Assembly: GCF_010728325.1 (NCBI RefSeq)
Contig: NZ_AP022570.1
Location: 2,232,001-2,296,000, forward strand
Origin: Mycolicibacterium poriferae
GTDB lineage: Bacteria; Actinomycetota; Actinomycetes; Mycobacteriales; Mycobacteriaceae
Direction of reading: 5' to 3'
Length of the DNA: 64,000 nt
The notes under the pieces are model-generated. The model was not told the origin of the DNA and ran no database searches. It worked only from the letters and a program-made list of their open reading frames with translations. Position numbers and translations under genes: made by a program. Shown here one piece after another: positions 1-64,000 of the stretch; the first letter of the stretch is position 1; the number at the start of each line of letters is the position of its first letter.

Positions 1-1854
1 CACCTCGTCGATGCCCACCCGTGCTGCGACAGCCCCCGCGGACGCGGCGTTGTCACCGGTCAGCAGCACGGTTCGCAGGCCGCGGGCGTGCAGCGTGGCC
101 ACCGCGTCGGCCGCCGAGTCCTTGACCGTGTCCGACACCGCGACGGCGCCGCAGGGCTGCCCGTCGACCTCGACGAACACCACCGTCTCACCGCGCGACT
201 CGGCGGTGCGCCGGGCGGCGGTCAACGTCGGTGACAGCCCCGACGACGCGATCCACGCCGGCTTGCCGACGCGCACCGCGCGCCCCCCGACGACGCCGGA
301 GACGCCGCGGCCGGGAGTCGACCGGAAGTCTTCGACCTCAGCGTGGCGCGGCGCCGATGCGCTGATGGCCAGCGCCACGGCGTGCTCGGACGCGGCTTCC
401 ACGGCGGCCGCCAGGGCGAGCACCTCTTCGCCGTCCCAGCCCTGCTCGGCGGTGACGGCGCTGACGGTCAGCCGTCCCGTGGTCAGCGTGCCGGTCTTGT
501 CGAACACGACGGTGTCCACCGCCCGCGTCGCCTCCAGCGCGCGATGGCCCTTCAAGAAGATGCCCAGCTGGGCGCCGCGCCCCGAGGCCACCATCATCGC
601 GGTCGGGGTGGCCAGACCCAGCGCGCACGGGCAGGCGATGACGAGCACCGCCAGCGCCGCGGACACGGCCTGGTTGGCGCCGCCGCCGGCAAGCAGCCAG
701 CCGACGGCGGTCAGCGCCGCGATCACGAAGACGCACGGCACGAACACCGCGGACACCCGGTCGGCCAGCCGCTGCGCGTCGGCCTTCTGCGCCTGCGCCT
801 CTTCGACCAGGCGCACCATCCCCGCGAAGCGGGTGTCGGCGCCGACGGCCGCGGCCTCGACGACGAGCCGGCCGTCCAGCACGATCGTGCCGCCGATCAC
901 CTGGTCGCCGGGATGTACCCGCTGGGGCTTCGCCTCACCGGTCATCGCGCTCATGTCGACCGCCGCCGACCCCTCGACGACCAGGCCGTCGGCGGCAATC
1001 GTCTGGCCGGGGCGGACCACGAACCGGTGCTGTTCGGCGAGTTCGTCGGTCGGGATCACCAGCTCGGAACCGTCGGCCAGCAGCAGCGTGACGTCCTTGG
1101 CGCTCAGCTCGGCCAGCGCGCGCAGCGCACTGCCGGCCTTCGATTTGGCGCGGGCCTCGAAGTACCGCCCGGCCAGCACGAACACCGTCACGCCGGCGGC
1201 GACCTCGAAGTAGATGGCGTCGCTGCCGACCAGGGCCTGCCAGATGCCGGTCGCGGTGACGGTGTGGTCACTGCTGAACACCGTGTACAGCGACCACACC
1301 GAGGCCGACAGGATGCCGACCGAGATCAGCGTCTCCATCGACGCGCCGCCGTGGCGGGCCATCCGCAGGGCCTTGCGGTGGAACGGCCACGCCGCCCACA
1401 ACACGACCGGCGCGGCCAACGCGGTCAACACCCACTGCCAGCCGGTGAACCGGGTGCTGGGGACCACGGCGAACATCACCGACAGGTCGGCCAGCGGCAC
1501 GAACAGCACCGCAGCGACCGCCAACCGCAGCATGAGGCTACGGGCGTGGTCGGCGTCGGGGTCATCGATCCGGGCCGTACCGGCCTCGCGGGGAGACGCG
1601 TCGCAGCCGGCTTTGCGCACGACATCACACAAAACCGTGTCGTCGATGCCGGCCGGCGCCTCGATGGTCGCCACCCGGGTGCCGAAGTTCACCGAGGCAC
1701 GCACCTCGGGCAGCTTGTTCAACGCTGTCTGGACCCGGGCGGCGCAGGACGCGCACGACATGCCCGACACGTCGAGCTGGACCCGCGCGCGGTCCAACGT
1801 GGCAACCGGCACATCGGTGCCGGCCGGTGTCTGTGTCGACGTCGTGGTGCCCAC
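1..1854 (-). CDS. Copper-type P1B heavy-metal ATPase (CtpA/CtpB/CtpV family), C-terminus cut by window edge
   Basis: Cation-pumping membrane ATPase, probably exporting or trafficking Cu(I). Read on the minus strand it has an N-terminal metal-binding domain with GMSCASC near residue 30, membrane segments, a TGEA actuator motif, the intramembrane metal site [11 protein letters not shown] near residue 407 and the phosphorylation motif FDKTGTLT near residue 450. The CPC motif is typical of Cu+ P1B ATPases. The nucleotide-binding domain has SEHAVA where most family members have SEHP. The protein is cut at LLTGDN, so the GDGxND motif and last helices lie outside the window. The proposed GTG start at 1854 follows an in-frame stop closely, but its AGGAG runs directly into the GTG; GTG at 1812 is an alternative. 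It is divergent from sigC, 81 bp away. The subfamily name is inference. Confidence 0.9.
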
Positions 1855-1935
1855 CTCCTGCGGTTACCTGGCCTGTCCAAGTAGTCGTGCCAATGCGGCG
1901 AAGAGTTCCGCCCGGCCATCGCTTACTCTTTCCTG

Positions 1936-2481
1936 GTGGCGACCGCCGGCGACGAAGACCAAGTTACTCAGCTCGCCAAATCGGCCGGTCGGGGCGACCG
2001 GGTGGCGCTCACCCAGTTCATCGAGGCCACCCGCCGCGACGTGTGGCGCACGGTCGCCTATCTGGCCGATCCGGCCAGCGCAGACGACCTCACCCAGGAG
2101 ACGTACCTGCGCGCGATCAAGTCGCTGCCGCGGTTCAGCGGCCGCTCGACCGCCAAGACCTGGCTGTTGTCCATCGCCCGACGCGTCGTCGTCGACCAGA
2201 TCCGCTACAACACGTCACGCCCGCGCCCGGCCTACGTCGTCGACCTCGACGACGTCACCGGTGGTGGCGGACGCATCGAGAACATGGTCGAGATCCGAAT
2301 CCTCCTCGACGGGCTGGACCCCGAGCGGCGGGAGGCGCTGGTGCTGACCCAGGTGCTGGGGATGACCTATGCCGAGGCCGCCGAGGTCTGCGGCTGCCCG
2401 GTCGGCACCATCCGGTCCCGGGTCGCCCGGGCCCGCGACGACCTGCTGCGTGCGGCCGCCGAGGACGACCGCGCCGGGTAG
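1936..2481 (+). CDS. sigC: ECF RNA polymerase sigma factor, SigC-like
   Basis: Extracytoplasmic-function sigma factor of 181 residues directing RNA polymerase to a small regulon. Region 2 is residues 25-95 (FIEATRRDVWRTVAYL, then ADDLTQETYLRAI and TWLLSIARRVVVDQIR). Region 4 is residues 120-172, with the helix-turn-helix EAAEVCGCPVGTIRSRVARAR. The wording closely matches mycobacterial SigC as I know it, including the CGCPVGTIRSRVARARD segment. The start is GTG. No anti-sigma gene follows, as is usual for SigC. It is divergent from a copper-type ATPase, and lutA starts 15 bp downstream. M. tuberculosis SigC has been linked to copper acquisition genes including ctpB, so this neighbourhood fits, though regulation of the ATPase here is inference. 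Confidence 0.85.
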   Translation: MATAGDEDQVTQLAKSAGRGDRVALTQFIEATRRDVWRTVAYLADPASADDLTQETYLRAIKSLPRFSGRSTAKTWLLSIARRVVVDQIRYNTSRPRPAYVVDLDDVTGGGGRIENMVEIRILLDGLDPERREALVLTQVLGMTYAEAAEVCGCPVGTIRSRVARARDDLLRAAAEDDRAG

Positions 2482-2496
2482 CCGATTCGCGGACCG

Positions 2497-3252
2497 ATGC
2501 GCATCGCCCTGTTCGTCACCTGTCTGGCCGACGCGCTGTTCCCGCGGGCCGCCATCGCCACGGTCGAACTGCTCGAACGCCTCGGCCACGACGTGGTGTT
2601 CCCGCCCGGCCAGACGTGCTGCGGGCAGATGCACGTCAACACCGGCTACCTCGCCGAGGCCACCGCACTGGTGCGCCGCCATGTCGAGGAGTTCGAGAAC
2701 GCCGGGTGTGACGCCGTGGTCGCCCCGTCGGGGTCCTGCGTCGGCTCGGTGCGCCACCAGCACGAGATGGTCGCCCGCCGCGCGGGTCACAACGAGCTGG
2801 CCGGGCGCGCCGCCGCCCTGGCGGCACGGACGTGGGAACTCTCGGAGTTCCTCGTCGACGTCCTCGGTGTCGACGACGTCGGCGCCTACTATCCGCACCG
2901 GGTGACCTACCACCCGACCTGCCATTCGCTGCGGCTGCTGAGGGTCGGCGACAAACCGCTGCGCCTGCTGCGCAACGTCCGCGGCCTCACCCTGGTCGAG
3001 CTGCCCGACGCCGAGTCGTGCTGTGGATTCGGCGGCACGTTCGCGCTCAAGAACGCCGACACGTCCACCGCGATGCTGGCGGACAAGATGGCGCACGTCA
3101 TGGCGACCGGCGCCGAAGTGTGCAGTGCCGGCGATTCGTCGTGCCTGATGCACATCGGGGGCGGCCTCTCGCGAATCCGGTCGGGGGTGCGGACCGTGCA
3201 TCTGGCCGAGATCCTGGCCGCGACCGAGACCGCGCAGGTGGGTCCGCGATGA
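2497..3252 (+). CDS. lutA: LutA-type (Fe-S)-binding subunit of lactate oxidation complex
   Basis: First gene of a lutABC operon for oxidising L-lactate to pyruvate in the cytoplasm. The 251-residue protein has the two CCG-type cysteine motifs of the family: GQTCCGQMHVN near residue 47 and ESCCGFGGTFALK near residue 170. Further conserved cysteines are in PSGSCVGSVR, YHPTCHSLR and SSCLMH. These domains bind unusual Fe-S clusters and relay electrons in heterodisulfide-reductase-like and LutA/YkgE proteins. Length is normal for LutA. The stop overlaps the lutB start (ATGA), indicating translational coupling. It begins 15 bp after sigC, so co-transcription with sigC is possible but not shown. Confidence 0.9.
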   Translation: MRIALFVTCLADALFPRAAIATVELLERLGHDVVFPPGQTCCGQMHVNTGYLAEATALVRRHVEEFENAGCDAVVAPSGSCVGSVRHQHEMVARRAGHNELAGRAAALAARTWELSEFLVDVLGVDDVGAYYPHRVTYHPTCHSLRLLRVGDKPLRLLRNVRGLTLVELPDAESCCGFGGTFALKNADTSTAMLADKMAHVMATGAEVCSAGDSSCLMHIGGGLSRIRSGVRTVHLAEILAATETAQVGPR

Positions 3253-4712
3253 CGTTCCTGGGCATGCCCGGCAGCGGGAATCTCCGCGGTGACGAGCCGT
3301 TCCCCACGGCCGCGCGCCGGGCACTGCGGGACACCCAGATGCGGCGCAACGTCGGCCATGCGACCCACACGATCCGTACCAAAAGGCTTGGCGCAGTAAG
3401 CGAGTGTGCTGACTGGGAAGAACTGCGCGAGGCCGGCGGCGAGATCAAGGACGATGTGCTGGCCCGGTTGCCCGAACTGCTCGAAGAACTCGAGGCCAAC
3501 GTGACCGCGCGCGGGGGAGTGGTGCACTGGGCGCGAGACGCCCGCGAGGCGAACGCGATCGTCACCTCCCTGGTCCGCGCCACCGGCGCCGACGAGGTGG
3601 TCAAGGTCAAATCCATGGCCACCCAGGAGATCGGCCTCAACGAACACCTCGAAGCGCACGGCATCACCGCCGTGGAAACCGATCTGGCCGAGCTGATCGT
3701 GCAGCTCGGCCGCGACAAGCCCAGCCACATCCTGGTTCCGGCCATCCACCGCAACCGCGCCGAGATCCGCGAGATCTTCACCCGGGAGATGCCCGATGCC
3801 GGTGAGCTGACCGACGACCCCCGAGTGCTGGCGATGGCCGCCCGGCGTCACCTGCGCCGAAAATTCCTCTCGGCCAAGGTCGCGGTCAGCGGCGCCAACT
3901 TCGGGGTCGCCGAGACCGGCACGCTGGCGGTGGTCGAGTCCGAGGGCAACGGCCGGATGTGCCTGACTCTGCCGCGCACGCTGATCACCGTGATGGGGAT
4001 CGAGAAGGTGGTGCCCACCTTCGCCGACCTCGAGGTGTTCATGCAGCTGCTACCCCGGTCGTCGACCGCCGAGCGGATGAACCCGTACACCTCGATGTGG
4101 ACCGGCGTGCACCCCGGCGACGGCCCGGCCGAGTTCCACCTGATCCTGCTCGACAACGGCCGCACCAGGGTGCTCGCCGACCGGGTGGGTCGCGACGCGC
4201 TCAAATGCATCCGCTGCAGCGCGTGCCTGAACGTGTGTCCGGTGTACGAGCGCACCGGCGGGCACGCCTACGGGTCGATCTATCCCGGCCCGATCGGCGC
4301 CATTCTCAGTCCGCAGCTGACCGGCACCACCGGTCACCACGACCCGAACGCGTCGCTGCCGTACGCGTCATCGCTGTGCGGGGCGTGTTTCGACGCCTGC
4401 CCGGTGCGCATCGACATCCCGTCGATCCTGGTTCATCTGCGAGCCGCTCAGGTCGACAGCGAACGCGGCGGCATGCCAGGCGGCGAGCAGGCCGCGATGA
4501 CGGCGGCGGCGTGGGCGATGTCGTCGCCGCGCCGGTTCGCGCTCGCCGAGAAGGCGTTGTCGGCCGGCCGGCTCATGGCCGGCAGCGATCACCGGATCAC
4601 CGCCCTGCCCTGGCCGGCCTCACGCTGGACCGCCAGCCGCGATCTGCCCGAACCCCCACCCGAGACCTTCCGGCAGTGGTGGGCCCGCACCCGGGGACGG
4701 CATTCGCGATGA
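3249..4712 (+). CDS. lutB: LutB-type iron-sulfur lactate utilization protein
   Basis: Second LutABC subunit, 487 residues. An N-terminal LUD domain (about 60-290) is followed by a ferredoxin-like segment with two [4Fe-4S] motifs, CIRCSACLNVCPVY near residue 318 and CGACFDACPVRIDIP near residue 378, and a C-terminal domain of unassigned role. The chosen ATG at 3249 overlaps the lutA stop, and the next gene starts the same way at 4709. Longer upstream extensions of this frame overlap lutA and are not credible. The order A-B-C, tight coupling and matching lengths make the assignment firm. The likely function is electron transfer during lactate dehydrogenation. Confidence 0.92.
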   Translation: MTFLGMPGSGNLRGDEPFPTAARRALRDTQMRRNVGHATHTIRTKRLGAVSECADWEELREAGGEIKDDVLARLPELLEELEANVTARGGVVHWARDAREANAIVTSLVRATGADEVVKVKSMATQEIGLNEHLEAHGITAVETDLAELIVQLGRDKPSHILVPAIHRNRAEIREIFTREMPDAGELTDDPRVLAMAARRHLRRKFLSAKVAVSGANFGVAETGTLAVVESEGNGRMCLTLPRTLITVMGIEKVVPTFADLEVFMQLLPRSSTAERMNPYTSMWTGVHPGDGPAEFHLILLDNGRTRVLADRVGRDALKCIRCSACLNVCPVYERTGGHAYGSIYPGPIGAILSPQLTGTTGHHDPNASLPYASSLCGACFDACPVRIDIPSILVHLRAAQVDSERGGMPGGEQAAMTAAAWAMSSPRRFALAEKALSAGRLMAGSDHRITALPWPASRWTASRDLPEPPPETFRQWWARTRGRHSR

Positions 4713-5332
4713 GCAACGGTGACGCGAAAACGGCGATCCTGCAGCGTATTCGTGCTGCGCTGGCCGAAACCGGCGCGGCACCGCTCACCGTAGATCGCGG
4801 TTATGACCGTCGACCCCTGCGCGAGCCCGGCGACGTCGACCGGTTCACCGAGACCGTCGACGAGTACCGCGCCCGGGTGCACCGGATCGACGAACCCGAC
4901 ATCGCTGCCACCATCGCCGGCCTGCTCGCGCCCGGCGGACACGTCGTGGCGCCGGCCGACCTGCCCCGGTGGTGGGTCGACGGACTCGAGGTGGCGTTCG
5001 ACGACCCCGCCGACCCGCTACCAATCGAACGTCTCGACGAAGTGGACGCCGTCGTGACCGGCTGCGCGCTCGGCATCGCCGCCACCGGAACCATCGTCCT
5101 CGACGGCGGAACCGCCCAGGGGAGACGGGCGCTGACGCTGGTTCCCGACCACCACATCTGCATCGTCCGTGCCGATCAGGTGGTCGACACCGTGCCGCAG
5201 GGCTTCGCCGCGCTCGATCCACGCCGTCCGCTGACGTTCATCTCCGGCCCCAGCGCCACCAGCGACATCGAGCTGAACCGCGTCGAGGGCGTGCACGGGC
5301 CGCGCACCCTCGACGTCCTCGTCATCGGGTGA
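4709..5332 (+). CDS. lutC: LutC-type LUD-domain lactate utilization protein
   Basis: Third lut subunit, 207 residues, essentially one LUD domain. Family features visible are the acidic linker FTETVDEYRARVHRI, the central DAVVTGCALGIAATGTIVLDGG and the C-terminal FISGPSATSDIELNRVEGVHGPRTLDVLVIG, near-diagnostic for LutC. It carries no Fe-S cysteine motif, as expected. The ATG at 4709 overlaps the lutB stop. About 185 bp follow before the hydrogenase operon, so lut and hox are probably separate transcripts. Confidence 0.92.
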   Translation: MSNGDAKTAILQRIRAALAETGAAPLTVDRGYDRRPLREPGDVDRFTETVDEYRARVHRIDEPDIAATIAGLLAPGGHVVAPADLPRWWVDGLEVAFDDPADPLPIERLDEVDAVVTGCALGIAATGTIVLDGGTAQGRRALTLVPDHHICIVRADQVVDTVPQGFAALDPRRPLTFISGPSATSDIELNRVEGVHGPRTLDVLVIG

Positions 5333-5374
5333 GACCGCCCGGCGGGTTCTCGTCTGCGAGCGGAACGCCTGACG

Positions 5375-5404
5375 CCTGTGGTAATTTCGCGAGCACGCCA
5401 CAGG
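5375..5404. promoter_or_regulatory. Inverted repeat upstream of hoxF
   Basis: CCTGTGG at 5375-5381 and CCACAGG at 5398-5404 form a 7-bp inverted repeat with a 16-bp spacer in the 185-bp lutC-hoxF gap. It lies 114 bp before the hoxF start and could be an operator or an attenuation hairpin. No clear DosR palindrome was seen in this gap. The role is unknown. Confidence 0.35.
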
Positions 5405-5517
5405 TTGCTCTCGGGTGATCGGGAAGCCCCGGATTGCGCGCGCCGCCGAGGTCGCGCCGTTCGCCCGTCGTCCCGCGGCGACCGCATCGAACCGCACGGG
5501 TGGGTGGTACTGCCACG

Positions 5518-7347
5518 ATGACGACCGACATCGCAGCCATGCTCGACGCCCACGGCCGCGACCGCACCGGCCTGCTGGACATGCTGTGGGAGGTGCAGCG
5601 GCGCATCGGATACATCTCCGCCGCCGCCGCCGCGGCGATCGCCGACCGGCTCGCCCTGTCTGTCGAGGACGTGCTCGAGACCGCGACGTTCTACCACTTC
5701 TTCCACACCGCCCCGGCCGGCCGCCACCGAATCTATTTGAGCAACACGGTCATTGCCAAAATGCACCGTTATGACGAGGTGTATGCGGCGCTGGAACGCG
5801 AGACCGGGGTCCGGTTCGGCGAGCCCGCCTCCCCGGAGTTCGGGTTGTTCGAGACGGCGTGCATCGGGCTCAGCGACCAGGAGCCGGCGATGCTCGTCGA
5901 CGGTGTCGTGTTCACCGACCTGACCCCGGAGTCCGTCGGAGAGATCGTCGCCGGCCTCAAGGGCGGCAGCACCGCCGAGGAGCTGGCCAACCCGCGTGGG
6001 CTGCCCCGGGATGCCCGGGCCTACGTCGAGGCGCTGTCGGGCAGCACCGTGCACACCACCGGCCCGGTGTTCTTCCGCGGCGAGACCGATCACGAAAGCT
6101 TGCTGGCACGATGCCGGGCACAGTCCTCCGACGAGGTGATCGCCACGCTCACCGCGTCCGGGTTGCGGGGCAGGGGAGGTGCAGGATTTCCCACCGGCAT
6201 CAAGTGGCAGACCTGCCGGGCGGCGCCGGGGGCGACCAAATACATCATCTGCAACGCCGATGAAGGGGAACCGGGAACCTTCAAGGACCGGGCGCTGCTG
6301 ACGCACGAACCCGACACGGTGTTCGCCGGGATGGCCATCGCCGCGCACGCCGTCGGCGCCGCCGGTGCCGACAGTGCCGCCGTCCCCGTCCACGGGATCG
6401 TCTACCTGCGAGCCGAATACGCTTACCTCGCCGACTACCTCGAGAGCCGGCTCGCCGCGCTGCGGGAACGCGGCGTCCTGGGCCACAGTGTCGATGGCTC
6501 CGGCGGCTTCGACATCCGGATCCAACTGGGAGCCGGCGCCTACATCTGCGGAGACGAGTCCGCACTCATCGAGTCGTGCGAAGGCAAGCGGGGCACCCCC
6601 CGGCTCAAACCGCCGTTCCCCGTCCAGCGCGGGTACCTGGGAATGCCGACGGTGGTCAACAACGTCGAGACCTTCGCCGCGGCGGCCCACATCGTGGACC
6701 ACGGTGCGGACTGGTTCGCCGCGATGGGTGTCCCGGGCTCGACCGGCACCCGGCTGCTCAGCGTGTCCGGCGACTGCGCCGCACCCGGCATCTACGAAGT
6801 CGAGTGGGGAACCACGCTGCGCTCGGTGCTCGACATGATCGGCGCTCACGATGCGCGCGCGGTGCAGATCAGCGGTCCGTCGGGGGAGATGCTGTCCGTC
6901 GCCGCGGACGCCGATCGCGTGCTCGGTTACGACGACCTGTCCTGCAACGGCTCGTTCATGGTGTTCGACGGTGGCCGCGATCTGCTTGACGTGGTGGGCG
7001 ACTTCATGCAGTTCTTCGTCGACGAGTCGTGCGGCATCTGTGTCCCGTGCCGGGCCGGCAATGTGCTGCTGCGACAGAAGGTCGCGCTGGTCGCAGACGG
7101 GCAGGCGACGTCGTCGGACCTCGACGAGATGGTGGCCTGGGGCGGGGTGGTGGCGCACACCAGCCGCTGCGGACTGGGCGCGACGTCGCCCAATCCGATC
7201 CTGACGACGTTGACCAAGTTCCCCGAGATCTATCCGGTGCGGCCCCGCGCGACGGTCGCGGACCTGTTGCCCTCCTTCGACCCGGAGGCCGAACTGACCG
7301 ATCACGCTGCCGCCGTCGCGCAACTCGCCCCCCAGGAGTCCCTGTGA
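5518..7347 (+). CDS. hoxF: HoxF: diaphorase flavoprotein subunit of NAD-reducing [NiFe]-hydrogenase (NuoE-NuoF fusion)
   Basis: NAD(H)/FMN subunit of a cytoplasmic bidirectional group 3d-type hydrogenase, 609 residues. Residues 1-150 resemble NuoE. Residues 180-590 are NuoF-like: the NAD-binding glycine motif GLRGRGGAGFPTGIKW near 215, the FMN segment NADEGEPGTFKDR near 245, and the [4Fe-4S] site SCGICVPCRAGN near 504 with SRCGLG near 551. The NuoE-like domain keeps only one of the four usual [2Fe-2S] cysteines (ETACIGLSDQ); the others read S, A and S, so that cluster is probably absent. The ATG at 5518 gives the expected HoxF length; an upstream TTG would add 28 low-complexity residues. The stop overlaps the GTG of hoxU (GTGA). 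Confidence 0.92.
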   Translation: MTTDIAAMLDAHGRDRTGLLDMLWEVQRRIGYISAAAAAAIADRLALSVEDVLETATFYHFFHTAPAGRHRIYLSNTVIAKMHRYDEVYAALERETGVRFGEPASPEFGLFETACIGLSDQEPAMLVDGVVFTDLTPESVGEIVAGLKGGSTAEELANPRGLPRDARAYVEALSGSTVHTTGPVFFRGETDHESLLARCRAQSSDEVIATLTASGLRGRGGAGFPTGIKWQTCRAAPGATKYIICNADEGEPGTFKDRALLTHEPDTVFAGMAIAAHAVGAAGADSAAVPVHGIVYLRAEYAYLADYLESRLAALRERGVLGHSVDGSGGFDIRIQLGAGAYICGDESALIESCEGKRGTPRLKPPFPVQRGYLGMPTVVNNVETFAAAAHIVDHGADWFAAMGVPGSTGTRLLSVSGDCAAPGIYEVEWGTTLRSVLDMIGAHDARAVQISGPSGEMLSVAADADRVLGYDDLSCNGSFMVFDGGRDLLDVVGDFMQFFVDESCGICVPCRAGNVLLRQKVALVADGQATSSDLDEMVAWGGVVAHTSRCGLGATSPNPILTTLTKFPEIYPVRPRATVADLLPSFDPEAELTDHAAAVAQLAPQESL

Positions 7348-8057
7348 GCATTCAGATCGAGATCGACGGCGTCACGGTGACGGCCGACGAGGGCGCGACG
7401 CTCGTCGACGCCGCGGCCGCGGCCGGGGTGTACATCCCCACCCTGTGCTACCTACCCGAGCACCCCGCCCTGGGGACGTGTCGGGTGTGTTCGGTCAAGG
7501 TCGACGGACGGGTGATGGCGGCCTGCACGGTGATCGTCAGCGACGGGATGCGAATCGAGGTCGCCGAACCCGAGACCACCGCCGCGCGAAAGGCGCTGGT
7601 GGAGATGTTGTTCTCCGAAGGTACGCACAACTGCCCCAGCTGCGAGAAGTCCGGCCGGTGCACGCTGCAGGCCGTCGGCTACGAAGTGGACATGGTGGTC
7701 TCCCCGTTCCCCTACCAGTTCCCCCGTCGGGTCAATGACCATGCCGCGCAGTCGATCTGGCTGGAGCGGGACCGGTGCATCTTCTGTCAACGCTGCGTGG
7801 AGTTCATCCGCGACCGCGACACCGGCAAGAAGATCTTCTCCATCAGCGGCCGCGGCACCCACGCCCGCATCGAGATCGACGCCGAGCTGGCCGACAAGAT
7901 GCCGCCCGAGCAGATCCAGCAGGCCGTCGACATCTGCCCGGTGGGCACGATCCTGCACAAGGGCGTGGGCTACGACCAGCCGATCGGTCGGCGGCGTTAC
8001 GACGTCGAATCGGTCAAAGACCGGGCCCTCGACGCCGCGCGAGGGGGCGACCGGTGA
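7344..8057 (+). CDS. hoxU: HoxU: Fe-S electron-transfer subunit of NAD-reducing hydrogenase
   Basis: 237-residue iron-sulfur subunit equivalent to the N-terminus of NuoG. It links the hydrogenase module to the HoxF diaphorase. A [2Fe-2S] ferredoxin domain (residues 1-80) carries CYLPEHPALGTCRVCSVK with a later Cys in MAACTV. A His/Cys3 [4Fe-4S] motif, THNCPSCEKSGRC, is near residue 93. A C-terminal CIFCQRCVEF with DICPVG can bind another [4Fe-4S] cluster. The GTG start overlaps the hoxF stop, and its own stop overlaps the hoxY start, so the four structural genes are tightly coupled. Length and motif order match HoxU. Confidence 0.92.
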   Translation: MSIQIEIDGVTVTADEGATLVDAAAAAGVYIPTLCYLPEHPALGTCRVCSVKVDGRVMAACTVIVSDGMRIEVAEPETTAARKALVEMLFSEGTHNCPSCEKSGRCTLQAVGYEVDMVVSPFPYQFPRRVNDHAAQSIWLERDRCIFCQRCVEFIRDRDTGKKIFSISGRGTHARIEIDAELADKMPPEQIQQAVDICPVGTILHKGVGYDQPIGRRRYDVESVKDRALDAARGGDR

Positions 8058-8683
8058 CCGCGTCCGGACCGAACGAGGTGGCGTCCCATGAACTTCCGGC
8101 GACGGCACTGGATCCCGAGATCGCCGCTGCCAGGGCCGGAAAGATCAAGGTGTCGATGATCAGCCTCTGCGGCTGTTGGGGATGCAGCCTGTCGCTGCTC
8201 GACATCGACGAGCGGATGATCGATCTGCTGGACAAGATCACCATTCTGCGTTCGTCGTTCACCGACATCAAGCGCATCCCGCAGCGGTGCGCCATCGGCT
8301 TCATCGAGGGTGGGGTCGCCAACGACGAGAACATCGAGACGCTGCGGCACTTCCGGGAAAACTGTGATGTGCTGATCTCGGTGGGCGCCTGCGCCATCTG
8401 GGGCGGCGTGCCGTCGCTGCGCAACCCGGTCGGCCTCACCGACTGTCTGGCCGAGGCGTACCCGCGGTCGCCGACCGCGCCCCACGACGCGACGCCGGTG
8501 GTGCCCTACCACCGCCGGCTACCCGTGCTGACCAACAACGTCCATCCCTGTCACGAGGTCGTGCACATGGACTACTTCATCCCGGGCTGCCCGCCGAGCG
8601 CCGACGCCATCCTCACCGTGCTCGAGGACCTGGTGCACGGCCGCCCCGTCGACCTGCCCACTTCGCTCAACCACTTCGAGTGA
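8054..8683 (+). CDS. hoxY: HoxY: small subunit of NAD-reducing [NiFe]-hydrogenase
   Basis: 209-residue small subunit carrying the proximal [4Fe-4S] cluster. Ligand regions visible are SLCGCWGCSLSLLD near residue 38, SVGACAIWGG, NNVHPCHEVVHMD and IPGCPPSADAI. This is the short single-cluster form found in soluble Hox enzymes, without a Tat signal, so the enzyme is cytoplasmic. The GTG at 8054 overlaps the hoxU stop and no better ATG exists before the first conserved block. hoxH follows after 10 bp. Confidence 0.92.
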   Translation: MTASGPNEVASHELPATALDPEIAAARAGKIKVSMISLCGCWGCSLSLLDIDERMIDLLDKITILRSSFTDIKRIPQRCAIGFIEGGVANDENIETLRHFRENCDVLISVGACAIWGGVPSLRNPVGLTDCLAEAYPRSPTAPHDATPVVPYHRRLPVLTNNVHPCHEVVHMDYFIPGCPPSADAILTVLEDLVHGRPVDLPTSLNHFE

Positions 8684-8693
8684 ACGGGGATTC

Positions 8694-10172
8694 ATGACCA
8701 TGTCCACCAGCAAGACCATCGTGATCGATCCGGTCACCCGAATCGAGGGGCACGGCAAGGTCGTGGTCGAACTCGACGACAACCACAACGTCGTCGACGC
8801 CAAGCTGCACGTGGTGGAGTTCCGCGGCTATGAGCGCTTCATCCAGGGGCACCCGTACTGGGAGGCGCCGGTGTTGATGCAACGCATCTGCGGGATCTGC
8901 TTCGTCAGCCACCATCTCGCCGGCGCCAAGGCACTCGACGACATGATCGGTGTCGGGCCGGCGTCGGGGACGGCGCTGACCCCAACCGCGGTCAAGATGC
9001 GTCGGCTCGGGCACTACGCGCAGATGCTGCAGTCGCACGTCACGGCCTACTTCTACCTGGTGGTGCCCGAAATGCTGTTCGGTATCGATGCCGCACCCGA
9101 ACAGCGCAACTTCATCGGACTGATCGAAGCCAACCCCGAACTGGTCAAACGTGTTGTCAGGCTGCGCAAATGGGGTCAGGAGGTCATCGAGGCGGTCTTC
9201 GGCAAGCGGATGCACGGCATCTCGTCGGTTCCCGGCGGAGTCAACAAGAGTCTGACCGCGGCCGACGTCGAGCGGTTCCTGCGCGGCGACGACGGGTTGC
9301 CGTCGGTCGATCAGGTGATCGACGATGCCCAGCTGGGCCTGCAGATGTTCCACGACTTCCACGACGCGCACCGTGCACAGGTCGACCGGTTCGCCACGGT
9401 GCCCGCACTGAACATGTGCCTGGTCGACGACGCCGGCAACGTCGACTACTACGACGGGCACCTGCGCGTCGTCGACGCGAACAGGGACGTCATCCGCGAA
9501 TTCGATTACCGGGACTACCTGGCGCACTTCTCCGAGCGGGTGGAGCAGTGGAGCTACATGAAGTTCCCGTATCTGACCGACCTCGGGCCTGACGCCGGTT
9601 CGGTGCGGGTCGGTCCGCTGGCGCGGATGAACGTCACCGACACGCTACCGACGCCGCTGGCCGCCGAAGCGCTGGAGCGGTTCCATGCCTATACCGACGG
9701 GTCGGCCAACTCCATGACCCTGCACACCAACTGGGCCCGCACCATCGAGATCATCCACGCCGCCGAGGTCGTCAGAGACCTGCTCAACGACCCCGACATC
9801 GTCGCCGGCGACCTGGTCGTGTCGCCGGGCGAACACGCCTGGGCGGGCGAGGGGGTCGGCGTCGTCGAAGCCCCGCGCGGCACCCTGGTGCACCATTATC
9901 GCGCCGACCGCGGTGGCAATGTGACCTTCGCCAACCTGATCGTGGCCACCACCCAGAACAACCATGTGCTCAACGAGACGGTGCGCAGCGTGGCCGAGGA
10001 CTATCTGGGCGGGCAGGCCGAGATCACCGAGGGCATGATGAACGCGATCGAGGTGGGTATCCGGGCCTATGATCCGTGCCTGAGCTGCGCCACACACGCG
10101 CTGGGGCAGATGCCGCTGTCGGTGTCGCTGGTCGACTCACGGGGCCACGTCATCGGTCACCGTGTCCGCTGA
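8694..10172 (+). CDS. hoxH: HoxH: large catalytic subunit of NAD-reducing [NiFe]-hydrogenase
   Basis: Catalytic subunit, 492 residues, with the NiFe(CN)2CO site. The N-terminal L1 motif is MQRICGICFVSHH near residue 64 and the C-terminal L2 motif is DPCLSCATHALGQMPL near residue 460. About two dozen residues after the L2 histidine form the extension removed by a maturation protease, matching the hoxW-like gene that overlaps its 3' end. ATG at 8694 or 8700 is possible. Hyp maturation genes are not in the window. Context and motifs support H2 oxidation coupled to NAD+ reduction; direction in vivo is inference. The stop codon lies in an 18-bp repeat that recreates the TGA in frame twice more. 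Confidence 0.93.
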   Translation: MTMSTSKTIVIDPVTRIEGHGKVVVELDDNHNVVDAKLHVVEFRGYERFIQGHPYWEAPVLMQRICGICFVSHHLAGAKALDDMIGVGPASGTALTPTAVKMRRLGHYAQMLQSHVTAYFYLVVPEMLFGIDAAPEQRNFIGLIEANPELVKRVVRLRKWGQEVIEAVFGKRMHGISSVPGGVNKSLTAADVERFLRGDDGLPSVDQVIDDAQLGLQMFHDFHDAHRAQVDRFATVPALNMCLVDDAGNVDYYDGHLRVVDANRDVIREFDYRDYLAHFSERVEQWSYMKFPYLTDLGPDAGSVRVGPLARMNVTDTLPTPLAAEALERFHAYTDGSANSMTLHTNWARTIEIIHAAEVVRDLLNDPDIVAGDLVVSPGEHAWAGEGVGVVEAPRGTLVHHYRADRGGNVTFANLIVATTQNNHVLNETVRSVAEDYLGGQAEITEGMMNAIEVGIRAYDPCLSCATHALGQMPLSVSLVDSRGHVIGHRVR

Positions 10173-10692
10173 AGACTCCGGGTCCGCTGAAGACTCCGGG
10201 TCCGCTGAAACTCTCTGCCTGCCCGCCGGTCTGCTGTCCTGTGAGTCGTCGCTCGTGCTCGGGATCGGCAACGCAGGGCGCCAGGATGACGGGCTCGGCT
10301 GGGCCTACGTCGACGGCCTGGACGCGCGCCTGTCCGCGCGCAGCGGCCCGAAGCCGCAGCTGCGGCACACCTATCAGCTCAACCTCGAAGACGCCGATCT
10401 GATCCACCGCTACCGGCGCGTCCTGTTCGTCGACGCCACCAAGGACAGCGCCGTCGGCACGTTCACCGTGACCAGACCGCACGCGAAGATGGATCTCACG
10501 TTCACCTCGCACGCCCTCTCGGTGCCGGCCATCCTGGCCACTGCGCGGCAGTGTTTCGACGCCGTGCCCGAGGCGTACGTGCTGGCGATACGCGGATACC
10601 AGTGGGAGCTCGCGCAGGGCTTGAGCGACGGCGCGTTGCGCAACCTGGAGGCGGCGCTACACGCCACGGTCGACACCGCCGCCGACAGGTGA
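10162..10692 (+). CDS. hoxW: HoxW-like hydrogenase maturation endopeptidase
   Basis: 176-residue protein of the HyaD/HoxW protease family, which trims the large-subunit C-terminus after nickel insertion. The family start is LVLGIGNAGRQDDGLGWAYVDGL near residue 31, with a metal-binding Asp in the GNxxxxDDG motif. A second acidic site is FVDATKD near residue 93 and a conserved TSHALS stretch near 113. The first 15 residues, SAEDSGSAEDSGSAE, are translated from a tandem repeat and probably have no enzymatic role. The GTG at 10162 overlaps the end of hoxH by 11 bp; a later start near the glycine motif is possible. Confidence 0.85.
   Translation: MSAEDSGSAEDSGSAETLCLPAGLLSCESSLVLGIGNAGRQDDGLGWAYVDGLDARLSARSGPKPQLRHTYQLNLEDADLIHRYRRVLFVDATKDSAVGTFTVTRPHAKMDLTFTSHALSVPAILATARQCFDAVPEAYVLAIRGYQWELAQGLSDGALRNLEAALHATVDTAADR
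10164..10209 (+). repeat. 18-bp tandem repeat across the hoxH stop / hoxW start
   Basis: Two exact copies of an 18-bp unit (GTCCGCTGAAGACTCCGG at 10164-10181 and 10182-10199) are followed by a 10-bp partial third copy. In the hoxH frame each unit carries TGA, so the stop is tripled. In the hoxW frame each unit encodes SAEDSG. Confidence 0.95.
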
Positions 10693-10738
10693 CCTTAGCC
10701 CCTCCCGCGCGGTTGCTACCCGTCGTAGTACTAGAGGT

Positions 10739-11536
10739 ATGAGCAACACAACTGATGCGCAGCCCGTCTTCGACGTCGACGTCACCTCGCACGGGGAATT
10801 CCCCGGCGCGGCCGACTACGCACGGACCAAGATCGCCGACCTGGGACGGCTGGCCCACCGACCGGTGCTGTACGCGCGGGTGAAATTGACCCGCCACCAC
10901 GACCCGGCGGTGCAGAACCCGGTGATCGCGCAGGGAAATCTGGACATCAGCGGACGGGTGGTGCGGGCACAGGTCCACGGGGCGACCGCGCGAGAGGCCA
11001 TCGACCGGCTCGAGGCTGCGCTGCGGCGCCAGCTGGAACACCTCGCCGAGCACTGGGAGCTACCCAAGAAGGGCCCACGGGCGCCGCGGCGCCCGTGGGC
11101 GCAGGAGCATCGGCCCGGGCACCCGGCCCGATCGGCCGACGAGGCCGAGGTCATCCGGCGCAAGACGTTCGCGATGGCGCCCTGCACCGTGGACGAGGCG
11201 GCCGACGAGATGGATCTGCTCGACTACGACTTCCATCTGTTCACCGAGAAAGCCACCGGCGCCGTCGGAGTCATGTACCGCGCCGGCTCCACCGGGTATC
11301 GGGTCGCGATGGTGGCGCCGGACCTCGGCGAGGAGTTGGGCGAGTTCCACCGCCCCGTCACCGTCAGCGATGCGGCACCGCCCTGCCTGCGCGAACACGA
11401 CGCCGTGGAACGGCTCGGCCTCCTCGCTCTGCCGTTCCTGTTCTACATCGATGCCGCGCAGGGGCGCGCCAGCGTGCTCTACCGCCGCATCGACGGCAAC
11501 TACGGCGTGATCACCCCTTCGGTCGACTCGGCATGA
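10739..11536 (+). CDS. rafH: RafH/HPF-like ribosome hibernation factor of the dormancy regulon
   Basis: 265-residue protein with an N-terminal S30AE/HPF-like beta-alpha fold (residues 8-105; DVDVTSHGEFPGAADYARTKI and ARVKLTRHHDPAVQNP), a basic proline-rich linker (KKGPRAPRRPWAQEH) and two C-terminal HPF domains with FHLFTEKATGAVGVMYR near 163 and FLFYIDAAQGRASVLYRR near 240. This is the layout of long HPF proteins and of the M. smegmatis DosR-controlled RafH and M. tuberculosis Rv0079. It should bind and silence ribosomes in hypoxia. The ATG at 10739 is 46 bp after hoxW, so it may share the hox transcript. Its stop overlaps the next usp gene (ATGA). The symbol is by similarity. Confidence 0.82.
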   Translation: MSNTTDAQPVFDVDVTSHGEFPGAADYARTKIADLGRLAHRPVLYARVKLTRHHDPAVQNPVIAQGNLDISGRVVRAQVHGATAREAIDRLEAALRRQLEHLAEHWELPKKGPRAPRRPWAQEHRPGHPARSADEAEVIRRKTFAMAPCTVDEAADEMDLLDYDFHLFTEKATGAVGVMYRAGSTGYRVAMVAPDLGEELGEFHRPVTVSDAAPPCLREHDAVERLGLLALPFLFYIDAAQGRASVLYRRIDGNYGVITPSVDSA

Positions 11537-12417
11537 CCGACAGTCACGGCATCGTCGTCGCGGTCGACGGATCGCCGTCTTCCGACGCAGCCGTCGACTG
11601 GGCGGCGCGTGACGCCGCGCTGCGGCACGTCCCGCTGACCATCGTGCACGTCCAGCCCGCCGACGAGGTCGGGCCCTGGCTGGATTTTCCCGTCGCGTTA
11701 CCGCAGGAGTACCTGGCCGAGCGCGACCGCCGGTCCCAGGAGATCGTCGACGACGCGTTGGGGGTGGTCGTCGACACCGTCTCGGAGTCCCGCGAATTCC
11801 CGGTGCACACCAAGGTTCTCACCGGCGCCAAGATGCCCGCCCTCATCGAGGTGTCCACAGAGGCCGACATGATCGTCCTCGGGCGCCGCGGCGTGGGCGG
11901 ATTGCGGGGACTGCTGCTGGGCTCGACCAGTTCGACGCTCGTCCATCACGCCCACTGCCCGGTCGCGGTCATCCACGCCAACCGCCCGGACGGGGGTCTG
12001 TCTGCCACGGCGCCCGTTGTCGTCGGTGTCGACGGTTCGCCGGCCTCGGAGTCCGCCACGGCGATCGCCTTCGACGAGGCCTCGCGCCGCGGCGTGGACC
12101 TCACGGCGGTGCACACGTGGATGAACATCGCAGACTTCCCGTTCGACGTGCCGACCGACGAACTGGCGACCCAGGCTGACGAAGAGCTGGCCCAGCGTCT
12201 CGCCGGGTGGTGTGAGCGCTACCCGGACGTGACCGTGCACCGGGTCGTGGGTCAGGACAATCCCGCGCACCGGTTGATCGAGGAGTCGCAGACCGGCCAG
12301 CTGCTGGTGGTGGGAAGCCATGGCCGCGGCGGCTTCGCCGGGCTGCTTCTGGGGTCGGTCGGCTCGGCGGTCGTGCACGCGGCGCGCATACCGGTCATCG
12401 TGGCGCGTCGGCCCTGA
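11533..12417 (+). CDS. Tandem-domain universal stress protein
   Basis: 294-residue cytoplasmic protein with two Usp domains (about 5-148 and 160-292). Each begins with the nucleotide-binding VVxVDGSxxS loop (VVAVDGSPSSDAAV and VVGVDGSPASESAT) and ends with the ATP-binding G2xG9G(S/T) loop (GRRGVGGLRGLLLGSTS and GSHGRGGFAGLLLGSVGS). It is therefore of the ATP-binding class, like Rv2005c/Rv1996. Mycobacterial Usps of this type are typical DosR targets. The ATG overlaps the rafH stop, so the two are translationally coupled. Exact role unknown. Confidence 0.9.
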   Translation: MTDSHGIVVAVDGSPSSDAAVDWAARDAALRHVPLTIVHVQPADEVGPWLDFPVALPQEYLAERDRRSQEIVDDALGVVVDTVSESREFPVHTKVLTGAKMPALIEVSTEADMIVLGRRGVGGLRGLLLGSTSSTLVHHAHCPVAVIHANRPDGGLSATAPVVVGVDGSPASESATAIAFDEASRRGVDLTAVHTWMNIADFPFDVPTDELATQADEELAQRLAGWCERYPDVTVHRVVGQDNPAHRLIEESQTGQLLVVGSHGRGGFAGLLLGSVGSAVVHAARIPVIVARRP

Positions 12418-12490
12418 GCAGGCCGGCCGCACCTGGCCCTGAGTAAGCCGGCCGCACCCAGTCCTGAGCCGGGCGGCCACGCCCCGCGCG
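12413..12490 (+). repeat. Degenerate 25-bp direct repeat after usp stop
   Basis: Three imperfect units of about 25 bp start inside the usp stop codon. Each begins CCCTGAG/CCTGAG and contains GCCGGCCGCAC or a close variant. They are GC-rich and non-coding. Confidence 0.6.
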
Positions 12491-12491
12491 A

Positions 12492-12511
12492 GGCCGGAGG
12501 GCCTTCCGGCC
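12492..12511 (+). terminator. GC-rich hairpin, possible terminator after rafH-usp
   Basis: GGCCGGA at 12492-12498 pairs with TCCGGCC at 12505-12511 across a 6-nt loop and is followed by CTTTCG. Strong stem without a long T tract, a form often seen in mycobacteria. It separates the usp gene from the Rv2004c-like gene. Confidence 0.5.
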
Positions 12512-12536
12512 CTTTCGCCCGAACGCGTTTCGCGGC

Positions 12537-14039
12537 ATGGTGGCGCACATGACCGGCACCCCACCCTCGACCGCGCCTCCCTGGACCACGGCCGGAAACC
12601 TCGGCGCCGAGGTGCACGAGACGCACACCGGTCTGGTGGCGTTGATCGGTGACCGGGCCTACAAGACCAAGAAGGTTGTGGTCACCGACTTCCTCGATTT
12701 CAGCAGTGTGGCGCGCCGCGAACAGACCTGCGCCCGCGAGGTCGAGCTCAACCGCAGACTGGCCCCGGACAGCTACCTGGGCATCGGCCATTTCGACAGC
12801 CCGGAGGGGCCGCCCGAACCGGTCATCGTGATGCGGCGCTATCCCGAGGCGGCGCGCCTGGCGGTCCTCGTCCGCTCGGGCGTACCGGTGCATGCCGAAC
12901 TCCGCGCCGTCGCCGCCGTGCTGGCGCGTTTTCACGCCACCGCCGGGCGCGGCGAGGCAGTCGACGCCGAGGCCACCGTGGCTGCGCTGACCGAACGGTG
13001 GCAGGAGAACCTGACCGAATTACGGCGCCACGCAGGCACCGTGCTGGCCGAGTCGACACTGGCCGACGTCACACGCCTGGCGACACGCTTTCTGGCCGGC
13101 CGCGGCGGGCTCTACGCCTCGCGCATCGCCGGGCGCCGGGTCGTCGACGGCCACGGTGATCTGCTGACCCAGGACATCTTCTGTATGCCCGACGGGCCGG
13201 TCCTGCTCGACTGCCTCGAATTCGACGACCGGCTCCGGTATGTCGACGGGGTGGACGACGCCGCCTTCCTGGCCATGGATCTCGAATATCTGGGCCGGCC
13301 AGATCTCGGCGAGTTCTTCCTCGACGAATACCTGCGCAGCGCCGACGATTCCGCCCCGCGAGCGCTGCGCGACTTCTGCGTCGCCTACCGCGCGGTGGTA
13401 CGGACCAAGGTCGACTGCGTGCGGGTCACCCAGGGTCACCACGACGCCGCGGCCGACGCCCGCGCCCACCTGGACATCGCGCTGGCGCATCTGCGGCGGG
13501 CGACCGTACCGCTGGTGCTCATCGGCGGCGGACCCGGAACCGGCAAGACCACACTGGCTCAAGCGCTGGCACCGCGCATCGACGCCGTGGTGATCTCCAC
13601 CGACGACGTGCGACGCCAGCTGCGCGAAGCGGGCACCATCTCAGGTGCGATCGGCGACCTGCACAGCGGGCTCTACGCGCCGCAGAACGTCACCGCGGTG
13701 TACGACGAAGTGCTGCGACGCGCGCACGCAGCACTCGGAACGGGACGGGCGGTCATCGTCGACGGTACGTGGCGGGACCCGCGGCACCGCGACCAGGCCC
13801 GGTCCGTCGGCGCCGAATGCCATTCGCCGGTGGTCGAATTCGTTTGCACAGTCCCGATTTCCGAGGCTGTGCAGCGAATCTCGACGCGTACTGCGACCAC
13901 CTCCGACGCCACCCCGGGAATCGCCACCGCGCTGAGCGAGGGTGAGCAGCGGTGGCCGGAGGCCCTACCGATCGACACGTCGGTGCCGGTCTCCGACACT
14001 GCGGCCGAGCTGGAGCGGGTGTGTCGGCTCGCCGGGTGA
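12537..14039 (+). CDS. Rv2004c-like protein: phosphotransferase domain plus P-loop kinase domain
   Basis: 500-residue cytoplasmic protein, close in length and layout to DosR-regulon Rv2004c. Residues 10-300 resemble an aminoglycoside phosphotransferase fold, with VVDGHGDLLTQDIF near 201 and the metal-binding-like LLDCLEFDDRLRYVDGVDDAAFLAMDLE region. Residues 320-490 are an AAA/zeta-toxin-like kinase domain with Walker A GGGPGTGKTTLA near 326, STDDVRRQL and a Walker B-like VIVDGTW. The substrate is unknown. The first ATG (12537) is taken; ATG at 12549 is equally possible. It is transcribed toward a convergent flavodoxin-like gene 31 bp away. Confidence 0.85.
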   Translation: MVAHMTGTPPSTAPPWTTAGNLGAEVHETHTGLVALIGDRAYKTKKVVVTDFLDFSSVARREQTCAREVELNRRLAPDSYLGIGHFDSPEGPPEPVIVMRRYPEAARLAVLVRSGVPVHAELRAVAAVLARFHATAGRGEAVDAEATVAALTERWQENLTELRRHAGTVLAESTLADVTRLATRFLAGRGGLYASRIAGRRVVDGHGDLLTQDIFCMPDGPVLLDCLEFDDRLRYVDGVDDAAFLAMDLEYLGRPDLGEFFLDEYLRSADDSAPRALRDFCVAYRAVVRTKVDCVRVTQGHHDAAADARAHLDIALAHLRRATVPLVLIGGGPGTGKTTLAQALAPRIDAVVISTDDVRRQLREAGTISGAIGDLHSGLYAPQNVTAVYDEVLRRAHAALGTGRAVIVDGTWRDPRHRDQARSVGAECHSPVVEFVCTVPISEAVQRISTRTATTSDATPGIATALSEGEQRWPEALPIDTSVPVSDTAAELERVCRLAG

Positions 14040-14070
14040 GGGGTACGTCCGATCGTACGCTGACCGACGA

Positions 14071-14574
14071 TCAGCGTGTCTGCAGCTGCTCACGCATCGA
14101 AGCCACCCACGATGCGACGTGCTCCGGGTCGCGCCAGTCGCCGGCCCTGGTCTTGGCCATCGCGTGTGCGAGCAGCCCCCGAGCGCCCGGCTGCAACCTC
14201 CCCCCGAAGGTCACCTGACCGCGCGCGTCGACCAGTGCCGACAACCTGGCGATCTGCTTGGTGGGCGGAATCTGCTCGCGCGCAGCGGAATCGTCCAACG
14301 GCCCGCTGCACACCAGCCACACCGGCAGGGTTCGCAGCACGGCGGCGTTGCGGCGCACGAAGCGACTCGCGTGGCGATGCCACCGGCCGTTGTACAGCGA
14401 TCCCGCGACGATCACCGCGTCGATCTCATAGAAGTCGGCCACCCCGTCGGCCGGGGAGATGATCACATCACACCCCTGGGCCTCCAGGGCATCGCCGATC
14501 ATGTCCACCAAACCCGCGGTGCCACCACGACGGGACGCGAACACGATCAGCACCCGCGGCCGCGACCCGGTCAC
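14071..14574 (-). CDS. Flavodoxin-domain protein (HemG/menaquinone-dependent protoporphyrinogen oxidase-like)
   Basis: About 167 residues with a flavodoxin fold: the FMN phosphate-binding start VLIVFASRRGGTAGLVDMIGDAL, then DAVIVAGSLYNGRWHRHASRFVRRN, the typical signature of flavodoxin_5/HemG-like proteins. It should bind FMN and move electrons; the actual substrate is unknown. I chose the GTG at 14574 because the ATG at 14628 would overlap the upstream usp coding region by 35 bp, but the longer form is possible. It lies 19 nt after the usp stop on the same strand, so the two are probably an operon. Confidence 0.75.
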   Translation of the reverse strand: MTGSRPRVLIVFASRRGGTAGLVDMIGDALEAQGCDVIISPADGVADFYEIDAVIVAGSLYNGRWHRHASRFVRRNAAVLRTLPVWLVCSGPLDDSAAREQIPPTKQIARLSALVDARGQVTFGGRLQPGARGLLAHAMAKTRAGDWRDPEHVASWVASMREQLQTR

Positions 14575-14593
14575 GATTGCCGGCGACGCGCCG

Positions 14594-15361
14594 TCACGCC
14601 CGGACCACCAGGGCCGAGGAGTGCGCATGCCGGAACACCGGATGACCGTGCGGACCGACGATCTGGGCCAGTTCGTCGGTCCCGTCGCTGCCGATCACCG
14701 CCAGCTGAACCCGCTCGTCGTGCTTTTTCAAGAAGTGCGCGATGTCGTCCTCGTCGGCGATCGGGTAGACGTGCACACCGGGGTAGCGCTGCTGCCAGGT
14801 GCTCACCTGATCGTCACCCAGCGCCAGCACCGGTGCATGACGCAGTTCGGCTTCCTGCATGGCCCGCTCCACCACGACGTGGTGTTCGGGTTGTCCGTCC
14901 AGGGTGACGACGATCCAGTCGATGTCCTGGTCTGCTTCGTCGTCCCGCGGGCGGATCACGGCGACCGGGCACTTCGCCTTCTCCGCGATCTCGGTCGCGG
15001 TGGAACCCAGGATCGAGCGCGCGTAACGGTCGATCCCGACGGTGCCGACACAGATCAACTCGGCCTGTGCAGATCGCTCAACCAGCGCCACCGCGGCCGG
15101 GCCGTCGACGAGGTCGGTCCCGACGTCCACCGCTTTCCCGGCTGCTTCGATGGCGGCACAGGCGGATTGCAGTGCTTCGCGTCCGCGATGGATGTCGGCG
15201 TCGTAGTCGTCGGTGCCCAGATGCTTCGGCTTCGTCGCATACAACAGCTGCAGAGGCAATCCCCGGGCGAGCGCCTCGTCCGCTGCCCACAACGCAGCGT
15301 TCACCGCTGCCTCGGACCCGTCGATCCCCACGATCACCGGTGATGTCGTCGTCGTCATCAT
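14594..15361 (-). CDS. Universal stress protein family protein
   Basis: 255-residue protein. The first Usp domain (residues 7-140) is intact, with VIVGIDGSEAAVNAALWAADEAL and the ATP loop GTVGIDRYARSILGSTATEIAEKAKCPVAVI. The second half (150-255) is a degenerate Usp-like fold starting IDWIVVTLDGQPEHH and lacks the glycine-rich ATP loop. The start reads MMTTTTSP; either Met is possible. It precedes the flavodoxin gene on the same strand. A DosR-type palindrome lies 66 bp upstream in the divergent promoter shared with the pyruvate kinase gene. Confidence 0.85.
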   Translation of the reverse strand: MMTTTTSPVIVGIDGSEAAVNAALWAADEALARGLPLQLLYATKPKHLGTDDYDADIHRGREALQSACAAIEAAGKAVDVGTDLVDGPAAVALVERSAQAELICVGTVGIDRYARSILGSTATEIAEKAKCPVAVIRPRDDEADQDIDWIVVTLDGQPEHHVVVERAMQEAELRHAPVLALGDDQVSTWQQRYPGVHVYPIADEDDIAHFLKKHDERVQLAVIGSDGTDELAQIVGPHGHPVFRHAHSSALVVRA

Positions 15362-15426
15362 CCGCTCCCCAATCCGCTTCTGTCGCGTATCCCTTCACAC
15401 GCTATGACGATGGCGGGCAACGCCGT

Positions 15427-15442
15427 AGGGCCCTTCGTCACC
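15427..15442. promoter_or_regulatory. Putative DosR box between usp and pyruvate kinase gene
   Basis: AGGGCCCTTCGTCACC matches the reverse of the DosR motif (GGGAC-N4-GGCCC with one mismatch). It lies between a leftward usp (start 15361) and a rightward pyruvate kinase gene (start 15554). Motif match only. Confidence 0.5.
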
Positions 15443-15553
15443 TGTGGCGGCTACCCGGTCGCAGGGTTAACGCCGCTGCGGGGTTGGTGTTCACCGGCAG
15501 GTAACCGGCGGGCGTTAGGGTGCTGCGACGATGAAGGAGATCAGCGTCGGAGC

Positions 15554-17428
15554 ATGCCCGTGACCGCATACCGCCACGCGCCTGCGCTCATGGCCGACGA
15601 CACCCGCGCGGAGCTGTCGGGGTTGCTCGACGGTATCGACGGCCTGCTGCAGCGGCTGGAGCAGGCGGGTGAGACCTGGTCGCGGTGGATCGACGCCGTC
15701 GATGCGGACTACCGGACCAGCGCGCGCAACCTCGCCCACTACTGGGCCATGCGCGGCGTGGATCTGCGGGATCTGCAGCAGCGGCTGGCTGCGTTCGGGC
15801 TGTCGTCGCTGGGCCGCAGCGAGCCCCATGTGGAGGCGACACTGCGGTTGGTGCGCTCGGCGGTGGCGGCCATGATCGAGGACAGCTGGTGTCCACCGCC
15901 GCCCTGTGCGGTCGGCGCCGAGGAGAGCCGGGCGGTGCTGGACCGTCGAACGGTCGAACTGCTCGGTGCGGCGCCACCCGGTCGCTCGACCCGAATCATG
16001 GTCACGTTGCCATCCGAAGCCGCCACGAATCCACAGCTGGTTCACCGCCTCGTGGAACGGGGGATGAACGTCGCCCGGATCAACTGTGCGCACGACGACC
16101 CCGACGCCTGGCGGGCGATGGCGCAGCATGTGCGCGCGGCCGCCGAGCAGACGTCACGCAGCTGCCTGATCGCCATGGACCTCGCGGGTCCGAAGCTGCG
16201 CACCGGCCCGATTCAGCCCGGACCCCGCGTGGTCAAACTGCGGCCCCACCGCGACGACCTCGGCCACGTCGTGGCGCCCGCCCGCGCCTGGCTGACGTCC
16301 CAGTCGTCCCCGGCCCCGCCTCCCGAGACCGGAATGGTGACACTGCCGGTGCCCACGGAGTGGCTCGCGCGCCGGACGAACACGGATGTCCTCGCGCTCT
16401 ACGACACCCGCGGGGCCAAGCGCACCCTGCTGACGTCGCAGCGCGGCGCCGGCGGCATCGTCGTCAGCACCGACAAGACCGCCTATGTGGCCAGCGGAAC
16501 GGTGTTGCGCGTCTACGGCGCCGACGATGCCGCCGAAGTCGGTCCGCTGCCGCAACACGAGCTGAGTCTGGTGCTGCGTCCGGGTGACACCCTGCGGCTC
16601 ACCCGGGACTGCTCGCCGGTCGCGCCCGAGCCTGCGGGCACCGCGAGCATCGGGTGCACGCTCGCTGCGGTGTTCGGTCACGCCCGGGTCGGGGAGAAGG
16701 TGTTCTTCGACGACGGCCGGATCGGCGGCGACATCGTCGCTGTCGATCCCGACGCGGTGGAAGTGCGAATCGGGCGGGCGGCCCCGGAGGGCGCGAAACT
16801 GCGCGCCGCCAAGGGCATCAACCTGCCCGACACCGCGCTGCCGGTGCCGGCGCTGACCGATAAGGACATCGACGATCTGCGCACCGTCGCCGAGATCGCC
16901 GACGTGGTCCAGATGTCGTTCGTCCAGCACCCGTCCGACGTGGTCCGGTTGCACGACGAGCTGGGCCGGCTCGGCGGCGACGGGGTCGGTGTCGTCCTGA
17001 AGATCGAGACGCGCCGTGCCTTCGAGCGACTTCCGCGACTGCTCCTGACCGCGATGCGCCGTCCCCGGGTCGGGGTGATGATCGCGCGCGGCGACCTGGC
17101 CGTCGAGGTCGGTTACCAGCGACTGGCCGAGGTGCAGGAGGAGACGCTGTGGTTGTGTGAGGCCGCCCATCTGCCGGTGATCTGGGCGACCCAGGTCCTC
17201 GAGCAGATGTCCAAGAGCGGTCTGCCGTCCCGGGCCGAGATCAGCGACGCCGCGATGGGGGAGCGCGCCGAGTGCGTCATGCTGAACAAGGGCCCCCACA
17301 TCGACGACGCCGTCGTGGTGCTCGACGACATCCTCACCCGCATGGCCGACCACCACTACAAGAAGACCGCCCTGCTGTCTCAGCTGCACTCGTGGTACCT
17401 CGACCCAGCGGCCGCCGACGTGCCGTGA
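15554..17428 (+). CDS. Atypical pyruvate kinase with N-terminal extension and no C-terminal regulatory domain
   Basis: 624 residues. About 145 N-terminal residues are helical and unassigned (TRAELSGLLDGIDGLLQRLEQAGETW). The TIM-barrel catalytic domain follows: RIMVTLPSEAATNPQLVHRLVERGMNVARINCAH near 152-188, DLAGPKLRTG near 213, a B-domain lid, KGINLPD near 422, VVLKIETRRAF with the catalytic Lys, MIARGDLAVEVG, and WATQVLEQM. The protein ends soon after, without the allosteric C domain. The usual NFSH reads NCAH and DTKGPE reads DLAGPK; Lys in place of Glu117 (rabbit numbering) is the hallmark of K+-independent pyruvate kinases. The ATG at 15554 is the first well-placed start. Probable role is PEP to pyruvate with ATP formation. 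Confidence 0.82.
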   Translation: MPVTAYRHAPALMADDTRAELSGLLDGIDGLLQRLEQAGETWSRWIDAVDADYRTSARNLAHYWAMRGVDLRDLQQRLAAFGLSSLGRSEPHVEATLRLVRSAVAAMIEDSWCPPPPCAVGAEESRAVLDRRTVELLGAAPPGRSTRIMVTLPSEAATNPQLVHRLVERGMNVARINCAHDDPDAWRAMAQHVRAAAEQTSRSCLIAMDLAGPKLRTGPIQPGPRVVKLRPHRDDLGHVVAPARAWLTSQSSPAPPPETGMVTLPVPTEWLARRTNTDVLALYDTRGAKRTLLTSQRGAGGIVVSTDKTAYVASGTVLRVYGADDAAEVGPLPQHELSLVLRPGDTLRLTRDCSPVAPEPAGTASIGCTLAAVFGHARVGEKVFFDDGRIGGDIVAVDPDAVEVRIGRAAPEGAKLRAAKGINLPDTALPVPALTDKDIDDLRTVAEIADVVQMSFVQHPSDVVRLHDELGRLGGDGVGVVLKIETRRAFERLPRLLLTAMRRPRVGVMIARGDLAVEVGYQRLAEVQEETLWLCEAAHLPVIWATQVLEQMSKSGLPSRAEISDAAMGERAECVMLNKGPHIDDAVVVLDDILTRMADHHYKKTALLSQLHSWYLDPAAADVP

Positions 17429-17435
17429 CCTCGGC

Positions 17436-18460
17436 TCAGGGCTCCAGGCGGATCTTGAGGTGGTCGTCGGCGCGAGCCAGGGCGGCGGCGTAGGCCTGCG
17501 GGGCTGAGGCCAGCGGCATTGCGGCAGTGAAGATCCCGTCGACGCAGAGCCGGCCGGACTGCAGCAGCGGGATCAGCTCGGGCCAGGTCTGCTGCACCGG
17601 TGCGGTGGTCATCCGCAAGGTCAGACTGCGCAGCAGGCACATCAGTGCGGGCAACGGGTAGGGCGTCAGGTCGTGAACGCCGATGACCGAGACGGTGCCG
17701 CCGGTGCGGACACAGGCCAGAGCGTCGTCGAGGGAGGCGTCGGTGCCCACCGCGTCGATCACGCAGTGCGCGCCGAGCCCGTCGGTGGCCTCGAGCACGG
17801 CGTGCGCGCCAGGAGCGGCGACGGCGTGCCCACCTGCCACGGTCGCCTGCCGGCGTCGCCAGGCGACCGGGTCGACCACGAAAACGCGTGCGGCACCCAG
17901 AGCGTAGCTGCTGCGCAGCGCGCACTGACCGACCGCACCCGCTCCGATGACCGCCACCGTCCCGCCGATCGGGATGTCGGCGCGTTTGGCGCCGGCCCAT
18001 CGGTGGCCAGGTTGTCGGTCAACAACAGGGCCTGCTCGACGGTGACGCCGTCGGGCATCGCCAACAGCTGGAAGTCGGCGTCGGGCACCGCGAGCAGATC
18101 CGACTGCGCGCCACCCAACAGGCCCGACCCGAATATCTGCGGACCCCGCACACAGGTCACCGGATCCTTGGTCCGACAGCCCGCACACCGGCCGCAGCCG
18201 GCGACCGACGACACCAGGACGCGGTCCCCGGCGCTGAAAGACTCGACCGCCGGGCCGGTTTCGACGACCACGCCGATCGCCTCGTGGCCCAGTGCCACCG
18301 GTTCGGTGACCGGATAGTGGCCCTCGAGGAAATGCAGGTCCGAACCGCAGATCGCGGTAGCGGTGACCTCGACGATGGCGCCGCCGGGTCCGGGGAGCAC
18401 GGGGTCGGGGCGCTGCTCGACGCTGACTCGACCGGACCCGTCGACCACTACCGACCGCAC
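17436..18460 (-). pseudogene. Zinc-dependent alcohol dehydrogenase, frameshifted
   Basis: Medium-chain dehydrogenase whose two halves are in different frames. The N-terminal part (GTG at 18460) reads AICGSDLHFLEGH and LGHEAIGVV (catalytic zinc region), then CGRCAGCRTKDPVTC (structural zinc) up to LLLTDNLATDG. The C-terminal part resumes in another frame at WAGAKRADIPIGG with the NAD-binding VAVIGAGAVGQCALR and runs to IRLEP. A single missing base near 17995-18003 explains the break. Either a recent pseudogene or a sequence error. The start is one base after the monooxygenase stop on the same strand, so the two form an operon. A similar zinc dehydrogenase occurs in dormancy clusters of other mycobacteria. 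Confidence 0.85.
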
Positions 18461-18461
18461 G

Positions 18462-20402
18462 TCAGACCGTCTCGTCGGCGCGGACCTGGAATCGGGACCA
18501 GTCGGGGTTCTGCAGGAACGCACGGTACTCGCACAGTCGCCAGGGGCTGACGGTGTGGATCTCACCGTCGGCATTCTTGAAGTAGGAGTGCGCGATCGAC
18601 GGGTGAGCCCACACCGTTTTGGTGATCTGCTCCTGGGTGCGGCGGTGCCACTCCTCGGTGGGCCCGGGCAGCGGCTCCATCGACCGCGCCCCAGCCCCGA
18701 TCAGGTGCTCGAGACAGGAGTTGATGTAGGCCATCTGCAGTTCGGAGTGCATGATGAGGCTTCCGCCGTGCGCCAGATGGGTGCCAGGCCCGTACATCAT
18801 GAACAGGTTCGGGAACTTGGGCACGGTGACGCCGAGGTACGCGTAGGGCCGCCGACCCCATTCGGAATGCAGATCGGCGCCGTCACGGCCGGTGATGGTC
18901 AGAGGTGCCAACAGTTCGGTGGCGCGAAACCCGGTGGCGTAGACGATGACGTCCGCGTCGTATGCCTCACCGTCGACGGTCACCAGCCCGCTCGGCGTGA
19001 TCCGCGCGATGGGGGTGCGGACCAGACGCACGTCGGGCCGCTTGAGCGTGGTCAGCCAACTCCCGTTGTCCTGCAGCGTGCGTTTTCCGGTGGCGGGGTA
19101 GTCGGGCAGCACCCGGGCCAGCAGGTCCGCGTCGTCACCGACCTGGCTGGTGATCCACTCGGTGAACATCATCCGCGCCAGGGCATTGACCTCGCTGACC
19201 GCGTTGGCCTGGTCGGCGTAGTCCGGATCGACCCGCGCCGCGTCCAGTCCCTTGTCCGCGCCGGGCCACAGCAGCAGGAAGCGGTACCAGCGGGCGTAGA
19301 ACGGGAGGTGGTCCATCGCCCACCGCGCGCCGTCGGGCACCCGGTCGTGATACATCGGGTTCGGGAACATCCACTGGGCGGTCCGCTGGAAGACGTCGAG
19401 ATGGGCGACCTGTTCGGCGATCGCCGGCGCGATCTGGAAGCCGCTGGCCCCCGCCCCCACCAGGGCGACCCGTTTGCCGGTCAGGTCGACGTCGTGGTCC
19501 CAGCGGGCCGAATGAAAAGACGGCCCGCCGAACGTGTCCCGGCCGGGCAGGTCCGGCAGCTGGGGTCGGTTGAGTTGCCCGACCGCGGTGATGACCGCGT
19601 TCGCGGTCAGCGTCCGGGTCCCGCCGTCGGCGGTGCGCACCGTCAGCGTCCAGACTGCCCTGTCATCGTCCCAGACCGCCGAGACGACCTCGGTGTTCCA
19701 CTGGACGTGTGACTCCAGCTCGTGACGGCGCATCACGTCGCTGAAATAGGCCGCGAGCTCGGGTTGCTCGGCGAAGAAGTGCTGCCAGTGGTTGCTGGGT
19801 TCGAAGCTGTAACAGTAGAGGTGATTGGCCACGTCGACGCGAGCACCGGGATAGCTGTTCTCCCACCATGTTCCGCCCGGGCCGCCGTTCTTCTCCAGGA
19901 TCACGAACGGAATCCCGGCCTGGCGGAGACGGATCCCCGCGAGCAGGCCGGATTCGCCGCACCCGATGACGGCGACGCGGAAATCCTGCGTGTGGGCGGG
20001 GTCCAGCGCCGCGGGTCGGCGCGGGTCGGCGGCGTCGAGGTCGAGTTCTTCGAGAACCAGCGCCAGGTTGTCCTCGTCCACCGGTTCGGCGGCCGCCCAG
20101 TCCAGCATCTCCCTGACCAGCGCAGCCGGCAGCGGTTCCGGGACCGGGCAGCCGCGGTCGCGGTACTGCACGATCGCCGACAGGGCAGCCGCGCGAGCCC
20201 GGGCCTTGTCCTCCTCGCTCATGAAGCCCTGGATCTCGTTGAGGAACAGGCCGGCCTGCGCGAAGTCGCGGACGAAGCTCGGGTCGCCGGTCAGATGCAC
20301 CATCGACAGCAGCAGGGTGGGAATGCTGACCTCCTCCAGTGCCGCGGCGATCTCGCTCGTCGGGGTGGAGAAGGGGCGTGCGGAGTGAAACGACCTCGTC
20401 AC
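18462..20402 (-). CDS. Baeyer-Villiger flavin monooxygenase (hydroxyacetophenone monooxygenase-like)
   Basis: 646-residue FAD/NADPH enzyme inserting oxygen next to ketones. An N-terminal helical extension of about 135 residues (LLLSMVHLTGDPSFVRDF) is typical of the 4-hydroxyacetophenone monooxygenase group. FAD binding follows at VAVIGCGESGLLAGIRLRQAG near 142. The type I Baeyer-Villiger fingerprint FGGPSFHSARWD is near 300, then the NADPH Rossmann GKRVALVGAGASGFQIAPAIAEQ near 313 and the conserved VIVYATGFRATELL. Native substrate unknown. It is read with the frameshifted alcohol dehydrogenase immediately downstream. Its promoter faces the Rv1733c-like gene across a 189-bp region with two DosR-type boxes. 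Confidence 0.88.
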   Translation of the reverse strand: MTRSFHSARPFSTPTSEIAAALEEVSIPTLLLSMVHLTGDPSFVRDFAQAGLFLNEIQGFMSEEDKARARAAALSAIVQYRDRGCPVPEPLPAALVREMLDWAAAEPVDEDNLALVLEELDLDAADPRRPAALDPAHTQDFRVAVIGCGESGLLAGIRLRQAGIPFVILEKNGGPGGTWWENSYPGARVDVANHLYCYSFEPSNHWQHFFAEQPELAAYFSDVMRRHELESHVQWNTEVVSAVWDDDRAVWTLTVRTADGGTRTLTANAVITAVGQLNRPQLPDLPGRDTFGGPSFHSARWDHDVDLTGKRVALVGAGASGFQIAPAIAEQVAHLDVFQRTAQWMFPNPMYHDRVPDGARWAMDHLPFYARWYRFLLLWPGADKGLDAARVDPDYADQANAVSEVNALARMMFTEWITSQVGDDADLLARVLPDYPATGKRTLQDNGSWLTTLKRPDVRLVRTPIARITPSGLVTVDGEAYDADVIVYATGFRATELLAPLTITGRDGADLHSEWGRRPYAYLGVTVPKFPNLFMMYGPGTHLAHGGSLIMHSELQMAYINSCLEHLIGAGARSMEPLPGPTEEWHRRTQEQITKTVWAHPSIAHSYFKNADGEIHTVSPWRLCEYRAFLQNPDWSRFQVRADETV

Positions 20403-20421
20403 GGGCGACCTCTCAATATTT

Positions 20422-20438
20422 CGCTACGAAAAGTAGCG
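20422..20438. promoter_or_regulatory. Inverted repeat at the monooxygenase promoter
   Basis: CGCTAC-GAAAA-GTAGCG is a perfect 6-bp palindrome with a 5-bp spacer in an AT-rich patch 20 bp upstream of the monooxygenase start. It looks like an operator for a local regulator; no obvious partner gene is adjacent. Confidence 0.4.
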
Positions 20439-20466
20439 TAACGGGACCGGTGGTGCGGCTCAAGAC

Positions 20467-20503
20467 CCGGACCATCGGCCCGCCCCGGGGGGACCTTTGC
20501 CCC
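20467..20503. promoter_or_regulatory. Pair of putative DosR boxes upstream of Rv1733c-like gene
   Basis: Box 1 at 20468-20482 reads CGGACCATCGGCCCG; box 2 at 20489-20502 reads GGGACCTTTGCCCC. Both match the DosR GGGAC-N4-GNCCC core, with centres about 21 bp apart, the arrangement expected for cooperative binding. They lie about 90 bp before the gene at 20592 and also face the monooxygenase. Confidence 0.72.
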
Positions 20504-20591
20504 TGTGCGTGTGACCGGAGCCCGATGAGAATCGAACTCGATCACCCGGATCGTCACCACGGTCCCGGTCCACCTGTACACGGAGTCGGCA

Positions 20592-21182
20592 ATGCAGACC
20601 TTCACGCTCGGACTCGGCGTCTGGTTTCAGCGACTGGTCGCCCGAAACCCCCTGGTGCGCAGCAGCGACCGCGTGGAGACCATCGCTGTGCTGCTGATCG
20701 TCGCGCTGGCCGTCCTGGCCATCCCGGTGGCAGGCGCAGCCGGAACCGCGCTGCACGACGATCTGGCGCGGCAGTTCGCCGCTCAGCGCAATGAGCGCAC
20801 CGAACTGCGGGCGACGGCGGTCAGCGACAGCACATCCGTCTCGCAGGCTTCCGGGACCTCCTTTCGTACCCAGATCCACTGGCAGTTCGCAGGCACCAGC
20901 CACACCGACTCGGTCCGGACCGCCGACCTGCATGCCGGCGACCCGGTCACCATCTGGGTCGACAGGGACGGGCAACGGGTGCCCGCGCCGCTGACCGACG
21001 ACGAAGCGGTCAGCCAGGCGGTGGTGGCAGCGCTGACAGGGTGGTTGGCGGTGGCGGGGACCGGCGCCGGAGCCTGGGCGTTGCTGCGTCACCGACTCGA
21101 CCGGGCCCGGTACGCGGAGTGGGACCGCGCGCTCGACGACCTCGCCGGCAACGACGACGGTCGAACCAACCGGGCCGGTTAG
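20592..21182 (+). CDS. Rv1733c-like conserved membrane protein
   Basis: 196-residue inner-membrane protein. The first transmembrane segment (about 30-52) reads TIAVLLIVALAVLAIPVAGAAGTAL and the second (about 145-166) AVVAALTGWLAVAGTGAGAWALL, enclosing an extracytoplasmic domain with WQFAGTSHTDSVRTADLHAGDPVTIWVDRDG. Segments and order match DosR-regulon antigen Rv1733c and its paralogues; function unknown. The ATG at 20592 is followed by a typical short amphipathic start. Ten bases separate it from the downstream usp, so they are probably co-transcribed from the DosR-box promoter. Confidence 0.85.
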   Translation: MQTFTLGLGVWFQRLVARNPLVRSSDRVETIAVLLIVALAVLAIPVAGAAGTALHDDLARQFAAQRNERTELRATAVSDSTSVSQASGTSFRTQIHWQFAGTSHTDSVRTADLHAGDPVTIWVDRDGQRVPAPLTDDEAVSQAVVAALTGWLAVAGTGAGAWALLRHRLDRARYAEWDRALDDLAGNDDGRTNRAG

Positions 21183-21192
21183 GAGAAGTGCC

Positions 21193-21969
21193 GTGCCGGC
21201 CTGGACATCAGTGACGCCGTCACGCGGTCCCGTCGTGGTCGGTGTCGACGGGTCGCGCTCGGCGCTCAACGCGGTGACCTGGGCAGTCGCCGAAGCCGTC
21301 GACCGTGACGTGCCGCTGCGGATCGTGCACGCGCTCGGCGCGGAGCCCGAACCCCGACCCGGGCAGAACTACGCCGTTTCACACGTCCTCGCCCGAGCCG
21401 AAGACGCCGCGCACCAGGCGGACGACTCGGTGTCCACGGAGGTGGTGACGTCTCCGGGCCGTCCCGGTGACGTGCTGGTCTGCGAGTCACGGCGGGCGTC
21501 GCTGATCTGTGTCGGGTCCCACCCCCGGCCGTGCGACGAGTCGGCACTGTTCGGTCCGACCGTGGCCCGGCTGGCGCAGCGGGCGGCCTGTCCCGTGGCG
21601 ATCATTCGCAGCCGGCGGGACGGCACGCCCCAGACCGACGGTGCGATCACCGTGGTGCTGTCCGACGAGCCCGCCAACGACGACCTCGTACGGGTCGCGA
21701 TGCACGAGGGCAGACTGCGCGGCGCCACCGTGCGCCAGATCGACCAGCGGACCGACAGCTGGGTTCGCCGATATCCCGACGTGCACGTCGAGATCGTCAC
21801 CGACGCCGCAGGATTGCGGTCCCACCTCGACAACACCGAGTCCGACCCGCGGATCGGACTGGCGGTGGTGGGCCCGGCCGACACCGAGGCATTGGGGTCG
21901 CTGACTATCCCCAACAGCCACCCCATCCACGGATTCCCGGACTGCTCCGTGCTGGTCGTCCGAGGCTGA
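21193..21969 (+). CDS. Universal stress protein family protein
   Basis: 258 residues starting at GTG after an AGGAGAA ribosome site. The N-terminal Usp domain has VVVGVDGSRSALNAVTWAVAEAV. The ATP-loop region is altered (GSHPRPCDESALFGPTVARLAQRAACPVAII), lacking the full GxxGxxG spacing, so nucleotide binding may be weak. The C-terminal half (150-258) is a degenerate second Usp domain beginning GAITVVLSDEPANDD, resembling the second half of the Usp at 14594-15361. These two appear to be paralogues of one split-function subgroup. It follows the Rv1733c-like gene by 10 bp. Confidence 0.83.
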   Translation: MPAWTSVTPSRGPVVVGVDGSRSALNAVTWAVAEAVDRDVPLRIVHALGAEPEPRPGQNYAVSHVLARAEDAAHQADDSVSTEVVTSPGRPGDVLVCESRRASLICVGSHPRPCDESALFGPTVARLAQRAACPVAIIRSRRDGTPQTDGAITVVLSDEPANDDLVRVAMHEGRLRGATVRQIDQRTDSWVRRYPDVHVEIVTDAAGLRSHLDNTESDPRIGLAVVGPADTEALGSLTIPNSHPIHGFPDCSVLVVRG

Positions 21970-22052
21970 GCAGGTCCTTGAGCGGGTGACGAGCTGTGCG
22001 GGTCCCGACCTGTGCCGGTCTCACACGGTGCATGTCTGGACCTGAACGGGGC

Positions 22053-23048
22053 TCAAGCGGTGAACTCGAGCACCTCGTCGAGCGGGCGCCGCGGCGTGGC
22101 GGGCCCGGGATCATCCACACCCGGCGCGAGCCCCACCCGGATCAGCACCTGGGGGGCGGCCTGCCGGTCCACCAGCGTCGTCACGATCTGCCGGCTCGCC
22201 GGCACCTCGGTGATGTGGGTCAGCGTGCAGGTCGCCAGGCCTGCCATCGTCGCGTCGAGCAGCGTCGCGGACAGCGCCTCGCCGCAGCGGAGCATCGCCT
22301 CGCGGTTGTCATCATAGGTCGACAAGACCAGCACCTTGGCGTGGTCGGTGGTTACCTCGGCCCGCCGGTCACCGGAGGAGATCTTCGGGAAATCTCGCCG
22401 GCCGATGTCGACGCGTTCGTTCTCGGCCGCCGAGATCAGCGCGGCCACCGGAATGCCCTCGCTGACACCGACATCGGTCGTCCAGCCGACCAGCTCAGCG
22501 TGATAGGGCGAATCGTAGAGGCGAAGCTCCTCGGTCATCCGTGACGCCTCAGCCAGCTGCGGGCGGAACTCGTCGGCGATGACGTCCACGCGCACCCACG
22601 CCGAGTTCGCGGTGTCGGTCAGCCGCTGCAGGAACGACTGCCAGTCCGGCGGTGTCGCGAACGGCAACCGATCGGTGCGCCGCTGCCGGATCGCCTCGGC
22701 GCGACGACGGTGGCCGTCGGTGACGAAGTCCATCGGGCTGAAGCTCAGCGACGCCAGATGCTCGGGGTTGTTGGGGTTGGGAAATCGTTCCACATGGGCT
22801 CGCCACCCGGCGGCGGCCATCGCGACGCGGAGGTGGTCGAGGACTGCCCCGCAGCTGATCAGCGCTTCCCGTCCGGTGGTGTCCGTGTGTCGGGGCGCGC
22901 GGTCCGGATCGAAGAACAGGTGGACGGCCTGGCTATCGGCGCCGTCGACGAGGAACCGCCACGGCTGGCTGTTGTGCAGTGACGGGGCGCGGCACGCCAG
23001 TTCCACGGCATCCGAGATGACCTCGGTGTCCACGACGGCAAAACCCAT
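22053..23048 (-). CDS. acg: Acg-family nitroreductase-fold protein
   Basis: 331-residue member of the mycobacterial Acg family (Rv2032, Rv3131, Rv3127). The family start is VISDAVELACRAPSLHNSQPWRF, the FMN-contact region of nitroreductases, and RRRTDRLPF near 122 and SYDDNREAMLRCGEALSATLLDATMAGLATCTLTH near 248 are also characteristic. Acg proteins are thought to bind FMN without acting as normal nitroreductases. They are among the most strongly DosR-induced proteins. A good ribosome site (GAGGTCGAC) precedes the ATG, and two DosR-type boxes lie 52-90 bp upstream. Confidence 0.9.
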   Translation of the reverse strand: MGFAVVDTEVISDAVELACRAPSLHNSQPWRFLVDGADSQAVHLFFDPDRAPRHTDTTGREALISCGAVLDHLRVAMAAAGWRAHVERFPNPNNPEHLASLSFSPMDFVTDGHRRRAEAIRQRRTDRLPFATPPDWQSFLQRLTDTANSAWVRVDVIADEFRPQLAEASRMTEELRLYDSPYHAELVGWTTDVGVSEGIPVAALISAAENERVDIGRRDFPKISSGDRRAEVTTDHAKVLVLSTYDDNREAMLRCGEALSATLLDATMAGLATCTLTHITEVPASRQIVTTLVDRQAAPQVLIRVGLAPGVDDPGPATPRRPLDEVLEFTA

Positions 23049-23100
23049 GTCGACCTCCTCGAATCACTACCAGTGTGACCCGGGGCAGGAGTCGGTGACC

Positions 23101-23138
23101 AGGGCCAATGGTCCCCAGCGGGAGGACTTTGTGGTCCT
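23101..23138. promoter_or_regulatory. Pair of putative DosR boxes upstream of acg
   Basis: AGGGCCAATGGTCCCC (23101-23116) and AGGACTTTGTGGTCCT (23123-23138) are near-palindromes with DosR cores, centres 22 bp apart. They fit between the usp stop at 23145 and the leftward acg start at 23048, so acg has its own promoter. Confidence 0.75.
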
Positions 23139-23144
23139 GGATCG

Positions 23145-24071
23145 CTAGGCCTCGGGTGCGCCGCGGACCACCACCACCGGCGTCGGCGAGAACTCGACCA
23201 CCGCCGTGGACACCGAGCCCAGCAGCATGCCGGCGATGCCGCCCCGGCCCCTACTCCCGACGACCACCAACTGCGCGTTCTTGGACTCGTCGATGAGCCA
23301 GCGCGCGGGCCGGTCGCACACCAGTTGGCGCCGGACCTCGACGTCGGGGTAGGTCTCCTGCCAGCCCGCCAGACGTTCGGCCAGGATCTCGTGGCCCTGG
23401 TCCTCATGGGCGGCCCAGTCGGCTCCGAGCGTGCCGAAGACGCCGAGATCGCACCAGGCGTGCAACGCGACCAGCGGTACCCCCCGGCGGGAGGCCGCAT
23501 CGAACGCGAACGCCGTGGCCGTTTCCGACGCCGGTGAGCCGTCGACACCCAGCAGGACAGGCCGCGCGCCGTCCTCTCGGCCTCGGGCCGGACCCGCCTT
23601 GATCACCGCGACCGGGCAGTGCGCGTGCTGCAGCAGGCTTCGGCTCACCGAGCCCAGCACCGCGCCGCCGATCGGGCCCAACCCGCGGTTGCCCACCACC
23701 AGAAGCGACGAATCCGCCGACGCCGCAGCCAGTTCGGGCACGATGCCGTCGTGGCTGATATGCGCGCGGACGCGCGGCGGTTCGGCGTCACCGAGCGCGG
23801 CGTGCAGTGCCTTCTGAGCCCGCTCGATGACCAACTGGGCGTTGGTGTCCTGCCACTCGGCGTAGCCGTACTCCAGGGACTCGATGGGCCAGGTGACCAC
23901 CATCGGTGAGATCACGTGCATCAGCGTGATCGCCGAGCCGCGCAGCACTGCCTCCTGCGCCGCCCACGCGACCGCGGCCAGCGACTCGTCGGAGCCGTCC
24001 ACGCCGACGAGGATTCCGTGCCTGGCCGAGAGCTTCGTCGCGCTCGACGTCGTGTCCGGTGCCATGCTCAA
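23145..24071 (-). CDS. Tandem-domain universal stress protein
   Basis: 308 residues with two complete ATP-binding Usp domains. Domain 1 begins ILVGVDGSDESLAAVAWAAQEAV and ends GNRGLGPIGGAVLGSVSRSLLQHAHCPVAVI. Domain 2 begins VLLGVDGSPASETATAFAFDAASRRGV and ends GSRGRGGIAGMLLGSVSTAVVEFSPTPVVVV. Strongly similar to the Usp at 11533-12417 and to Rv2005c-type proteins. The first ATG at 24071 is used; ATG at 24065 is also possible. It lies between acg and ppsA on the same strand with about 137 bp upstream, where I see no clear palindrome. Confidence 0.9.
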   Translation of the reverse strand: MSMAPDTTSSATKLSARHGILVGVDGSDESLAAVAWAAQEAVLRGSAITLMHVISPMVVTWPIESLEYGYAEWQDTNAQLVIERAQKALHAALGDAEPPRVRAHISHDGIVPELAAASADSSLLVVGNRGLGPIGGAVLGSVSRSLLQHAHCPVAVIKAGPARGREDGARPVLLGVDGSPASETATAFAFDAASRRGVPLVALHAWCDLGVFGTLGADWAAHEDQGHEILAERLAGWQETYPDVEVRRQLVCDRPARWLIDESKNAQLVVVGSRGRGGIAGMLLGSVSTAVVEFSPTPVVVVRGAPEA

Positions 24072-24208
24072 CTCCTGTGCAGCGGGGCAGGCGAACGCAC
24101 CGACAGCTACGAGCGAGTCGGCAAGCGGCGGGCACCCTCCCTGGCCACACTGTATCCCGTTGACGAACCCGCAAACACAGCATTACGGGAATCTCCGGGC
24201 GAGGCCGC

Positions 24209-26515
24209 TCAGCGAACGGATTCGAGCAGCACCCGGCGTTCGGCGGCCGCGATGACCCGCCGGGTGGTGGCCGCCGCGTCGGGGTTCACCGACACCGACG
24301 TGATCCCCATCCGCACCAGGTGCTCGGCGAACGCGGGGTTGGTCGACGGTGCCTGACCACACAGCGACGACGTGATCCCCAGCCTGCGCGCGGTGCCGAC
24401 GATCTGACCGATGGCGTCCAGCACCGCGGCGTCGGACTCGTCGAACAACTCGGCGCAGACATCGGAGTCGCGGTCGACGCCGAGAACCAGCTGGGTCAGG
24501 TCATTGCTGCCGATGGACACCCCGTCGACACCCATCCCGATGTACTCGGGCAGCCAGTGCACGACCGAGGGGACCTCGGCCATCACCCAGCGGTGCAGCC
24601 CCCGTTGTCGGCCCAACGGGCTGGCGTCGACCAGTGACAGGCACTCCTCCAACTCCCAGCGGGTGCGCACGAACGGGATCATCAAGGTCACGTTGGGCGA
24701 CTGCTCCCGCACCCGCGCCAGCGCCTCGAGTTCGAGGGCGAACAGATCGGGTTCCTTGACGTACCGGTAGCACCCGCGGTACCCGATCATCGGGTTGTGT
24801 TCGACAGGTTCGTACACCTCGCCGCCCGCCAGCCCGCGGAACTCATTGCTGCGGAAGTCAGTGGCGCGGTAGACCACCGGACGCGGCGCGAAGGCCGCGG
24901 CGATCCGACCGACGGAGGCGACCATCTTGTCCACGAGCTGGCCCTGTTCACCATGGGCGATGAGGTCCCGCGGGTGGCGTCCGCCGAGCGCCTCGGTCAG
25001 CATGAACTCCGCGCGGAGCAGCCCGACGCCGTCGACATCCTGTGCCGCAACGGTTTCGGCGGTCTCAGGCATGGCCAGGTTGACGTACACCCGGGTGCCG
25101 GTGGCCGGCGAGGTCGGCGCCGCCACGAAGCCGTCCGCCGATATCGGGCCGCGCGCGGTCACCGACACCGTCGGCGTCTCGACCACGCCTGAGACCACCT
25201 CGCCCCGCGCCCCGTTCACGGTGACCACCGTGCTGTCGTGCAGGTCGCGGGTGGCGGTGCGGGCGCCCACCACGCAGGGGACCCCCAGTTCGCGGGCCAC
25301 GATGGCGGCGTGGCAGGTCATCCCGCCGGTGTCGGTCACCAGTGCCGCGGCCCGCCGGATGGTCGGCAACCAGTCGGGGTTGGTCATCTGCGCAACCAGG
25401 ATCTCGCCTTCCTGCAACCGATGTCCCTCCTCGGGCGATTGCAGCACCCGCACCTTGCCCGACGCCGTGCCGGGCGCGGCGGCCAGACCCCGGGCCAGCA
25501 CGATGTGCTCGTCGGTGGCCGGCGGTGCGGTGTGGCCCAACGTCGTGATCGGCCGGGCCTGGACCAGGTAGGTGCGGCCCGCTGAGATCGCCCACTCGGT
25601 GTCCTGCGGGCAGCCGTTGTGCCGCTCGGCCGCGACGGCCAACTCGGCGATCGCGCGCAGTTCGGACTCGTCGAGAACACGCGAGTCGGCGGTGGCGTCG
25701 TCGAGGTCGACGTTGGCGTCGTGCCCGTCGCTACCCCGGACGATCTTGAAAGCCTTGTGGCCGATCCGGATGTCGAGCGGCGCGAGCGTTTCTTTGGCGA
25801 CGATGTAGGTGTCGGGCTCGACCTCGCCGGAGACCACCACTTCGCCCAGCCCGTAGGCACCCTCGATCACCACCCGGTCGCGGGCACCGGTGCTCGGGTC
25901 GGCAGTGAAGGCGACACCGGCCTTCTCGGAGTTCACCATCTGCTGCACGACCACCGCCATCGCCGGGTCGGCAGTGAAGCCACGGGTGGCGCGGTAGGTG
26001 ATGACCCTGGGGCTGAACAGCGACATCCAGCAGCGGTTCACGGCCTCGAGCAGGTTTTCCTCGCCGGCCACGTTGGTGATGGTGGCGTTCATGCCCGCGA
26101 ACGACGCGTCCGCACCGTCCTCACCGGTGGCCGACGAGCGCACCGCCACGACCACCTCACCGCCGGCGGCTGCACCGAGCTCGCGGTACGCCTCGAGGAC
26201 CAGGTCGCGGACCGCGTCGTCGACACCGGCTTTCTGCACCAGGCTCTGCATCTGTTCACACAGCTGATTGAGCCGGCCGGTGTCCGAACCGGTGTCGAGT
26301 GCCTCACGGTGCAGGGTGCTGAGGTCGGCGGCCACGCCACCGGAGCCCATGGAGTCCCGGTAGCAGTCCCGCAGCAACACGAACCCGGGCGGCACCGGAA
26401 GCCCGGCGGCGACGAGTTCGCCCATGTTCGCACCCTTGCCGCCGGCTTCTTCGGCGTCGTCGATCGTCAGCGCCGAGATGTCGCGGACGTAAGCGTCTTT
26501 GCTTCGAATGTCCAT
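24209..26515 (-). CDS. ppsA: Phosphoenolpyruvate synthase (pyruvate, water dikinase)
   Basis: 768-residue enzyme converting pyruvate + ATP + water to PEP + AMP + Pi. The N-terminal ATP-grasp part (1-345) includes GGKGANMGELVAAGLPVPPGFVL, AVRSSATGEDGADASFAGM and YLVQARPIT. The swivelling phosphohistidine domain has TDTGGMTCHAAIVARELGVPCVVG near 400. The C-terminal PEP/pyruvate barrel carries LLRAEFMLTE, NPMIGYRGCYRY, IGSNDLTQLVLGVDRDS and LCGQAPSTNP. Length is normal. Divergent from otsB1 across a 188-bp region with three DosR-type boxes. With the pyruvate kinase-like gene 7 kb away it could set PEP/pyruvate balance in dormancy. Confidence 0.92.
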   Translation of the reverse strand: MDIRSKDAYVRDISALTIDDAEEAGGKGANMGELVAAGLPVPPGFVLLRDCYRDSMGSGGVAADLSTLHREALDTGSDTGRLNQLCEQMQSLVQKAGVDDAVRDLVLEAYRELGAAAGGEVVVAVRSSATGEDGADASFAGMNATITNVAGEENLLEAVNRCWMSLFSPRVITYRATRGFTADPAMAVVVQQMVNSEKAGVAFTADPSTGARDRVVIEGAYGLGEVVVSGEVEPDTYIVAKETLAPLDIRIGHKAFKIVRGSDGHDANVDLDDATADSRVLDESELRAIAELAVAAERHNGCPQDTEWAISAGRTYLVQARPITTLGHTAPPATDEHIVLARGLAAAPGTASGKVRVLQSPEEGHRLQEGEILVAQMTNPDWLPTIRRAAALVTDTGGMTCHAAIVARELGVPCVVGARTATRDLHDSTVVTVNGARGEVVSGVVETPTVSVTARGPISADGFVAAPTSPATGTRVYVNLAMPETAETVAAQDVDGVGLLRAEFMLTEALGGRHPRDLIAHGEQGQLVDKMVASVGRIAAAFAPRPVVYRATDFRSNEFRGLAGGEVYEPVEHNPMIGYRGCYRYVKEPDLFALELEALARVREQSPNVTLMIPFVRTRWELEECLSLVDASPLGRQRGLHRWVMAEVPSVVHWLPEYIGMGVDGVSIGSNDLTQLVLGVDRDSDVCAELFDESDAAVLDAIGQIVGTARRLGITSSLCGQAPSTNPAFAEHLVRMGITSVSVNPDAAATTRRVIAAAERRVLLESVR

Positions 26516-26571
26516 GGCTTCACCCTGTTCCTCGGCGTGGGTCCGGCGTACCGTCAGAGGACCACAGCGTG

Positions 26572-26647
26572 CCCGCCGAAGGTCCCCGTTGCCCAGGGCA
26601 CAAGGTCCCTGTTCGGTGCCCGGTGGGTACGAGTGACTTCTGTCCCT
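26572..26647. promoter_or_regulatory. Three putative DosR boxes in the ppsA-otsB1 divergent promoter
   Basis: CCCGCCGAAGGTCCCC (26572-26587), AGGGCACAAGGTCCCT (26595-26610) and AGTGACTTCTGTCCCT (26632-26647) each match the DosR core with one to three mismatches. Centres are about 23 and 37 bp apart. The third lies 57 bp before the otsB1 start. Confidence 0.7.
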
Positions 26648-26703
26648 TTCGTAGTCCGGCCAGCCTCGGTGGTAATGGACGGCGGAAGCAGAGGAGGACA
26701 GCG

Positions 26704-29700
26704 ATGAAGCTGCCGGTCTTCGTGGACTCGCGCTATCACGACGCGGTGATCTTCGATGTGGAGGGTGTCGTGGCAGACACCGCAGCGCTGCACACGGCAG
26801 CGTGGAAAGCGACGCTCAACGACTTCCTGGCGCGCAGGGCCGCCGGCGGCGCGCCGCCGGTGGTGTTCACCGACGCCGACTACCACAAATACCTGGGGCA
26901 CCGCTCGGAAGCCGCAGGGGTCACCGACTTCCTTGTAACACAGGGCATCTCGCTGCCGATGGGGCAGCCCGGTGATCACGCCGACGGGACCGTGTGGGCG
27001 CTGGTGAACCGGACGGCGCAGTTGTGTGCGGACATGCTCGCCGACGGGGTGCGCGTGTTCGAGTCGACGGTCGAGTTCGTGCACCAGCTGCAGGCAGCCG
27101 GTATCGCCACGGCCGTGTTCGCCTCGCGCTGCGACTGCGCCCGCATCCTCGACGCCGCCGGACTCTCGGATCTGTTCGCGGTGCGCGTGGACGGACCGGC
27201 CACACGGGGAACGTGGGTAGCGGCGCCCACCCGGACCGACACGCTGCAGCACATCCTGCACGACGCGGCGGACCGTCTGGCGGTCAGTCCGCGACGCTGC
27301 GTCGTCATCGACGACACCGCCGCGGGCGTCACCGCTGGACGCGATGGTGGGTTCGGTCTGGTCATCGGAGTGGACCGCGACGGCGATGCCGACGAACTGA
27401 GCCGCTGCGGAGCCGACGTCGTGGTCGGTGATCTGGTGGCGCTGACGGTGCGCGACAGCCATCAGCGGGTGTCGGATCTGCCTGACGCCCTCGAGTCCTA
27501 CACCGACATCGCGCCGCTGGCCGAAACGCGCAGGCCGGTGGTGCTGCTGGACTTCGACGGGACGGTGTCCGACATCGTCGCCGATCCGAACGCCGCAGCG
27601 CTGTTGCCCGGCGCGGGCGACACACTGGCCGCGCTGGCCGCGCACTGTCCCGTCGCCGTGGTCAGCGGCCGCAGCCTGGCCGACATCCGGCAACGCATCG
27701 GGGTGCCCGGATTGTGGTACGCCGGCAGCCACGGCTTCGAACTGGTGTCCCCGGACGGCGCCCACCACCAGAACGAGGCCGGGCTCCAGGCCGTCGATCT
27801 TCTGCAGAGTGCCGTCGCTGCGCTGCACGAGCGACTGGACGGTATCGACGGCGTGCTGATCGAGGACAAGCGATTCTCCGTGGCGGTGCACTATCGCAAC
27901 GTCGACGACGACCGCGTCGACGAGGTGATCGCCACCGTGCGCATCATCGGCCAACGTGACGGCCTGCGGGTCACCGGCGGGCGCAAGGTCGTCGAACTGC
28001 GCCCTGACGTCGACTGGGACAAAGGCAGGACCGTGAACTGGATCCTGGCTCAGATCGACGGTGCCGACTTGCAGCTCCCCATCTACCTGGGTGACGACCT
28101 GACCGACGAGGACGCCTTCGACGCGATCCGGCAGAAAGGCGTCGGGATCGCCGTGCGCAGTGTCGAATCGGGCGATCGGCGGACCGCGGCGCGGTTCGCC
28201 CTCGAGGATCCCGATGCGGTGTGCCGCTTCCTGGTGCGTCTCGCCGATCAGCTGTCCAGCGCGCAGGACAGCACCAACGATCCGTGGACGTTGATCTTCG
28301 GTGGTTATCAGCGCGACGACGAGAGGCTGCGGGAAGCGCTGTGCACCATGGGCAACGGCTACCTGGCCGTCCGGGGCGCGGCGCCCGAGTGCGCCGCCGG
28401 CGAATTCCACTACCCGGCCACCTACGTCGCCGGCGTGTACAACCGGCTGACCGATGAGATCGCCGGTGTCACCATCGACAACGAAAGCCTGGTCAACCTG
28501 CCGAACTGGCTGCCGGTGCAGTTCCGGATCGACGGCGGACCCTGGTTCGACATCGACAGCGCCGACATTTCGGCGTATCGGGCCACCGTGGATCTGCGCC
28601 GTGCGACATTCACCCGCGAATTCGTGTGGCGTGATCCGCAGGGGCGCGCCACCCTGGTCACACAGCGGCGGTTGGTCGCCATGCACCAACCGCACGTGGC
28701 TGCGCTGGAAACCACTCTGCAGGCCCAGAACTGGGCCGGCCGGGTCGAGATGCGCTCGACCGTCGACGGTGACGTGACCAACAGCGGCGTGGAACGCTAC
28801 CGCCAGCTCGCGTCTCGGCATCTGAGGATTCTCGACGTGCACACCCTGTCGGACGACGCGGTGGCGCTGGCTGCCGAGACCGTCGAGTCCACGATTCAGA
28901 TCGCCATGGCGGTGCGGCATACGGTTCGCCACGCCGTCCGCGGTTCCGCCGCCCCGGCCACGCAGATCACGCCGGTCGTCGAGGACCGGCGGGCGGGCCA
29001 TGACGTGGTGGCCGACCTCGGCCAGGGTGGGGCGGTGACTCTGGAGAAGGTCGCGACGGTGTTCACCAGCCGCGATCACGCGATCTCGGGACCGGCGGTC
29101 GCCGCCGAACGAGAGCTGCGCCGCACCGGCGACTTCGCCGAGATCGAACGGGGACACCGGCTGGCCTGGGCGCATCTGTGGGAGCGGTTCAGCATCGACA
29201 TGGGCCACGACCCCGACCTGTTGCGCCTCATCCGGCTGCACCAGCTGCACCTGCTCAACACGGTGTCCCCGCACACCGCCGACCTCGACGTGGGGGTGCC
29301 CGCCCGGGGGCTGCACGGGGAGGCCTACCGCGGCCACGTCTTCTGGGATGAGCTGTTCGTCTTCCCCGTGACGAATCTGCGGCTGCCGAAGGTGACCCGC
29401 GCGCTGTTGATGTACCGCTTCCGGAGGCTGCCGGAAGCACGGCGCGCGGCGGCCGAAGCAGGCTACGCCGGCGCCATGTATCCCTGGCAGTCAGGCAGCG
29501 ACGGCCGTGAGGAAAGCCAACGCCTGCACCTGAATCCGCGGTCCGGGCGCTGGAATCCCGACGCGAGCGCACGCGCCCACCACATCGGTCTCGCGATCGC
29601 GTTCAATGTGTGGCAGCACTACCAGGTCACCGGTGACATCGGCTTCCTGATCGACTACGGCGCCGAGATGCTCGCCGACATCGCCCGGTTCTGGGTCAGC

Positions 29701-30687
29701 CTGGCCGAATTCGACACCACCCGCGACCGGTATGTGATCAAGGGCGTCATCGGACCCGACGAGTTCCATTCCGGCTACCCCGGCCGCGACTACGACGGCG
29801 TCGACAACAACGCCTACACCAACGTGATGGCGGTGTGGGTGATCGTGCGCGCGCTCGAGGCACTGGACCGGATGCCGATGTACTACCGCTTGGCGCTGCT
29901 GGAGTCGCTGGGAGTCGACGACGAGGAGTTGGCGCGGTGGGAAGACGTCAGCCGCCGCATGTACGTCCCGTTCCACGACGGCGTGATCAGCCAGTTCGAA
30001 GGCTATGCCGACCTCCAGGAACTCGACTGGGACGGCTACCGCGCCCGCTACGACAACCTGCAGCGGCTCGACCGGATCCTGGAGGCGGAGGACGACAGCG
30101 TCAACAGGTACAAGGCAGCCAAGCAGGCCGACGTGCTGATGCTGTTCTACCTGCTGTCGGCCGACGAGCTCTACGAACTGTTCGACCGCCTGGGGTATCG
30201 ATTCACCCCCGAGCAGATCCCGAGAACCATCGACTACTACCACCGGCGAACCTCGCACGGCTCGACACTGAGCAACGTCGTGCATGCCTGGGTGATGGCC
30301 AGAGGAAACCGCCACCAAGCCATGGAGTACTTCGCGCAGGCGCTGGCATCCGACATCGTCGACATCCAGCGCGGCACAACGGCGGAAGGCATCCACCTCG
30401 CCGCGATGGCCGGCAGCATCGACCTGCTGCAGCGATGCTTCACCGGCCTGGAGATCCGCTCCGACCGCATCGTCATCGGTCCGCTGTGGCCCAAATCCCT
30501 TGGCCCGCTGGAGTTCACCTTCCGCTACCGCGGACACCGGCTGCGGCTGCAGGTGGCCGGACGCGGCGCCACGCTGCGCGCCGAGCCCGGTGACGCCGCA
30601 CCGGTGACCGTGGAATGCCGCGGCGAGACCCAGGTGCTCAACGCCGGCGCGTCGGTGTCCTTCAGCGGAGCGGCCCAACAGCCCTGA
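26704..30687 (+). CDS. otsB1: OtsB1-type fusion: HAD phosphatase + trehalose-phosphatase + GH65 glycosyl hydrolase/phosphorylase
   Basis: 1327 residues, the same length I recall for M. tuberculosis OtsB1 (Rv2006). Three modules: a beta-phosphoglucomutase-like HAD domain (1-250; DAVIFDVEGVVADT, VVIDDTAAGVTAG); a trehalose-6-phosphate phosphatase domain (275-515; VLLDFDGTVSDIVADP, VVSGRSLADIRQRIG, YLGDDLTDEDAFDAI); and a GH65 (alpha/alpha)6 domain (530-1320), with the general acid in KGVIGPDEFHSG and nearby NNAYTNVMA. GH65 enzymes are mostly disaccharide phosphorylases, so the protein could break an alpha-glucoside to sugar phosphate and process it in the HAD modules (inference). The ATG at 26704 follows GGAGGACAGCG. 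OtsB1 is dispensable in mycobacteria, unlike OtsB2. Confidence 0.9.
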   Translation: MKLPVFVDSRYHDAVIFDVEGVVADTAALHTAAWKATLNDFLARRAAGGAPPVVFTDADYHKYLGHRSEAAGVTDFLVTQGISLPMGQPGDHADGTVWALVNRTAQLCADMLADGVRVFESTVEFVHQLQAAGIATAVFASRCDCARILDAAGLSDLFAVRVDGPATRGTWVAAPTRTDTLQHILHDAADRLAVSPRRCVVIDDTAAGVTAGRDGGFGLVIGVDRDGDADELSRCGADVVVGDLVALTVRDSHQRVSDLPDALESYTDIAPLAETRRPVVLLDFDGTVSDIVADPNAAALLPGAGDTLAALAAHCPVAVVSGRSLADIRQRIGVPGLWYAGSHGFELVSPDGAHHQNEAGLQAVDLLQSAVAALHERLDGIDGVLIEDKRFSVAVHYRNVDDDRVDEVIATVRIIGQRDGLRVTGGRKVVELRPDVDWDKGRTVNWILAQIDGADLQLPIYLGDDLTDEDAFDAIRQKGVGIAVRSVESGDRRTAARFALEDPDAVCRFLVRLADQLSSAQDSTNDPWTLIFGGYQRDDERLREALCTMGNGYLAVRGAAPECAAGEFHYPATYVAGVYNRLTDEIAGVTIDNESLVNLPNWLPVQFRIDGGPWFDIDSADISAYRATVDLRRATFTREFVWRDPQGRATLVTQRRLVAMHQPHVAALETTLQAQNWAGRVEMRSTVDGDVTNSGVERYRQLASRHLRILDVHTLSDDAVALAAETVESTIQIAMAVRHTVRHAVRGSAAPATQITPVVEDRRAGHDVVADLGQGGAVTLEKVATVFTSRDHAISGPAVAAERELRRTGDFAEIERGHRLAWAHLWERFSIDMGHDPDLLRLIRLHQLHLLNTVSPHTADLDVGVPARGLHGEAYRGHVFWDELFVFPVTNLRLPKVTRALLMYRFRRLPEARRAAAEAGYAGAMYPWQSGSDGREESQRLHLNPRSGRWNPDASARAHHIGLAIAFNVWQHYQVTGDIGFLIDYGAEMLADIARFWVSLAEFDTTRDRYVIKGVIGPDEFHSGYPGRDYDGVDNNAYTNVMAVWVIVRALEALDRMPMYYRLALLESLGVDDEELARWEDVSRRMYVPFHDGVISQFEGYADLQELDWDGYRARYDNLQRLDRILEAEDDSVNRYKAAKQADVLMLFYLLSADELYELFDRLGYRFTPEQIPRTIDYYHRRTSHGSTLSNVVHAWVMARGNRHQAMEYFAQALASDIVDIQRGTTAEGIHLAAMAGSIDLLQRCFTGLEIRSDRIVIGPLWPKSLGPLEFTFRYRGHRLRLQVAGRGATLRAEPGDAAPVTVECRGETQVLNAGASVSFSGAAQQP

Positions 30688-30730
30688 CTGCGCAGAAGGT
30701 GACTGCGCAGAAAGTGACCGTGCAGAAAAG
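30686..30730 (+). repeat. 15-bp tandem repeat x3 after otsB1
   Basis: GACTGCGCAGAAGGT, GACTGCGCAGAAAGT and GACCGTGCAGAAAAG follow each other starting within the otsB1 stop codon. The array ends against a DosR-type box of the next gene. Confidence 0.9.
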
Positions 30731-30743
30731 GACTTTGTGCCAC
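30728..30743. promoter_or_regulatory. Putative DosR box upstream of PPOX gene
   Basis: AAGGACTTTGTGCCAC contains GGACTTTGTGCC, a one-half-strong DosR match like the second acg box. It lies 36 bp before the ATG at 30779, which favours that start over the upstream GTG at 30737. Confidence 0.5.
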
Positions 30744-30778
30744 ATCGGGTCACGTGGCCGGCGGGTTATCGTCAGCTC

Positions 30779-31213
30779 ATGACCGATGACGTTCACCCGA
30801 TCTCCATCATGTCGGAGACCGAATGCTGGAACCACATGGCCGAAGTGAGCCTGGGCCGACTCGTCACCAGTGTCGACGGGCAACCCGAGATCTTTCCGGT
30901 CAATTTCGCTGTGCAGGGGCGCAGCATCCTGTTCCGTACCGCCGAGGGCACCAAGCTGATCAGCACCGCAATCAACAACCACGTGCTGTTCGAGGTGGAC
31001 GACCACACCGTCGTCACCGGCTGGAGCGTCATCGTCAAGGGTGTGGCGCGCTCGCTGCGCAGCGACGAGGACATCGCCGAGGCCGAACGCGTGCAACTGC
31101 TGCCGTGGACATCGACGGACAAACCGCATTTCGTGCGGATCAAACCGCTCAGTGTCACCGGCAGGCGGTTCGCGTTCGGCTCGGAGCCCCATCGGGCGAC
31201 CAGCACGGTCTGA
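30779..31213 (+). CDS. PPOX-fold (pyridoxamine 5'-phosphate oxidase-like) flavin/F420-binding protein
   Basis: 144-residue single-domain split-barrel protein. Visible family features are the start SIMSETECWNHMAEVSLGRLVTSVDGQPEIFPVNFAV, then SILFRTAEGTKLISTAINNHVLFEVDDH and WSVIVKGVARSL, and the C-terminal VRIKPLSVTGRRFAFG. Similar short proteins (Rv3129, Rv0080) belong to the DosR regulon. The cofactor could be FMN or F420 and the substrate is unknown. The ATG at 30779 is supported by the alignment of the fold start and by the upstream DosR-type box. Confidence 0.82.
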   Translation: MTDDVHPISIMSETECWNHMAEVSLGRLVTSVDGQPEIFPVNFAVQGRSILFRTAEGTKLISTAINNHVLFEVDDHTVVTGWSVIVKGVARSLRSDEDIAEAERVQLLPWTSTDKPHFVRIKPLSVTGRRFAFGSEPHRATSTV

Positions 31214-31228
31214 CCTGTGCTGGCACGG

Positions 31229-31248
31229 GTAGGGACCTCGGTCCCTAC
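31229..31248. promoter_or_regulatory. Perfect DosR-type palindrome upstream of Rv2030c-like gene
   Basis: GTAGGGACC-TC-GGTCCCTAC is a perfect 9-bp palindrome with a 2-bp centre and contains the full GGGAC-N4-GTCCC core. It is the strongest such site in the window and lies 70 bp before the ATG at 31318. Confidence 0.82.
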
Positions 31249-31317
31249 CGGTGTCCGTCCCGGTGTAGTGCGATGAGGGAGTAAGGCGCCGCGTCGACCG
31301 GTGAACGGAGTACCTCG

Positions 31318-33363
31318 ATGACCACAGCGAGACGGGCATCCCACACCCCGAAACGGCAGATCTACCGGAATCGCCGGGAAGCGGGCCGGGTGCTCGCCGG
31401 CCTGCTTGGCGCCTACCGCGGGCGGGAGGGCGTCATCGTTCTCGGACTGGCCCGCGGCGGCGTGCCGGTGGCCTGGGAGGTGGCCGCGGCGCTCGGCGCC
31501 CCGCTGGACGCTTTCATCGTGCGCAAACTCGGTGCACCCGGGCATGAGGAGTTCGCGGTCGGTGCGCTGGCCAGCGGCGGCCGGGTCGTCGTCAACGACG
31601 ACGTGGTGCGGGCTTTGCGTGTCACGCCCCAGCAGTTGCGTGAGGCGGCCGAACGCGAGGGCCGCGAACTGCAGCGTCGCGAGGCGGCCTACCGCGGCGG
31701 ACGCGCACCGCTGGAGTTGGCCGGCCGCACGGTCATCCTGGTCGACGACGGGCTCGCCACCGGCGCCAGCATGTTCGCGGCGGTGCAGGCGCTGCGCGAC
31801 ATGTCGCCCGCCGAGATCGTCGTGGCGGTACCCGCCGCGCCGGAGTCGACGTGCCGCGAATTCGCCGGGCTCGTCGACGATGTCGTGTGTGCGTCCATGC
31901 CCACCCCGTTCCTCGCGGTGGGGGAGTCGTTCTGGGATTTCACCCAGGTCAGCGACGACGAGGTGCGCCAGCTGCTGGCCACGCCGACGGTGGGCATCGC
32001 GACCGCGAGGCTCCGCATCGCCGAGACACCCGCCGAGGTCGTGGAGCGCTGCGCCGTCGACGCGCCCGCCGGGGTGCCGCCTGCCGAAGCACTCGAGGAG
32101 ATCATCGGTGACGCGCGCGTCGTGTTGATCGGCGAGAGTTCGCATGGCACCGCCGAGTTCTACCGAGCCCGCGCAGAGATCACGAAGTGGCTGATCGAGG
32201 AGAAGGGTTTCTGCGCGGTGGCCGCCGAGGCGGACTGGCCGGACGCCTATCGGGTCAACCGCTACGTGCGAGGCCTCGGACACGACGCCTCCCCCGAGGA
32301 GGCGTTGCGCGGGTTCGAGCGCTTCCCGGCGTGGATGTGGCGCAACACGGTGGTGCGCGACTTCGTGGACTGGCTGCACGCGCACAACTCCCGGCAGCGA
32401 GGGGAGGACCGACGCCAGACGGGATTCTATGGACTCGACCTCTACAGCCTGCACCGGTCGATGCGTGAGGTGATCGACTATTTGGACACCATGGACCCGG
32501 TCGCGGCGGCGCGGGCCAGACAGCGCTACGCGTGCTTCGATCACACCAGCGCCGACGACGGTCAGGCCTACGGCTACGCAGCAGCGTTCGGTGCGGGCCT
32601 GTCCTGCGAGCGAGAAGCGATCGAGCAGTTGGTCGAGCTGCAACGCAACGCTGTGGAGTACGCCCGCCGAGACGGCCTGCTCGCCGAAGACGAGTTGTTC
32701 TACGCCCAGCAGAACGCCCAGACCGTACGCAACGCCGAGGGCTATTACCGCGCGATGTTCGGTGCCCGCGTCACGTCCTGGAATCTGCGTGACCGGCACA
32801 TGGCCCAGACCCTCGACGCGCTGCTGGCTCACCTCGACCGTCATCCGGATGGCCAACCGGCGCGAATTGTGGTGTGGGCGCACAACTCCCACGTCGGAGA
32901 CGCTCGAGCGACCGAGGTGGGTGCCGACGGCCAGCTCACACTGGGGCAACTCGCCCGCGAGCAACACGGTTCGGCGGTCCGGCTGATCGGTTTCACGACC
33001 TATACGGGCACGGTGACAGCCGCGAGCCGGTGGGGCGGGATCGCCGAACGCAAGGTCGTGCGTCCTGCGCTCAACGGCAGCGTCGAGGAATTGTTCCACG
33101 AGGTCGAGCGGCCGGAGTTCCTCATCTCGCCCATGCTCAGCCGCGCCGCCGCCGAACCGCTCGACATGGTGCGGCTGGGCCGCGCGATCGGGGTCATCTA
33201 CCTCCCCGGCACCGAAAGGCAGAGCCACTACTACCACGTTCGCCCCAGCGAGCAGTTCGACGCGCTCATCCATCTGGACCGGACGACGGCACTGGAGCCG
33301 CTGGAAGCCGGCAGCGTGTGGATCGCCGGAGAAACTCCCGAGACCTATCCGACCGGCCTGTGA
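31318..33363 (+). CDS. Rv2030c-like fusion: phosphoribosyltransferase domain + erythromycin esterase-like domain
   Basis: 681-residue cytoplasmic fusion. Residues 15-215 form a type I phosphoribosyltransferase with [17 protein letters not shown] and the PRPP loop [13 protein letters not shown] near 140. Residues 245-670 are an erythromycin-esterase/EreA-like fold with [31 protein letters not shown] near 265, [29 protein letters not shown] near 518 and a conserved [17 protein letters not shown] end. The same fusion is DosR-regulon protein Rv2030c. The true substrate is unknown; the name reflects fold, not proven macrolide activity. pfkB follows after 28 bp, as Rv2029c follows Rv2030c in M. tuberculosis. 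Confidence 0.88.
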
Positions 33364-33391
33364 CAGACATGCGCAAGCGAAACGAGGTCTC

Positions 33392-34378
33392 ATGAGCCGG
33401 TCTCCGCTGACCGTCCGCGCGTCGATCGTCACGCTGACGATGAATCCGGCTCTGGACGTCACCGCCGACGCCGAGGAGGTGCACCACACCAGCAAGATCC
33501 GTTGCGGCGACGAGCGCTACGACGCGGGTGGGGGCGGGGTCAACGTCGCGCGCTTCGTGCACGCACTGGGCGGGTCGGTGGCGGCCGTGTTCTCGGCGGG
33601 CGGATTGACCGGCTCACGCCTGATCGATCTGGTCGACGAGGCCGGTGTGCCCAACATCCCGGTGCCCGTTGCCGGGTCGACGCGGGAGAGCTTCACGGTC
33701 AACGAGCGCAGCACCGGCAAGCAGTACAGATTCGTGCTGCCGGGTCCCCGGCTGACCGCCGAGGAGCAGAGACGTTGCCTGGATGTGCTACGCGCGACGG
33801 CCGCCACCGCGCAGTACATCGTGGCCAGTGGCAGTCTGCCGCCAGGGGTGGCCCCCGACTTCTATGCGCGTGTCGCCGACGTCTGTGCCGAATCGGGTTG
33901 TCGGTTGATCCTGGACACCTCCGGCGGAGGGCTCAGCCACGTCACGTCCGGGGTGTATCTGCTCAAGCCCAGTGTGCGCGAGCTACGCGAGTGCATGGAT
34001 CGGGCGCTGTCGACCGAAGGCGATCAGGTGGCCGCCGCTCGGGAACTCGTCCAGCGCGGCCTCGCCCACGCGGTGGTCGTATCGCTGGGTCCGGACGGTG
34101 CGCTGCTGGTGACCGATGACGACAGCCACCGGTTCTCGGCGCTGCCGGTGCAGGTGGTCAGCGGCGTGGGCGCCGGTGATGCGATGGTCGCCGGCATCAC
34201 CGTGGCGCTGAGCCGGGGATGGTCGCTGACCGAGGCGGTGCGGTACGGCATCGCCGCGTCGGCCGCGAAACTGTTGACGCCGGGCACGTCGTGCTTCACC
34301 GCGGCCGATGTCGACCGGCTCTTCGGACGCGTGGCGGGACCCGCCAGTGTCGTACGCGCGACGGCGCTGGCCGACTGA
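33392..34378 (+). CDS. pfkB: PfkB-family 6-phosphofructokinase (Rv2029c-like)
   Basis: 328-residue ribokinase-fold sugar kinase. Substrate side: IVTLTMNPALDVTADAEEV at the start and YDAGGGGVNVARFVHALGG near 45. The ATP/anion-hole motif with catalytic Asp is GVGAGDAMVAGITVAL near 258. These match 1-phosphofructokinase/PfkB proteins and DosR-regulon Rv2029c. The reaction is probably fructose-6-phosphate to fructose-1,6-bisphosphate, with tagatose phosphates as alternatives. Likely in an operon with the preceding fusion gene. An 18-bp repeat array begins 8 bp after its stop. Confidence 0.88.
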   Translation: MSRSPLTVRASIVTLTMNPALDVTADAEEVHHTSKIRCGDERYDAGGGGVNVARFVHALGGSVAAVFSAGGLTGSRLIDLVDEAGVPNIPVPVAGSTRESFTVNERSTGKQYRFVLPGPRLTAEEQRRCLDVLRATAATAQYIVASGSLPPGVAPDFYARVADVCAESGCRLILDTSGGGLSHVTSGVYLLKPSVRELRECMDRALSTEGDQVAAARELVQRGLAHAVVVSLGPDGALLVTDDDSHRFSALPVQVVSGVGAGDAMVAGITVALSRGWSLTEAVRYGIAASAAKLLTPGTSCFTAADVDRLFGRVAGPASVVRATALAD

Positions 34379-34385
34379 AGGACGA

Positions 34386-34492
34386 ACAGCGCCGGCCGAA
34401 AAGACAGCGCCGACCGAAAAGACAGCGCCGACGGAAAGGCAGCGCCGATCGAAAAGACAGCGCCGATCGAAAAGACAGCGCCGACGGAAAGG
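34386..34492 (+). repeat. 18-bp tandem repeat array x6 downstream of pfkB
   Basis: Six units of the type ACAGCGCCGACCGAAAAG at 34386, 34404, 34422, 34440 (17 bp, one A missing), 34457 and 34475. Variation is confined to the CCGRYCG and last two positions. Non-coding, starting just after the pfkB stop. Confidence 0.95.
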
Positions 34493-34507
34493 CGGCCCGA
34501 AAGCGGT

Positions 34508-34539
34508 GAAGCCGGCAGCCCGGACGGGCCACCGGCTTC
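34508..34539. terminator. Bidirectional hairpin between pfkB and small ORF
   Basis: GAAGCCGG (34508-34515) pairs with CCGGCTTC (34532-34539), and within it GCCCG pairs with CGGGC. It sits after rightward pfkB and 18 bp past the stop of the leftward 47-residue ORF, so it can end both transcripts. Confidence 0.6.
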
Positions 34540-34556
34540 GGTGTGGGCTCGCTACG

Positions 34557-34700
34557 TCAGCGATGAAGGTCCTCGTGGCGCTGTGCGATCGCCAGCAGCT
34601 CGTCGCGAACCGTGGATTCCGGCAGGGCGTAGATCCGCGCGTAGAGCCGTCGCCGGTTCACGGCGCGCTTCACGTCTGCGCGAAACTGACCGAAGGACAT
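34557..34700 (-). CDS. Small basic protein of 47 residues, unknown function
   Basis: A complete short reading frame on the minus strand with CAGGAG 9 bases before the ATG at 34700. The protein starts MSFGQFRADVKRAVNRRRLY and ends RHEDLHR. It is arginine-rich (9 Arg in 47) and predicted mostly helical, with the segment ARIYALPESTVRDELLAIAQ. No signal or membrane segment is visible. Coding character is supported by the ribosome site, high third-position GC and a hairpin just past the stop. I do not recognise a named family. It is isolated between pfkB and an AT-rich, probably promoter-bearing region. Confidence 0.72.
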   Translation of the reverse strand: MSFGQFRADVKRAVNRRRLYARIYALPESTVRDELLAIAQRHEDLHR

Positions 34701-35105
34701 GTCTTTTCACTCCTGTGCTGGTTTCCGGATAGCGGAAACGTGTTTGCTGTATGGCGTCCCCACGTCAGGGATCACCCAACAGAGGAACGCCAAGATCGTC
34801 CTTGTTAATTCTGCGTAAATCAACTTTGTAGGTGTGATTTTGGCGACAGCGCATCCCTGAGCTGCGCCTCGAGCGGCGGGCCGACACCGTCGCTGTGATC
34901 CGGGCGACACCGCCGGTTGCGCGCCTGATGGAGTTTGCTGACGGGTGCGACTTCGCCGCGTGCGGCCACCGTGAGTGCAGATCTGCAGATCGTCTCGGCC
35001 CTCCGGCTGAGGTCCACCGCGACGGCCGGGCCCCAGCTTGACTGCGCCGTGACGAAAGAGGGGCGATGAGCCGTTCGTGCCGCGGTGCTGCGGTACGCTC
35101 ACGCT
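34701..35105. other. Intergenic region with AT-rich promoter-like patch
   Basis: About 405 bp between the leftward 47-residue ORF and the rightward membrane protein gene. It holds an unusually AT-rich stretch (34800-34845, with TTGTTAATTCTGCGTAAATC), probably a promoter for the small ORF. A 65-residue leftward frame (34820-35017) has no recognisable domain and I do not call it. No RNA gene was recognised. Confidence 0.4.
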
Positions 35106-35459
35106 ATGGAGGTACTACGGTCTGTAGTTGTCCTGTTGCACATCGTCGGTTTCGCGATCACCTTCGGCGCGTGGGTCGCCGAAGCCGCGGCGGGCAGATT
35201 CCGCACCACCAGGGTGATGGACTACGGCCTGCTCGCGTCGTTGCTCACCGGGCTCGCGCTGGCAGCCCCGTGGCCGGCCGGAGTCGACCTGAACTACCCG
35301 AAGATCGGGGTCAAGCTGGTGATACTGGTGGTCATCGGCGGATTGCTGGGCATGGGCAACGCCAGGCAGCGGCGCACCGGCGAGGCGGTGCCTCGCGGGT
35401 TGTTCGCCGCCGTCGGGGTGTTGACGTTCGCGGCGGCCGCTGTCGCGGTGCTGTGGTGA
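35106..35459 (+). CDS. Small integral membrane protein, unknown function
   Basis: 117 residues with four likely transmembrane helices: VLRSVVVLLHIVGFAITFGAW (residues 3-23), a second around GLLASLLTGLALAAPW, a third KLVILVVIGGLLGMG and a fourth LFAAVGVLTFAAAAVAVLW at the end. Short loops include AGVDLNYPKIGVK. It resembles small conserved mycobacterial membrane proteins of unassigned role. ATG at 35106 is chosen because it leads directly into the first helix. It converges with the SDR gene at 35460. Confidence 0.75.
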   Translation: MEVLRSVVVLLHIVGFAITFGAWVAEAAAGRFRTTRVMDYGLLASLLTGLALAAPWPAGVDLNYPKIGVKLVILVVIGGLLGMGNARQRRTGEAVPRGLFAAVGVLTFAAAAVAVLW

Positions 35460-36254
35460 TCACTGTTCGCCCAACCCCAGGAGTTCAGTGACCTGGTGGT
35501 CGCGTCCGGCCGTGTAGCCGCCGTCGACCGCGATGGCCTGGCCGCTGACGAAACTCGCGTCCCCCGACACCAGGAATGCCGCCACCGCGGCGACCTCCTC
35601 GGGTCGGCCGAACCGCCGCAGCTTGTGTTCGTGCCGTAGGCCGTTGCGTGGCCCGTCCATCCCGGGCAGGCCCATCACCGAATCGAACAGCGGCGTCTCG
35701 ATGAAGCCGGGGCAGATCGCGTTGACCCGGATTCCGCTGGGGCCGTAGTCGATCGCGGCGTTCTTCGTCAGCAACACGACGCCGCCCTTGGATGCGTTGT
35801 AGGCGCTGCCGCCGGCAGTGCCCTCGAGTCCCTCGACACTGGACAGCGTGACGATCGAGCCACGCTCGCCGTCGACCCTGCTCTGGTTCACCATCTGCGC
35901 GAGGGCCGCCCGCATCACCACGAATGTGCCCTTCAGGTTGATGTCGACGACCCGGTCCCACTCGTTGTCGCCCAGCAGGTGCACCGGTCCGCCTCCGCCC
36001 ACCCCGGCCGAATGGACGACGGCGTCGAGGCGGCCGGCGGCGTCGACCACCGCGCGTACCGCATCCTCGACCGTGGCGGCGTCGAGGACATCGCCGCGCC
36101 GGTAGCGTCCGTCGCGGAGGTCCGGCGGCGCCTCGCCGGCCAGATCGACGCCGATGACGTCGGCGCCCTCGGCGGTGAGCCGGGCCACGGTGGCCGCGCC
36201 GATACCCGAGGCCGCGCCGGTCACGAGCACGCCCTTGCCGCGAAGTCCGTTCAC
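35460..36254 (-). CDS. Short-chain dehydrogenase/reductase
   Basis: 264-residue classical SDR. Cofactor motif GVLVTGAASGIGAATVARL (TGxxxGIG), an acidic residue in VIGVDLAG favouring NAD(H), the NSAG-type motif as HSAGVGGGG, catalytic Ser in VTLSSVEG, YNASKGG (YxxxK) and IRVNAICPGFIETPLF. All catalytic residues are present. The GTG at 36254 gives a normal N-terminus; ATG at 36281 would add nine residues. Divergent from an alpha/beta hydrolase. Substrate unknown, perhaps a steroid or cyclic alcohol. Confidence 0.85.
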   Translation of the reverse strand: MNGLRGKGVLVTGAASGIGAATVARLTAEGADVIGVDLAGEAPPDLRDGRYRRGDVLDAATVEDAVRAVVDAAGRLDAVVHSAGVGGGGPVHLLGDNEWDRVVDINLKGTFVVMRAALAQMVNQSRVDGERGSIVTLSSVEGLEGTAGGSAYNASKGGVVLLTKNAAIDYGPSGIRVNAICPGFIETPLFDSVMGLPGMDGPRNGLRHEHKLRRFGRPEEVAAVAAFLVSGDASFVSGQAIAVDGGYTAGRDHQVTELLGLGEQ

Positions 36255-36311
36255 GCCTCGCAGTATGGCCCACCCGACCATCGGGTGCGGGCGGGTTCAT
36301 ACCATCCAGAG

Positions 36312-37208
36312 ATGGCGCCTCCACCGTCTCTGCCGTCGCCGCACGTGCCGTTCACGACCCACGGGCACGGGGGTGTGCGCATCGCCGCCGACCGGCACGG
36401 TGACCCGGACGCCCGTGCGGTGGTGTTCCTGCACGGGGGAGGCCAGACCCGGCGGTCCTGGGGCCGGGCGGCCGGCGCGGTGGCCGAACGCGGATGGCAG
36501 GCCGTCACCGTCGACCTGCGCGGACACGGCGAGTCGGACTGGGCCGCCGACGGCGACTATCGGGTGGCCAGTTTCGCCGCCGACGTCCGGGAGATCCTCG
36601 AGCAGTTGCCGCCGGACCCCGTCCTGGTCGGCGCGTCCCTCGGTGGGCTGACCTCGATGCTGTTGGCCGGTGAACTCTGCCGCGGAATCGCCTCGGCCGT
36701 GGTGCTGGTCGACATCGTGCCCGACATGGATCCCTCGGGCGCGGAACGGATCCATGCGTTCATGGCCGACAAGATGGTCGACGGTTTCGGGTCGCTCGAC
36801 GAAGTGGCCGACATGATCGCCCAGTTCAACCCCCACCGGCCGCGGCCGACCGACCTCGACGGCCTGCGAAAAAACCTGCGCCGGCGGGGCGGTCGCTGGT
36901 ATTGGCATTGGGATCCACGGTTCATCGACGGCACGGCGGCGCATCCGCCTCTCGAGGTGGAGGACACCGACCGCCTGCACGCCGCGGTGGCGGCGATCCT
37001 GGCCGACGCGGTGCCGGTGCTTCTGGTGCGCGGGCAGGTCAGCGATCTCGTCAGCCGAGATCGCGCCGACGCCTTCCTGGTCCGGTTTCCGCAGGTCGAG
37101 TTCGTCGACGTGGAAGGCGCCGGACACATGGTGGCGGGGGATCGCAACGACTTGTTCGCCGATGCCGTGCTGGCCTTCCTCGACCGTCACCGTCCACCGG
37201 GCGACTGA
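36312..37208 (+). CDS. Alpha/beta hydrolase
   Basis: 298 residues with a canonical hydrolase fold. The oxyanion region is VVFLHGGGQTRRSWG near 39, then DLRGHGESDW near 69. The nucleophile elbow GASLGGL carries Ser near 108, and the catalytic His is in GAGHMVAGDRND near 277. A cap domain with HWDPRFIDG lies between. Resembles epoxide-hydrolase or haloperoxidase-like enzymes; substrate unknown. The ATG at 36312 is the first in frame after the divergent SDR promoter. Confidence 0.85.
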   Translation: MAPPPSLPSPHVPFTTHGHGGVRIAADRHGDPDARAVVFLHGGGQTRRSWGRAAGAVAERGWQAVTVDLRGHGESDWAADGDYRVASFAADVREILEQLPPDPVLVGASLGGLTSMLLAGELCRGIASAVVLVDIVPDMDPSGAERIHAFMADKMVDGFGSLDEVADMIAQFNPHRPRPTDLDGLRKNLRRRGGRWYWHWDPRFIDGTAAHPPLEVEDTDRLHAAVAAILADAVPVLLVRGQVSDLVSRDRADAFLVRFPQVEFVDVEGAGHMVAGDRNDLFADAVLAFLDRHRPPGD

Positions 37209-37231
37209 TCTGCGGCGACGCTGCGGCGCTA

Positions 37232-37253
37232 GGGTGTGACCGGAGCCACACCC
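37232..37253. promoter_or_regulatory. Inverted repeat upstream of fabG3-like gene
   Basis: GGGTGTG-N8-CACACCC in the 83-bp gap between the hydrolase and the next SDR. It could be an operator or a weak terminator hairpin. It lies 39 bp before the ATG at 37292. Confidence 0.4.
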
Positions 37254-37291
37254 GCGGCCGCATCGAACAGGCCGCCACGACAGGAGGATTG

Positions 37292-38074
37292 ATGACTGCA
37301 CGGTTGGCCGGCAAGGTCGCTCTCGTCAGCGGCGCCGCCCGAGGGATGGGGGCTTCGCATGCCCGCGAGATGGTCGCGCACGGCGCGCGCGTGGTCTGCG
37401 GTGACATCCTCGACGCCGAAGGCGAACGGGTCGCCGAGGACCTGGGCGATGCAGCCCGCTATGTCCACCTCGACGTCACCAGCCCCCACGACTGGGAACG
37501 CGCGGTGGCCGTCGCCCTCGCCGAGTTCGGCGGCATCGACATCCTGGTGAACAACGCCGGCATTCTCAACATCGGCACCGTGGAGGACTTCCCGCTCTCG
37601 GAATGGCAGCGCATCCTCGACATCAATCTGACCGGTGTCTTCCTCGGCATTCGCGCCGTCACGCCGGCCATGAAGGCCGCAGGCCGAGGCTCGATCATCA
37701 ACATCTCGTCCATCGAGGGGATGGCGGGCACGGTGGCGTGTCACGGCTACACCGCCACCAAGTTCGCCGTGCGCGGGCTCACCAAATCGACCGCTCTGGA
37801 GTTGGGCGCATTCGGGATCCGGGTCAACTCGGTGCATCCCGGCCTGGTGAAAACGCCCATGGCCGATTGGGTTCCGGAGGACATCTTCTCCAGCGCGCTG
37901 GGCCGCATCGCCCAGCCGCGCGAGGTCAGCAACCTGGTGGTGTACCTGGCCAGTGACGACTCGAGCTATTCGACCGGCTCCGAGTTCGTCGTCGACGGGG
38001 GCACCATCGCGGGCCTGCCCCACAAGGACTTCTCGGCCGTCGACGTCGATCAGCAACCGGAATGGATCACCTAA
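37292..38074 (+). CDS. SDR family oxidoreductase, Rv2002/FabG3 20-beta-hydroxysteroid dehydrogenase-like
   Basis: 260-residue classical SDR with KVALVSGAARGMGASHAREM (cofactor), VCGDILD (acidic residue for NAD), ILVNNAGIL, INISSIEG (Ser), YTATKFAVRG (Tyr/Lys) and VNSVHPGLVKTPMADW. Close in length and wording to M. tuberculosis FabG3 (Rv2002), a 20-beta-hydroxysteroid dehydrogenase encoded near the DosR cluster. An AGGAGG site precedes the ATG. Its last 4 bp overlap the end of the convergent LuxR gene. Substrate assignment is by similarity. Confidence 0.85.
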   Translation: MTARLAGKVALVSGAARGMGASHAREMVAHGARVVCGDILDAEGERVAEDLGDAARYVHLDVTSPHDWERAVAVALAEFGGIDILVNNAGILNIGTVEDFPLSEWQRILDINLTGVFLGIRAVTPAMKAAGRGSIINISSIEGMAGTVACHGYTATKFAVRGLTKSTALELGAFGIRVNSVHPGLVKTPMADWVPEDIFSSALGRIAQPREVSNLVVYLASDDSSYSTGSEFVVDGGTIAGLPHKDFSAVDVDQQPEWIT

Positions 38075-40890
38075 GCAGAGTCGTTGCCGCCCTGGTCCAT
38101 CCGCCTGCCCAGCTCCGCGCGCGAACTGATCTGGAGCTTGCGGTAGATCTTGGTCAGGTTGTGCTCCACCGTCTTGGCGCTGATGAACATCGCTGCGGCG
38201 ATGTCCTTGTTGGTCGACCCTGACGCCGCCATCTCGGCGACCCGCTGCTCGGACGGCGTCAATTGGCTCAGATCCTCCGACGGCGCCACCACGGTACGCG
38301 CCAGCTCGGCCTCGGCGCGGCGCGCCCACAACGGTGTGCCCAGCCGCTCGAACACCTCGCGCGCCTCGGCCAGATTGGTTGCCGCCGTGTTCTTCTGGCG
38401 TAGCCTGCGCTGCAGCTGACCCAGGATCAGCTGCGTCCTGGCCCGCTCGAACGGCATCGGCAACGACTCGTGCTCGGCCAACGCGCGGTGTGCGGTCTCC
38501 TCGGCGGCGGTCACATCGCCACGCGCCGCCAGCAGCATCGCCCGGCACCGCGCCCCGACCGACTTCATCCAGGCACGGTCGTGCCGCGCCCCGTTCTGTT
38601 CCAGCGCGCGGGTGAACGTCTCGGCATCGTCGAGCCGGCCCACTCCCACCATCGCCTCGATCACGTCGGGCAAATGCCAGGCATACATCTGCTCGGTGCA
38701 GGGCATCTGGTCCGCCAGGAAAGCCGGATCCAGCGCGTCGAGCGCCTCGCGGTGGTTGCCCAGCGACTCCTCGAGGAAACACAGCGTCATGCCCGGCCAG
38801 TCGGCGATATGCGACGAGCTGCGATTCCTCATCGCGGTCAGCACCCAGCGGGCGTCGGCGCGGGCGGCATCCTCACGGCCGGCGTAGGCGGCCACCGCAG
38901 CGCGCACCGTCATCGGGATGATCAGCACGTCGTCGCCGCCGAGCTGCTCGGCCCGCTCCACCGCCTCCGCCGCCTCGACGGCGGCCTCAGCGACCTGCCC
39001 ACGCCAGATGTGGTTGATCGCCAGAAACCCTGCGATGGCCATCATGTCGCTCTCGGCGCCGCGCTCGATGCAGACGCTGCGGACCGCGGTCAACTCGTCG
39101 TGCGCCTGCTCGAGCCGGCCAGTCCAGGACAGGGCCAGCGCGTGGACGAACGGCGCCCGGAAGATGATAGGCACATCCAGCGCGCTGTCGTAGGACTGCA
39201 TCGCCCGGTCCAGCGAGTCCTCGTCCAGGCCGCGGCCGCACTGAAAGTTCACATGCACCGACCAGGCCAACGCGGCGCTGGTGATCGCCGGCACGCCGAG
39301 CTCCTCGGCCAGCTTGACCGCATCACGGACGTGCCGACGCGCATCGTCGAGCTCGCCGATGCTGTTCAACGCGAACGACAATCGCAGCAGCACCTGCACC
39401 ATGATCGCCGGGATCCCCGCGGCGTCGTCGAGGGCGCTGCGCAGCAGTTCGACCGCCTCGGCGTGTTCGTTCTCGTACATCCGCACGGTGGCCAGCAGGC
39501 TCGTCGCCATGGCGCGCAGCATGCCCGGTTCCATCGTCGCAGCGTCGGCGAGCAGGGCCCCGGCCCTGGCGGTGTTGCCGGCCAGAAAGTGGTTCTCCGC
39601 AGACTTCATTCGGCGCAGCACCGTGTCACCACCGAGCCCCAGAGCCAGATCGACGAGCTCAGCGGCCGCTGCCGGCGCCCCGCGCGACCGTGCGGAGTCC
39701 GCAGCCTGGTCGAGCGCCGTGAGGATCTCCTCATCGCCGTGCGCCGCCGCCAGCGCCAGGTGACGGGCTCTGAGCTCGGGCTGGGTTTCCAGCGCGGCCA
39801 GCCTACGGTGCATCGCGCGGCGTGCCGGAGGCCCGGCGTCGCTGTAGACGCCACTGGCCAACAGCGGGTGGGTGAACCGCACCCGGTGACCGTCGAGGCC
39901 GAGGATGCCCGCCGCCTCGGCGCGCTCCACGCGGCGCGCGAGCTCGTCGACATCGACGGCGTTGGCCTTCGCCAGCAACTCGATCGTCGGGTCGGCGAGG
40001 CAGGCCACGCTCAGCAACAGCGCGCGCTCGGCGTCGTCGAGCGCCGCAATGCGCCGCCGCACCAGATCGGTGAGGGTGGCGGGGAGCGGCTGCTCGGGGC
40101 CGGCCTGGTCGTCCTGCAGCGCGCGCGCCAGTTCCAGGGCGAAAAACGGGTTGCCGCCGGAGATCTCGGCGATCCGCAACACCGTCGGACGGGAGAACGT
40201 GCGGCCCAGACGATCGGAGATCACCGCGTGCAACTCCCGGGTGTCCATCGGCTGCACCGTCACCCGGCCCAGACGGTCGGGCCGGTCGAGCTGCAGCCAG
40301 CGTGCGACCTGGCCGTCCCCGGGGGTGCACCGCTCGGTCATCAGCACACCGAAGGCGCCGTTGAGCCGGCGTGCCGCGAACTCGACGGCGGTACGGCTGG
40401 AGCTGTCCAGCCACTGCGCGTCGTCGATTGCCAGCAGCACCGGGGTCCGGTCGTCGGACTGGTGCATGTGATCGAGGACGGAGACGAACGCTGCGGCCAC
40501 CACCCGCTGATCGGTCGGGGGGCCTTCGGCGCCTGCGCGCAACAGCACCCGGTCCAAGGCCAGGCGCTGCAGTGCCGGCAGCGTCGCAAAGTGCTCGGCG
40601 TCCACCTCGCTGAGCAGGTCGGCCAGCGCGGCGAAGGCCATCACCGTTTCGGCCTGGCCGACCCGGGCGGTCAACACGCGGAAGCCGCGGGCGCGCGCCT
40701 GGCGCAGCAGCGACAGCCACAGGGTGGTCTTCCCGATGCCGGCCTCGCCCTCGATCACCAGCGCGGTGGGCCTGTCCGTCACCGCATCCAGGAATCCAGC
40801 AACCTGGGGATTCTCGACCGGACGCAGGCTAGCGGTGGGCACGGCACTCATCATCGCAGCCGGCAAAGACCCGTGCATCCAATCGGACAT
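38071..40890 (-). CDS. Large ATP-binding LuxR-family transcriptional regulator (LAL/MalT type)
   Basis: About 939 residues. An N-terminal STAND-type ATPase has Walker A IEGEAGIGKTTLW near 43 and Walker B VLLAIDDAQWLD near 148, followed by a long helical TPR-like region (400-860). The C-terminal LuxR helix-turn-helix (870-930) reads LTPSEQRVAEMAASGSTNKDIAAAMFISAKTVEHNLTKIYRKL. Such regulators sense a ligand through ATPase/TPR domains and bind DNA as oligomers. Start ATG 40890 is chosen close after the preceding gene; ATG 40878 or 40854 are possible, and longer frames overlap the quinone oxidoreductase. Targets unknown; the adjacent SDR or oxidoreductase are candidates. Confidence 0.88.
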   Translation of the reverse strand: MSDWMHGSLPAAMMSAVPTASLRPVENPQVAGFLDAVTDRPTALVIEGEAGIGKTTLWLSLLRQARARGFRVLTARVGQAETVMAFAALADLLSEVDAEHFATLPALQRLALDRVLLRAGAEGPPTDQRVVAAAFVSVLDHMHQSDDRTPVLLAIDDAQWLDSSSRTAVEFAARRLNGAFGVLMTERCTPGDGQVARWLQLDRPDRLGRVTVQPMDTRELHAVISDRLGRTFSRPTVLRIAEISGGNPFFALELARALQDDQAGPEQPLPATLTDLVRRRIAALDDAERALLLSVACLADPTIELLAKANAVDVDELARRVERAEAAGILGLDGHRVRFTHPLLASGVYSDAGPPARRAMHRRLAALETQPELRARHLALAAAHGDEEILTALDQAADSARSRGAPAAAAELVDLALGLGGDTVLRRMKSAENHFLAGNTARAGALLADAATMEPGMLRAMATSLLATVRMYENEHAEAVELLRSALDDAAGIPAIMVQVLLRLSFALNSIGELDDARRHVRDAVKLAEELGVPAITSAALAWSVHVNFQCGRGLDEDSLDRAMQSYDSALDVPIIFRAPFVHALALSWTGRLEQAHDELTAVRSVCIERGAESDMMAIAGFLAINHIWRGQVAEAAVEAAEAVERAEQLGGDDVLIIPMTVRAAVAAYAGREDAARADARWVLTAMRNRSSSHIADWPGMTLCFLEESLGNHREALDALDPAFLADQMPCTEQMYAWHLPDVIEAMVGVGRLDDAETFTRALEQNGARHDRAWMKSVGARCRAMLLAARGDVTAAEETAHRALAEHESLPMPFERARTQLILGQLQRRLRQKNTAATNLAEAREVFERLGTPLWARRAEAELARTVVAPSEDLSQLTPSEQRVAEMAASGSTNKDIAAAMFISAKTVEHNLTKIYRKLQISSRAELGRRMDQGGNDSA

Positions 40891-40913
40891 TCTGCGGGCG
40901 CAGCCCGATCCGC

Positions 40914-41888
40914 TCAGCGCAGCGAGACGACAACTTTGCCCCTGGCTGTCCGGTCCTCCAGCGAGGCGATCGCCGCCGCGGCGTCCTCGAGCGGGAACAC
41001 CACCGGTTCCGGGGCCCTGACCCGACCGGACGCCAGCAGCGGGAGCAGTTCGGCCCACTGCTGCTGCAGGTAGCCGGGATGGCGCATGGTCCAGGCGCCC
41101 CACCCGACGCCGACCACGTCGACGTTGTTCAGCAGCAACCGGTTCACCTTCACCGTGGGGATGTCCCCGCCGGTGAACCCGACCACCAGGAGACGTCCGC
41201 CCGGCGACAGCGAACGCAACGAGTCGGTGAAACGGTCACCGCCCACCGGGTCGACCACGATGTCCACCCCGCGCCCGTCGGTCAACTCCTTGACCGCGTC
41301 CTTGAACCCGTCGGCCAGCACGACGTCGGAGGCGCCGGCCGCCCGGGCGACATCGGCCTTCTCCTCGCTGCTGACCACTGCGATGGTGCGCGCCGCGCCG
41401 AACGCCGGCGCGAGCCGCAGCGTCGACGTGCCGATCCCACCGGCGGCACCATGCACCAGCACCGTGTCGCCGTTGCTCAATCGGCCGCGGGTCCGAAGCG
41501 CGAAGTGCACCGTCAGGTCGTTGAACAGGACCCCGGCGCCGGCCTCGAACGACACCGAGTCCGGCAGCCTGAACAGGCGCTCCGGCGGCAGGGTCACGAC
41601 TTCGGCCATCGCGCCGCACAGCATCGTCAGCCCCGCGACCCGGTCGCCGGGGCGGACGTGCGCCTCCTCGGGTGCGCTGCGCACCACCCCGGCGATCTCG
41701 GCACCAGGGATGTAGGGCATCTCGGGCTTGTACTGGTAGAGGCCGCGGGACTGCAGGGCGTCGGGGTAGGCCACCCCGGCGGCGTGCACGTCGACGACGA
41801 CCACATCGTCACCGCCGGCGGGTTCGTCGATCTCGACGACGTGGGCGGCCTGCGGTCCGTCGAGCCGGGCTATCTGTATCGCACGCAT
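40914..41888 (-). CDS. NADPH:quinone oxidoreductase / MDR-family alcohol dehydrogenase-like
   Basis: 324-residue medium-chain reductase of the zeta-crystallin (QOR) type. The N-terminal GroES-like domain has AAGVAYPDALQSRGLYQYKPEMPYIPGAEIAGVV. The NADPH-binding Rossmann motif is VLVHGAAGGIGTSTLRLA near 145, then DGRGVDIVVDPVGG and GRLLVVGFTGGDIPTV. The zinc-ligand cysteines of alcohol dehydrogenases are absent, as expected for QOR. Read toward the LuxR gene with a 23-bp gap, so probably co-transcribed with it. Confidence 0.88.
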   Translation of the reverse strand: MRAIQIARLDGPQAAHVVEIDEPAGGDDVVVVDVHAAGVAYPDALQSRGLYQYKPEMPYIPGAEIAGVVRSAPEEAHVRPGDRVAGLTMLCGAMAEVVTLPPERLFRLPDSVSFEAGAGVLFNDLTVHFALRTRGRLSNGDTVLVHGAAGGIGTSTLRLAPAFGAARTIAVVSSEEKADVARAAGASDVVLADGFKDAVKELTDGRGVDIVVDPVGGDRFTDSLRSLSPGGRLLVVGFTGGDIPTVKVNRLLLNNVDVVGVGWGAWTMRHPGYLQQQWAELLPLLASGRVRAPEPVVFPLEDAAAAIASLEDRTARGKVVVSLR

Positions 41889-42044
41889 CCGACCATTTAA
41901 CGCCCCCGTGGCTCACCGTCGGCGACGGTGTCCGCCGGTACAGTCTGGTCCACCGACGCCACCGGCCGGCCTCACTGACCGCACCGGGTCGCCCCATCGA
42001 GACCGGCGGCGCGGGGCACGGCAACGTTGCTGGAACCGAGGAGC

Positions 42045-43013
42045 ATGCGCATGGCACGAGGCAGCACCAGGGTGCGCGGCGGTGGTTTCGCCGCCGACGG
42101 GCTTCCCCCCGGACGGTTCGTCGATGTGCGATCGGTCGACGGCGTGCGGCTGCACACCGAGGTCTTCGGCCCCAAGGACGGCTATCCGGTCGTGTTGGCG
42201 CACGGCATCACCTGCGCCCTGCGGGTGTGGGCGCACCAGATCTCCGAGCTGGCCCGGCACCATCGGGTCATCGCCTTCGACCATCGCGGTCACGGACGCA
42301 GCGGGGTGCCACCGCGGCGGGGCGGCTACAGCCTCGACCACCTCGCCGCGGACCTGGACGCGGTACTGGCCGCCACGCTGCAGCCCGGCGAGCGCGCGGT
42401 GGTTGCCGGGCACTCGATGGGCGGCATCGCCATCACCTCATGGGCCGAGCGTCACCCGGAGCGCGTGTCCGAGCGTGCCGACGCCGTCGCGCTGATCAAC
42501 ACCACGACCGGTGACCTGCTGCGCAACGTCAACCTCCTGCCGGTGCCCGCGCAGTTCTCCGAAGCCCGGGTGCGCGCGGCCGGCACCCTGCTCAAAGCGT
42601 TCGGCGGTGCGCCGCTGGTCCGCGCGGCCGACCGGCCAAGCCGCCGGTTCGTGTCCTCGATCGCCGTCGGCCGCGACGCCGACCCCGCGGTCACGGATCT
42701 CGTCTACCAGTTGTTCAACGCCACCCCGGCGGCCGGGCGCGGCGGCTGGGCCCGGGTGCTGGTCGACCATCTCGGCCCGCGGCACATCGGCCTGAAGAAC
42801 CTGACGGTGCCGACGCTGGTGATCGGCAGCACCCAAGATCGGCTGTTGCCGATGGTGTCGTCCCGACGGATCGCCGCGACCGCACCGAACCTGGCGCGGT
42901 TCGTCGAGCTCGACGGCGGCCACTGCGCGATCCTGGAACGTCCCGCCGACGTCAATGCGCAACTGCAGTGGCTGATCGACTCCGTCCGTCAGGAAGGCCG
43001 CGCCAACTCCTGA
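42045..43013 (+). CDS. Alpha/beta hydrolase
   Basis: 322-residue hydrolase. Conserved parts: [33 protein letters not shown], the nucleophile elbow [11 protein letters not shown] with Ser near 125, the late Asp in [11 protein letters not shown] and His in [12 protein letters not shown]. Similar to mycobacterial lipase/esterase-like proteins. A GAGGAG site precedes ATG 42045; ATG 42051 is an alternative. Its 3' end overlaps the convergent amine oxidase by 25 bp. Substrate unknown. Confidence 0.85.
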
Positions 43014-44359
43014 TGCGCCTCGGCGGCCGCGCGCAGACCCGAACGCACCGCCCCGTCCAGGAATCCCGTCCAGACGTCGGCGGTCTCGGTGCCGGCCCAG
43101 AAGATGCCGTCGCAGGCGCGCCGCAACCACGGGCCGTGCGCCGTCCACGCCCCGGGCGGGACCGCCGCGGTTGGCCCGCCCGGCGCGAAGGCCTCGGCGC
43201 TCCAGCAGTGATCGAGATAGTCGACCGGCCGGGTCGCGGCCGGGCCGAACAGCGATGCGAAACCCGCGAGCGCGACCTCACGCCGATCCGCCGGCGGCAG
43301 CGGGTCGAAGCTGCGCGCGTCGGTGAACCCCAGCAGGATGCCCGGGCCCGCGTCGCCGATGTCGGGGCTGACGTCGAAGGTGATGAAGACCGGCCCCTCG
43401 TCGGAGAGCGCCTCACCCGAGTAGCCGTCGGCCCGCCAGAACGGGGTCTCGTACGCGGCGTAGGCCTTGCTCAGGTTGCCCTGCGGCCAGTTCCGGATCA
43501 GTGCGGCGTGCTCGGGCGGCAGCGGCGGGTCGAACGCGATGCCGCCGCGATGCGCGGGCGGGACGGCGACGACGACGGCGCGCGCGGTGATCTCGCCGCC
43601 CGGGCAACTGACGGTCAGCGTCGCGTCGGGGTTACGCGCGATACGCCCAACCGGCGCGTGAAGCCTCACCCGCTCGCCGAGCGCATCGGCCATCCGCACG
43701 GCGATCTGCTGAGTGCCGCCCGGATACCGGTCCTGCTGCGCTCCGCCCTCGACGTCGAGCATCCGGTTCAGTCCACCCGCGGCCTTGACGTAGCGCACCG
43801 CGTGCAACATCGACACCGCGTCGGGTTCGGCGCCCCAGGTCACCCGCGACATGATCGCCATCAGGTCCCGCGTCGACGCGCCCGCGTGCACCGAGCGCAG
43901 CCACTGCTCCAGCGACACCCGGTCGAGTTCGTCGGCGACGGGGGAAGCCCACGGCTCGGCGACACTCACCCTGCGGCTGATGCGGTCGAACCTCCACTGG
44001 ATGCGCGAGACGTCGAGCAACTCGAGGATGGACAGCCGGGGGATCGTGCTCCGGTAGGAACGCACCTTGCCGCGCCAACGGATCAGGTTCTTGCCGCGTC
44101 CGTAAGTGGGCACCGCGTCACAGCCCAGCTCGGCGGCCAGGGCCAGCACGGCCTCCTGCGTGGGCCCGACGAACGTCGCCCCCAGGTCGACCGGGGCGCC
44201 GGCCAGCGTCGCCGTGTAGGAGCGGCCCCCGACCCGGTCACGGCCTTCCAGGACGAGCACGTCGTGTCCCAGCCGGCTCAGCTCCCGCGCGGCCGTCAGC
44301 CCGGCGAAGCCCGCCCCGACGACGACGACATCCACGACCTCACCCGCGCCTGCATCCAC
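42989..44359 (-). CDS. Flavin-containing amine oxidase (monoamine oxidase-like)
   Basis: 456-residue FAD enzyme. The N-terminal dinucleotide-binding motif is [39 protein letters not shown]. The mid-region has [20 protein letters not shown]. The C-terminal FAD contact [37 protein letters not shown] near 415-445 is characteristic of MAO/polyamine oxidases. Full length for the family; similar to mycobacterial AofH. The FAD-linking Cys position of human MAO (SGGC-type) is not evident, so FAD is probably non-covalent. Divergent from the EthA-like pair. Confidence 0.88.
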
Positions 44360-44495
44360 GTCCCCATCCTCGCGTATCCGAGGCGGCCGTCGGGGCAGAG
44401 CGTCGAACTCTCGCTCGATTCATTGAGCCGGATTGTCGACGCGTGCGGGCCCGGACCCATATCGTGGTACGTGGCGGGACCAAAGGAGGTTGCGG

Positions 44496-45986
44496 GTGCA
44501 TCAGGTCAGTCCGGCGGCAGACGACTTCTCCGACGTCTTGATCATCGGAGCGGGCATCTCCGGGATCGGTGCGGCGTACCGGATCCAGGAGCGCAACCCG
44601 CAACTGAGTTACACCATCCTGGAGCGACGGTCGGCCATCGGGGGCACCTGGGACCTGCACCGCTATCCCGGTATCCGCTCCGACAGCGACATCTTCACGC
44701 TGTCGTTCCCGTGGGAGCCGTGGACCCGGCCGGAGAACGTCGCCGACGGCGAGGACATCCGCACCTATCTGGTCGACGCCGCGCACAAGCACGACATCGA
44801 TCGCCACATCCAGTTCGACACCCGGGTGCTCTCGGCGGATTGGGATTCGTCGACCGACATGTGGACAGTGCAGACCACCCATGACGGTGCGGCTCGCACG
44901 TACCGGGCGCGCTTCCTGTTCTTCGGCACCGGCTACTACGACTACGACGAGCCCTACCGGCCGGACTTCGCCGGTATCGAGAACTTCGCCGGGCCGGTGG
45001 TGCATCCCCAGCTGTGGCCCGAGTCGTTGGATTACACCGGCAAACGGGTCGTGGTGATCGGCAGCGGCGCGACCGCGATCAGCATGATCCCCGCGGTGGC
45101 GCGCAAAGCCGGCCATGTGACCATGCTGCAGCGCTCGCCGACCTATCTGCTGTCGGGGCAACGGATCAACCCCGTGGTCAACCTGCTGCGCAGGGTGCCC
45201 CCGCGCAGACTCGGTTACCGCCTCGCCTGGTTGTACAACGTGCTGTTCATCGTCGCCGTCTACGGCATCGCGCGCAAAGCTCCAGGATTCAGCCGCAAGG
45301 CGATCCGCGCGGTCGCCAAGCACTACCTGCCCGAGAACTATCCGGTGGACACGCATTTCAAGCCCACCTACGATCCGTGGGACCAGCGGCTGTGTCTCAT
45401 CCTGTCCGGTGATTTCTACGACGCGATCGGCGCAGGGCGAGCCGAGGTGGTGACCGACGAGATCGACCACATCGACGAGTCCGGCGTGGTGTGCAAGTCC
45501 GGCACGCGGATCGACGCCGACGTGCTCGTCACCGCCACCGGGCTGCGGTTGCAGGCACTCGGTGGGGTCGCGCTCAGCGTCGACGGGGAAGAGGTCAAGC
45601 CCGCTGACCGGTTCGTCTACAAAGAACATCTGCTCGAGGACGTTCCCAATCTCGCCTGGTGCGTCGGGTACATCAACGCCTCGTGGACGCTGCGGGCCGA
45701 CCTGACCGCCCGGGCGGTGGCGAAACTGTTGGCCTACATGGACTCCCACGGCTACACACACGCCTATCCGCATCTGGGCGCCACGCCGATGGAGGAGAAA
45801 CCGGCGTGGGACATCAACGCCGGCTATGTACGGCGCGCCGTGCACGTACTGCCCAAGTCGGGCACACACCGGCCCTGGAACGTGCGGCACAACTATGTTC
45901 TGGACGCGATCGACCACCGCCTGGACCGGGTCGAGGAATCGATGGTGTTCGGCCGAGCCGCGGTGCGGGCGGTCAAGACTGCCTAG
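44496..45986 (+). CDS. EthA-like Baeyer-Villiger flavin monooxygenase
   Basis: 496-residue NADPH/FAD monooxygenase of the EthA family. FAD motif VLIIGAGISGIGAAYRIQE near 14, then the EthA-typical GGTWDLHRYPGIRSDSDIFTLSFPWEPW. The fingerprint FAGPVVHPQLWP is near 171, and the NADPH motif GKRVVVIGSGATAISMIPAVA follows. A conserved YPVDTHFKPTYDPWDQRLCL stretch lies in the C-terminal half. The GTG at 44496 follows AAAGGAGG. EthA activates ethionamide in M. tuberculosis; here physiological substrate is unknown. A frameshifted paralogue starts 11 bp downstream. Confidence 0.88.
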   Translation: MHQVSPAADDFSDVLIIGAGISGIGAAYRIQERNPQLSYTILERRSAIGGTWDLHRYPGIRSDSDIFTLSFPWEPWTRPENVADGEDIRTYLVDAAHKHDIDRHIQFDTRVLSADWDSSTDMWTVQTTHDGAARTYRARFLFFGTGYYDYDEPYRPDFAGIENFAGPVVHPQLWPESLDYTGKRVVVIGSGATAISMIPAVARKAGHVTMLQRSPTYLLSGQRINPVVNLLRRVPPRRLGYRLAWLYNVLFIVAVYGIARKAPGFSRKAIRAVAKHYLPENYPVDTHFKPTYDPWDQRLCLILSGDFYDAIGAGRAEVVTDEIDHIDESGVVCKSGTRIDADVLVTATGLRLQALGGVALSVDGEEVKPADRFVYKEHLLEDVPNLAWCVGYINASWTLRADLTARAVAKLLAYMDSHGYTHAYPHLGATPMEEKPAWDINAGYVRRAVHVLPKSGTHRPWNVRHNYVLDAIDHRLDRVEESMVFGRAAVRAVKTA

Positions 45987-45996
45987 GGGGTAGGCC

Positions 45997-47549
45997 ATGG
46001 TCGGCAGCGACGCCACCAGCAGGGACGGCGGGCTCGACGCCGGGCGCCTCGTTGCCGACCGACTCGTTGCCGACCGACTCGACGCTGAACATGCCGACGT
46101 CATCATCATCGGTGCCGGAATCTCCGGAATCGACGCCGCGTACCGCATCCGGGAGAAGAACCCGGACCTGACCTACCTCATCCTGGAGCGGCGCGAACGG
46201 CTCGGCGGGACCTGGGACCTGTTTCAGTATCCCGGAATCCGTTCCGACAGCGACATCTTCACCTTGTCGTTTCCGTGGGAGCCCTGGAAACGCGAGGAGA
46301 TGATCGCCGACGGCGGGCAGATCTGGCAGTACCTGGCCGACACCGCGCACAAGCACGGCATCGACGACCACATCCGGTTCAACACCCTTGTCCAGTCAGC
46401 GGATTGGGACTGGACCACGCACACGTGGACTCTTCGCGCCGACCGGGGCGGGACCACCACGGTGTAACGACCGGATTCGTGGTGTTCGCCAGCGGCTATT
46501 ACGACTACGACGAGCCGTACGTGCCGAGCTTCGCGGGCATGGAGGATTTCACCGGCGAGGTCATCCACCCGCAACACTGGCCGCGCGGATTGGACTACGC
46601 CGGCAAGCGCGTGGTGGTCATCGGCAGCGGCGCCACCGCCGTCAGCATGATCCCGGCGCTCACCGAACGGGCCGCCCACGTGACGATGCTGCAGCGCACC
46701 CCGTCGTACATGTTCTCGGTCAGCCGGGTGGTCCCGCCGATCAACGCGATCCGGCGGTTGTTGCCGGCGCGCGCGGGGGCCTGGGTGGCCCGGTGGATTC
46801 TGGCCCTGTTCGGATCGCTGATCTGGCTCGTCTCACGTACCGCGCCGGGCCTGGCCAAGCGGCTGCTGCGTCGCACCGCATCCCGGGCGCTTCCGCCGGG
46901 ATATGCCGTCGACACGCACTTCAAGCCGCCCTACAACCCGTGGGACCAACGGCTGTGTTTCATCCTGGACTCCGATCTGTACAAGGCAGTGGCCGCCGGG
47001 GACGTCGAGGTGGTGACCGATCACATCGACCATTTCGACCGCGACGGCATCGTGCTGGCGTCAGGGAGGCGAGTCGACGCCGACGTCGTCGTCACCGCGA
47101 CCGGCCTACAGTTGCAGGCGCTGGGCGGCGTCGCGGTCAGCGTCGACGGCGAGAAGGTGGCGCCCAACGAGCGGTTCATCTACCGGCGGCACATGCTCGA
47201 GGACGTGCCGAACGCGGCGTGGTCGCTGGGTTACACGAACGCCTCGTGGACGCTGGGCGCCGACCTGACCGCGCGGTCGGTGGCGAACCTGTTGGCCTAC
47301 ATGCGGTCCCGTGGTTACACCTACGCCTATCCGCACCTGGGCGATGCGCACATGCCGGAGCAGCCGGCATTCAACCTGCAGGCCGGATACGTGCTGCGCG
47401 GCGCCGACGCGCTGCCGAGATCGGGCACCCGCAGGCCATGGATGCTGACCCACAGCTACGTGCGGGACGTGCTGAGCCACCGGCTCGGCGACTCCGACCG
47501 GTCGTTGGTGTTCGGGCGTGCCGGCACATCGCAGTCCAGGAGCGCGTGA
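45997..47549 (+). pseudogene. Second EthA-like monooxygenase, frameshifted
   Basis: Tandem paralogue of the preceding gene, collinear throughout. The first frame (45997-46467) gives DVIIIGAGISGIDAAYRIRE and GGTWDLFQYPGIRSDSDIFTLSFPWEPW, then stops after GGTTTV. The second frame resumes at once with TTGFVVFASGYYDYDEPYVPSF, the fingerprint FTGEVIHPQHWP, GKRVVVIGSGATAVSMIPAL and AVDTHFKPPYNPWDQRLCF, and ends at 47549. A one-base loss near 46440-46466 explains the break. The N-terminus also has a 15-bp tandem repeat (46048-46077, LVADR twice). It is either a decaying duplicate or a sequence error. Confidence 0.85.
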
Positions 47550-47562
47550 CCCGGCTCGAACG

Positions 47563-48704
47563 TCACGGCGCGACGGACAGCCAGTCGGCGAACCCCGACG
47601 GATCGTGGCGGCCGAGGGCGCCGTGCTCGAACAGACCCCACCCTTCACGCTCGACACCGTCGGCGTCGCGGCACACCGCCCGGCCGACGTGGTCGATGAC
47701 CCCGAAGCCCGCCCGCCCGATGACGGCGGGATCGGTCATGTCGTAGGTGAGGCGTTCGGTGAACGCCTCACCCTTCCACATTCCGTGCAGCCAGTCGGAG
47801 TCGCCGCCGTATCCGCCACCGACATGGATCGGCACGGCCAGCTTCGACTCGACGTCGAAGTGCACCGGGCTGCCGTCGAACGCGGTGGCGTCGATGGACG
47901 CGCCGGTGGGAATGCGGGTCCCCGAGCGGTAGCTGATCCTCACTCTGGGCCAGCCCAGCTGTTCGACGCGGCCGTCCTTCCAGATGCGGGTGCAGTCGTT
48001 GAGCGAGCGAAACCCGTGCGGATCCTCCTGGATGATCAGCACGATGCCGAAGTCGTCGAACGCCATCGGTACGTAGAGCCACCACATGCCTTCGAACGGC
48101 GGATCGTCGGGCCGACCGGCGGGCTCGGCCTCGCCGACCGGGCGGATGCCCCACGACCGGTCACGGGTGCCGATCCAGCGGGTCGGGTCGACCTCGATCT
48201 CCTGGCCGTCGACCATCAGCCGGCCGCTCCAGGTGCCGGCCTGGGCGAACCGCTGGGCGTCGAGCGTGATGCGGTTGCCGCGCCGCATGATGTGCGGCTG
48301 CTCCTGCACCGCATCGAACAGGCCCTCCCAGGTCAGGTCCGCGGCGATGCCGTCGGTCTCTTCGAGCACGATGCGAAGCTTGCGCAGCGGTTCGATGACC
48401 TCGACGCGGTAGGCGCCCACATGCTGGTTGAGGCGGTCCTGGTCGATCGCGTCGGACAGGTGTACCGCGGTCTGGGTGTCACCGCTTCCGCCGTATTTGC
48501 CGCTGCCGCGCCGTGACACCAACAGGAACGCGTCCTTGACCCCCAGGTTGGGGTAGTAACCGATGCCGGTGACGACGAAGATGTCGCCGCTGCGGTCGTG
48601 GGCGTTGAAGTAGGAGCGGTCGTAGAAGTTGCGGTCCGAGGAGCCCGGCCACGCGATGGGCTGGGGGAGTTGGTGGACCGGGTATTCGTCCATGGGTCCG
48701 AGCA

Positions 48705-48705
<1 letters not shown>
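47563..48705 (-). CDS. Conserved hypothetical protein (DUF7064/7065-type), about 380 residues
   Basis: Soluble protein without a recognised catalytic motif. The start MLGPMDEYPVHQLPQPIAWPGSSDRNFYDRSYFNAHDRSG is tryptophan- and aromatic-rich. Further on are VTGIGYYPNLGVKDAFLLV, YRVEVIEPLRKLRI and RWIGTRDRSWGIRPVG, features of beta-sandwich proteins seen beside phosphotransferase-like genes and steroid/lipid catabolism genes in actinobacteria. The ATG shares a base with the stop of the upstream phosphotransferase gene (TGATG), so the two are translationally coupled and probably work together. Function unknown. Confidence 0.75.
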
Positions 48706-49862
<1,157 letters not shown>

Positions 49863-49884
49863 TTACGATACCGGGGGTAGCGAT

Positions 49885-50499
49885 ATGAAAGCAGACCCGT
49901 TGTCGGCTGGCAAGCCCCCGGGTGCAGGCCGTCCCCGCGACCCTCGTATCGACGCTGCCATATTGCGCGCCACCGCGGATCTACTTGTCGAAATCGGCTA
50001 TTCCAACGTCACCATGGCCGCCGTCGCCGATCGGGCCGGAACCACCAAGACCGCGCTGTATCGCCGGTGGTCGAGCAAAGCCGAACTGGTACACGAGGCG
50101 GCGTTCCCGGTGACCCCGTCGGCGATGCAGGCCCCGCCCGGTGACATCGCCGCCGACCTGCGCGCGATGATCGAGGCTGCCCGCGACGTGTTCACCAGCC
50201 CGGTGGTGCGGGCGGCGCTGCCCGGGCTCATCACCGACATGACCGCCGACGCCGCGCTCAGCGGGCGGGTCAGCGCCCGCTTCACCGAACTGTTCGCCGC
50301 GGTGCGGGATCGGCTCCGCGATGCCGTCGACCGCGGTGAGGTCCGCGCTGAGATCGACCCCGACCGCCTCGTCGACCTGATCGGCGGCGCCACGCTGCTG
50401 GCGGTGATCCAGTCGCCGGACACCCTGCCCTCCGCGCGGTGGGTCGACGACGTCACCTCGATCCTGCTGCACGGGGTGCTGGCCGCACCCGCTACGTGA
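49885..50499 (+). CDS. TetR-family transcriptional regulator
   Basis: 204-residue repressor. The N-terminal helix-turn-helix (20-66) reads RIDAAILRATADLLVEIGYSNVTMAAVADRAGTTKTALYRRWSSKAELVHEAAF, followed by a ligand-binding domain of TetR_C_16/AcrR-like type with VRAALPGLITDMTADAALSGRVSARF. The ATG at 49885 immediately precedes a short basic tail. It probably controls the divergent phosphotransferase/hypothetical pair across the short 44-bp gap. Confidence 0.88.
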   Translation: MKADPLSAGKPPGAGRPRDPRIDAAILRATADLLVEIGYSNVTMAAVADRAGTTKTALYRRWSSKAELVHEAAFPVTPSAMQAPPGDIAADLRAMIEAARDVFTSPVVRAALPGLITDMTADAALSGRVSARFTELFAAVRDRLRDAVDRGEVRAEIDPDRLVDLIGGATLLAVIQSPDTLPSARWVDDVTSILLHGVLAAPAT

Positions 50500-50592
50500 C
50501 CGCTTTGCAGCCGGTCCCGAGGGCCGGCGGACCGCCCTGGTGCTGGTAGCGCACCCGGACGATCCGCTCGGCGCCCATTCGGGCTCTCCCGG

Positions 50593-51243
50593 TCACAGCA
50601 GCCACTGAGCCAGCGGGTGGACCAGGTAGCGCAGCGAGAACGCTTCGTACACCGCGCCGATGACGAGCAGGACGGCGGCGAGCACAGCAAGCCGGCCGAG
50701 TTGTCGCAGCCCGTAGAGGTAGCCGCCGCGTCGGTTGTCCGCACCGGCGGTGCCGGGCCGGATCCAGTTCCTGCCGAGCAGGTACACGCCCAGCAGCAGC
50801 ACCAGGTACGCCTGGAACTCGACGATCAGCGTCAGGGAGTGGGGGATGAGTGCCACCCATCCCAGGTCGCTGGCCGGAACCAGCGTGATCCCCGTGGTGA
50901 AGGCCCAATAGGCGAACAGTGCGATACCCGCGAACGGCACGACCAAGGACGGCAGGACGATGGTCAACACGCTCATCCTGATGACGTTCACGCCGAGAAT
51001 GGTCACGGCGAACAGCCAGGGACGGTCGATCAGCGACTGCACCAGATCTGTGGTGCCGTTGTCGTCGAGGCGGGTCACCTGCGCTCGGCTGAGTTGCGGG
51101 AAGGTCAGGCCGACGATGAAGCCGGCCAGGAACAACCCGTACATGGCCACATTCAGAGCCAGGTAAGCCCGGGCGTTGTCCACCACGATGGCGACGGCCC
51201 GCCACCGCAGGAGCTGCCGGGTGACCCGCTGGTCAGATGTCAT
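50593..51243 (-). CDS. SpoIIM-like / DUF95 integral membrane protein
   Basis: 216-residue polytopic membrane protein with about five helices: YLALNVAMYGLFLAGFIVGL, FAVTILGVNVIRMSVLTIVLPSLVVPF (two segments), a central FAYWAFTTGITLVP, FQAYLVLLLGVYLLG and VLAAVLLVIGAVYEAFSL. The PHSLTLIVEFQAYLV stretch matches the PHxxxE signature of stage II sporulation protein M-like proteins. Mycobacteria do not sporulate, so the name is structural only. ATG 51243 is chosen. It faces a TetR gene across a palindromic operator region and is likely its target. Confidence 0.75.
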   Translation of the reverse strand: MTSDQRVTRQLLRWRAVAIVVDNARAYLALNVAMYGLFLAGFIVGLTFPQLSRAQVTRLDDNGTTDLVQSLIDRPWLFAVTILGVNVIRMSVLTIVLPSLVVPFAGIALFAYWAFTTGITLVPASDLGWVALIPHSLTLIVEFQAYLVLLLGVYLLGRNWIRPGTAGADNRRGGYLYGLRQLGRLAVLAAVLLVIGAVYEAFSLRYLVHPLAQWLL

Positions 51244-51330
51244 CGCGTGCCTTTCGATTTCCGTGGTCGACTTCCGCGCGGCGGTGCCGTTCGTGGCCCA
51301 GCCGGACGAGGATACGATCACTGGTACGCC

Positions 51331-51361
51331 GTGTTAGCCCGACACTAACACAGTGTGTTAG
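51331..51361. promoter_or_regulatory. Triple half-site operator for divergent TetR gene
   Basis: Three alternating half-sites, GTGTTAG (51331), CTAACAC (51345) and GTGTTAG (51355), build two overlapping palindromes: GTGTTAG-N7-CTAACAC and CTAACACA-G-TGTGTTAG. They lie between the SpoIIM-like and TetR genes, the classic position for autoregulation. Confidence 0.8.
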
Positions 51362-51399
51362 CACAGCCGGATCGGTCGGTACCAGCAAAGGAATTGCCC

Positions 51400-51987
51400 T
51401 TGCACACGCGGGAGAAGATCCTCAAAGCGGCGGCAGAGATGATCGCCGAAGACGTCACGACGACACTCAGTGTCCGGGCGGTGGCGGCGCGAGCCGGAGT
51501 GAGCACCGGATCGTTGCGGTTTCACTTCCCGACCCAGCGAGCGCTGCAGGACGAGGTGCTGACGCGGATCTATGAGCACTTCATCCCCGGCGACCCGATC
51601 CGGGACCCGTCCCGCCCCGCGCGCGACCGGTTGGTGGAGTGCCTGCGCCAGGTGCTCGCTCCCGCCGGGGTCGGGACGGAGGCGCGACAAGCCTGGGCGA
51701 CCATGTATCAGAACTTCATTGCAGCGGAGCCGACCGAGCAGGTCCGCGCGGCGTATCAAGCCTTCGATCGCACGTCGGCACGACGTGTCGAATACTGGTT
51801 GAGTGTGCTCGCCGACGAAGGGGTGCTTCGCGCCGGGGACCGCACCCTGCAGGCGCGATTCCTGATGACCGTTCTCAACGGCCTGGCTCTGGAGCGGGCA
51901 CTGCCGAGCGGCCATTCGGTCTTGCACGCCGAAACCGAGACGCTCTACACCGCTGTGGATGCCGTACTCGAGCCGGGTGCGCCGTGA
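51400..51987 (+). CDS. TetR-family transcriptional regulator
   Basis: About 195 residues. The helix-turn-helix reads TREKILKAAAEMIAEDVTTTLSVRAVAARAGVSTGSLRFHFPTQRALQDEVL (residues 3-54), followed by a typical all-helical ligand domain (VECLRQVLAPAG, TMYQNFIAAEP, ARFLMTVLNGLALERAL). I choose TTG at 51400, preceded by AAAGGAA, because the GTG at 51355 lies inside the predicted operator; the longer form is possible. It probably represses itself and the SpoIIM-like gene. Confidence 0.85.
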   Translation: MHTREKILKAAAEMIAEDVTTTLSVRAVAARAGVSTGSLRFHFPTQRALQDEVLTRIYEHFIPGDPIRDPSRPARDRLVECLRQVLAPAGVGTEARQAWATMYQNFIAAEPTEQVRAAYQAFDRTSARRVEYWLSVLADEGVLRAGDRTLQARFLMTVLNGLALERALPSGHSVLHAETETLYTAVDAVLEPGAP

Positions 51988-52011
51988 CCGTGTGACGCCG
52001 ACAAGTGGGTG

Positions 52012-52845
52012 TCAGCCGGGGTCCATCTGTTCCTTGTTGCGCTGTGTCACCGCGCGGAACGTCCCCTCGAGAGCGTCGAAGTCGCGGTGCTGGGCGACCG
52101 CGATCGCTTCTTCGGCCGCCAGCGCGGGGTCGGTCACCGCGGCTGAGCCAGTGGTGTAGATCCTCTTGAGGCTGCGCATCGTCGAACGGGGTACGTCGGC
52201 GATCTGGGTGGCCAGCTCGACAGCGCGGTGCAGCAGCCTTTCGTGGGGGACCACTTCGGTGACCAGGCCGATCCGTTCGGCCCGCACGGCATCGACGACT
52301 TCGCCGGTCATCGACAACCGCCGGGCCATCGCAGCGCCCACCAGCTGCGGCAGCCGCGCGGTCATCCCACCACCGGGCAGGATGCCGACCCGGGCATGGG
52401 TGTCGGCGAACACGGCGCGCTCGGAAGCGACGAGAAAGTCGCAGCCCAGGGCGATCTCGAGTCCGCCGGTGAACGTGGCGCCGTTGATGGCGCCCACGAC
52501 CGGTGTGTGCATCGCCGCCACCGCCGCGATGCAACTGTGTGACTGGAATTCCTCAAAATAGCGCAAGCCGTCACGGGCGGCCTCTTTCAGGTCGACACCG
52601 GCGCAGAACGCCGGGTCGGTGCCGGTCAGCACCACCGCGGACACCGCTTCGTCGGCGTCGGCGTCGGTCAGCGCGGCATAGAGGGCGCGGTTCAGAGCGC
52701 CGCTGAGCGCGTTGCGGGCCGCGGGTCGGTTGAGGGTGATGACTCGCACGGGGCCACGGTCCGCGGTGCGGACAATCTGGCCTGGGTCCGCGGTGCGGAC
52801 GATTTGGCCTGGGTCCGCGGCGGGGACGGTGTGGTCCTCGGTCAT
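52012..52845 (-). CDS. echA: Enoyl-CoA hydratase/isomerase family protein
   Basis: 277-residue crotonase-fold enzyme. Core: VRVITLNRPAARNALSGALNRALYAAL, VVLTGTDPAFCAGVDLKE near 72, and VVGAINGATFTGGLEIALGCDFLVASERAVFADTHARVGILPGGGMTARLPQLVG near 115-170. Catalytic positions of rat hydratase (two Glu) are only partly kept (Glu in GGLEIAL; Gly-rich PGGG at the second), so isomerase or other crotonase chemistry is possible. The N-terminus reads DPGQIVRTADPGQIVRTAD from a 27-bp tandem repeat and is probably unstructured; a later start is possible. Followed on the same strand by nuoN but not part of complex I. Confidence 0.85.
   Translation of the reverse strand: MTEDHTVPAADPGQIVRTADPGQIVRTADRGPVRVITLNRPAARNALSGALNRALYAALTDADADEAVSAVVLTGTDPAFCAGVDLKEAARDGLRYFEEFQSHSCIAAVAAMHTPVVGAINGATFTGGLEIALGCDFLVASERAVFADTHARVGILPGGGMTARLPQLVGAAMARRLSMTGEVVDAVRAERIGLVTEVVPHERLLHRAVELATQIADVPRSTMRSLKRIYTTGSAAVTDPALAAEEAIAVAQHRDFDALEGTFRAVTQRNKEQMDPG
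52758..52828 (-). repeat. 27-bp tandem repeat in the 5' end of echA
   Basis: Two full units of 27 bp (starting 52758 and 52785 on the plus strand with GGTCCGCGGTGCGGAC) and a partial third at 52812. Period is nine codons, encoding DPGQIVRTA twice. Confidence 0.92.
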
Positions 52846-52857
52846 ATCGCAGTCGTA

Positions 52858-54438
52858 TCAGAGGAAGCGGTCAGCAGCATTGGCCAGGTCGAGCAGCGGT
52901 TGGGGCAGCGCGCCGAGAAGGAACGTGACGGCGGCCGTGACGGCGATGACGCCACTGGTCAACACGCTGGGCACCACGACCTCCGGCGCGTCATCCGGAC
53001 GCTCGGTGAAGAACATCAGCACGATGATGCGCACGTAGAAGTAAGCGGCGATGGCACTGGCGATCACGCCGACGACCACCAGTGCGATGACGCCACTCTC
53101 ACCCGCCGCCTTGAACACCGCGAACTTGCTGACGAAGCCACTGGTCAACGGGATTCCGGCGAAGGCCAGCAAGAACAACGAGAACACGAGTCCGGCCACG
53201 GGATAACGTCTTCCCAGCCCGGCCCACCGGGAGATGTCGGTGTCCTCCTCGCCCATGCGGTCGCGGACGAGACCGACCACCGCGAACGCGCCGATGGTGG
53301 AAAAGCCGTAGGCGAAAAGATAGAACAGCGTCGAAGACAACCCGGCCGGGGTGCCTGCGACCACGCCGGTGAGGATGAACCCGGTATGTGCGACTGCCGA
53401 ATACGCCAGGATCCGTTTCACGTCGGCCTGGGTGACGGCGGTGATCGTGCCGACCAGCATCGTCAGGATCGCCACGGCCCACAACACCGGCTGCCAGTCG
53501 TCACGCAGCTCTGGCAGCGCCACGTAGAACACCCGCAGCAGCGCTCCGAACGCGGCGATCTTGGTGGCCGCCGCCATGAACGCGGTGATCGGGGTCGGCG
53601 CCCCCTGGTACACGTCGGGGATCCACGAATGAAAGGGCACCGCACCGACTTTGAACAACACCCCGACTAACACCAGGCCGGCCCCGATGAGTGCCAGCGC
53701 GGGCTTTCCCGTGCCCTGCGTCACCGCATCGGCGATTCCGTCGAAGCGCAGCGTACCCGCGTAGCCGTACAGCATTGCCGAGCCGTAGAGGAAGAATGCC
53801 GACGCGAACGCGCCCAGCAGGAAGTACTTCATGGCCGCTTCCTGCGACAGCAGGCGTCGGCGGCGGGCCAGACCGCAGAGCAGATACAGCGGCAGCGACA
53901 ACACCTCCAGCGCCACGAACATCGTCAGCAGGTCGTTGGCGGCGGGGAACAACAGCATTCCGCCGACCGCGAACAGTGTCAGCGGAAACACCTCGGTCTG
54001 GATCAGTCCCGCACGGGTGTCGTGTTTCTCGGCGACGCCGCCGGGGACCACCGAGGCTTGCGGGGTGAACGCATCCAAGCCGCCCGACTGCCCGTCGGCG
54101 GGATCGGAATCGCCAGAACGGATCCGGCGCTCCCCGATGAGCAGTATTCCGAGCATGCCGACCAGCAGAATGGTGCCCTGCAGCAGCAGGGCCGGCCGGT
54201 CGACGGCCACCGCCCCCAGCATCGCCGTAGCGCCGTTGCCGTCACCGAGGTGGCCCGCCAACACGACGACGGCGACCAACGCGGCGAGGAGGGCCGCCAG
54301 GCTGACCCCGATCTGCACCTGATACCGCAGGCGGCGCGGCACGAACGCCTCGATCAGCACACCGAGCACCGCCGAACCCAGCACGATCAGCATCGGGGAC
54401 AGCAGGCCGTACTCGATCGACGGCGTAGGGATGGTCAT
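52858..54438 (-). CDS. nuoN: NADH-quinone oxidoreductase subunit N
   Basis: 526-residue antiporter-like membrane subunit of respiratory complex I, with about 14 helices. Recognisable are the proton-channel segments FLLGAFASAFFLYGSAMLYGYAGT, GVLFKVGAVPFHSWIPDVYQGAPTPITAFMAAATKIAAFGALL (with the key Lys in FKVGAVPFHxWxPDVY) and ILAYSAVAHTGFILTGV. The start ATG overlaps the nuoM stop (ATGA). It is the last gene of the operon, ending 13 bp from the start of echA. Confidence 0.95.
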   Translation of the reverse strand: MTIPTPSIEYGLLSPMLIVLGSAVLGVLIEAFVPRRLRYQVQIGVSLAALLAALVAVVVLAGHLGDGNGATAMLGAVAVDRPALLLQGTILLVGMLGILLIGERRIRSGDSDPADGQSGGLDAFTPQASVVPGGVAEKHDTRAGLIQTEVFPLTLFAVGGMLLFPAANDLLTMFVALEVLSLPLYLLCGLARRRRLLSQEAAMKYFLLGAFASAFFLYGSAMLYGYAGTLRFDGIADAVTQGTGKPALALIGAGLVLVGVLFKVGAVPFHSWIPDVYQGAPTPITAFMAAATKIAAFGALLRVFYVALPELRDDWQPVLWAVAILTMLVGTITAVTQADVKRILAYSAVAHTGFILTGVVAGTPAGLSSTLFYLFAYGFSTIGAFAVVGLVRDRMGEEDTDISRWAGLGRRYPVAGLVFSLFLLAFAGIPLTSGFVSKFAVFKAAGESGVIALVVVGVIASAIAAYFYVRIIVLMFFTERPDDAPEVVVPSVLTSGVIAVTAAVTFLLGALPQPLLDLANAADRFL

Positions 54439-56015
54439 CTCGGGAACCCCTCTGCGATCGCAGGACTCGGGTCTCGCTGATCGATCGAGGTCAGCGTGTG
54501 AGTCACCGCCGGATCGATCACGTCGAGCGCAGGTTTGGGATAGACCCCGAGCACCAGCAGCAACGCGATCAGCGGTGCGACCACGACGATCTCGCGAGGC
54601 ACCAGATCGGGAAGTCTCGACTCACCGTCGGCGATGTCACGGGGCAGGGGACCCGTCATCATCCGCTGGTACATCCACAGGATGTAGATCGCCGAGAGCA
54701 CCAGAGCGGTGGCGGCGAGCACACCGAACACCGGATAGCGGGTGAACGTGCCGATGAGCACCAGGAACTCACTGATGAACGGCGCCAACCCGGGCAGCGA
54801 CAGCGTCGCCAACCCGGCCACCAGGAACGTGCCCGCCAGGACGGGCGCGACCTTCTGCACGCCCCCGTACGCGCTGATGAGACGCGAACCGCGGCGCGAC
54901 ACCAGGAACCCGGCGATCAGGAACAGAGCGGCGGTCGAGATTCCGTGGTTGACCATGTACAGCGTCGAGCCAGTCTGCCCCTGGCTGGTCATCACGAAGA
55001 TGCCCAGGATGATGAACCCGAAGTGTGAGATCGAGGTGTACGCGATCAGGCGCATGACGTCGGTCTGGCCGATCGCGACCACGGCGCCGTAGATGATCCC
55101 GATCACCGACAGCGTGATGATCACCGGTGCGAACAGTGCAGCCGAGTCGCCGAACAACGGCAGACAGTAACGGATCATGCCGAACGTGCCGACCTTGTCC
55201 ATGATCGCCATCATCAGCACCGCGCTGGCCGGGGTGGCCTGTACCGCGGAGTCGGGCAACCACCGGTGCAACGGCCACAGCGGCGCTTTGATCGCGAACG
55301 CGAACATGAAGCCACCGAACAGCAGATGCATGACCATCGGGTTCAGGGCGAACTCGCCGTCAGCGATCGCGGCGACGATCGCGCGGAAATCGAACGTGCC
55401 GCCCTCGAACGCGTCGCTACCCGCGGTCGCAACGTAGAGGCCGACCACGGCGGCGAGCATGATCAGCCCACCGAACAGGTTGTACAGCAGGAACTTCACC
55501 GCCGCGGCGCTGCGTTGCGCACCCCCGAACCCGCCGATCAGGAAGTACATCGGGATCAGCATCGCCTCGAAGAACACGTAGAACAGCAGAATGTCCAACG
55601 CCACCAACGAGATCAGGACCATGCCTTCCACGGCCAGCATCAGCGCGAAGTACACGTGCACCGACCGGCCGCCCCAACTGATGTAGTCGCGGGTGTCGTT
55701 CCATCCGGCGACGATCAGGATCGGCATCAGCACGGCGGTGAGCACCACCAGGGCCAACGCGATCCCGTCGACACCGAGTTGGTAACCGGTGCCGAACGAC
55801 GGTATCCAGCGGTGGGATTCGACGAACTGGAACTGCGCCCCGGCCGGGTCGAAGCCGACGGCCACGACCACCGTGACGGCCAGCACCGTCAGCGAGACCC
55901 CCAACGCCACCCACTTGACCAGCTGCCGCTGCGCGGCGGGCAGCACCATCACCGCGACCGCGCCGATCATCGGGACGGCCCACAACACCGTCAGCCAGGG
56001 AATCGAGCTCACCAC
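54435..56015 (-). CDS. nuoM: NADH-quinone oxidoreductase subunit M
   Basis: 526-residue complex I proton-pumping subunit. Characteristic are [41 protein letters not shown] with the essential Glu in [53 protein letters not shown] with the channel Lys, and [16 protein letters not shown]. Length and order L-M-N are standard. The start overlaps the end of nuoL by 7 bp and the stop overlaps nuoN. Confidence 0.95.
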
Positions 56016-57889
56016 AGGTTCACCGCCAGAATCGTCGCGACCACCAGCGTGGCGCCCACCAGCATCGACAACGCATACGATCGGGCGAAGCCGGTCTGCG
56101 TGTTCCGCAACCCTCGGGATATCCGCGACACCCCGCCCGCCAGGCCTCCGGCCACGCCGTCTACCACTTCGTCGTCGATCTCGACCAGTTCCTCGGTGAA
56201 GACCCGGCCCGGTCGCATCAGCACTTTCTCGTTAAACGCGTCGCCGTAGAGATCCTGGCGCGCGGCGGCGGTCAGCGCCGAACCGGCGGGCGGCTGCTCG
56301 GCGACCGCACGAGAGCCGTACATCCGGTAGGCGATCACGATGCCGACTGCGACCACTGACAACACGATCACGGTGACCACCCACACCGGCAGCACGTGGT
56401 GGACTTCATGAGCGCCCACCACCGGCTCCAACCAGTGCTCCAGCGTGCCCCCGATGGCGAGCGCCGCGCCCGCAGTCACCGACCCGACCGCCAGCAGGAT
56501 CATCGGCCAGGTCATCACCGACGGCGCCTCGTGCGGATGCGATGTCTCGGCCCAGCGTTTCTCGCCGAAGAACGTCATCAGCATCACCCGTGTCATGTAG
56601 AAGGCCGTGATGCCGGCGCCGAGGATGGTCACAGCGCCCAGCACGACCCCCTTGACGCCGCCGGCGCCCAGCGCGGCCTCGATGATGCCGTCTTTGGAGA
56701 AGAAGCCCGCCAGCGGCGGGATGCCGATGATCGCCAGGTAACCCAGTCCGAACGTCACGAACGTCACCGGAAGGGCGGTGCGCAGCCCGCCGTAGCGGCG
56801 CATGTTCACCTCGTCGTCCATCGCATGCATCACCGACCCGGCGCCGAGGAACAGACCCGCTTTGAAGAATCCGTGAGTCAACAGGTGCATGATCGCGACC
56901 GCGTAGCCGACCGGCCCGAGTCCGGCCGCCAGCACCATGTAGCCGATCTGGCTCATCGTCGATGCGGCCAGCGCCTTCTTGATGTCATCCTTCGCGCAGC
57001 CGATCACCGCACCGAACAGCAACGTCACCGCGCCGACGACCACCACCGCGGTCTGGGCGTGCGGCGCGAGGTCGAACACCGGGCCCGAGCGCACGATCAG
57101 GTAGACGCCGGCGGTGACCATCGTCGCGGCGTGGATGAGCGCCGACACCGGCGTGGGGCCTTCCATGGCGTCACCGAGCCACGACTGCAACGGCACCTGG
57201 GCGGACTTGCCGCAGGCGGCCAACAGCAGCATCAACCCGATCAGCGTCAGCATGGCCTCGCTCAACTGCGGCGCCGCGTCGAACACGCCGGTGAACGACA
57301 CCGACCCGACCGCGGCGAACATCAGCATCAACGCCACCGCCAACCCGATGTCACCGACCCGGTTGACGACGAACGCCTTCTTGGCCGCCGTCGCCGCCGA
57401 CGGCTTGTGCGACCAGAACCCGATCAGCAGATACGACGCCAGGCCCACGCCCTCCCAGCCCATGTACAGACCGAGGTAGTTGTCGGCGAGCACCAGCAGC
57501 AGCATCGCCGCGAGGAACAGGTTGAGATAACCGAAGAACTTCCTGCGCTCGGGATCCTCGGCCATGTAGCCGATGGAGTAGATGTGGATCAGCGACCCGA
57601 CCCCGGTGATCAGCAGCACGAAGCACATCGACAGCTGGTCGAGGTGCAGGCCGAAGTCCACCTGCAGCTCTCCGACGGGAACCCAGGAGAACAGCGTCTG
57701 CGTGATGCGGCGGTCCTCGGCGGGCCGGCTGACCATGTCGACGAACAACACTGCGGCGCAGACGAACGAGGCCAGCGAGGCGGCGGTACCCACCAGATGG
57801 CCCCACGGGTTGCTCCGCCGGCCGGACAGCAACAACATCATCGCCCCGCCGAGGGGGAGCGCGATCAGCAGCCACACGGGTACGGTCAT
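56009..57889 (-). CDS. nuoL: NADH-quinone oxidoreductase subunit L
   Basis: 626-residue distal proton-pumping subunit of complex I. Signature parts: [126 protein letters not shown] and MMRYGGL-like [15 protein letters not shown]-terminal lateral helix is present. It should be co-transcribed with nuoK upstream, but a repeat array and an IS110 element now separate them by about 1.76 kb, so expression of nuoLMN may depend on read-through or a new promoter. Confidence 0.95.
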
Positions 57890-57909
57890 CGGCGCCTCAG
57901 TGTTTTTTC

Positions 57910-58088
57910 TTCTTCGCGCAAGCGCTCGTCAGGTGCTCTCTCTTCTTCGCGCAAGCGCTCATCAGTGCCTTCTGTTCTTCGCGCAAGCGCTCATCAGGGT
58001 TGTCTCTTCTTCGCGCAAGCGGCTCATCAGTGCCTTCTGTTCTTCGCGCAAGCGCTCATCAGGGTTGTCTCTTCTTCGCGCAAGCGCT
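57910..58088. repeat. 32-33 bp tandem-repeat array between nuoL and nuoK (left part), split by IS110
   Basis: Six units with the core TTCTTCGCGCAAGCGCTC followed by RTCAG and an 8-10 bp variable spacer start at 57910, 57943, 57975, 58007, 58040 and 58072. Two spacer types alternate (GTGCCTTCTG and GGTTGTCTC). The sixth unit is cut after CAAGCGCT and continues at 59610 beyond the IS. A seventh unit begins at 59628 and contains the nuoK stop codon. Unit 4 has an extra G. On the nuo strand each unit reads ATGAGCGCTTGCGCGAAG. Confidence 0.93.
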
Positions 58089-58121
58089 CACTGGTGCACC
58101 ATTTGTGTGTCGGTGATCTTG

Positions 58122-58315
58122 GATGGGTTGCCGATGCACCCGAGGTGCCGTCGAGTTACCGCCACAAGCGCTTGACGCATCGATGTCCACGATGAGTTTC
58201 GCGGGACTCGACGGTTACCCGGGGTGTGCCGACCGTCGACAGGGCTGCGCGCCACCGAGCGCCGATCAGTGAGCGAAGCGGCAGCCACACCTCGGCACCG
58301 AAGTTTGGGTGCCTC
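58122..58315 (+). ncRNA. Predicted IS110 bridge RNA (target- and donor-binding loops)
   Basis: A 5' hairpin (58125-58141) is followed by two large stem-loops. Loop 1: CCGTCGAGT (58148-58156) pairs with ACTCGACGG (58206-58214), with an inner CCGC/GCGG stem. Inside lie CAAGCGCT (58165-58172), identical to the left target, and GATGAG (58191-58196), the reverse complement of the right target CTCATC. Loop 2: GGTGTG (58223-58228) pairs with CACACC (58286-58291). Inside lie ACAGGGCT (58239-58246), identical to the right end at 59601-59608, and CAGTGAG (58267-58273), the reverse complement of CTCACTG at the left end. A 3' hairpin GGCACC/GGTGCC is at 58294-58313. RNA ends are estimates. Confidence 0.85.
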
Positions 58316-58345
58316 CCCACTGGGTCTAGCAGCGAGGAGGCTGTG

Positions 58346-59599
58346 ATGGATTATGCCCCTACTGCCGTCTTGGCGGCAGAACCGGCCAACGGAGTGACCG
58401 CTGGCCTGGACTGGTCTCGTGACGATCAGGCGGTATCGGTAGTCGATTCTCGAGGCGCCGAAGTGTTGCGCGAGCTCACTGACCACAGCGCTAGGGGACT
58501 GCGCACACTGGTCGACACGCTGACCCGTGCCGGGGTCAGCGAAGTCGCTATCGAACGTCCCGACGGGCCCGTCGTCGACACATTGCTCGAGGCCGGGTTC
58601 ACCGTCGTGGTGATCAGTCCCAACCAGCTCAAGAACCTGCGGGGCCGCTACGGCTCGGCCGGCAACAAAGACGACCGCTTCGACGCCTTCGTCCTGGCTG
58701 ACACCTTGCGCACCGACCGCACCCGACTGCGGCCACTGGTCCCCGACAGCCCCGCCACCGTAGCGCTGCGCAGCACGTGCCGAGCCCGCAAAGAACTCAT
58801 CAGACACCGCGTCGCGGTAACCAACCAGCTGCGCGAACACCTCAACCGCGTGTTTCCCGGCGCCGTAGGACTGTTCGCCGACCTCGATTCCCCAATCAGC
58901 CTGACCTTCCTGGCCCGCTTCGACTGCCAAGACCGTGCCGACTGGTTGACCCCCGCACGAATGGCGAACTGGCTGGCCTCGGTGGGCTACACCGGCCGCA
59001 CCGACCCCGCCGTGCTGCACACCCGCCTCATCACTGCACCCCGCGGCGCCACCGGCCACGAAGGCGCCACGCACGCCCGGATCACCCACGCCCTGCTGGC
59101 CACCCTCACCACTCTGGTCAAACAAATCACCAGCCTGTCCGACCAGATCGCCGAACAACTCGCCGCGCACTGCGACGCACACATCTTCACCAGCCTGCCC
59201 AGATCCGGAAAGATCAGAGCCGCCAAACTTCTCGCTGAAATCGGCGACTGCCGAGGACGATTCCCCACCCCCGAGTCCCTGACCTGCCTGGCCGGCGTGG
59301 CCCCCTCGACCCGCCAATCGGGAACCATGCGCACCGTCGGATTCCGCTGGTCGTGCGACAAACACCTGCGCGACGCCGTCACCGACTTCGCCGCCGACTC
59401 CCGCCGCGCTAACCCCTGGGCCGACAACCTCTACCGCCAAGCCCGATCCCGCGGACGCGACCACCAACATGCCGTACGCATCCTGGCCCGCGCCTGGCTC
59501 TACGTCATCTGGCACTGCTGGCAAGACAACACCGCCTACGACCCCCACCGCCACGGCGCACTCCAAGCCCATCTGCGAGCTCAACAACCCGCTGCTTGA
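58346..59599 (+). CDS. IS110-family transposase (bridge-RNA-guided recombinase)
   Basis: 417-residue transposase. The N-terminal RuvC-like DEDD domain has GLDWSRDDQAVSVVD (Asp near 22), VAIERPDGPVVDTL (Glu) and NKDDRFDAFVLADTLR (two Asp). A coiled-coil region follows (LIRHRVAVTNQLREHLNRVFPG). The C-terminal Tnp domain has the helix-hairpin-helix LPRSGKIRAAKLLAEIGD and the catalytic-serine region LTCLAGVAPSTRQSG. All expected features are intact, so the element may be active. The ATG follows GAGGAGG. Confidence 0.93.
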   Translation: MDYAPTAVLAAEPANGVTAGLDWSRDDQAVSVVDSRGAEVLRELTDHSARGLRTLVDTLTRAGVSEVAIERPDGPVVDTLLEAGFTVVVISPNQLKNLRGRYGSAGNKDDRFDAFVLADTLRTDRTRLRPLVPDSPATVALRSTCRARKELIRHRVAVTNQLREHLNRVFPGAVGLFADLDSPISLTFLARFDCQDRADWLTPARMANWLASVGYTGRTDPAVLHTRLITAPRGATGHEGATHARITHALLATLTTLVKQITSLSDQIAEQLAAHCDAHIFTSLPRSGKIRAAKLLAEIGDCRGRFPTPESLTCLAGVAPSTRQSGTMRTVGFRWSCDKHLRDAVTDFAADSRRANPWADNLYRQARSRGRDHQHAVRILARAWLYVIWHCWQDNTAYDPHRHGALQAHLRAQQPAA

Positions 59600-59646
59600 C
59601 ACAGGGCTACTCATCAGGTGCTCTCTCTTCTTCGCGCAAGCGCTCA

Positions 59647-59946
59647 TCAGTGCTTCAGCAGGTTCGCCGCGTCGACATTGGCAGAGCGCCGCGACCGGAA
59701 GATGGTCATGATGATCGCCAGCCCGATCACGACTTCACAGGCAGCGACGACCATCGTGAAGAAGGCGACCACCTGTCCGTCCAGATGGCCGTGCATCCGC
59801 GAGAACGTGACGAAGGCGAGGTTGGCGGCGTTGAGCATCAACTCGACACACATGAACACGACGATGGCATTGCGACGCAACAACACTCCCGCGGCGCCGA
59901 TGGTGAACAACAGCGCCGACAGATACAGGTAGTAGTCGGGACTCAT
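59647..59946 (-). CDS. nuoK: NADH-quinone oxidoreductase subunit K
   Basis: 99-residue, three-helix membrane subunit of complex I. Visible are [43 protein letters not shown] with the conserved Glu in the [11 protein letters not shown] segment, and a second Glu in [15 protein letters not shown]. Both Glu are central to proton translocation. Normal length, ending LLKH. The stop codon lies inside the seventh unit of the repeat array. The start overlaps the nuoJ stop. Confidence 0.95.
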
Positions 59947-60671
59947 CGATCACGTCCGCTCGAGTTGTCGTCCTCGCCCTCGCTGGGCACCCGCCGCACC
60001 TGCAGGATCGCGCTGACCGACAACAAGGATGCCGAGCCGTCGGGCAGACGGGCCGGAACGTCGACCGCGTTGTGGCGGGCGTAGACGCCCGGGTTGGGCA
60101 GCGTGGTCGGATAACCGCCAGGGGCGAAACGTTCGATCGCCAGCTCGCGCTGCGTTTTACGGCGCTCGGTGCGTTCACGGTGGGCCAGCAGCATCGCGCC
60201 GAGCGTCGCGGTGATCAGCAGCGCGCCGGTCAACTCGAACGCCCACAGGTACTGCGTGAAGATCAGTGCGGCCAGGCCCTCGACGTTGCCGTTCTGGTTC
60301 GCGGCGTCAAGGCCCACGAAGCCGGCGACTGCGACGTTGCCGATCCCGGCGATCAGCAGGACGCCGAAACCGATACCGATGCAGATCGCCGCGAGCCGTT
60401 GTCCACGAAGGGTTTCCACCAGCGACTCCGAGGAATCCACCCCGATCAGCATGAGCACGAACAGGAACAGCATCATGACCGCTCCGGTGTAGACGACCAC
60501 CTGAACCACCCCCAGAAACGGGGCATCCTGCGCAATGTAGATCACCGCGAGCGCGATCATCGTGGTGGCCAGCGAGATCGCCGAATACACCGCCTTGGGG
60601 GCCGCGACCACCCCGATCGCCCCCACCACGGCGACCAGGGCCAGCACCCAGAACAGTACGGTTTCACCCAT
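59943..60671 (-). CDS. nuoJ: NADH-quinone oxidoreductase subunit J
   Basis: 242-residue membrane subunit of complex I with five helices, starting [75 protein letters not shown], the most conserved NuoJ region. A hydrophilic C-terminal tail of about 75 residues ([16 protein letters not shown] onwards) is longer than in enterobacteria but normal for mycobacteria. The start overlaps the nuoI stop by 8 bp. Confidence 0.94.
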
Positions 60672-61311
60672 TGGTGCTCCTTACGTGCGCGACGCCATTG
60701 TTGTCCGTTACGTGTGCGACGCCATTGTTGTCCGTTACGTGCGCGGCGCCGTTGTTGTCGGTGACGTGTGGGGCGTCGTCGCTGTCCCGTCGGTGCGCGC
60801 TGCTCTGGCGGGTGATGTTGCCCAGGTAGTAATCCTCGTCGGTGCTGCCCGGGGCCATCGGGTGCGGCGGTTGGTGCATCCCCGGCTCGAGCGGCGCCAA
60901 CAACTTGTCCTTGCCGTAGATCAGGTCCGCACGGTTGTCATCGGCCATCTCGTAGTCGTTGGTCATCGTCAGCGCCCGGGTGGGACAGGCCTCGATGCAC
61001 AGGCCGCAGCCGATGCACCGCAAGTAGTTGATCTGGTACACGCGCCCGTAACGCTCGCCGGGGGAATACCGTTCGGCGTCGGTGTTGTCGGCGCCCTCGA
61101 CGTAGATGGCGTCTGCCGGACAGGCCCAGGCGCAGAGTTCGCAGCCGATACACTTCTCCAGGCCGTCGGCGTAGCGGTTGAGTTGGTGCCGTCCGTGATA
61201 GCGCCGGGCCACCCGCCCGGGCTTCTCCGGATACTCCTCGGTGATCGGCTTCTTGAACATCGACCCGAACGTGACGGCGAATCCTGCGAGCGCATCGAGG
61301 AATTTAGGCAT
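60664..61311 (-). CDS. nuoI: NADH-quinone oxidoreductase subunit I with repetitive C-terminal tail
   Basis: 215-residue peripheral subunit of complex I carrying clusters N6a and N6b. The two [4Fe-4S] motifs are [12 protein letters not shown] near 54 and [12 protein letters not shown] near 100, in the usual TYKF-like fold with [20 protein letters not shown]. The last 40 residues consist of a nine-residue repeat (AHVTDNNGV and variants, about four times) from a 27-bp tandem repeat, a tail not required by the fold. ATG 61311 is the standard start; its 5' end overlaps nuoH by 8 bp. Confidence 0.94.
60681..60788 (-). repeat. 27-bp tandem repeat x4 encoding the NuoI tail
   Basis: Units begin at 60681, 60708, 60735 and 60762 (plus-strand TTACGTGCGCGACGCCATTG and variants). 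The first two differ at one position and the last is most diverged. The period is nine codons and the nuoI frame stays open. Confidence 0.95.
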
Positions 61312-62584
61312 GTGATTGCTCCTTGGTCGTGTGCGCAGCCGGCAGGGGAGGCACCGGGAAGGCGCCGGCCTGCACATCGGCGGCCGGGGTTGCGGGCGCC
61401 GGGGGCGGACCCCCGATCCGCGGGTTTCTGCGGGCGTTGAGGAGCACCGCCATGACGGCCAGACCGGCGACCCCCACCAGCGCGGTCACCCAGTCCCGTA
61501 CGCCGGGGTCGACCAGCGTATGAATGACGGCGACGATCATGATCCAACCCAGCGCCACCGGAATGAGTAATTTCCAACCCAGGACCATGAATTGGTCGTA
61601 ACGCAGGCGGGGCAGCGTCGCTCGCAGCCACATGAAGATGAACAGGAACAGCCATACCTTTGCGGTGAACCACAACAGTGGCCACCACCCGGCGTTCGCC
61701 CCTTCCCAGATGCTCAGCGGCCAGGGTGCCCGCCACCCGCCGAGGAAGAGGGTGGTGGCCAGCGCGGATACCGTGGTCATGTTGACGTACTCGGCCAACA
61801 TGAACATCGCGAACTTCAGCGACGAGTACTCGGTGTGAAATCCGCCGACCAGCTCACCTTCGGCTTCGGGCAGATCGAAAGGTGCCCGGTTGGTCTCGCC
61901 GACCATCGAGGTCAGATAAACCACGAACGAGGGAAGCAGCAGGAAGGCGAACCAGGTGCGCTCCTGCGCCGCCACGATGCCAGAGGTGGACATCGTGCCC
62001 GAGTAGATGAACACGGTCGCGAAGGACAGCGCCATCGCGATCTCGTAGGAGACCACCTGCGCGGATGACCGCAGTCCGCCGAGCAGTGGATACACCGAGC
62101 CGGATGCCCAGCCTGCCAGCACGATTCCGTACACCCCGATGGACGTCACCGCCAGGATGTAGAGCACCGCGACCGGCAGGTCGGTCAACTGCAAGGCGGT
62201 GCGGTGACCGAATATCGACACCTCACCGCCCAACGGGATCACCGCGAACGCCATGAAAGCCGGGATCACCGAGATGACCGGCGCGGCAAGATAGATCCAC
62301 TTGTCCACCCCGGCGGGTACGAGTCCCTCCTTCAGGGCGAGCTTGATCCCGTCGGCCAGCGACTGCAGCAACCCGTGCGGACCGACCCGGTTGGGCCCGA
62401 ACCTCATCTGCATGCGGCCGAGAAGTTTGCGCTCGATCAAGATTGCCGACAACACCGTCAGCACCAGGAACGCGAACACGCCGAGCGCCTTGGCCAGGAT
62501 CAACCACCAGGGATCGTGACCGAACAGGGCCGGATCCGGATATGTCGCCGGGTCGGGATATGTCGTCGCGTTCGGATAGATCAT
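61304..62584 (-). CDS. nuoH: NADH-quinone oxidoreductase subunit H
   Basis: 426-residue membrane subunit at the quinone site of complex I. Characteristic are [46 protein letters not shown] and [49 protein letters not shown], with several conserved Glu/Asp/Arg. The N-terminus has a short repeat ([11 protein letters not shown]). A proline-rich cytoplasmic tail ([17 protein letters not shown]) follows the last helix, as in other mycobacteria. ATG 62584 overlaps the nuoG stop (ATGA); longer frames run into nuoG. Confidence 0.95.
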
Positions 62585-64000
62585 TGCACCCCCCGCGCGA
62601 TCGCCACCGGTTGGCCGACGGTCACCCCGAGCGTGGCGTGCACGGCGCTGCCAGTGGAGTTCAGCGGCAGCCACACCACCCCATCGACCATGTCGGTGAT
62701 CTCGACGGGAAGCGTCACCGCGCCACGCTCGGTGCTGACGGCCACCAGCTCACCGGCGGCGACGCCCACGTCGCCGGCCGTCGCGGCGGACAGTCGTGCC
62801 ACAGCCGGTCGGGCTGTGCCCGCGAGGTGCGGCTCACCGTCCTGCAGACGACCGGCATCGAGCAGCATCCGCCAGCCGGCCAACACCACCTGACCCGCAC
62901 GCGGGCGAACCGGTTCGGGGGAGATCTGCGGTGCCGCCACCCGCTGGCCGGACCACAGACCCAGCCGGGCCCGATCGGCGTCGGCGGCTTCGGCAGTGGG
63001 CAGTCCGAGGTCGACTCCGAACTCGTCGGCCAGGAAGTTCAGCACCCGCGAGTCGGGGATCGCGTTGGTGCGCAGCGCCGCCTCGAAGCGACGCTGGCGG
63101 CCCTCCCAGTTGACGAACGAGCCGGCCTTTTCCACGGCCGGCGCGACGGGGAACACCACGTCGGCGCGCCGCGTGACGTCGCTTTCCCGTAGTTCCAGGC
63201 TGACGACGAACGGTGCGGACTCCACCGCGGCCAGCGCCGCCGCGGGATCGGGTAGGTCGGCGAGTTCGACACCGCCGACCAACAGCGCCTGAAGCTCGCC
63301 GACGCGCGCGGCGGCCAGAATGGCTTCGGTGTCGCGCCCCACGGTGTCGGGCAGACGGTCGACGCCCCACGCCGCTGCTGTGGCGGCGCGGGCTCGCTCA
63401 TCGGCCACGGGTCGCCCCCCTGGCAACAGGTTCGGCAGCGCGCCGGCTTCCAGTGCGCCGCGCTCCCCGGCGCGACGCGGCACCCAGGCCAGCCGCGCGC
63501 CGGTGGACGCAGCGAGCCGGCCGGCCGCGGACAGGGCGCCCGGTGATGTGGCGAGGCGTTCGCCGACCAGGATCAGCGCTCCGGGCATCGAGAGCAGCTC
63601 GTGGCGCTCGAGCTCGGACAACGCGCCCGCTTCGTCGCCGGGACGTGCGCTGATCAAGGTTCCGGCGAGCTTCTCGAGGCCCCGGGACGCGAACGGGGCG
63701 ATGGACAACACCCGCAGAGCGCTGCGCCGCACGGCTTTCCGCAGCCGCAGGAACACGATCGGTGACTCCTCTTCCGGCTCGAACCCGGCGAGGAGCACGG
63801 CGGGGGCCTTCTCGACATCGGAGTAGGTGACCGTCATCGGCGCCCCGGCGACGTGGTGGGCCAGGAACTCTGTCTCCTCGTCGCTGTGCGGTCGCGCCCG
63901 GAAGTCGATATCGTTGCTGTTCAGCACGATACGGCTGAACTTGGCGTAGGCGTAGGCGTCCTCGACGGTGGTTCTGCCGCCGACGAGGGTGCCGGTTCGT
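62581..64000 (-). CDS. nuoG: NADH-quinone oxidoreductase subunit G, C-terminal part (cut by window edge)
   Basis: Last 472 residues of the large Fe-S subunit of complex I; the N-terminus with its cluster motifs is outside the window. The reading frame is open to the edge, starting [42 protein letters not shown]. The visible part is molybdopterin-oxidoreductase-like but catalytically inactive, with [25 protein letters not shown], the asset [29 protein letters not shown] and a C-terminal molydopterin-binding beta domain ending VAIARGVQ. Normal for actinobacterial NuoG. Confidence 0.94.

Follow-up and report, generated by a model that had tools for sequence, protein, structure and literature searches.

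How does a transposable element come to lie between two genes of an operon, and how could translation continue past it? This question is raised by an IS110-group element in the window, the 64,000-nucleotide stretch of Mycolicibacterium poriferae DNA analyzed here. We explain it by RNA-guided insertion at a translation start combined with an antisense reading frame by which ribosomes could cross the element, and we assign this explanation as a whole a probability of about 0.7.

The element, the operon and the target repeat

The element (58089..59611, plus strand) measures 1523 bp with one CT core, copies of which lie at both ends (58087-58088 and 59610-59611), and its junctions are common to four genomic copies. 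Its noncoding ends, 257 nt on the left and about 12 nt on the right, enclose the gene of a 417-aa IS110 recombinase with a RuvC-like and a Tnp domain (58346..59599, plus strand). The preliminary description, which was made from the letters of the DNA, had placed the protein in the IS110 family, and the matches to PF01548 (RuvC-like), PF02371 (Tnp), and NF033542 (IS110 RNA-guided transposase) agreed with this. The alignment with IS621 was weak (E 1.6e-5); in it, residues D110, D113 (both read by eye), and S325 (located by script) aligned with the catalytic D102, D105, and S241 of IS621, given a PDB chain numbered 2 higher, an offset that we infer. A plasmid search with the recombinase protein returned 865 records, two of them 60-80% identical.

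The host operon runs on the minus strand, antisense to the element. A nuoK-like gene (59647..59946; PF00420) lies upstream and a nuoL-like gene (56009..57889; PF00361, PF00662) downstream of a tandem array of a 32-33-bp repeat, and the element is placed between the two genes, inside this array. A further tandem repeat (27/54 bp) was seen at 60668-60799 of the window, in the C-terminal part of a minus-strand frame (60664-61377) that was nuoI-like as judged by eye.

Read on the operon strand, each repeat unit runs from ATGAGCGCTTGCGCGAAGA onward, usually over 10-11 codons, to a stop overlapping the next start (TGATG or ATGA). In the window, the first unit forms the right part of the split array (59610..59649, minus strand), and its ATG (59647) overlaps the nuoK stop (59649-59647). 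The left part (57897..58088, minus strand) contains mini-cistrons of 10, 10, 21, and 21 codons with TGATG overlaps, followed by a short gap and the ATG of nuoL. The repeat occurs at 18 sites in the same genome (L123-L140, found with a 12-mer), between co-directional genes, and a 15-mer of it was found in 62 of 98 genus genomes, with no occurrence of the reversed pattern among the matches listed. Twenty-eight sites, 18 from this genome and 10 from other genomes, some of them units of one array, were inspected. The stop of the longest upstream frame fell at -4 or -1 in 26 of these, which is partly built in since ATGAGC contains TGA, and the chain of coupled starts reached a frame of at least 180 codons in 21, including two (L129 and L132) in which the long frame was the antisense strand of the element itself. 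Such a repeat reads as what would be a translated relay that hands ribosomes on between neighboring genes. A search of the literature text with four words of the repeat sequence gave no match, and the preliminary description had included neither the mini-cistron nature of the repeat nor the conserved full-length antisense frame treated below.

All four element copies in the genome were located at one kind of site, flanked by CAAGCGCT to the left and CTCATC to the right, and no copy at an unrelated target was found. Beyond GCGCAAGCGCT before the element and CTCATC after it, the four had no flanking sequence in common, while three of them shared a longer part of the repeat on the left side. Two of the copies (L002 and L003) had 2-3 gaps and 0-1 substitutions relative to the window copy, which could reflect assembly error or decay. 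A left-junction pattern with three mismatches was unspecific, with hits in 315 of 396 genomes and many control matches, and was replaced by the exact pattern. The latter occurred at 12 places in 6 of 396 genus genomes (four in G000, two in G207, three in G278, and one each in G124, G063, and G304), with no control match among the matches listed. Two places were left out of the count, L180 (G063), which had no adjoining bridge RNA, and L181 (G304), which lay at a contig end. CAAGCG-CT-CATC was the insertion site of the four copies in this genome and of the six remaining copies, spread over three further genus genomes (G124, G207, and G278).

The antisense frame and its ends

The antisense strand of the element is open from end to end. 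A frame of 508 codons (58088..59614, minus strand) passes from the ATG of the target (59614-59612) to a TGA at the left end (58090-58088), or 519 codons if reading begins with the first repeat unit, at its ATG (59647). The TGA overlaps a GTG start donated by the element (58089..58091, minus strand; GTGA) that is in frame with the downstream cistron, and from this TGA/GTG overlap the chain of mini-cistrons leads toward nuoL. The donated GTG is also in frame with the sequence that follows the target ATG, because the AG of the core follows both.

The generality of this design was evaluated at 50 places with both ends scored, the window and 49 relatives, using the end motifs CTCA[CT]TG[GC] and A[CT]AGGGC[TA]NCT; three double fetches and the mis-parsed L067 were left out. 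TTGACA was present no more than 20 nt from the right core in 48 of the 50 places. The target contained a start codon in 44 of the 50 (ATG in 32, GTG in 12); in the window, it is the ATG of the repeat unit. In the window and in the start-site relatives, the antisense frame spanning the element has no start of its own. The length was 2 mod 3 in 36 of the 44 start-site places, and the frame was complete to the left-end TGA in 34, which had 19 different lengths, all 2 mod 3. The full frame was missing in the other 10. Interruptions were found in three of the four copies in the genome of the window and in L176 and L177, two of the six other copies at CAAGCG-CT-CATC. In L058, L074, L086, and L097 the left end reads CTCATTG, so that the donated start is ATG rather than GTG. 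A 44%-identical element with an inferred GT core was present in two copies (L022 and L182, both in G183), which lie at ATG starts and have an antisense end of TAGTG, a similar plan.

The sequences downstream of the donated start were also inspected. The frame from this start was at least 100 codons long in 23 of the 44 places and at most 30 codons in 13, some of the latter being mini-cistrons, as in the window. Since the other readable phase also reached at least 100 codons in 15 of the 44, frame length is by itself weak evidence for a host gene at these places. Of ten longer frames chosen downstream and read from the donated start (GTG or ATG), nine contained a Pfam domain. Words resembling ribosome-binding sites stood 5′ of the start in 18 of 42 places, compared with 3 of 42 and 6 of 42 in control windows.

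We consider it probable that the antisense frame serves as a passage for ribosomes, a function deduced from frames and overlaps in the DNA. The pass-through reading explains the start-codon target, the kept antisense frame, and the end of that frame at a start overlap, and by this route the element may sit in the operon with little harm.

A different explanation is that the frame is a real gene, encoding a Hed-like protein that borrows the start and ribosome site of the host, with coupling being secondary. The whole frames at 34 of the 44 start-site places would suit such a gene, as would IS900, which carries a frame of this kind, hed (PMC8141618), and a third-position identity 0.16-0.17 above expectation over recombinase codons 301-417. 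However, the fourfold third positions of the recombinase, which are the first positions of the antisense codons, were near saturation, with an identity of about 0.60 versus 0.51 from composition (a small excess, 27 sequences), and this identity was nearly flat across 55 to 80% protein identity. The antisense product itself therefore looks little constrained, as far as the aligned genes indicate. In addition, the antisense frame of the window had no Pfam match, and the stop of the frame lies precisely where the next start overlaps it. We accordingly regard the protein gene as unlikely.

Slightly less probable still is that codon bias in a high-GC gene leaves the strand opposite to it open in the same phase, the frame being a by-product without function. 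Open frames are frequent opposite a gene when the phase is that of its codons, and in 41 of the 50 places the left end preserves the phase between the frame and the recombinase codons. In-phase antisense stops were absent from 53 of 59 genes of the clade but also from 7 of 20 distant IS110 genes, and three of these seven (L022, L023, and L030) have an antisense frame ending in TAGTG. Codons whose complements are stops were rare in four host nuo genes as well, with CTA at 0 of 151 and TCA at 3 of 62 TCN codons. CTA occurred at 12 of 2312 in the clade and at 28 of 665 in the distant genes. TCA, on the other hand, made up 8 of 577 TCN codons in the clade and 27 of 235 in the 20 distant genes, a far stronger depletion than that of GCA, CCA, and ACA, which dropped only about twofold in the clade. 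Moreover, codon bias cannot act on the noncoding left end, yet its 240 nt were open in the antisense frame in 40 of the 44 start-site places, compared with 7 and 2 for the other antisense frames; at the six places with other targets, the three antisense frames were open in 3, 3, and 2. Finally, a complete frame was found in none of the six elements at non-start targets, compared with 34 of 44 at start sites (Fisher p = 5e-4, a value that is not to be taken as a probability since the places are related by descent, L071-L073 being three copies of one element).

The bridge RNA and its guides

The preliminary description had proposed that the left end encodes a bridge RNA whose loops match the target and the ends of the element. 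An Rfam search of the window gave no matches at gathering scores, and a consensus fold was therefore built from an anchored alignment of 29 left ends, L058 being left out. The predicted bridge RNA (58109..58299, plus strand) consists of a 5′ stem-loop followed by two stem-loops, the target loop and the donor loop, with the guides in internal loops, which is the arrangement that had been expected. Across the alignment, 95.4% of the cells were paired and 29 of 57 pairs had changes on both sides. None of 500 shuffles matched any of five fold measures, and slid versions paired at most 40.3%, statistics that are favored by the derivation of the structure from the same alignment that was scored. The published plan of bridge RNAs, as outlined in PMC11208160, agrees with this fold.

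The four guide matches named in the preliminary description were all exact, ordered, and oriented as it had reported. The left target guide CAAGCGCT, which includes the core CT (58165-58172, plus strand), is identical to the left flank (58081-58088), and the right target guide GATGAG, which includes the core complement (58191-58196, plus strand), is the complement of CTCATC (59610-59615). It is followed by the handshake base T (58197, plus strand). In the donor loop, the left guide ACAGGGCT (58239-58246, plus strand) equals 59601-59608, and the right guide CAGTGAG (58267-58273, plus strand), followed by the handshake base C (58274, plus strand), is the complement of CTCACTG (58087-58093). A small deviation of the left donor guide near the core, also mentioned earlier, is real: position 7 would be a G-T wobble, the core C is matched, and the core T is unmatched. 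In IS621, pairing of the left donor guide reaches the partner of core position 8 and not that of position 9, according to the account of the pairing in PMC11208158.

When the 252-nt left end was shuffled 200000 times under a Markov model, the four words, in the order given, turned up singly in 0.15%, 13.5%, 0.25%, and 4.8%, and at least three of them occurred jointly in 0.0025%, with their order ignored; chance matches are thus very unlikely, as had been assumed. A six-base guide by itself has little meaning, and covariation in relatives is the stronger evidence.

For this purpose, 97 relatives were collected, 80 loci from genome contigs and 17 from a genome search. Together with the window and its three sister copies this gave 101 places, of which 55 were parsed; five double fetches, the mis-parsed L079 and L026, places below 57% identity, and places off the motif were dropped. 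Because the parser fixes the CT/AG core, covariation was tested at noncore positions only, with 20000 shuffles per test that ignore relatedness. The left target guide matched the flank at 4.45 of 8 positions versus 3.55 expected (n = 53), only a modest match in many relatives, and the right target guide at 4.63 of 5 versus 3.17 (n = 43); no shuffle of 20000 was as high in either test. The handshake base after the right target guide agreed with donor position 7 in a fraction of 0.953 versus 0.673 expected (0 of 20000 shuffles, n = 43), being complementary in 38 of 40 places when the copies in the genome of the window were set aside. For the base after the right donor guide and target position 7, the values were 0.961 versus 0.887 (25 of 20000 shuffles, n = 51) and 46 of 48, with compensating changes in L045 and L098. 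Handshake pairing has been described for IS621 (PMC11208158, in its account of the synaptic pairing).

The loops are hence not conserved independently of the flanks, and the covariation results stood when the window, its sister copies, and L014 were removed. At the six complete places in the other genus genomes (G124, where the place is L014, G207, and G278), the left target guide was CACAAGCG-CT, the right guide GATGAG, and the right flank CTCATC. The Pseudonocardiales element L053 is inserted in CGCGAGCGCT, a target word with a one-base change, and its guide has changed likewise.

It is hardly credible that the guide matches are coincidental or left over and that the repeat is used through its abundance or through homologous recombination between repeats; the repeat is indeed common (18 occurrences of the 12-mer in the genome, and the 15-mer in 62 of 98 genomes), but the flanks common to the four copies (GCGCAAGCGCT and CTCATC) about equal the part covered by the guides, the guides of relatives covary with unrelated flanks, and coincidence was rejected on this covariation and the left-end shuffles. 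We therefore hold RNA-guided insertion to be near certain in kind, going by guides, flanks, and fold, and have very high confidence in the RNA-guided part of the explanation, with expression of the RNA and recombination being what the alignments would predict.

Proposed mechanism and relation to known systems

According to the proposed mechanism, a bridge RNA would be made from the left end of the element. Its target loop would pair with CAAGCG-CT-CATC, its donor loop would pair with the ends of the element once joined, and insertion at the CT core would be carried out by the recombinase. In a circular form, the TTGACA close to the right core could become part of a promoter spanning the joined ends (59580-59609 with 58089-58110). 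The target repeat would be a mini-cistron passing ribosomes between neighboring genes. After insertion, the open antisense strand would start at the ATG of the target and stop at the TGA overlapping the donated in-frame GTG, so that ribosomes coming from nuoK could traverse the element and then reinitiate toward nuoL.

On a wider scale, we lean slightly toward the view that a branch of the IS110 family evolved near-neutral RNA-guided insertion into translated genes, with start codons or coupling repeats as targets, a stop-free antisense passage, and a donated start, and that hed of IS900 would be such a passage and not a protein gene. This offers a testable answer to the possible purpose of the host-dependent antisense frame of IS900, and it points to a joint action of RNA-guided site choice and reading-frame design in making a transposon tolerable to an operon. 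The relatives also provide a natural set of bridge RNAs at start-codon contexts, which is useful for the study of programmable recombinases.

In IS1111 elements, the bridge RNA lies in the right end, whereas the IS110 group carries it in a long left end. The RNA-guided part described here belongs to an already known kind (Durrant 2024). The element resembles IS621 and other IS110-group elements in its recombinase domains, two-loop RNA in the left end, four guides, CT core, and handshake bases, as these are set out in parts of PMC11208160 and PMC11208158. It differs from IS621 in its target and in a left donor guide that does not match the core T. The conserved full-length antisense frame is a further difference, as the sections of the two papers describing IS621 and IS110 elements contain none.

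Among the matches listed in a literature search on IS110 elements in mycobacteria, IS900 and hed, and antisense frames, coupling in IS110 elements was not described in the titles and opening lines of the abstracts. The terms Mycobacterium, IS900, and hed are likewise all absent from the main text of the seekRNA paper (PMC11187229), as far as the portion consulted extends. The landing site has a parallel in IS elements that target REP sequences, which are dispersed extragenic repeats (PMC1525189, in its summary); both targets are dispersed repeats, but the repeat here reads as what would be a translated coupler between genes.

The closest precedent is IS900. Its hed is an antisense frame that spans the element, lacks a start of its own, and has a function given as unknown in the passage on it in PMC8141618, citing Doran et al. 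(1997). Both are IS110-family elements with such a frame, and the insertion motif of IS900, CATGNNNNNNTCTCCTT, is read as a translation start. Compared with IS900, known here by that description, the host ATG stands directly at the core in the present element, and the stop of the frame overlaps a donated start. As far as the literature search shows, what is added here is the end of the frame in a coupling overlap and the connection with targeting by a bridge RNA. MIRUs of mycobacteria insert at start codons and carry an internal frame with a -4 coupling to the gene (PMC12548453, citing Supply et al., 1997). The target repeat is MIRU-like in habit, with its position at gene junctions and its frame with stop/start overlaps, a likeness drawn from the MIRU paragraph of PMC12548453. 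MIRUs, as characterized there, are short repeats, whereas here a 1.5-kb RNA-guided element would couple genes through its antisense strand. In our reading, insertion is directed by RNA to translation starts and has a translational pass-through built in, which generalizes hed of IS900 and resembles the coupling by MIRUs.
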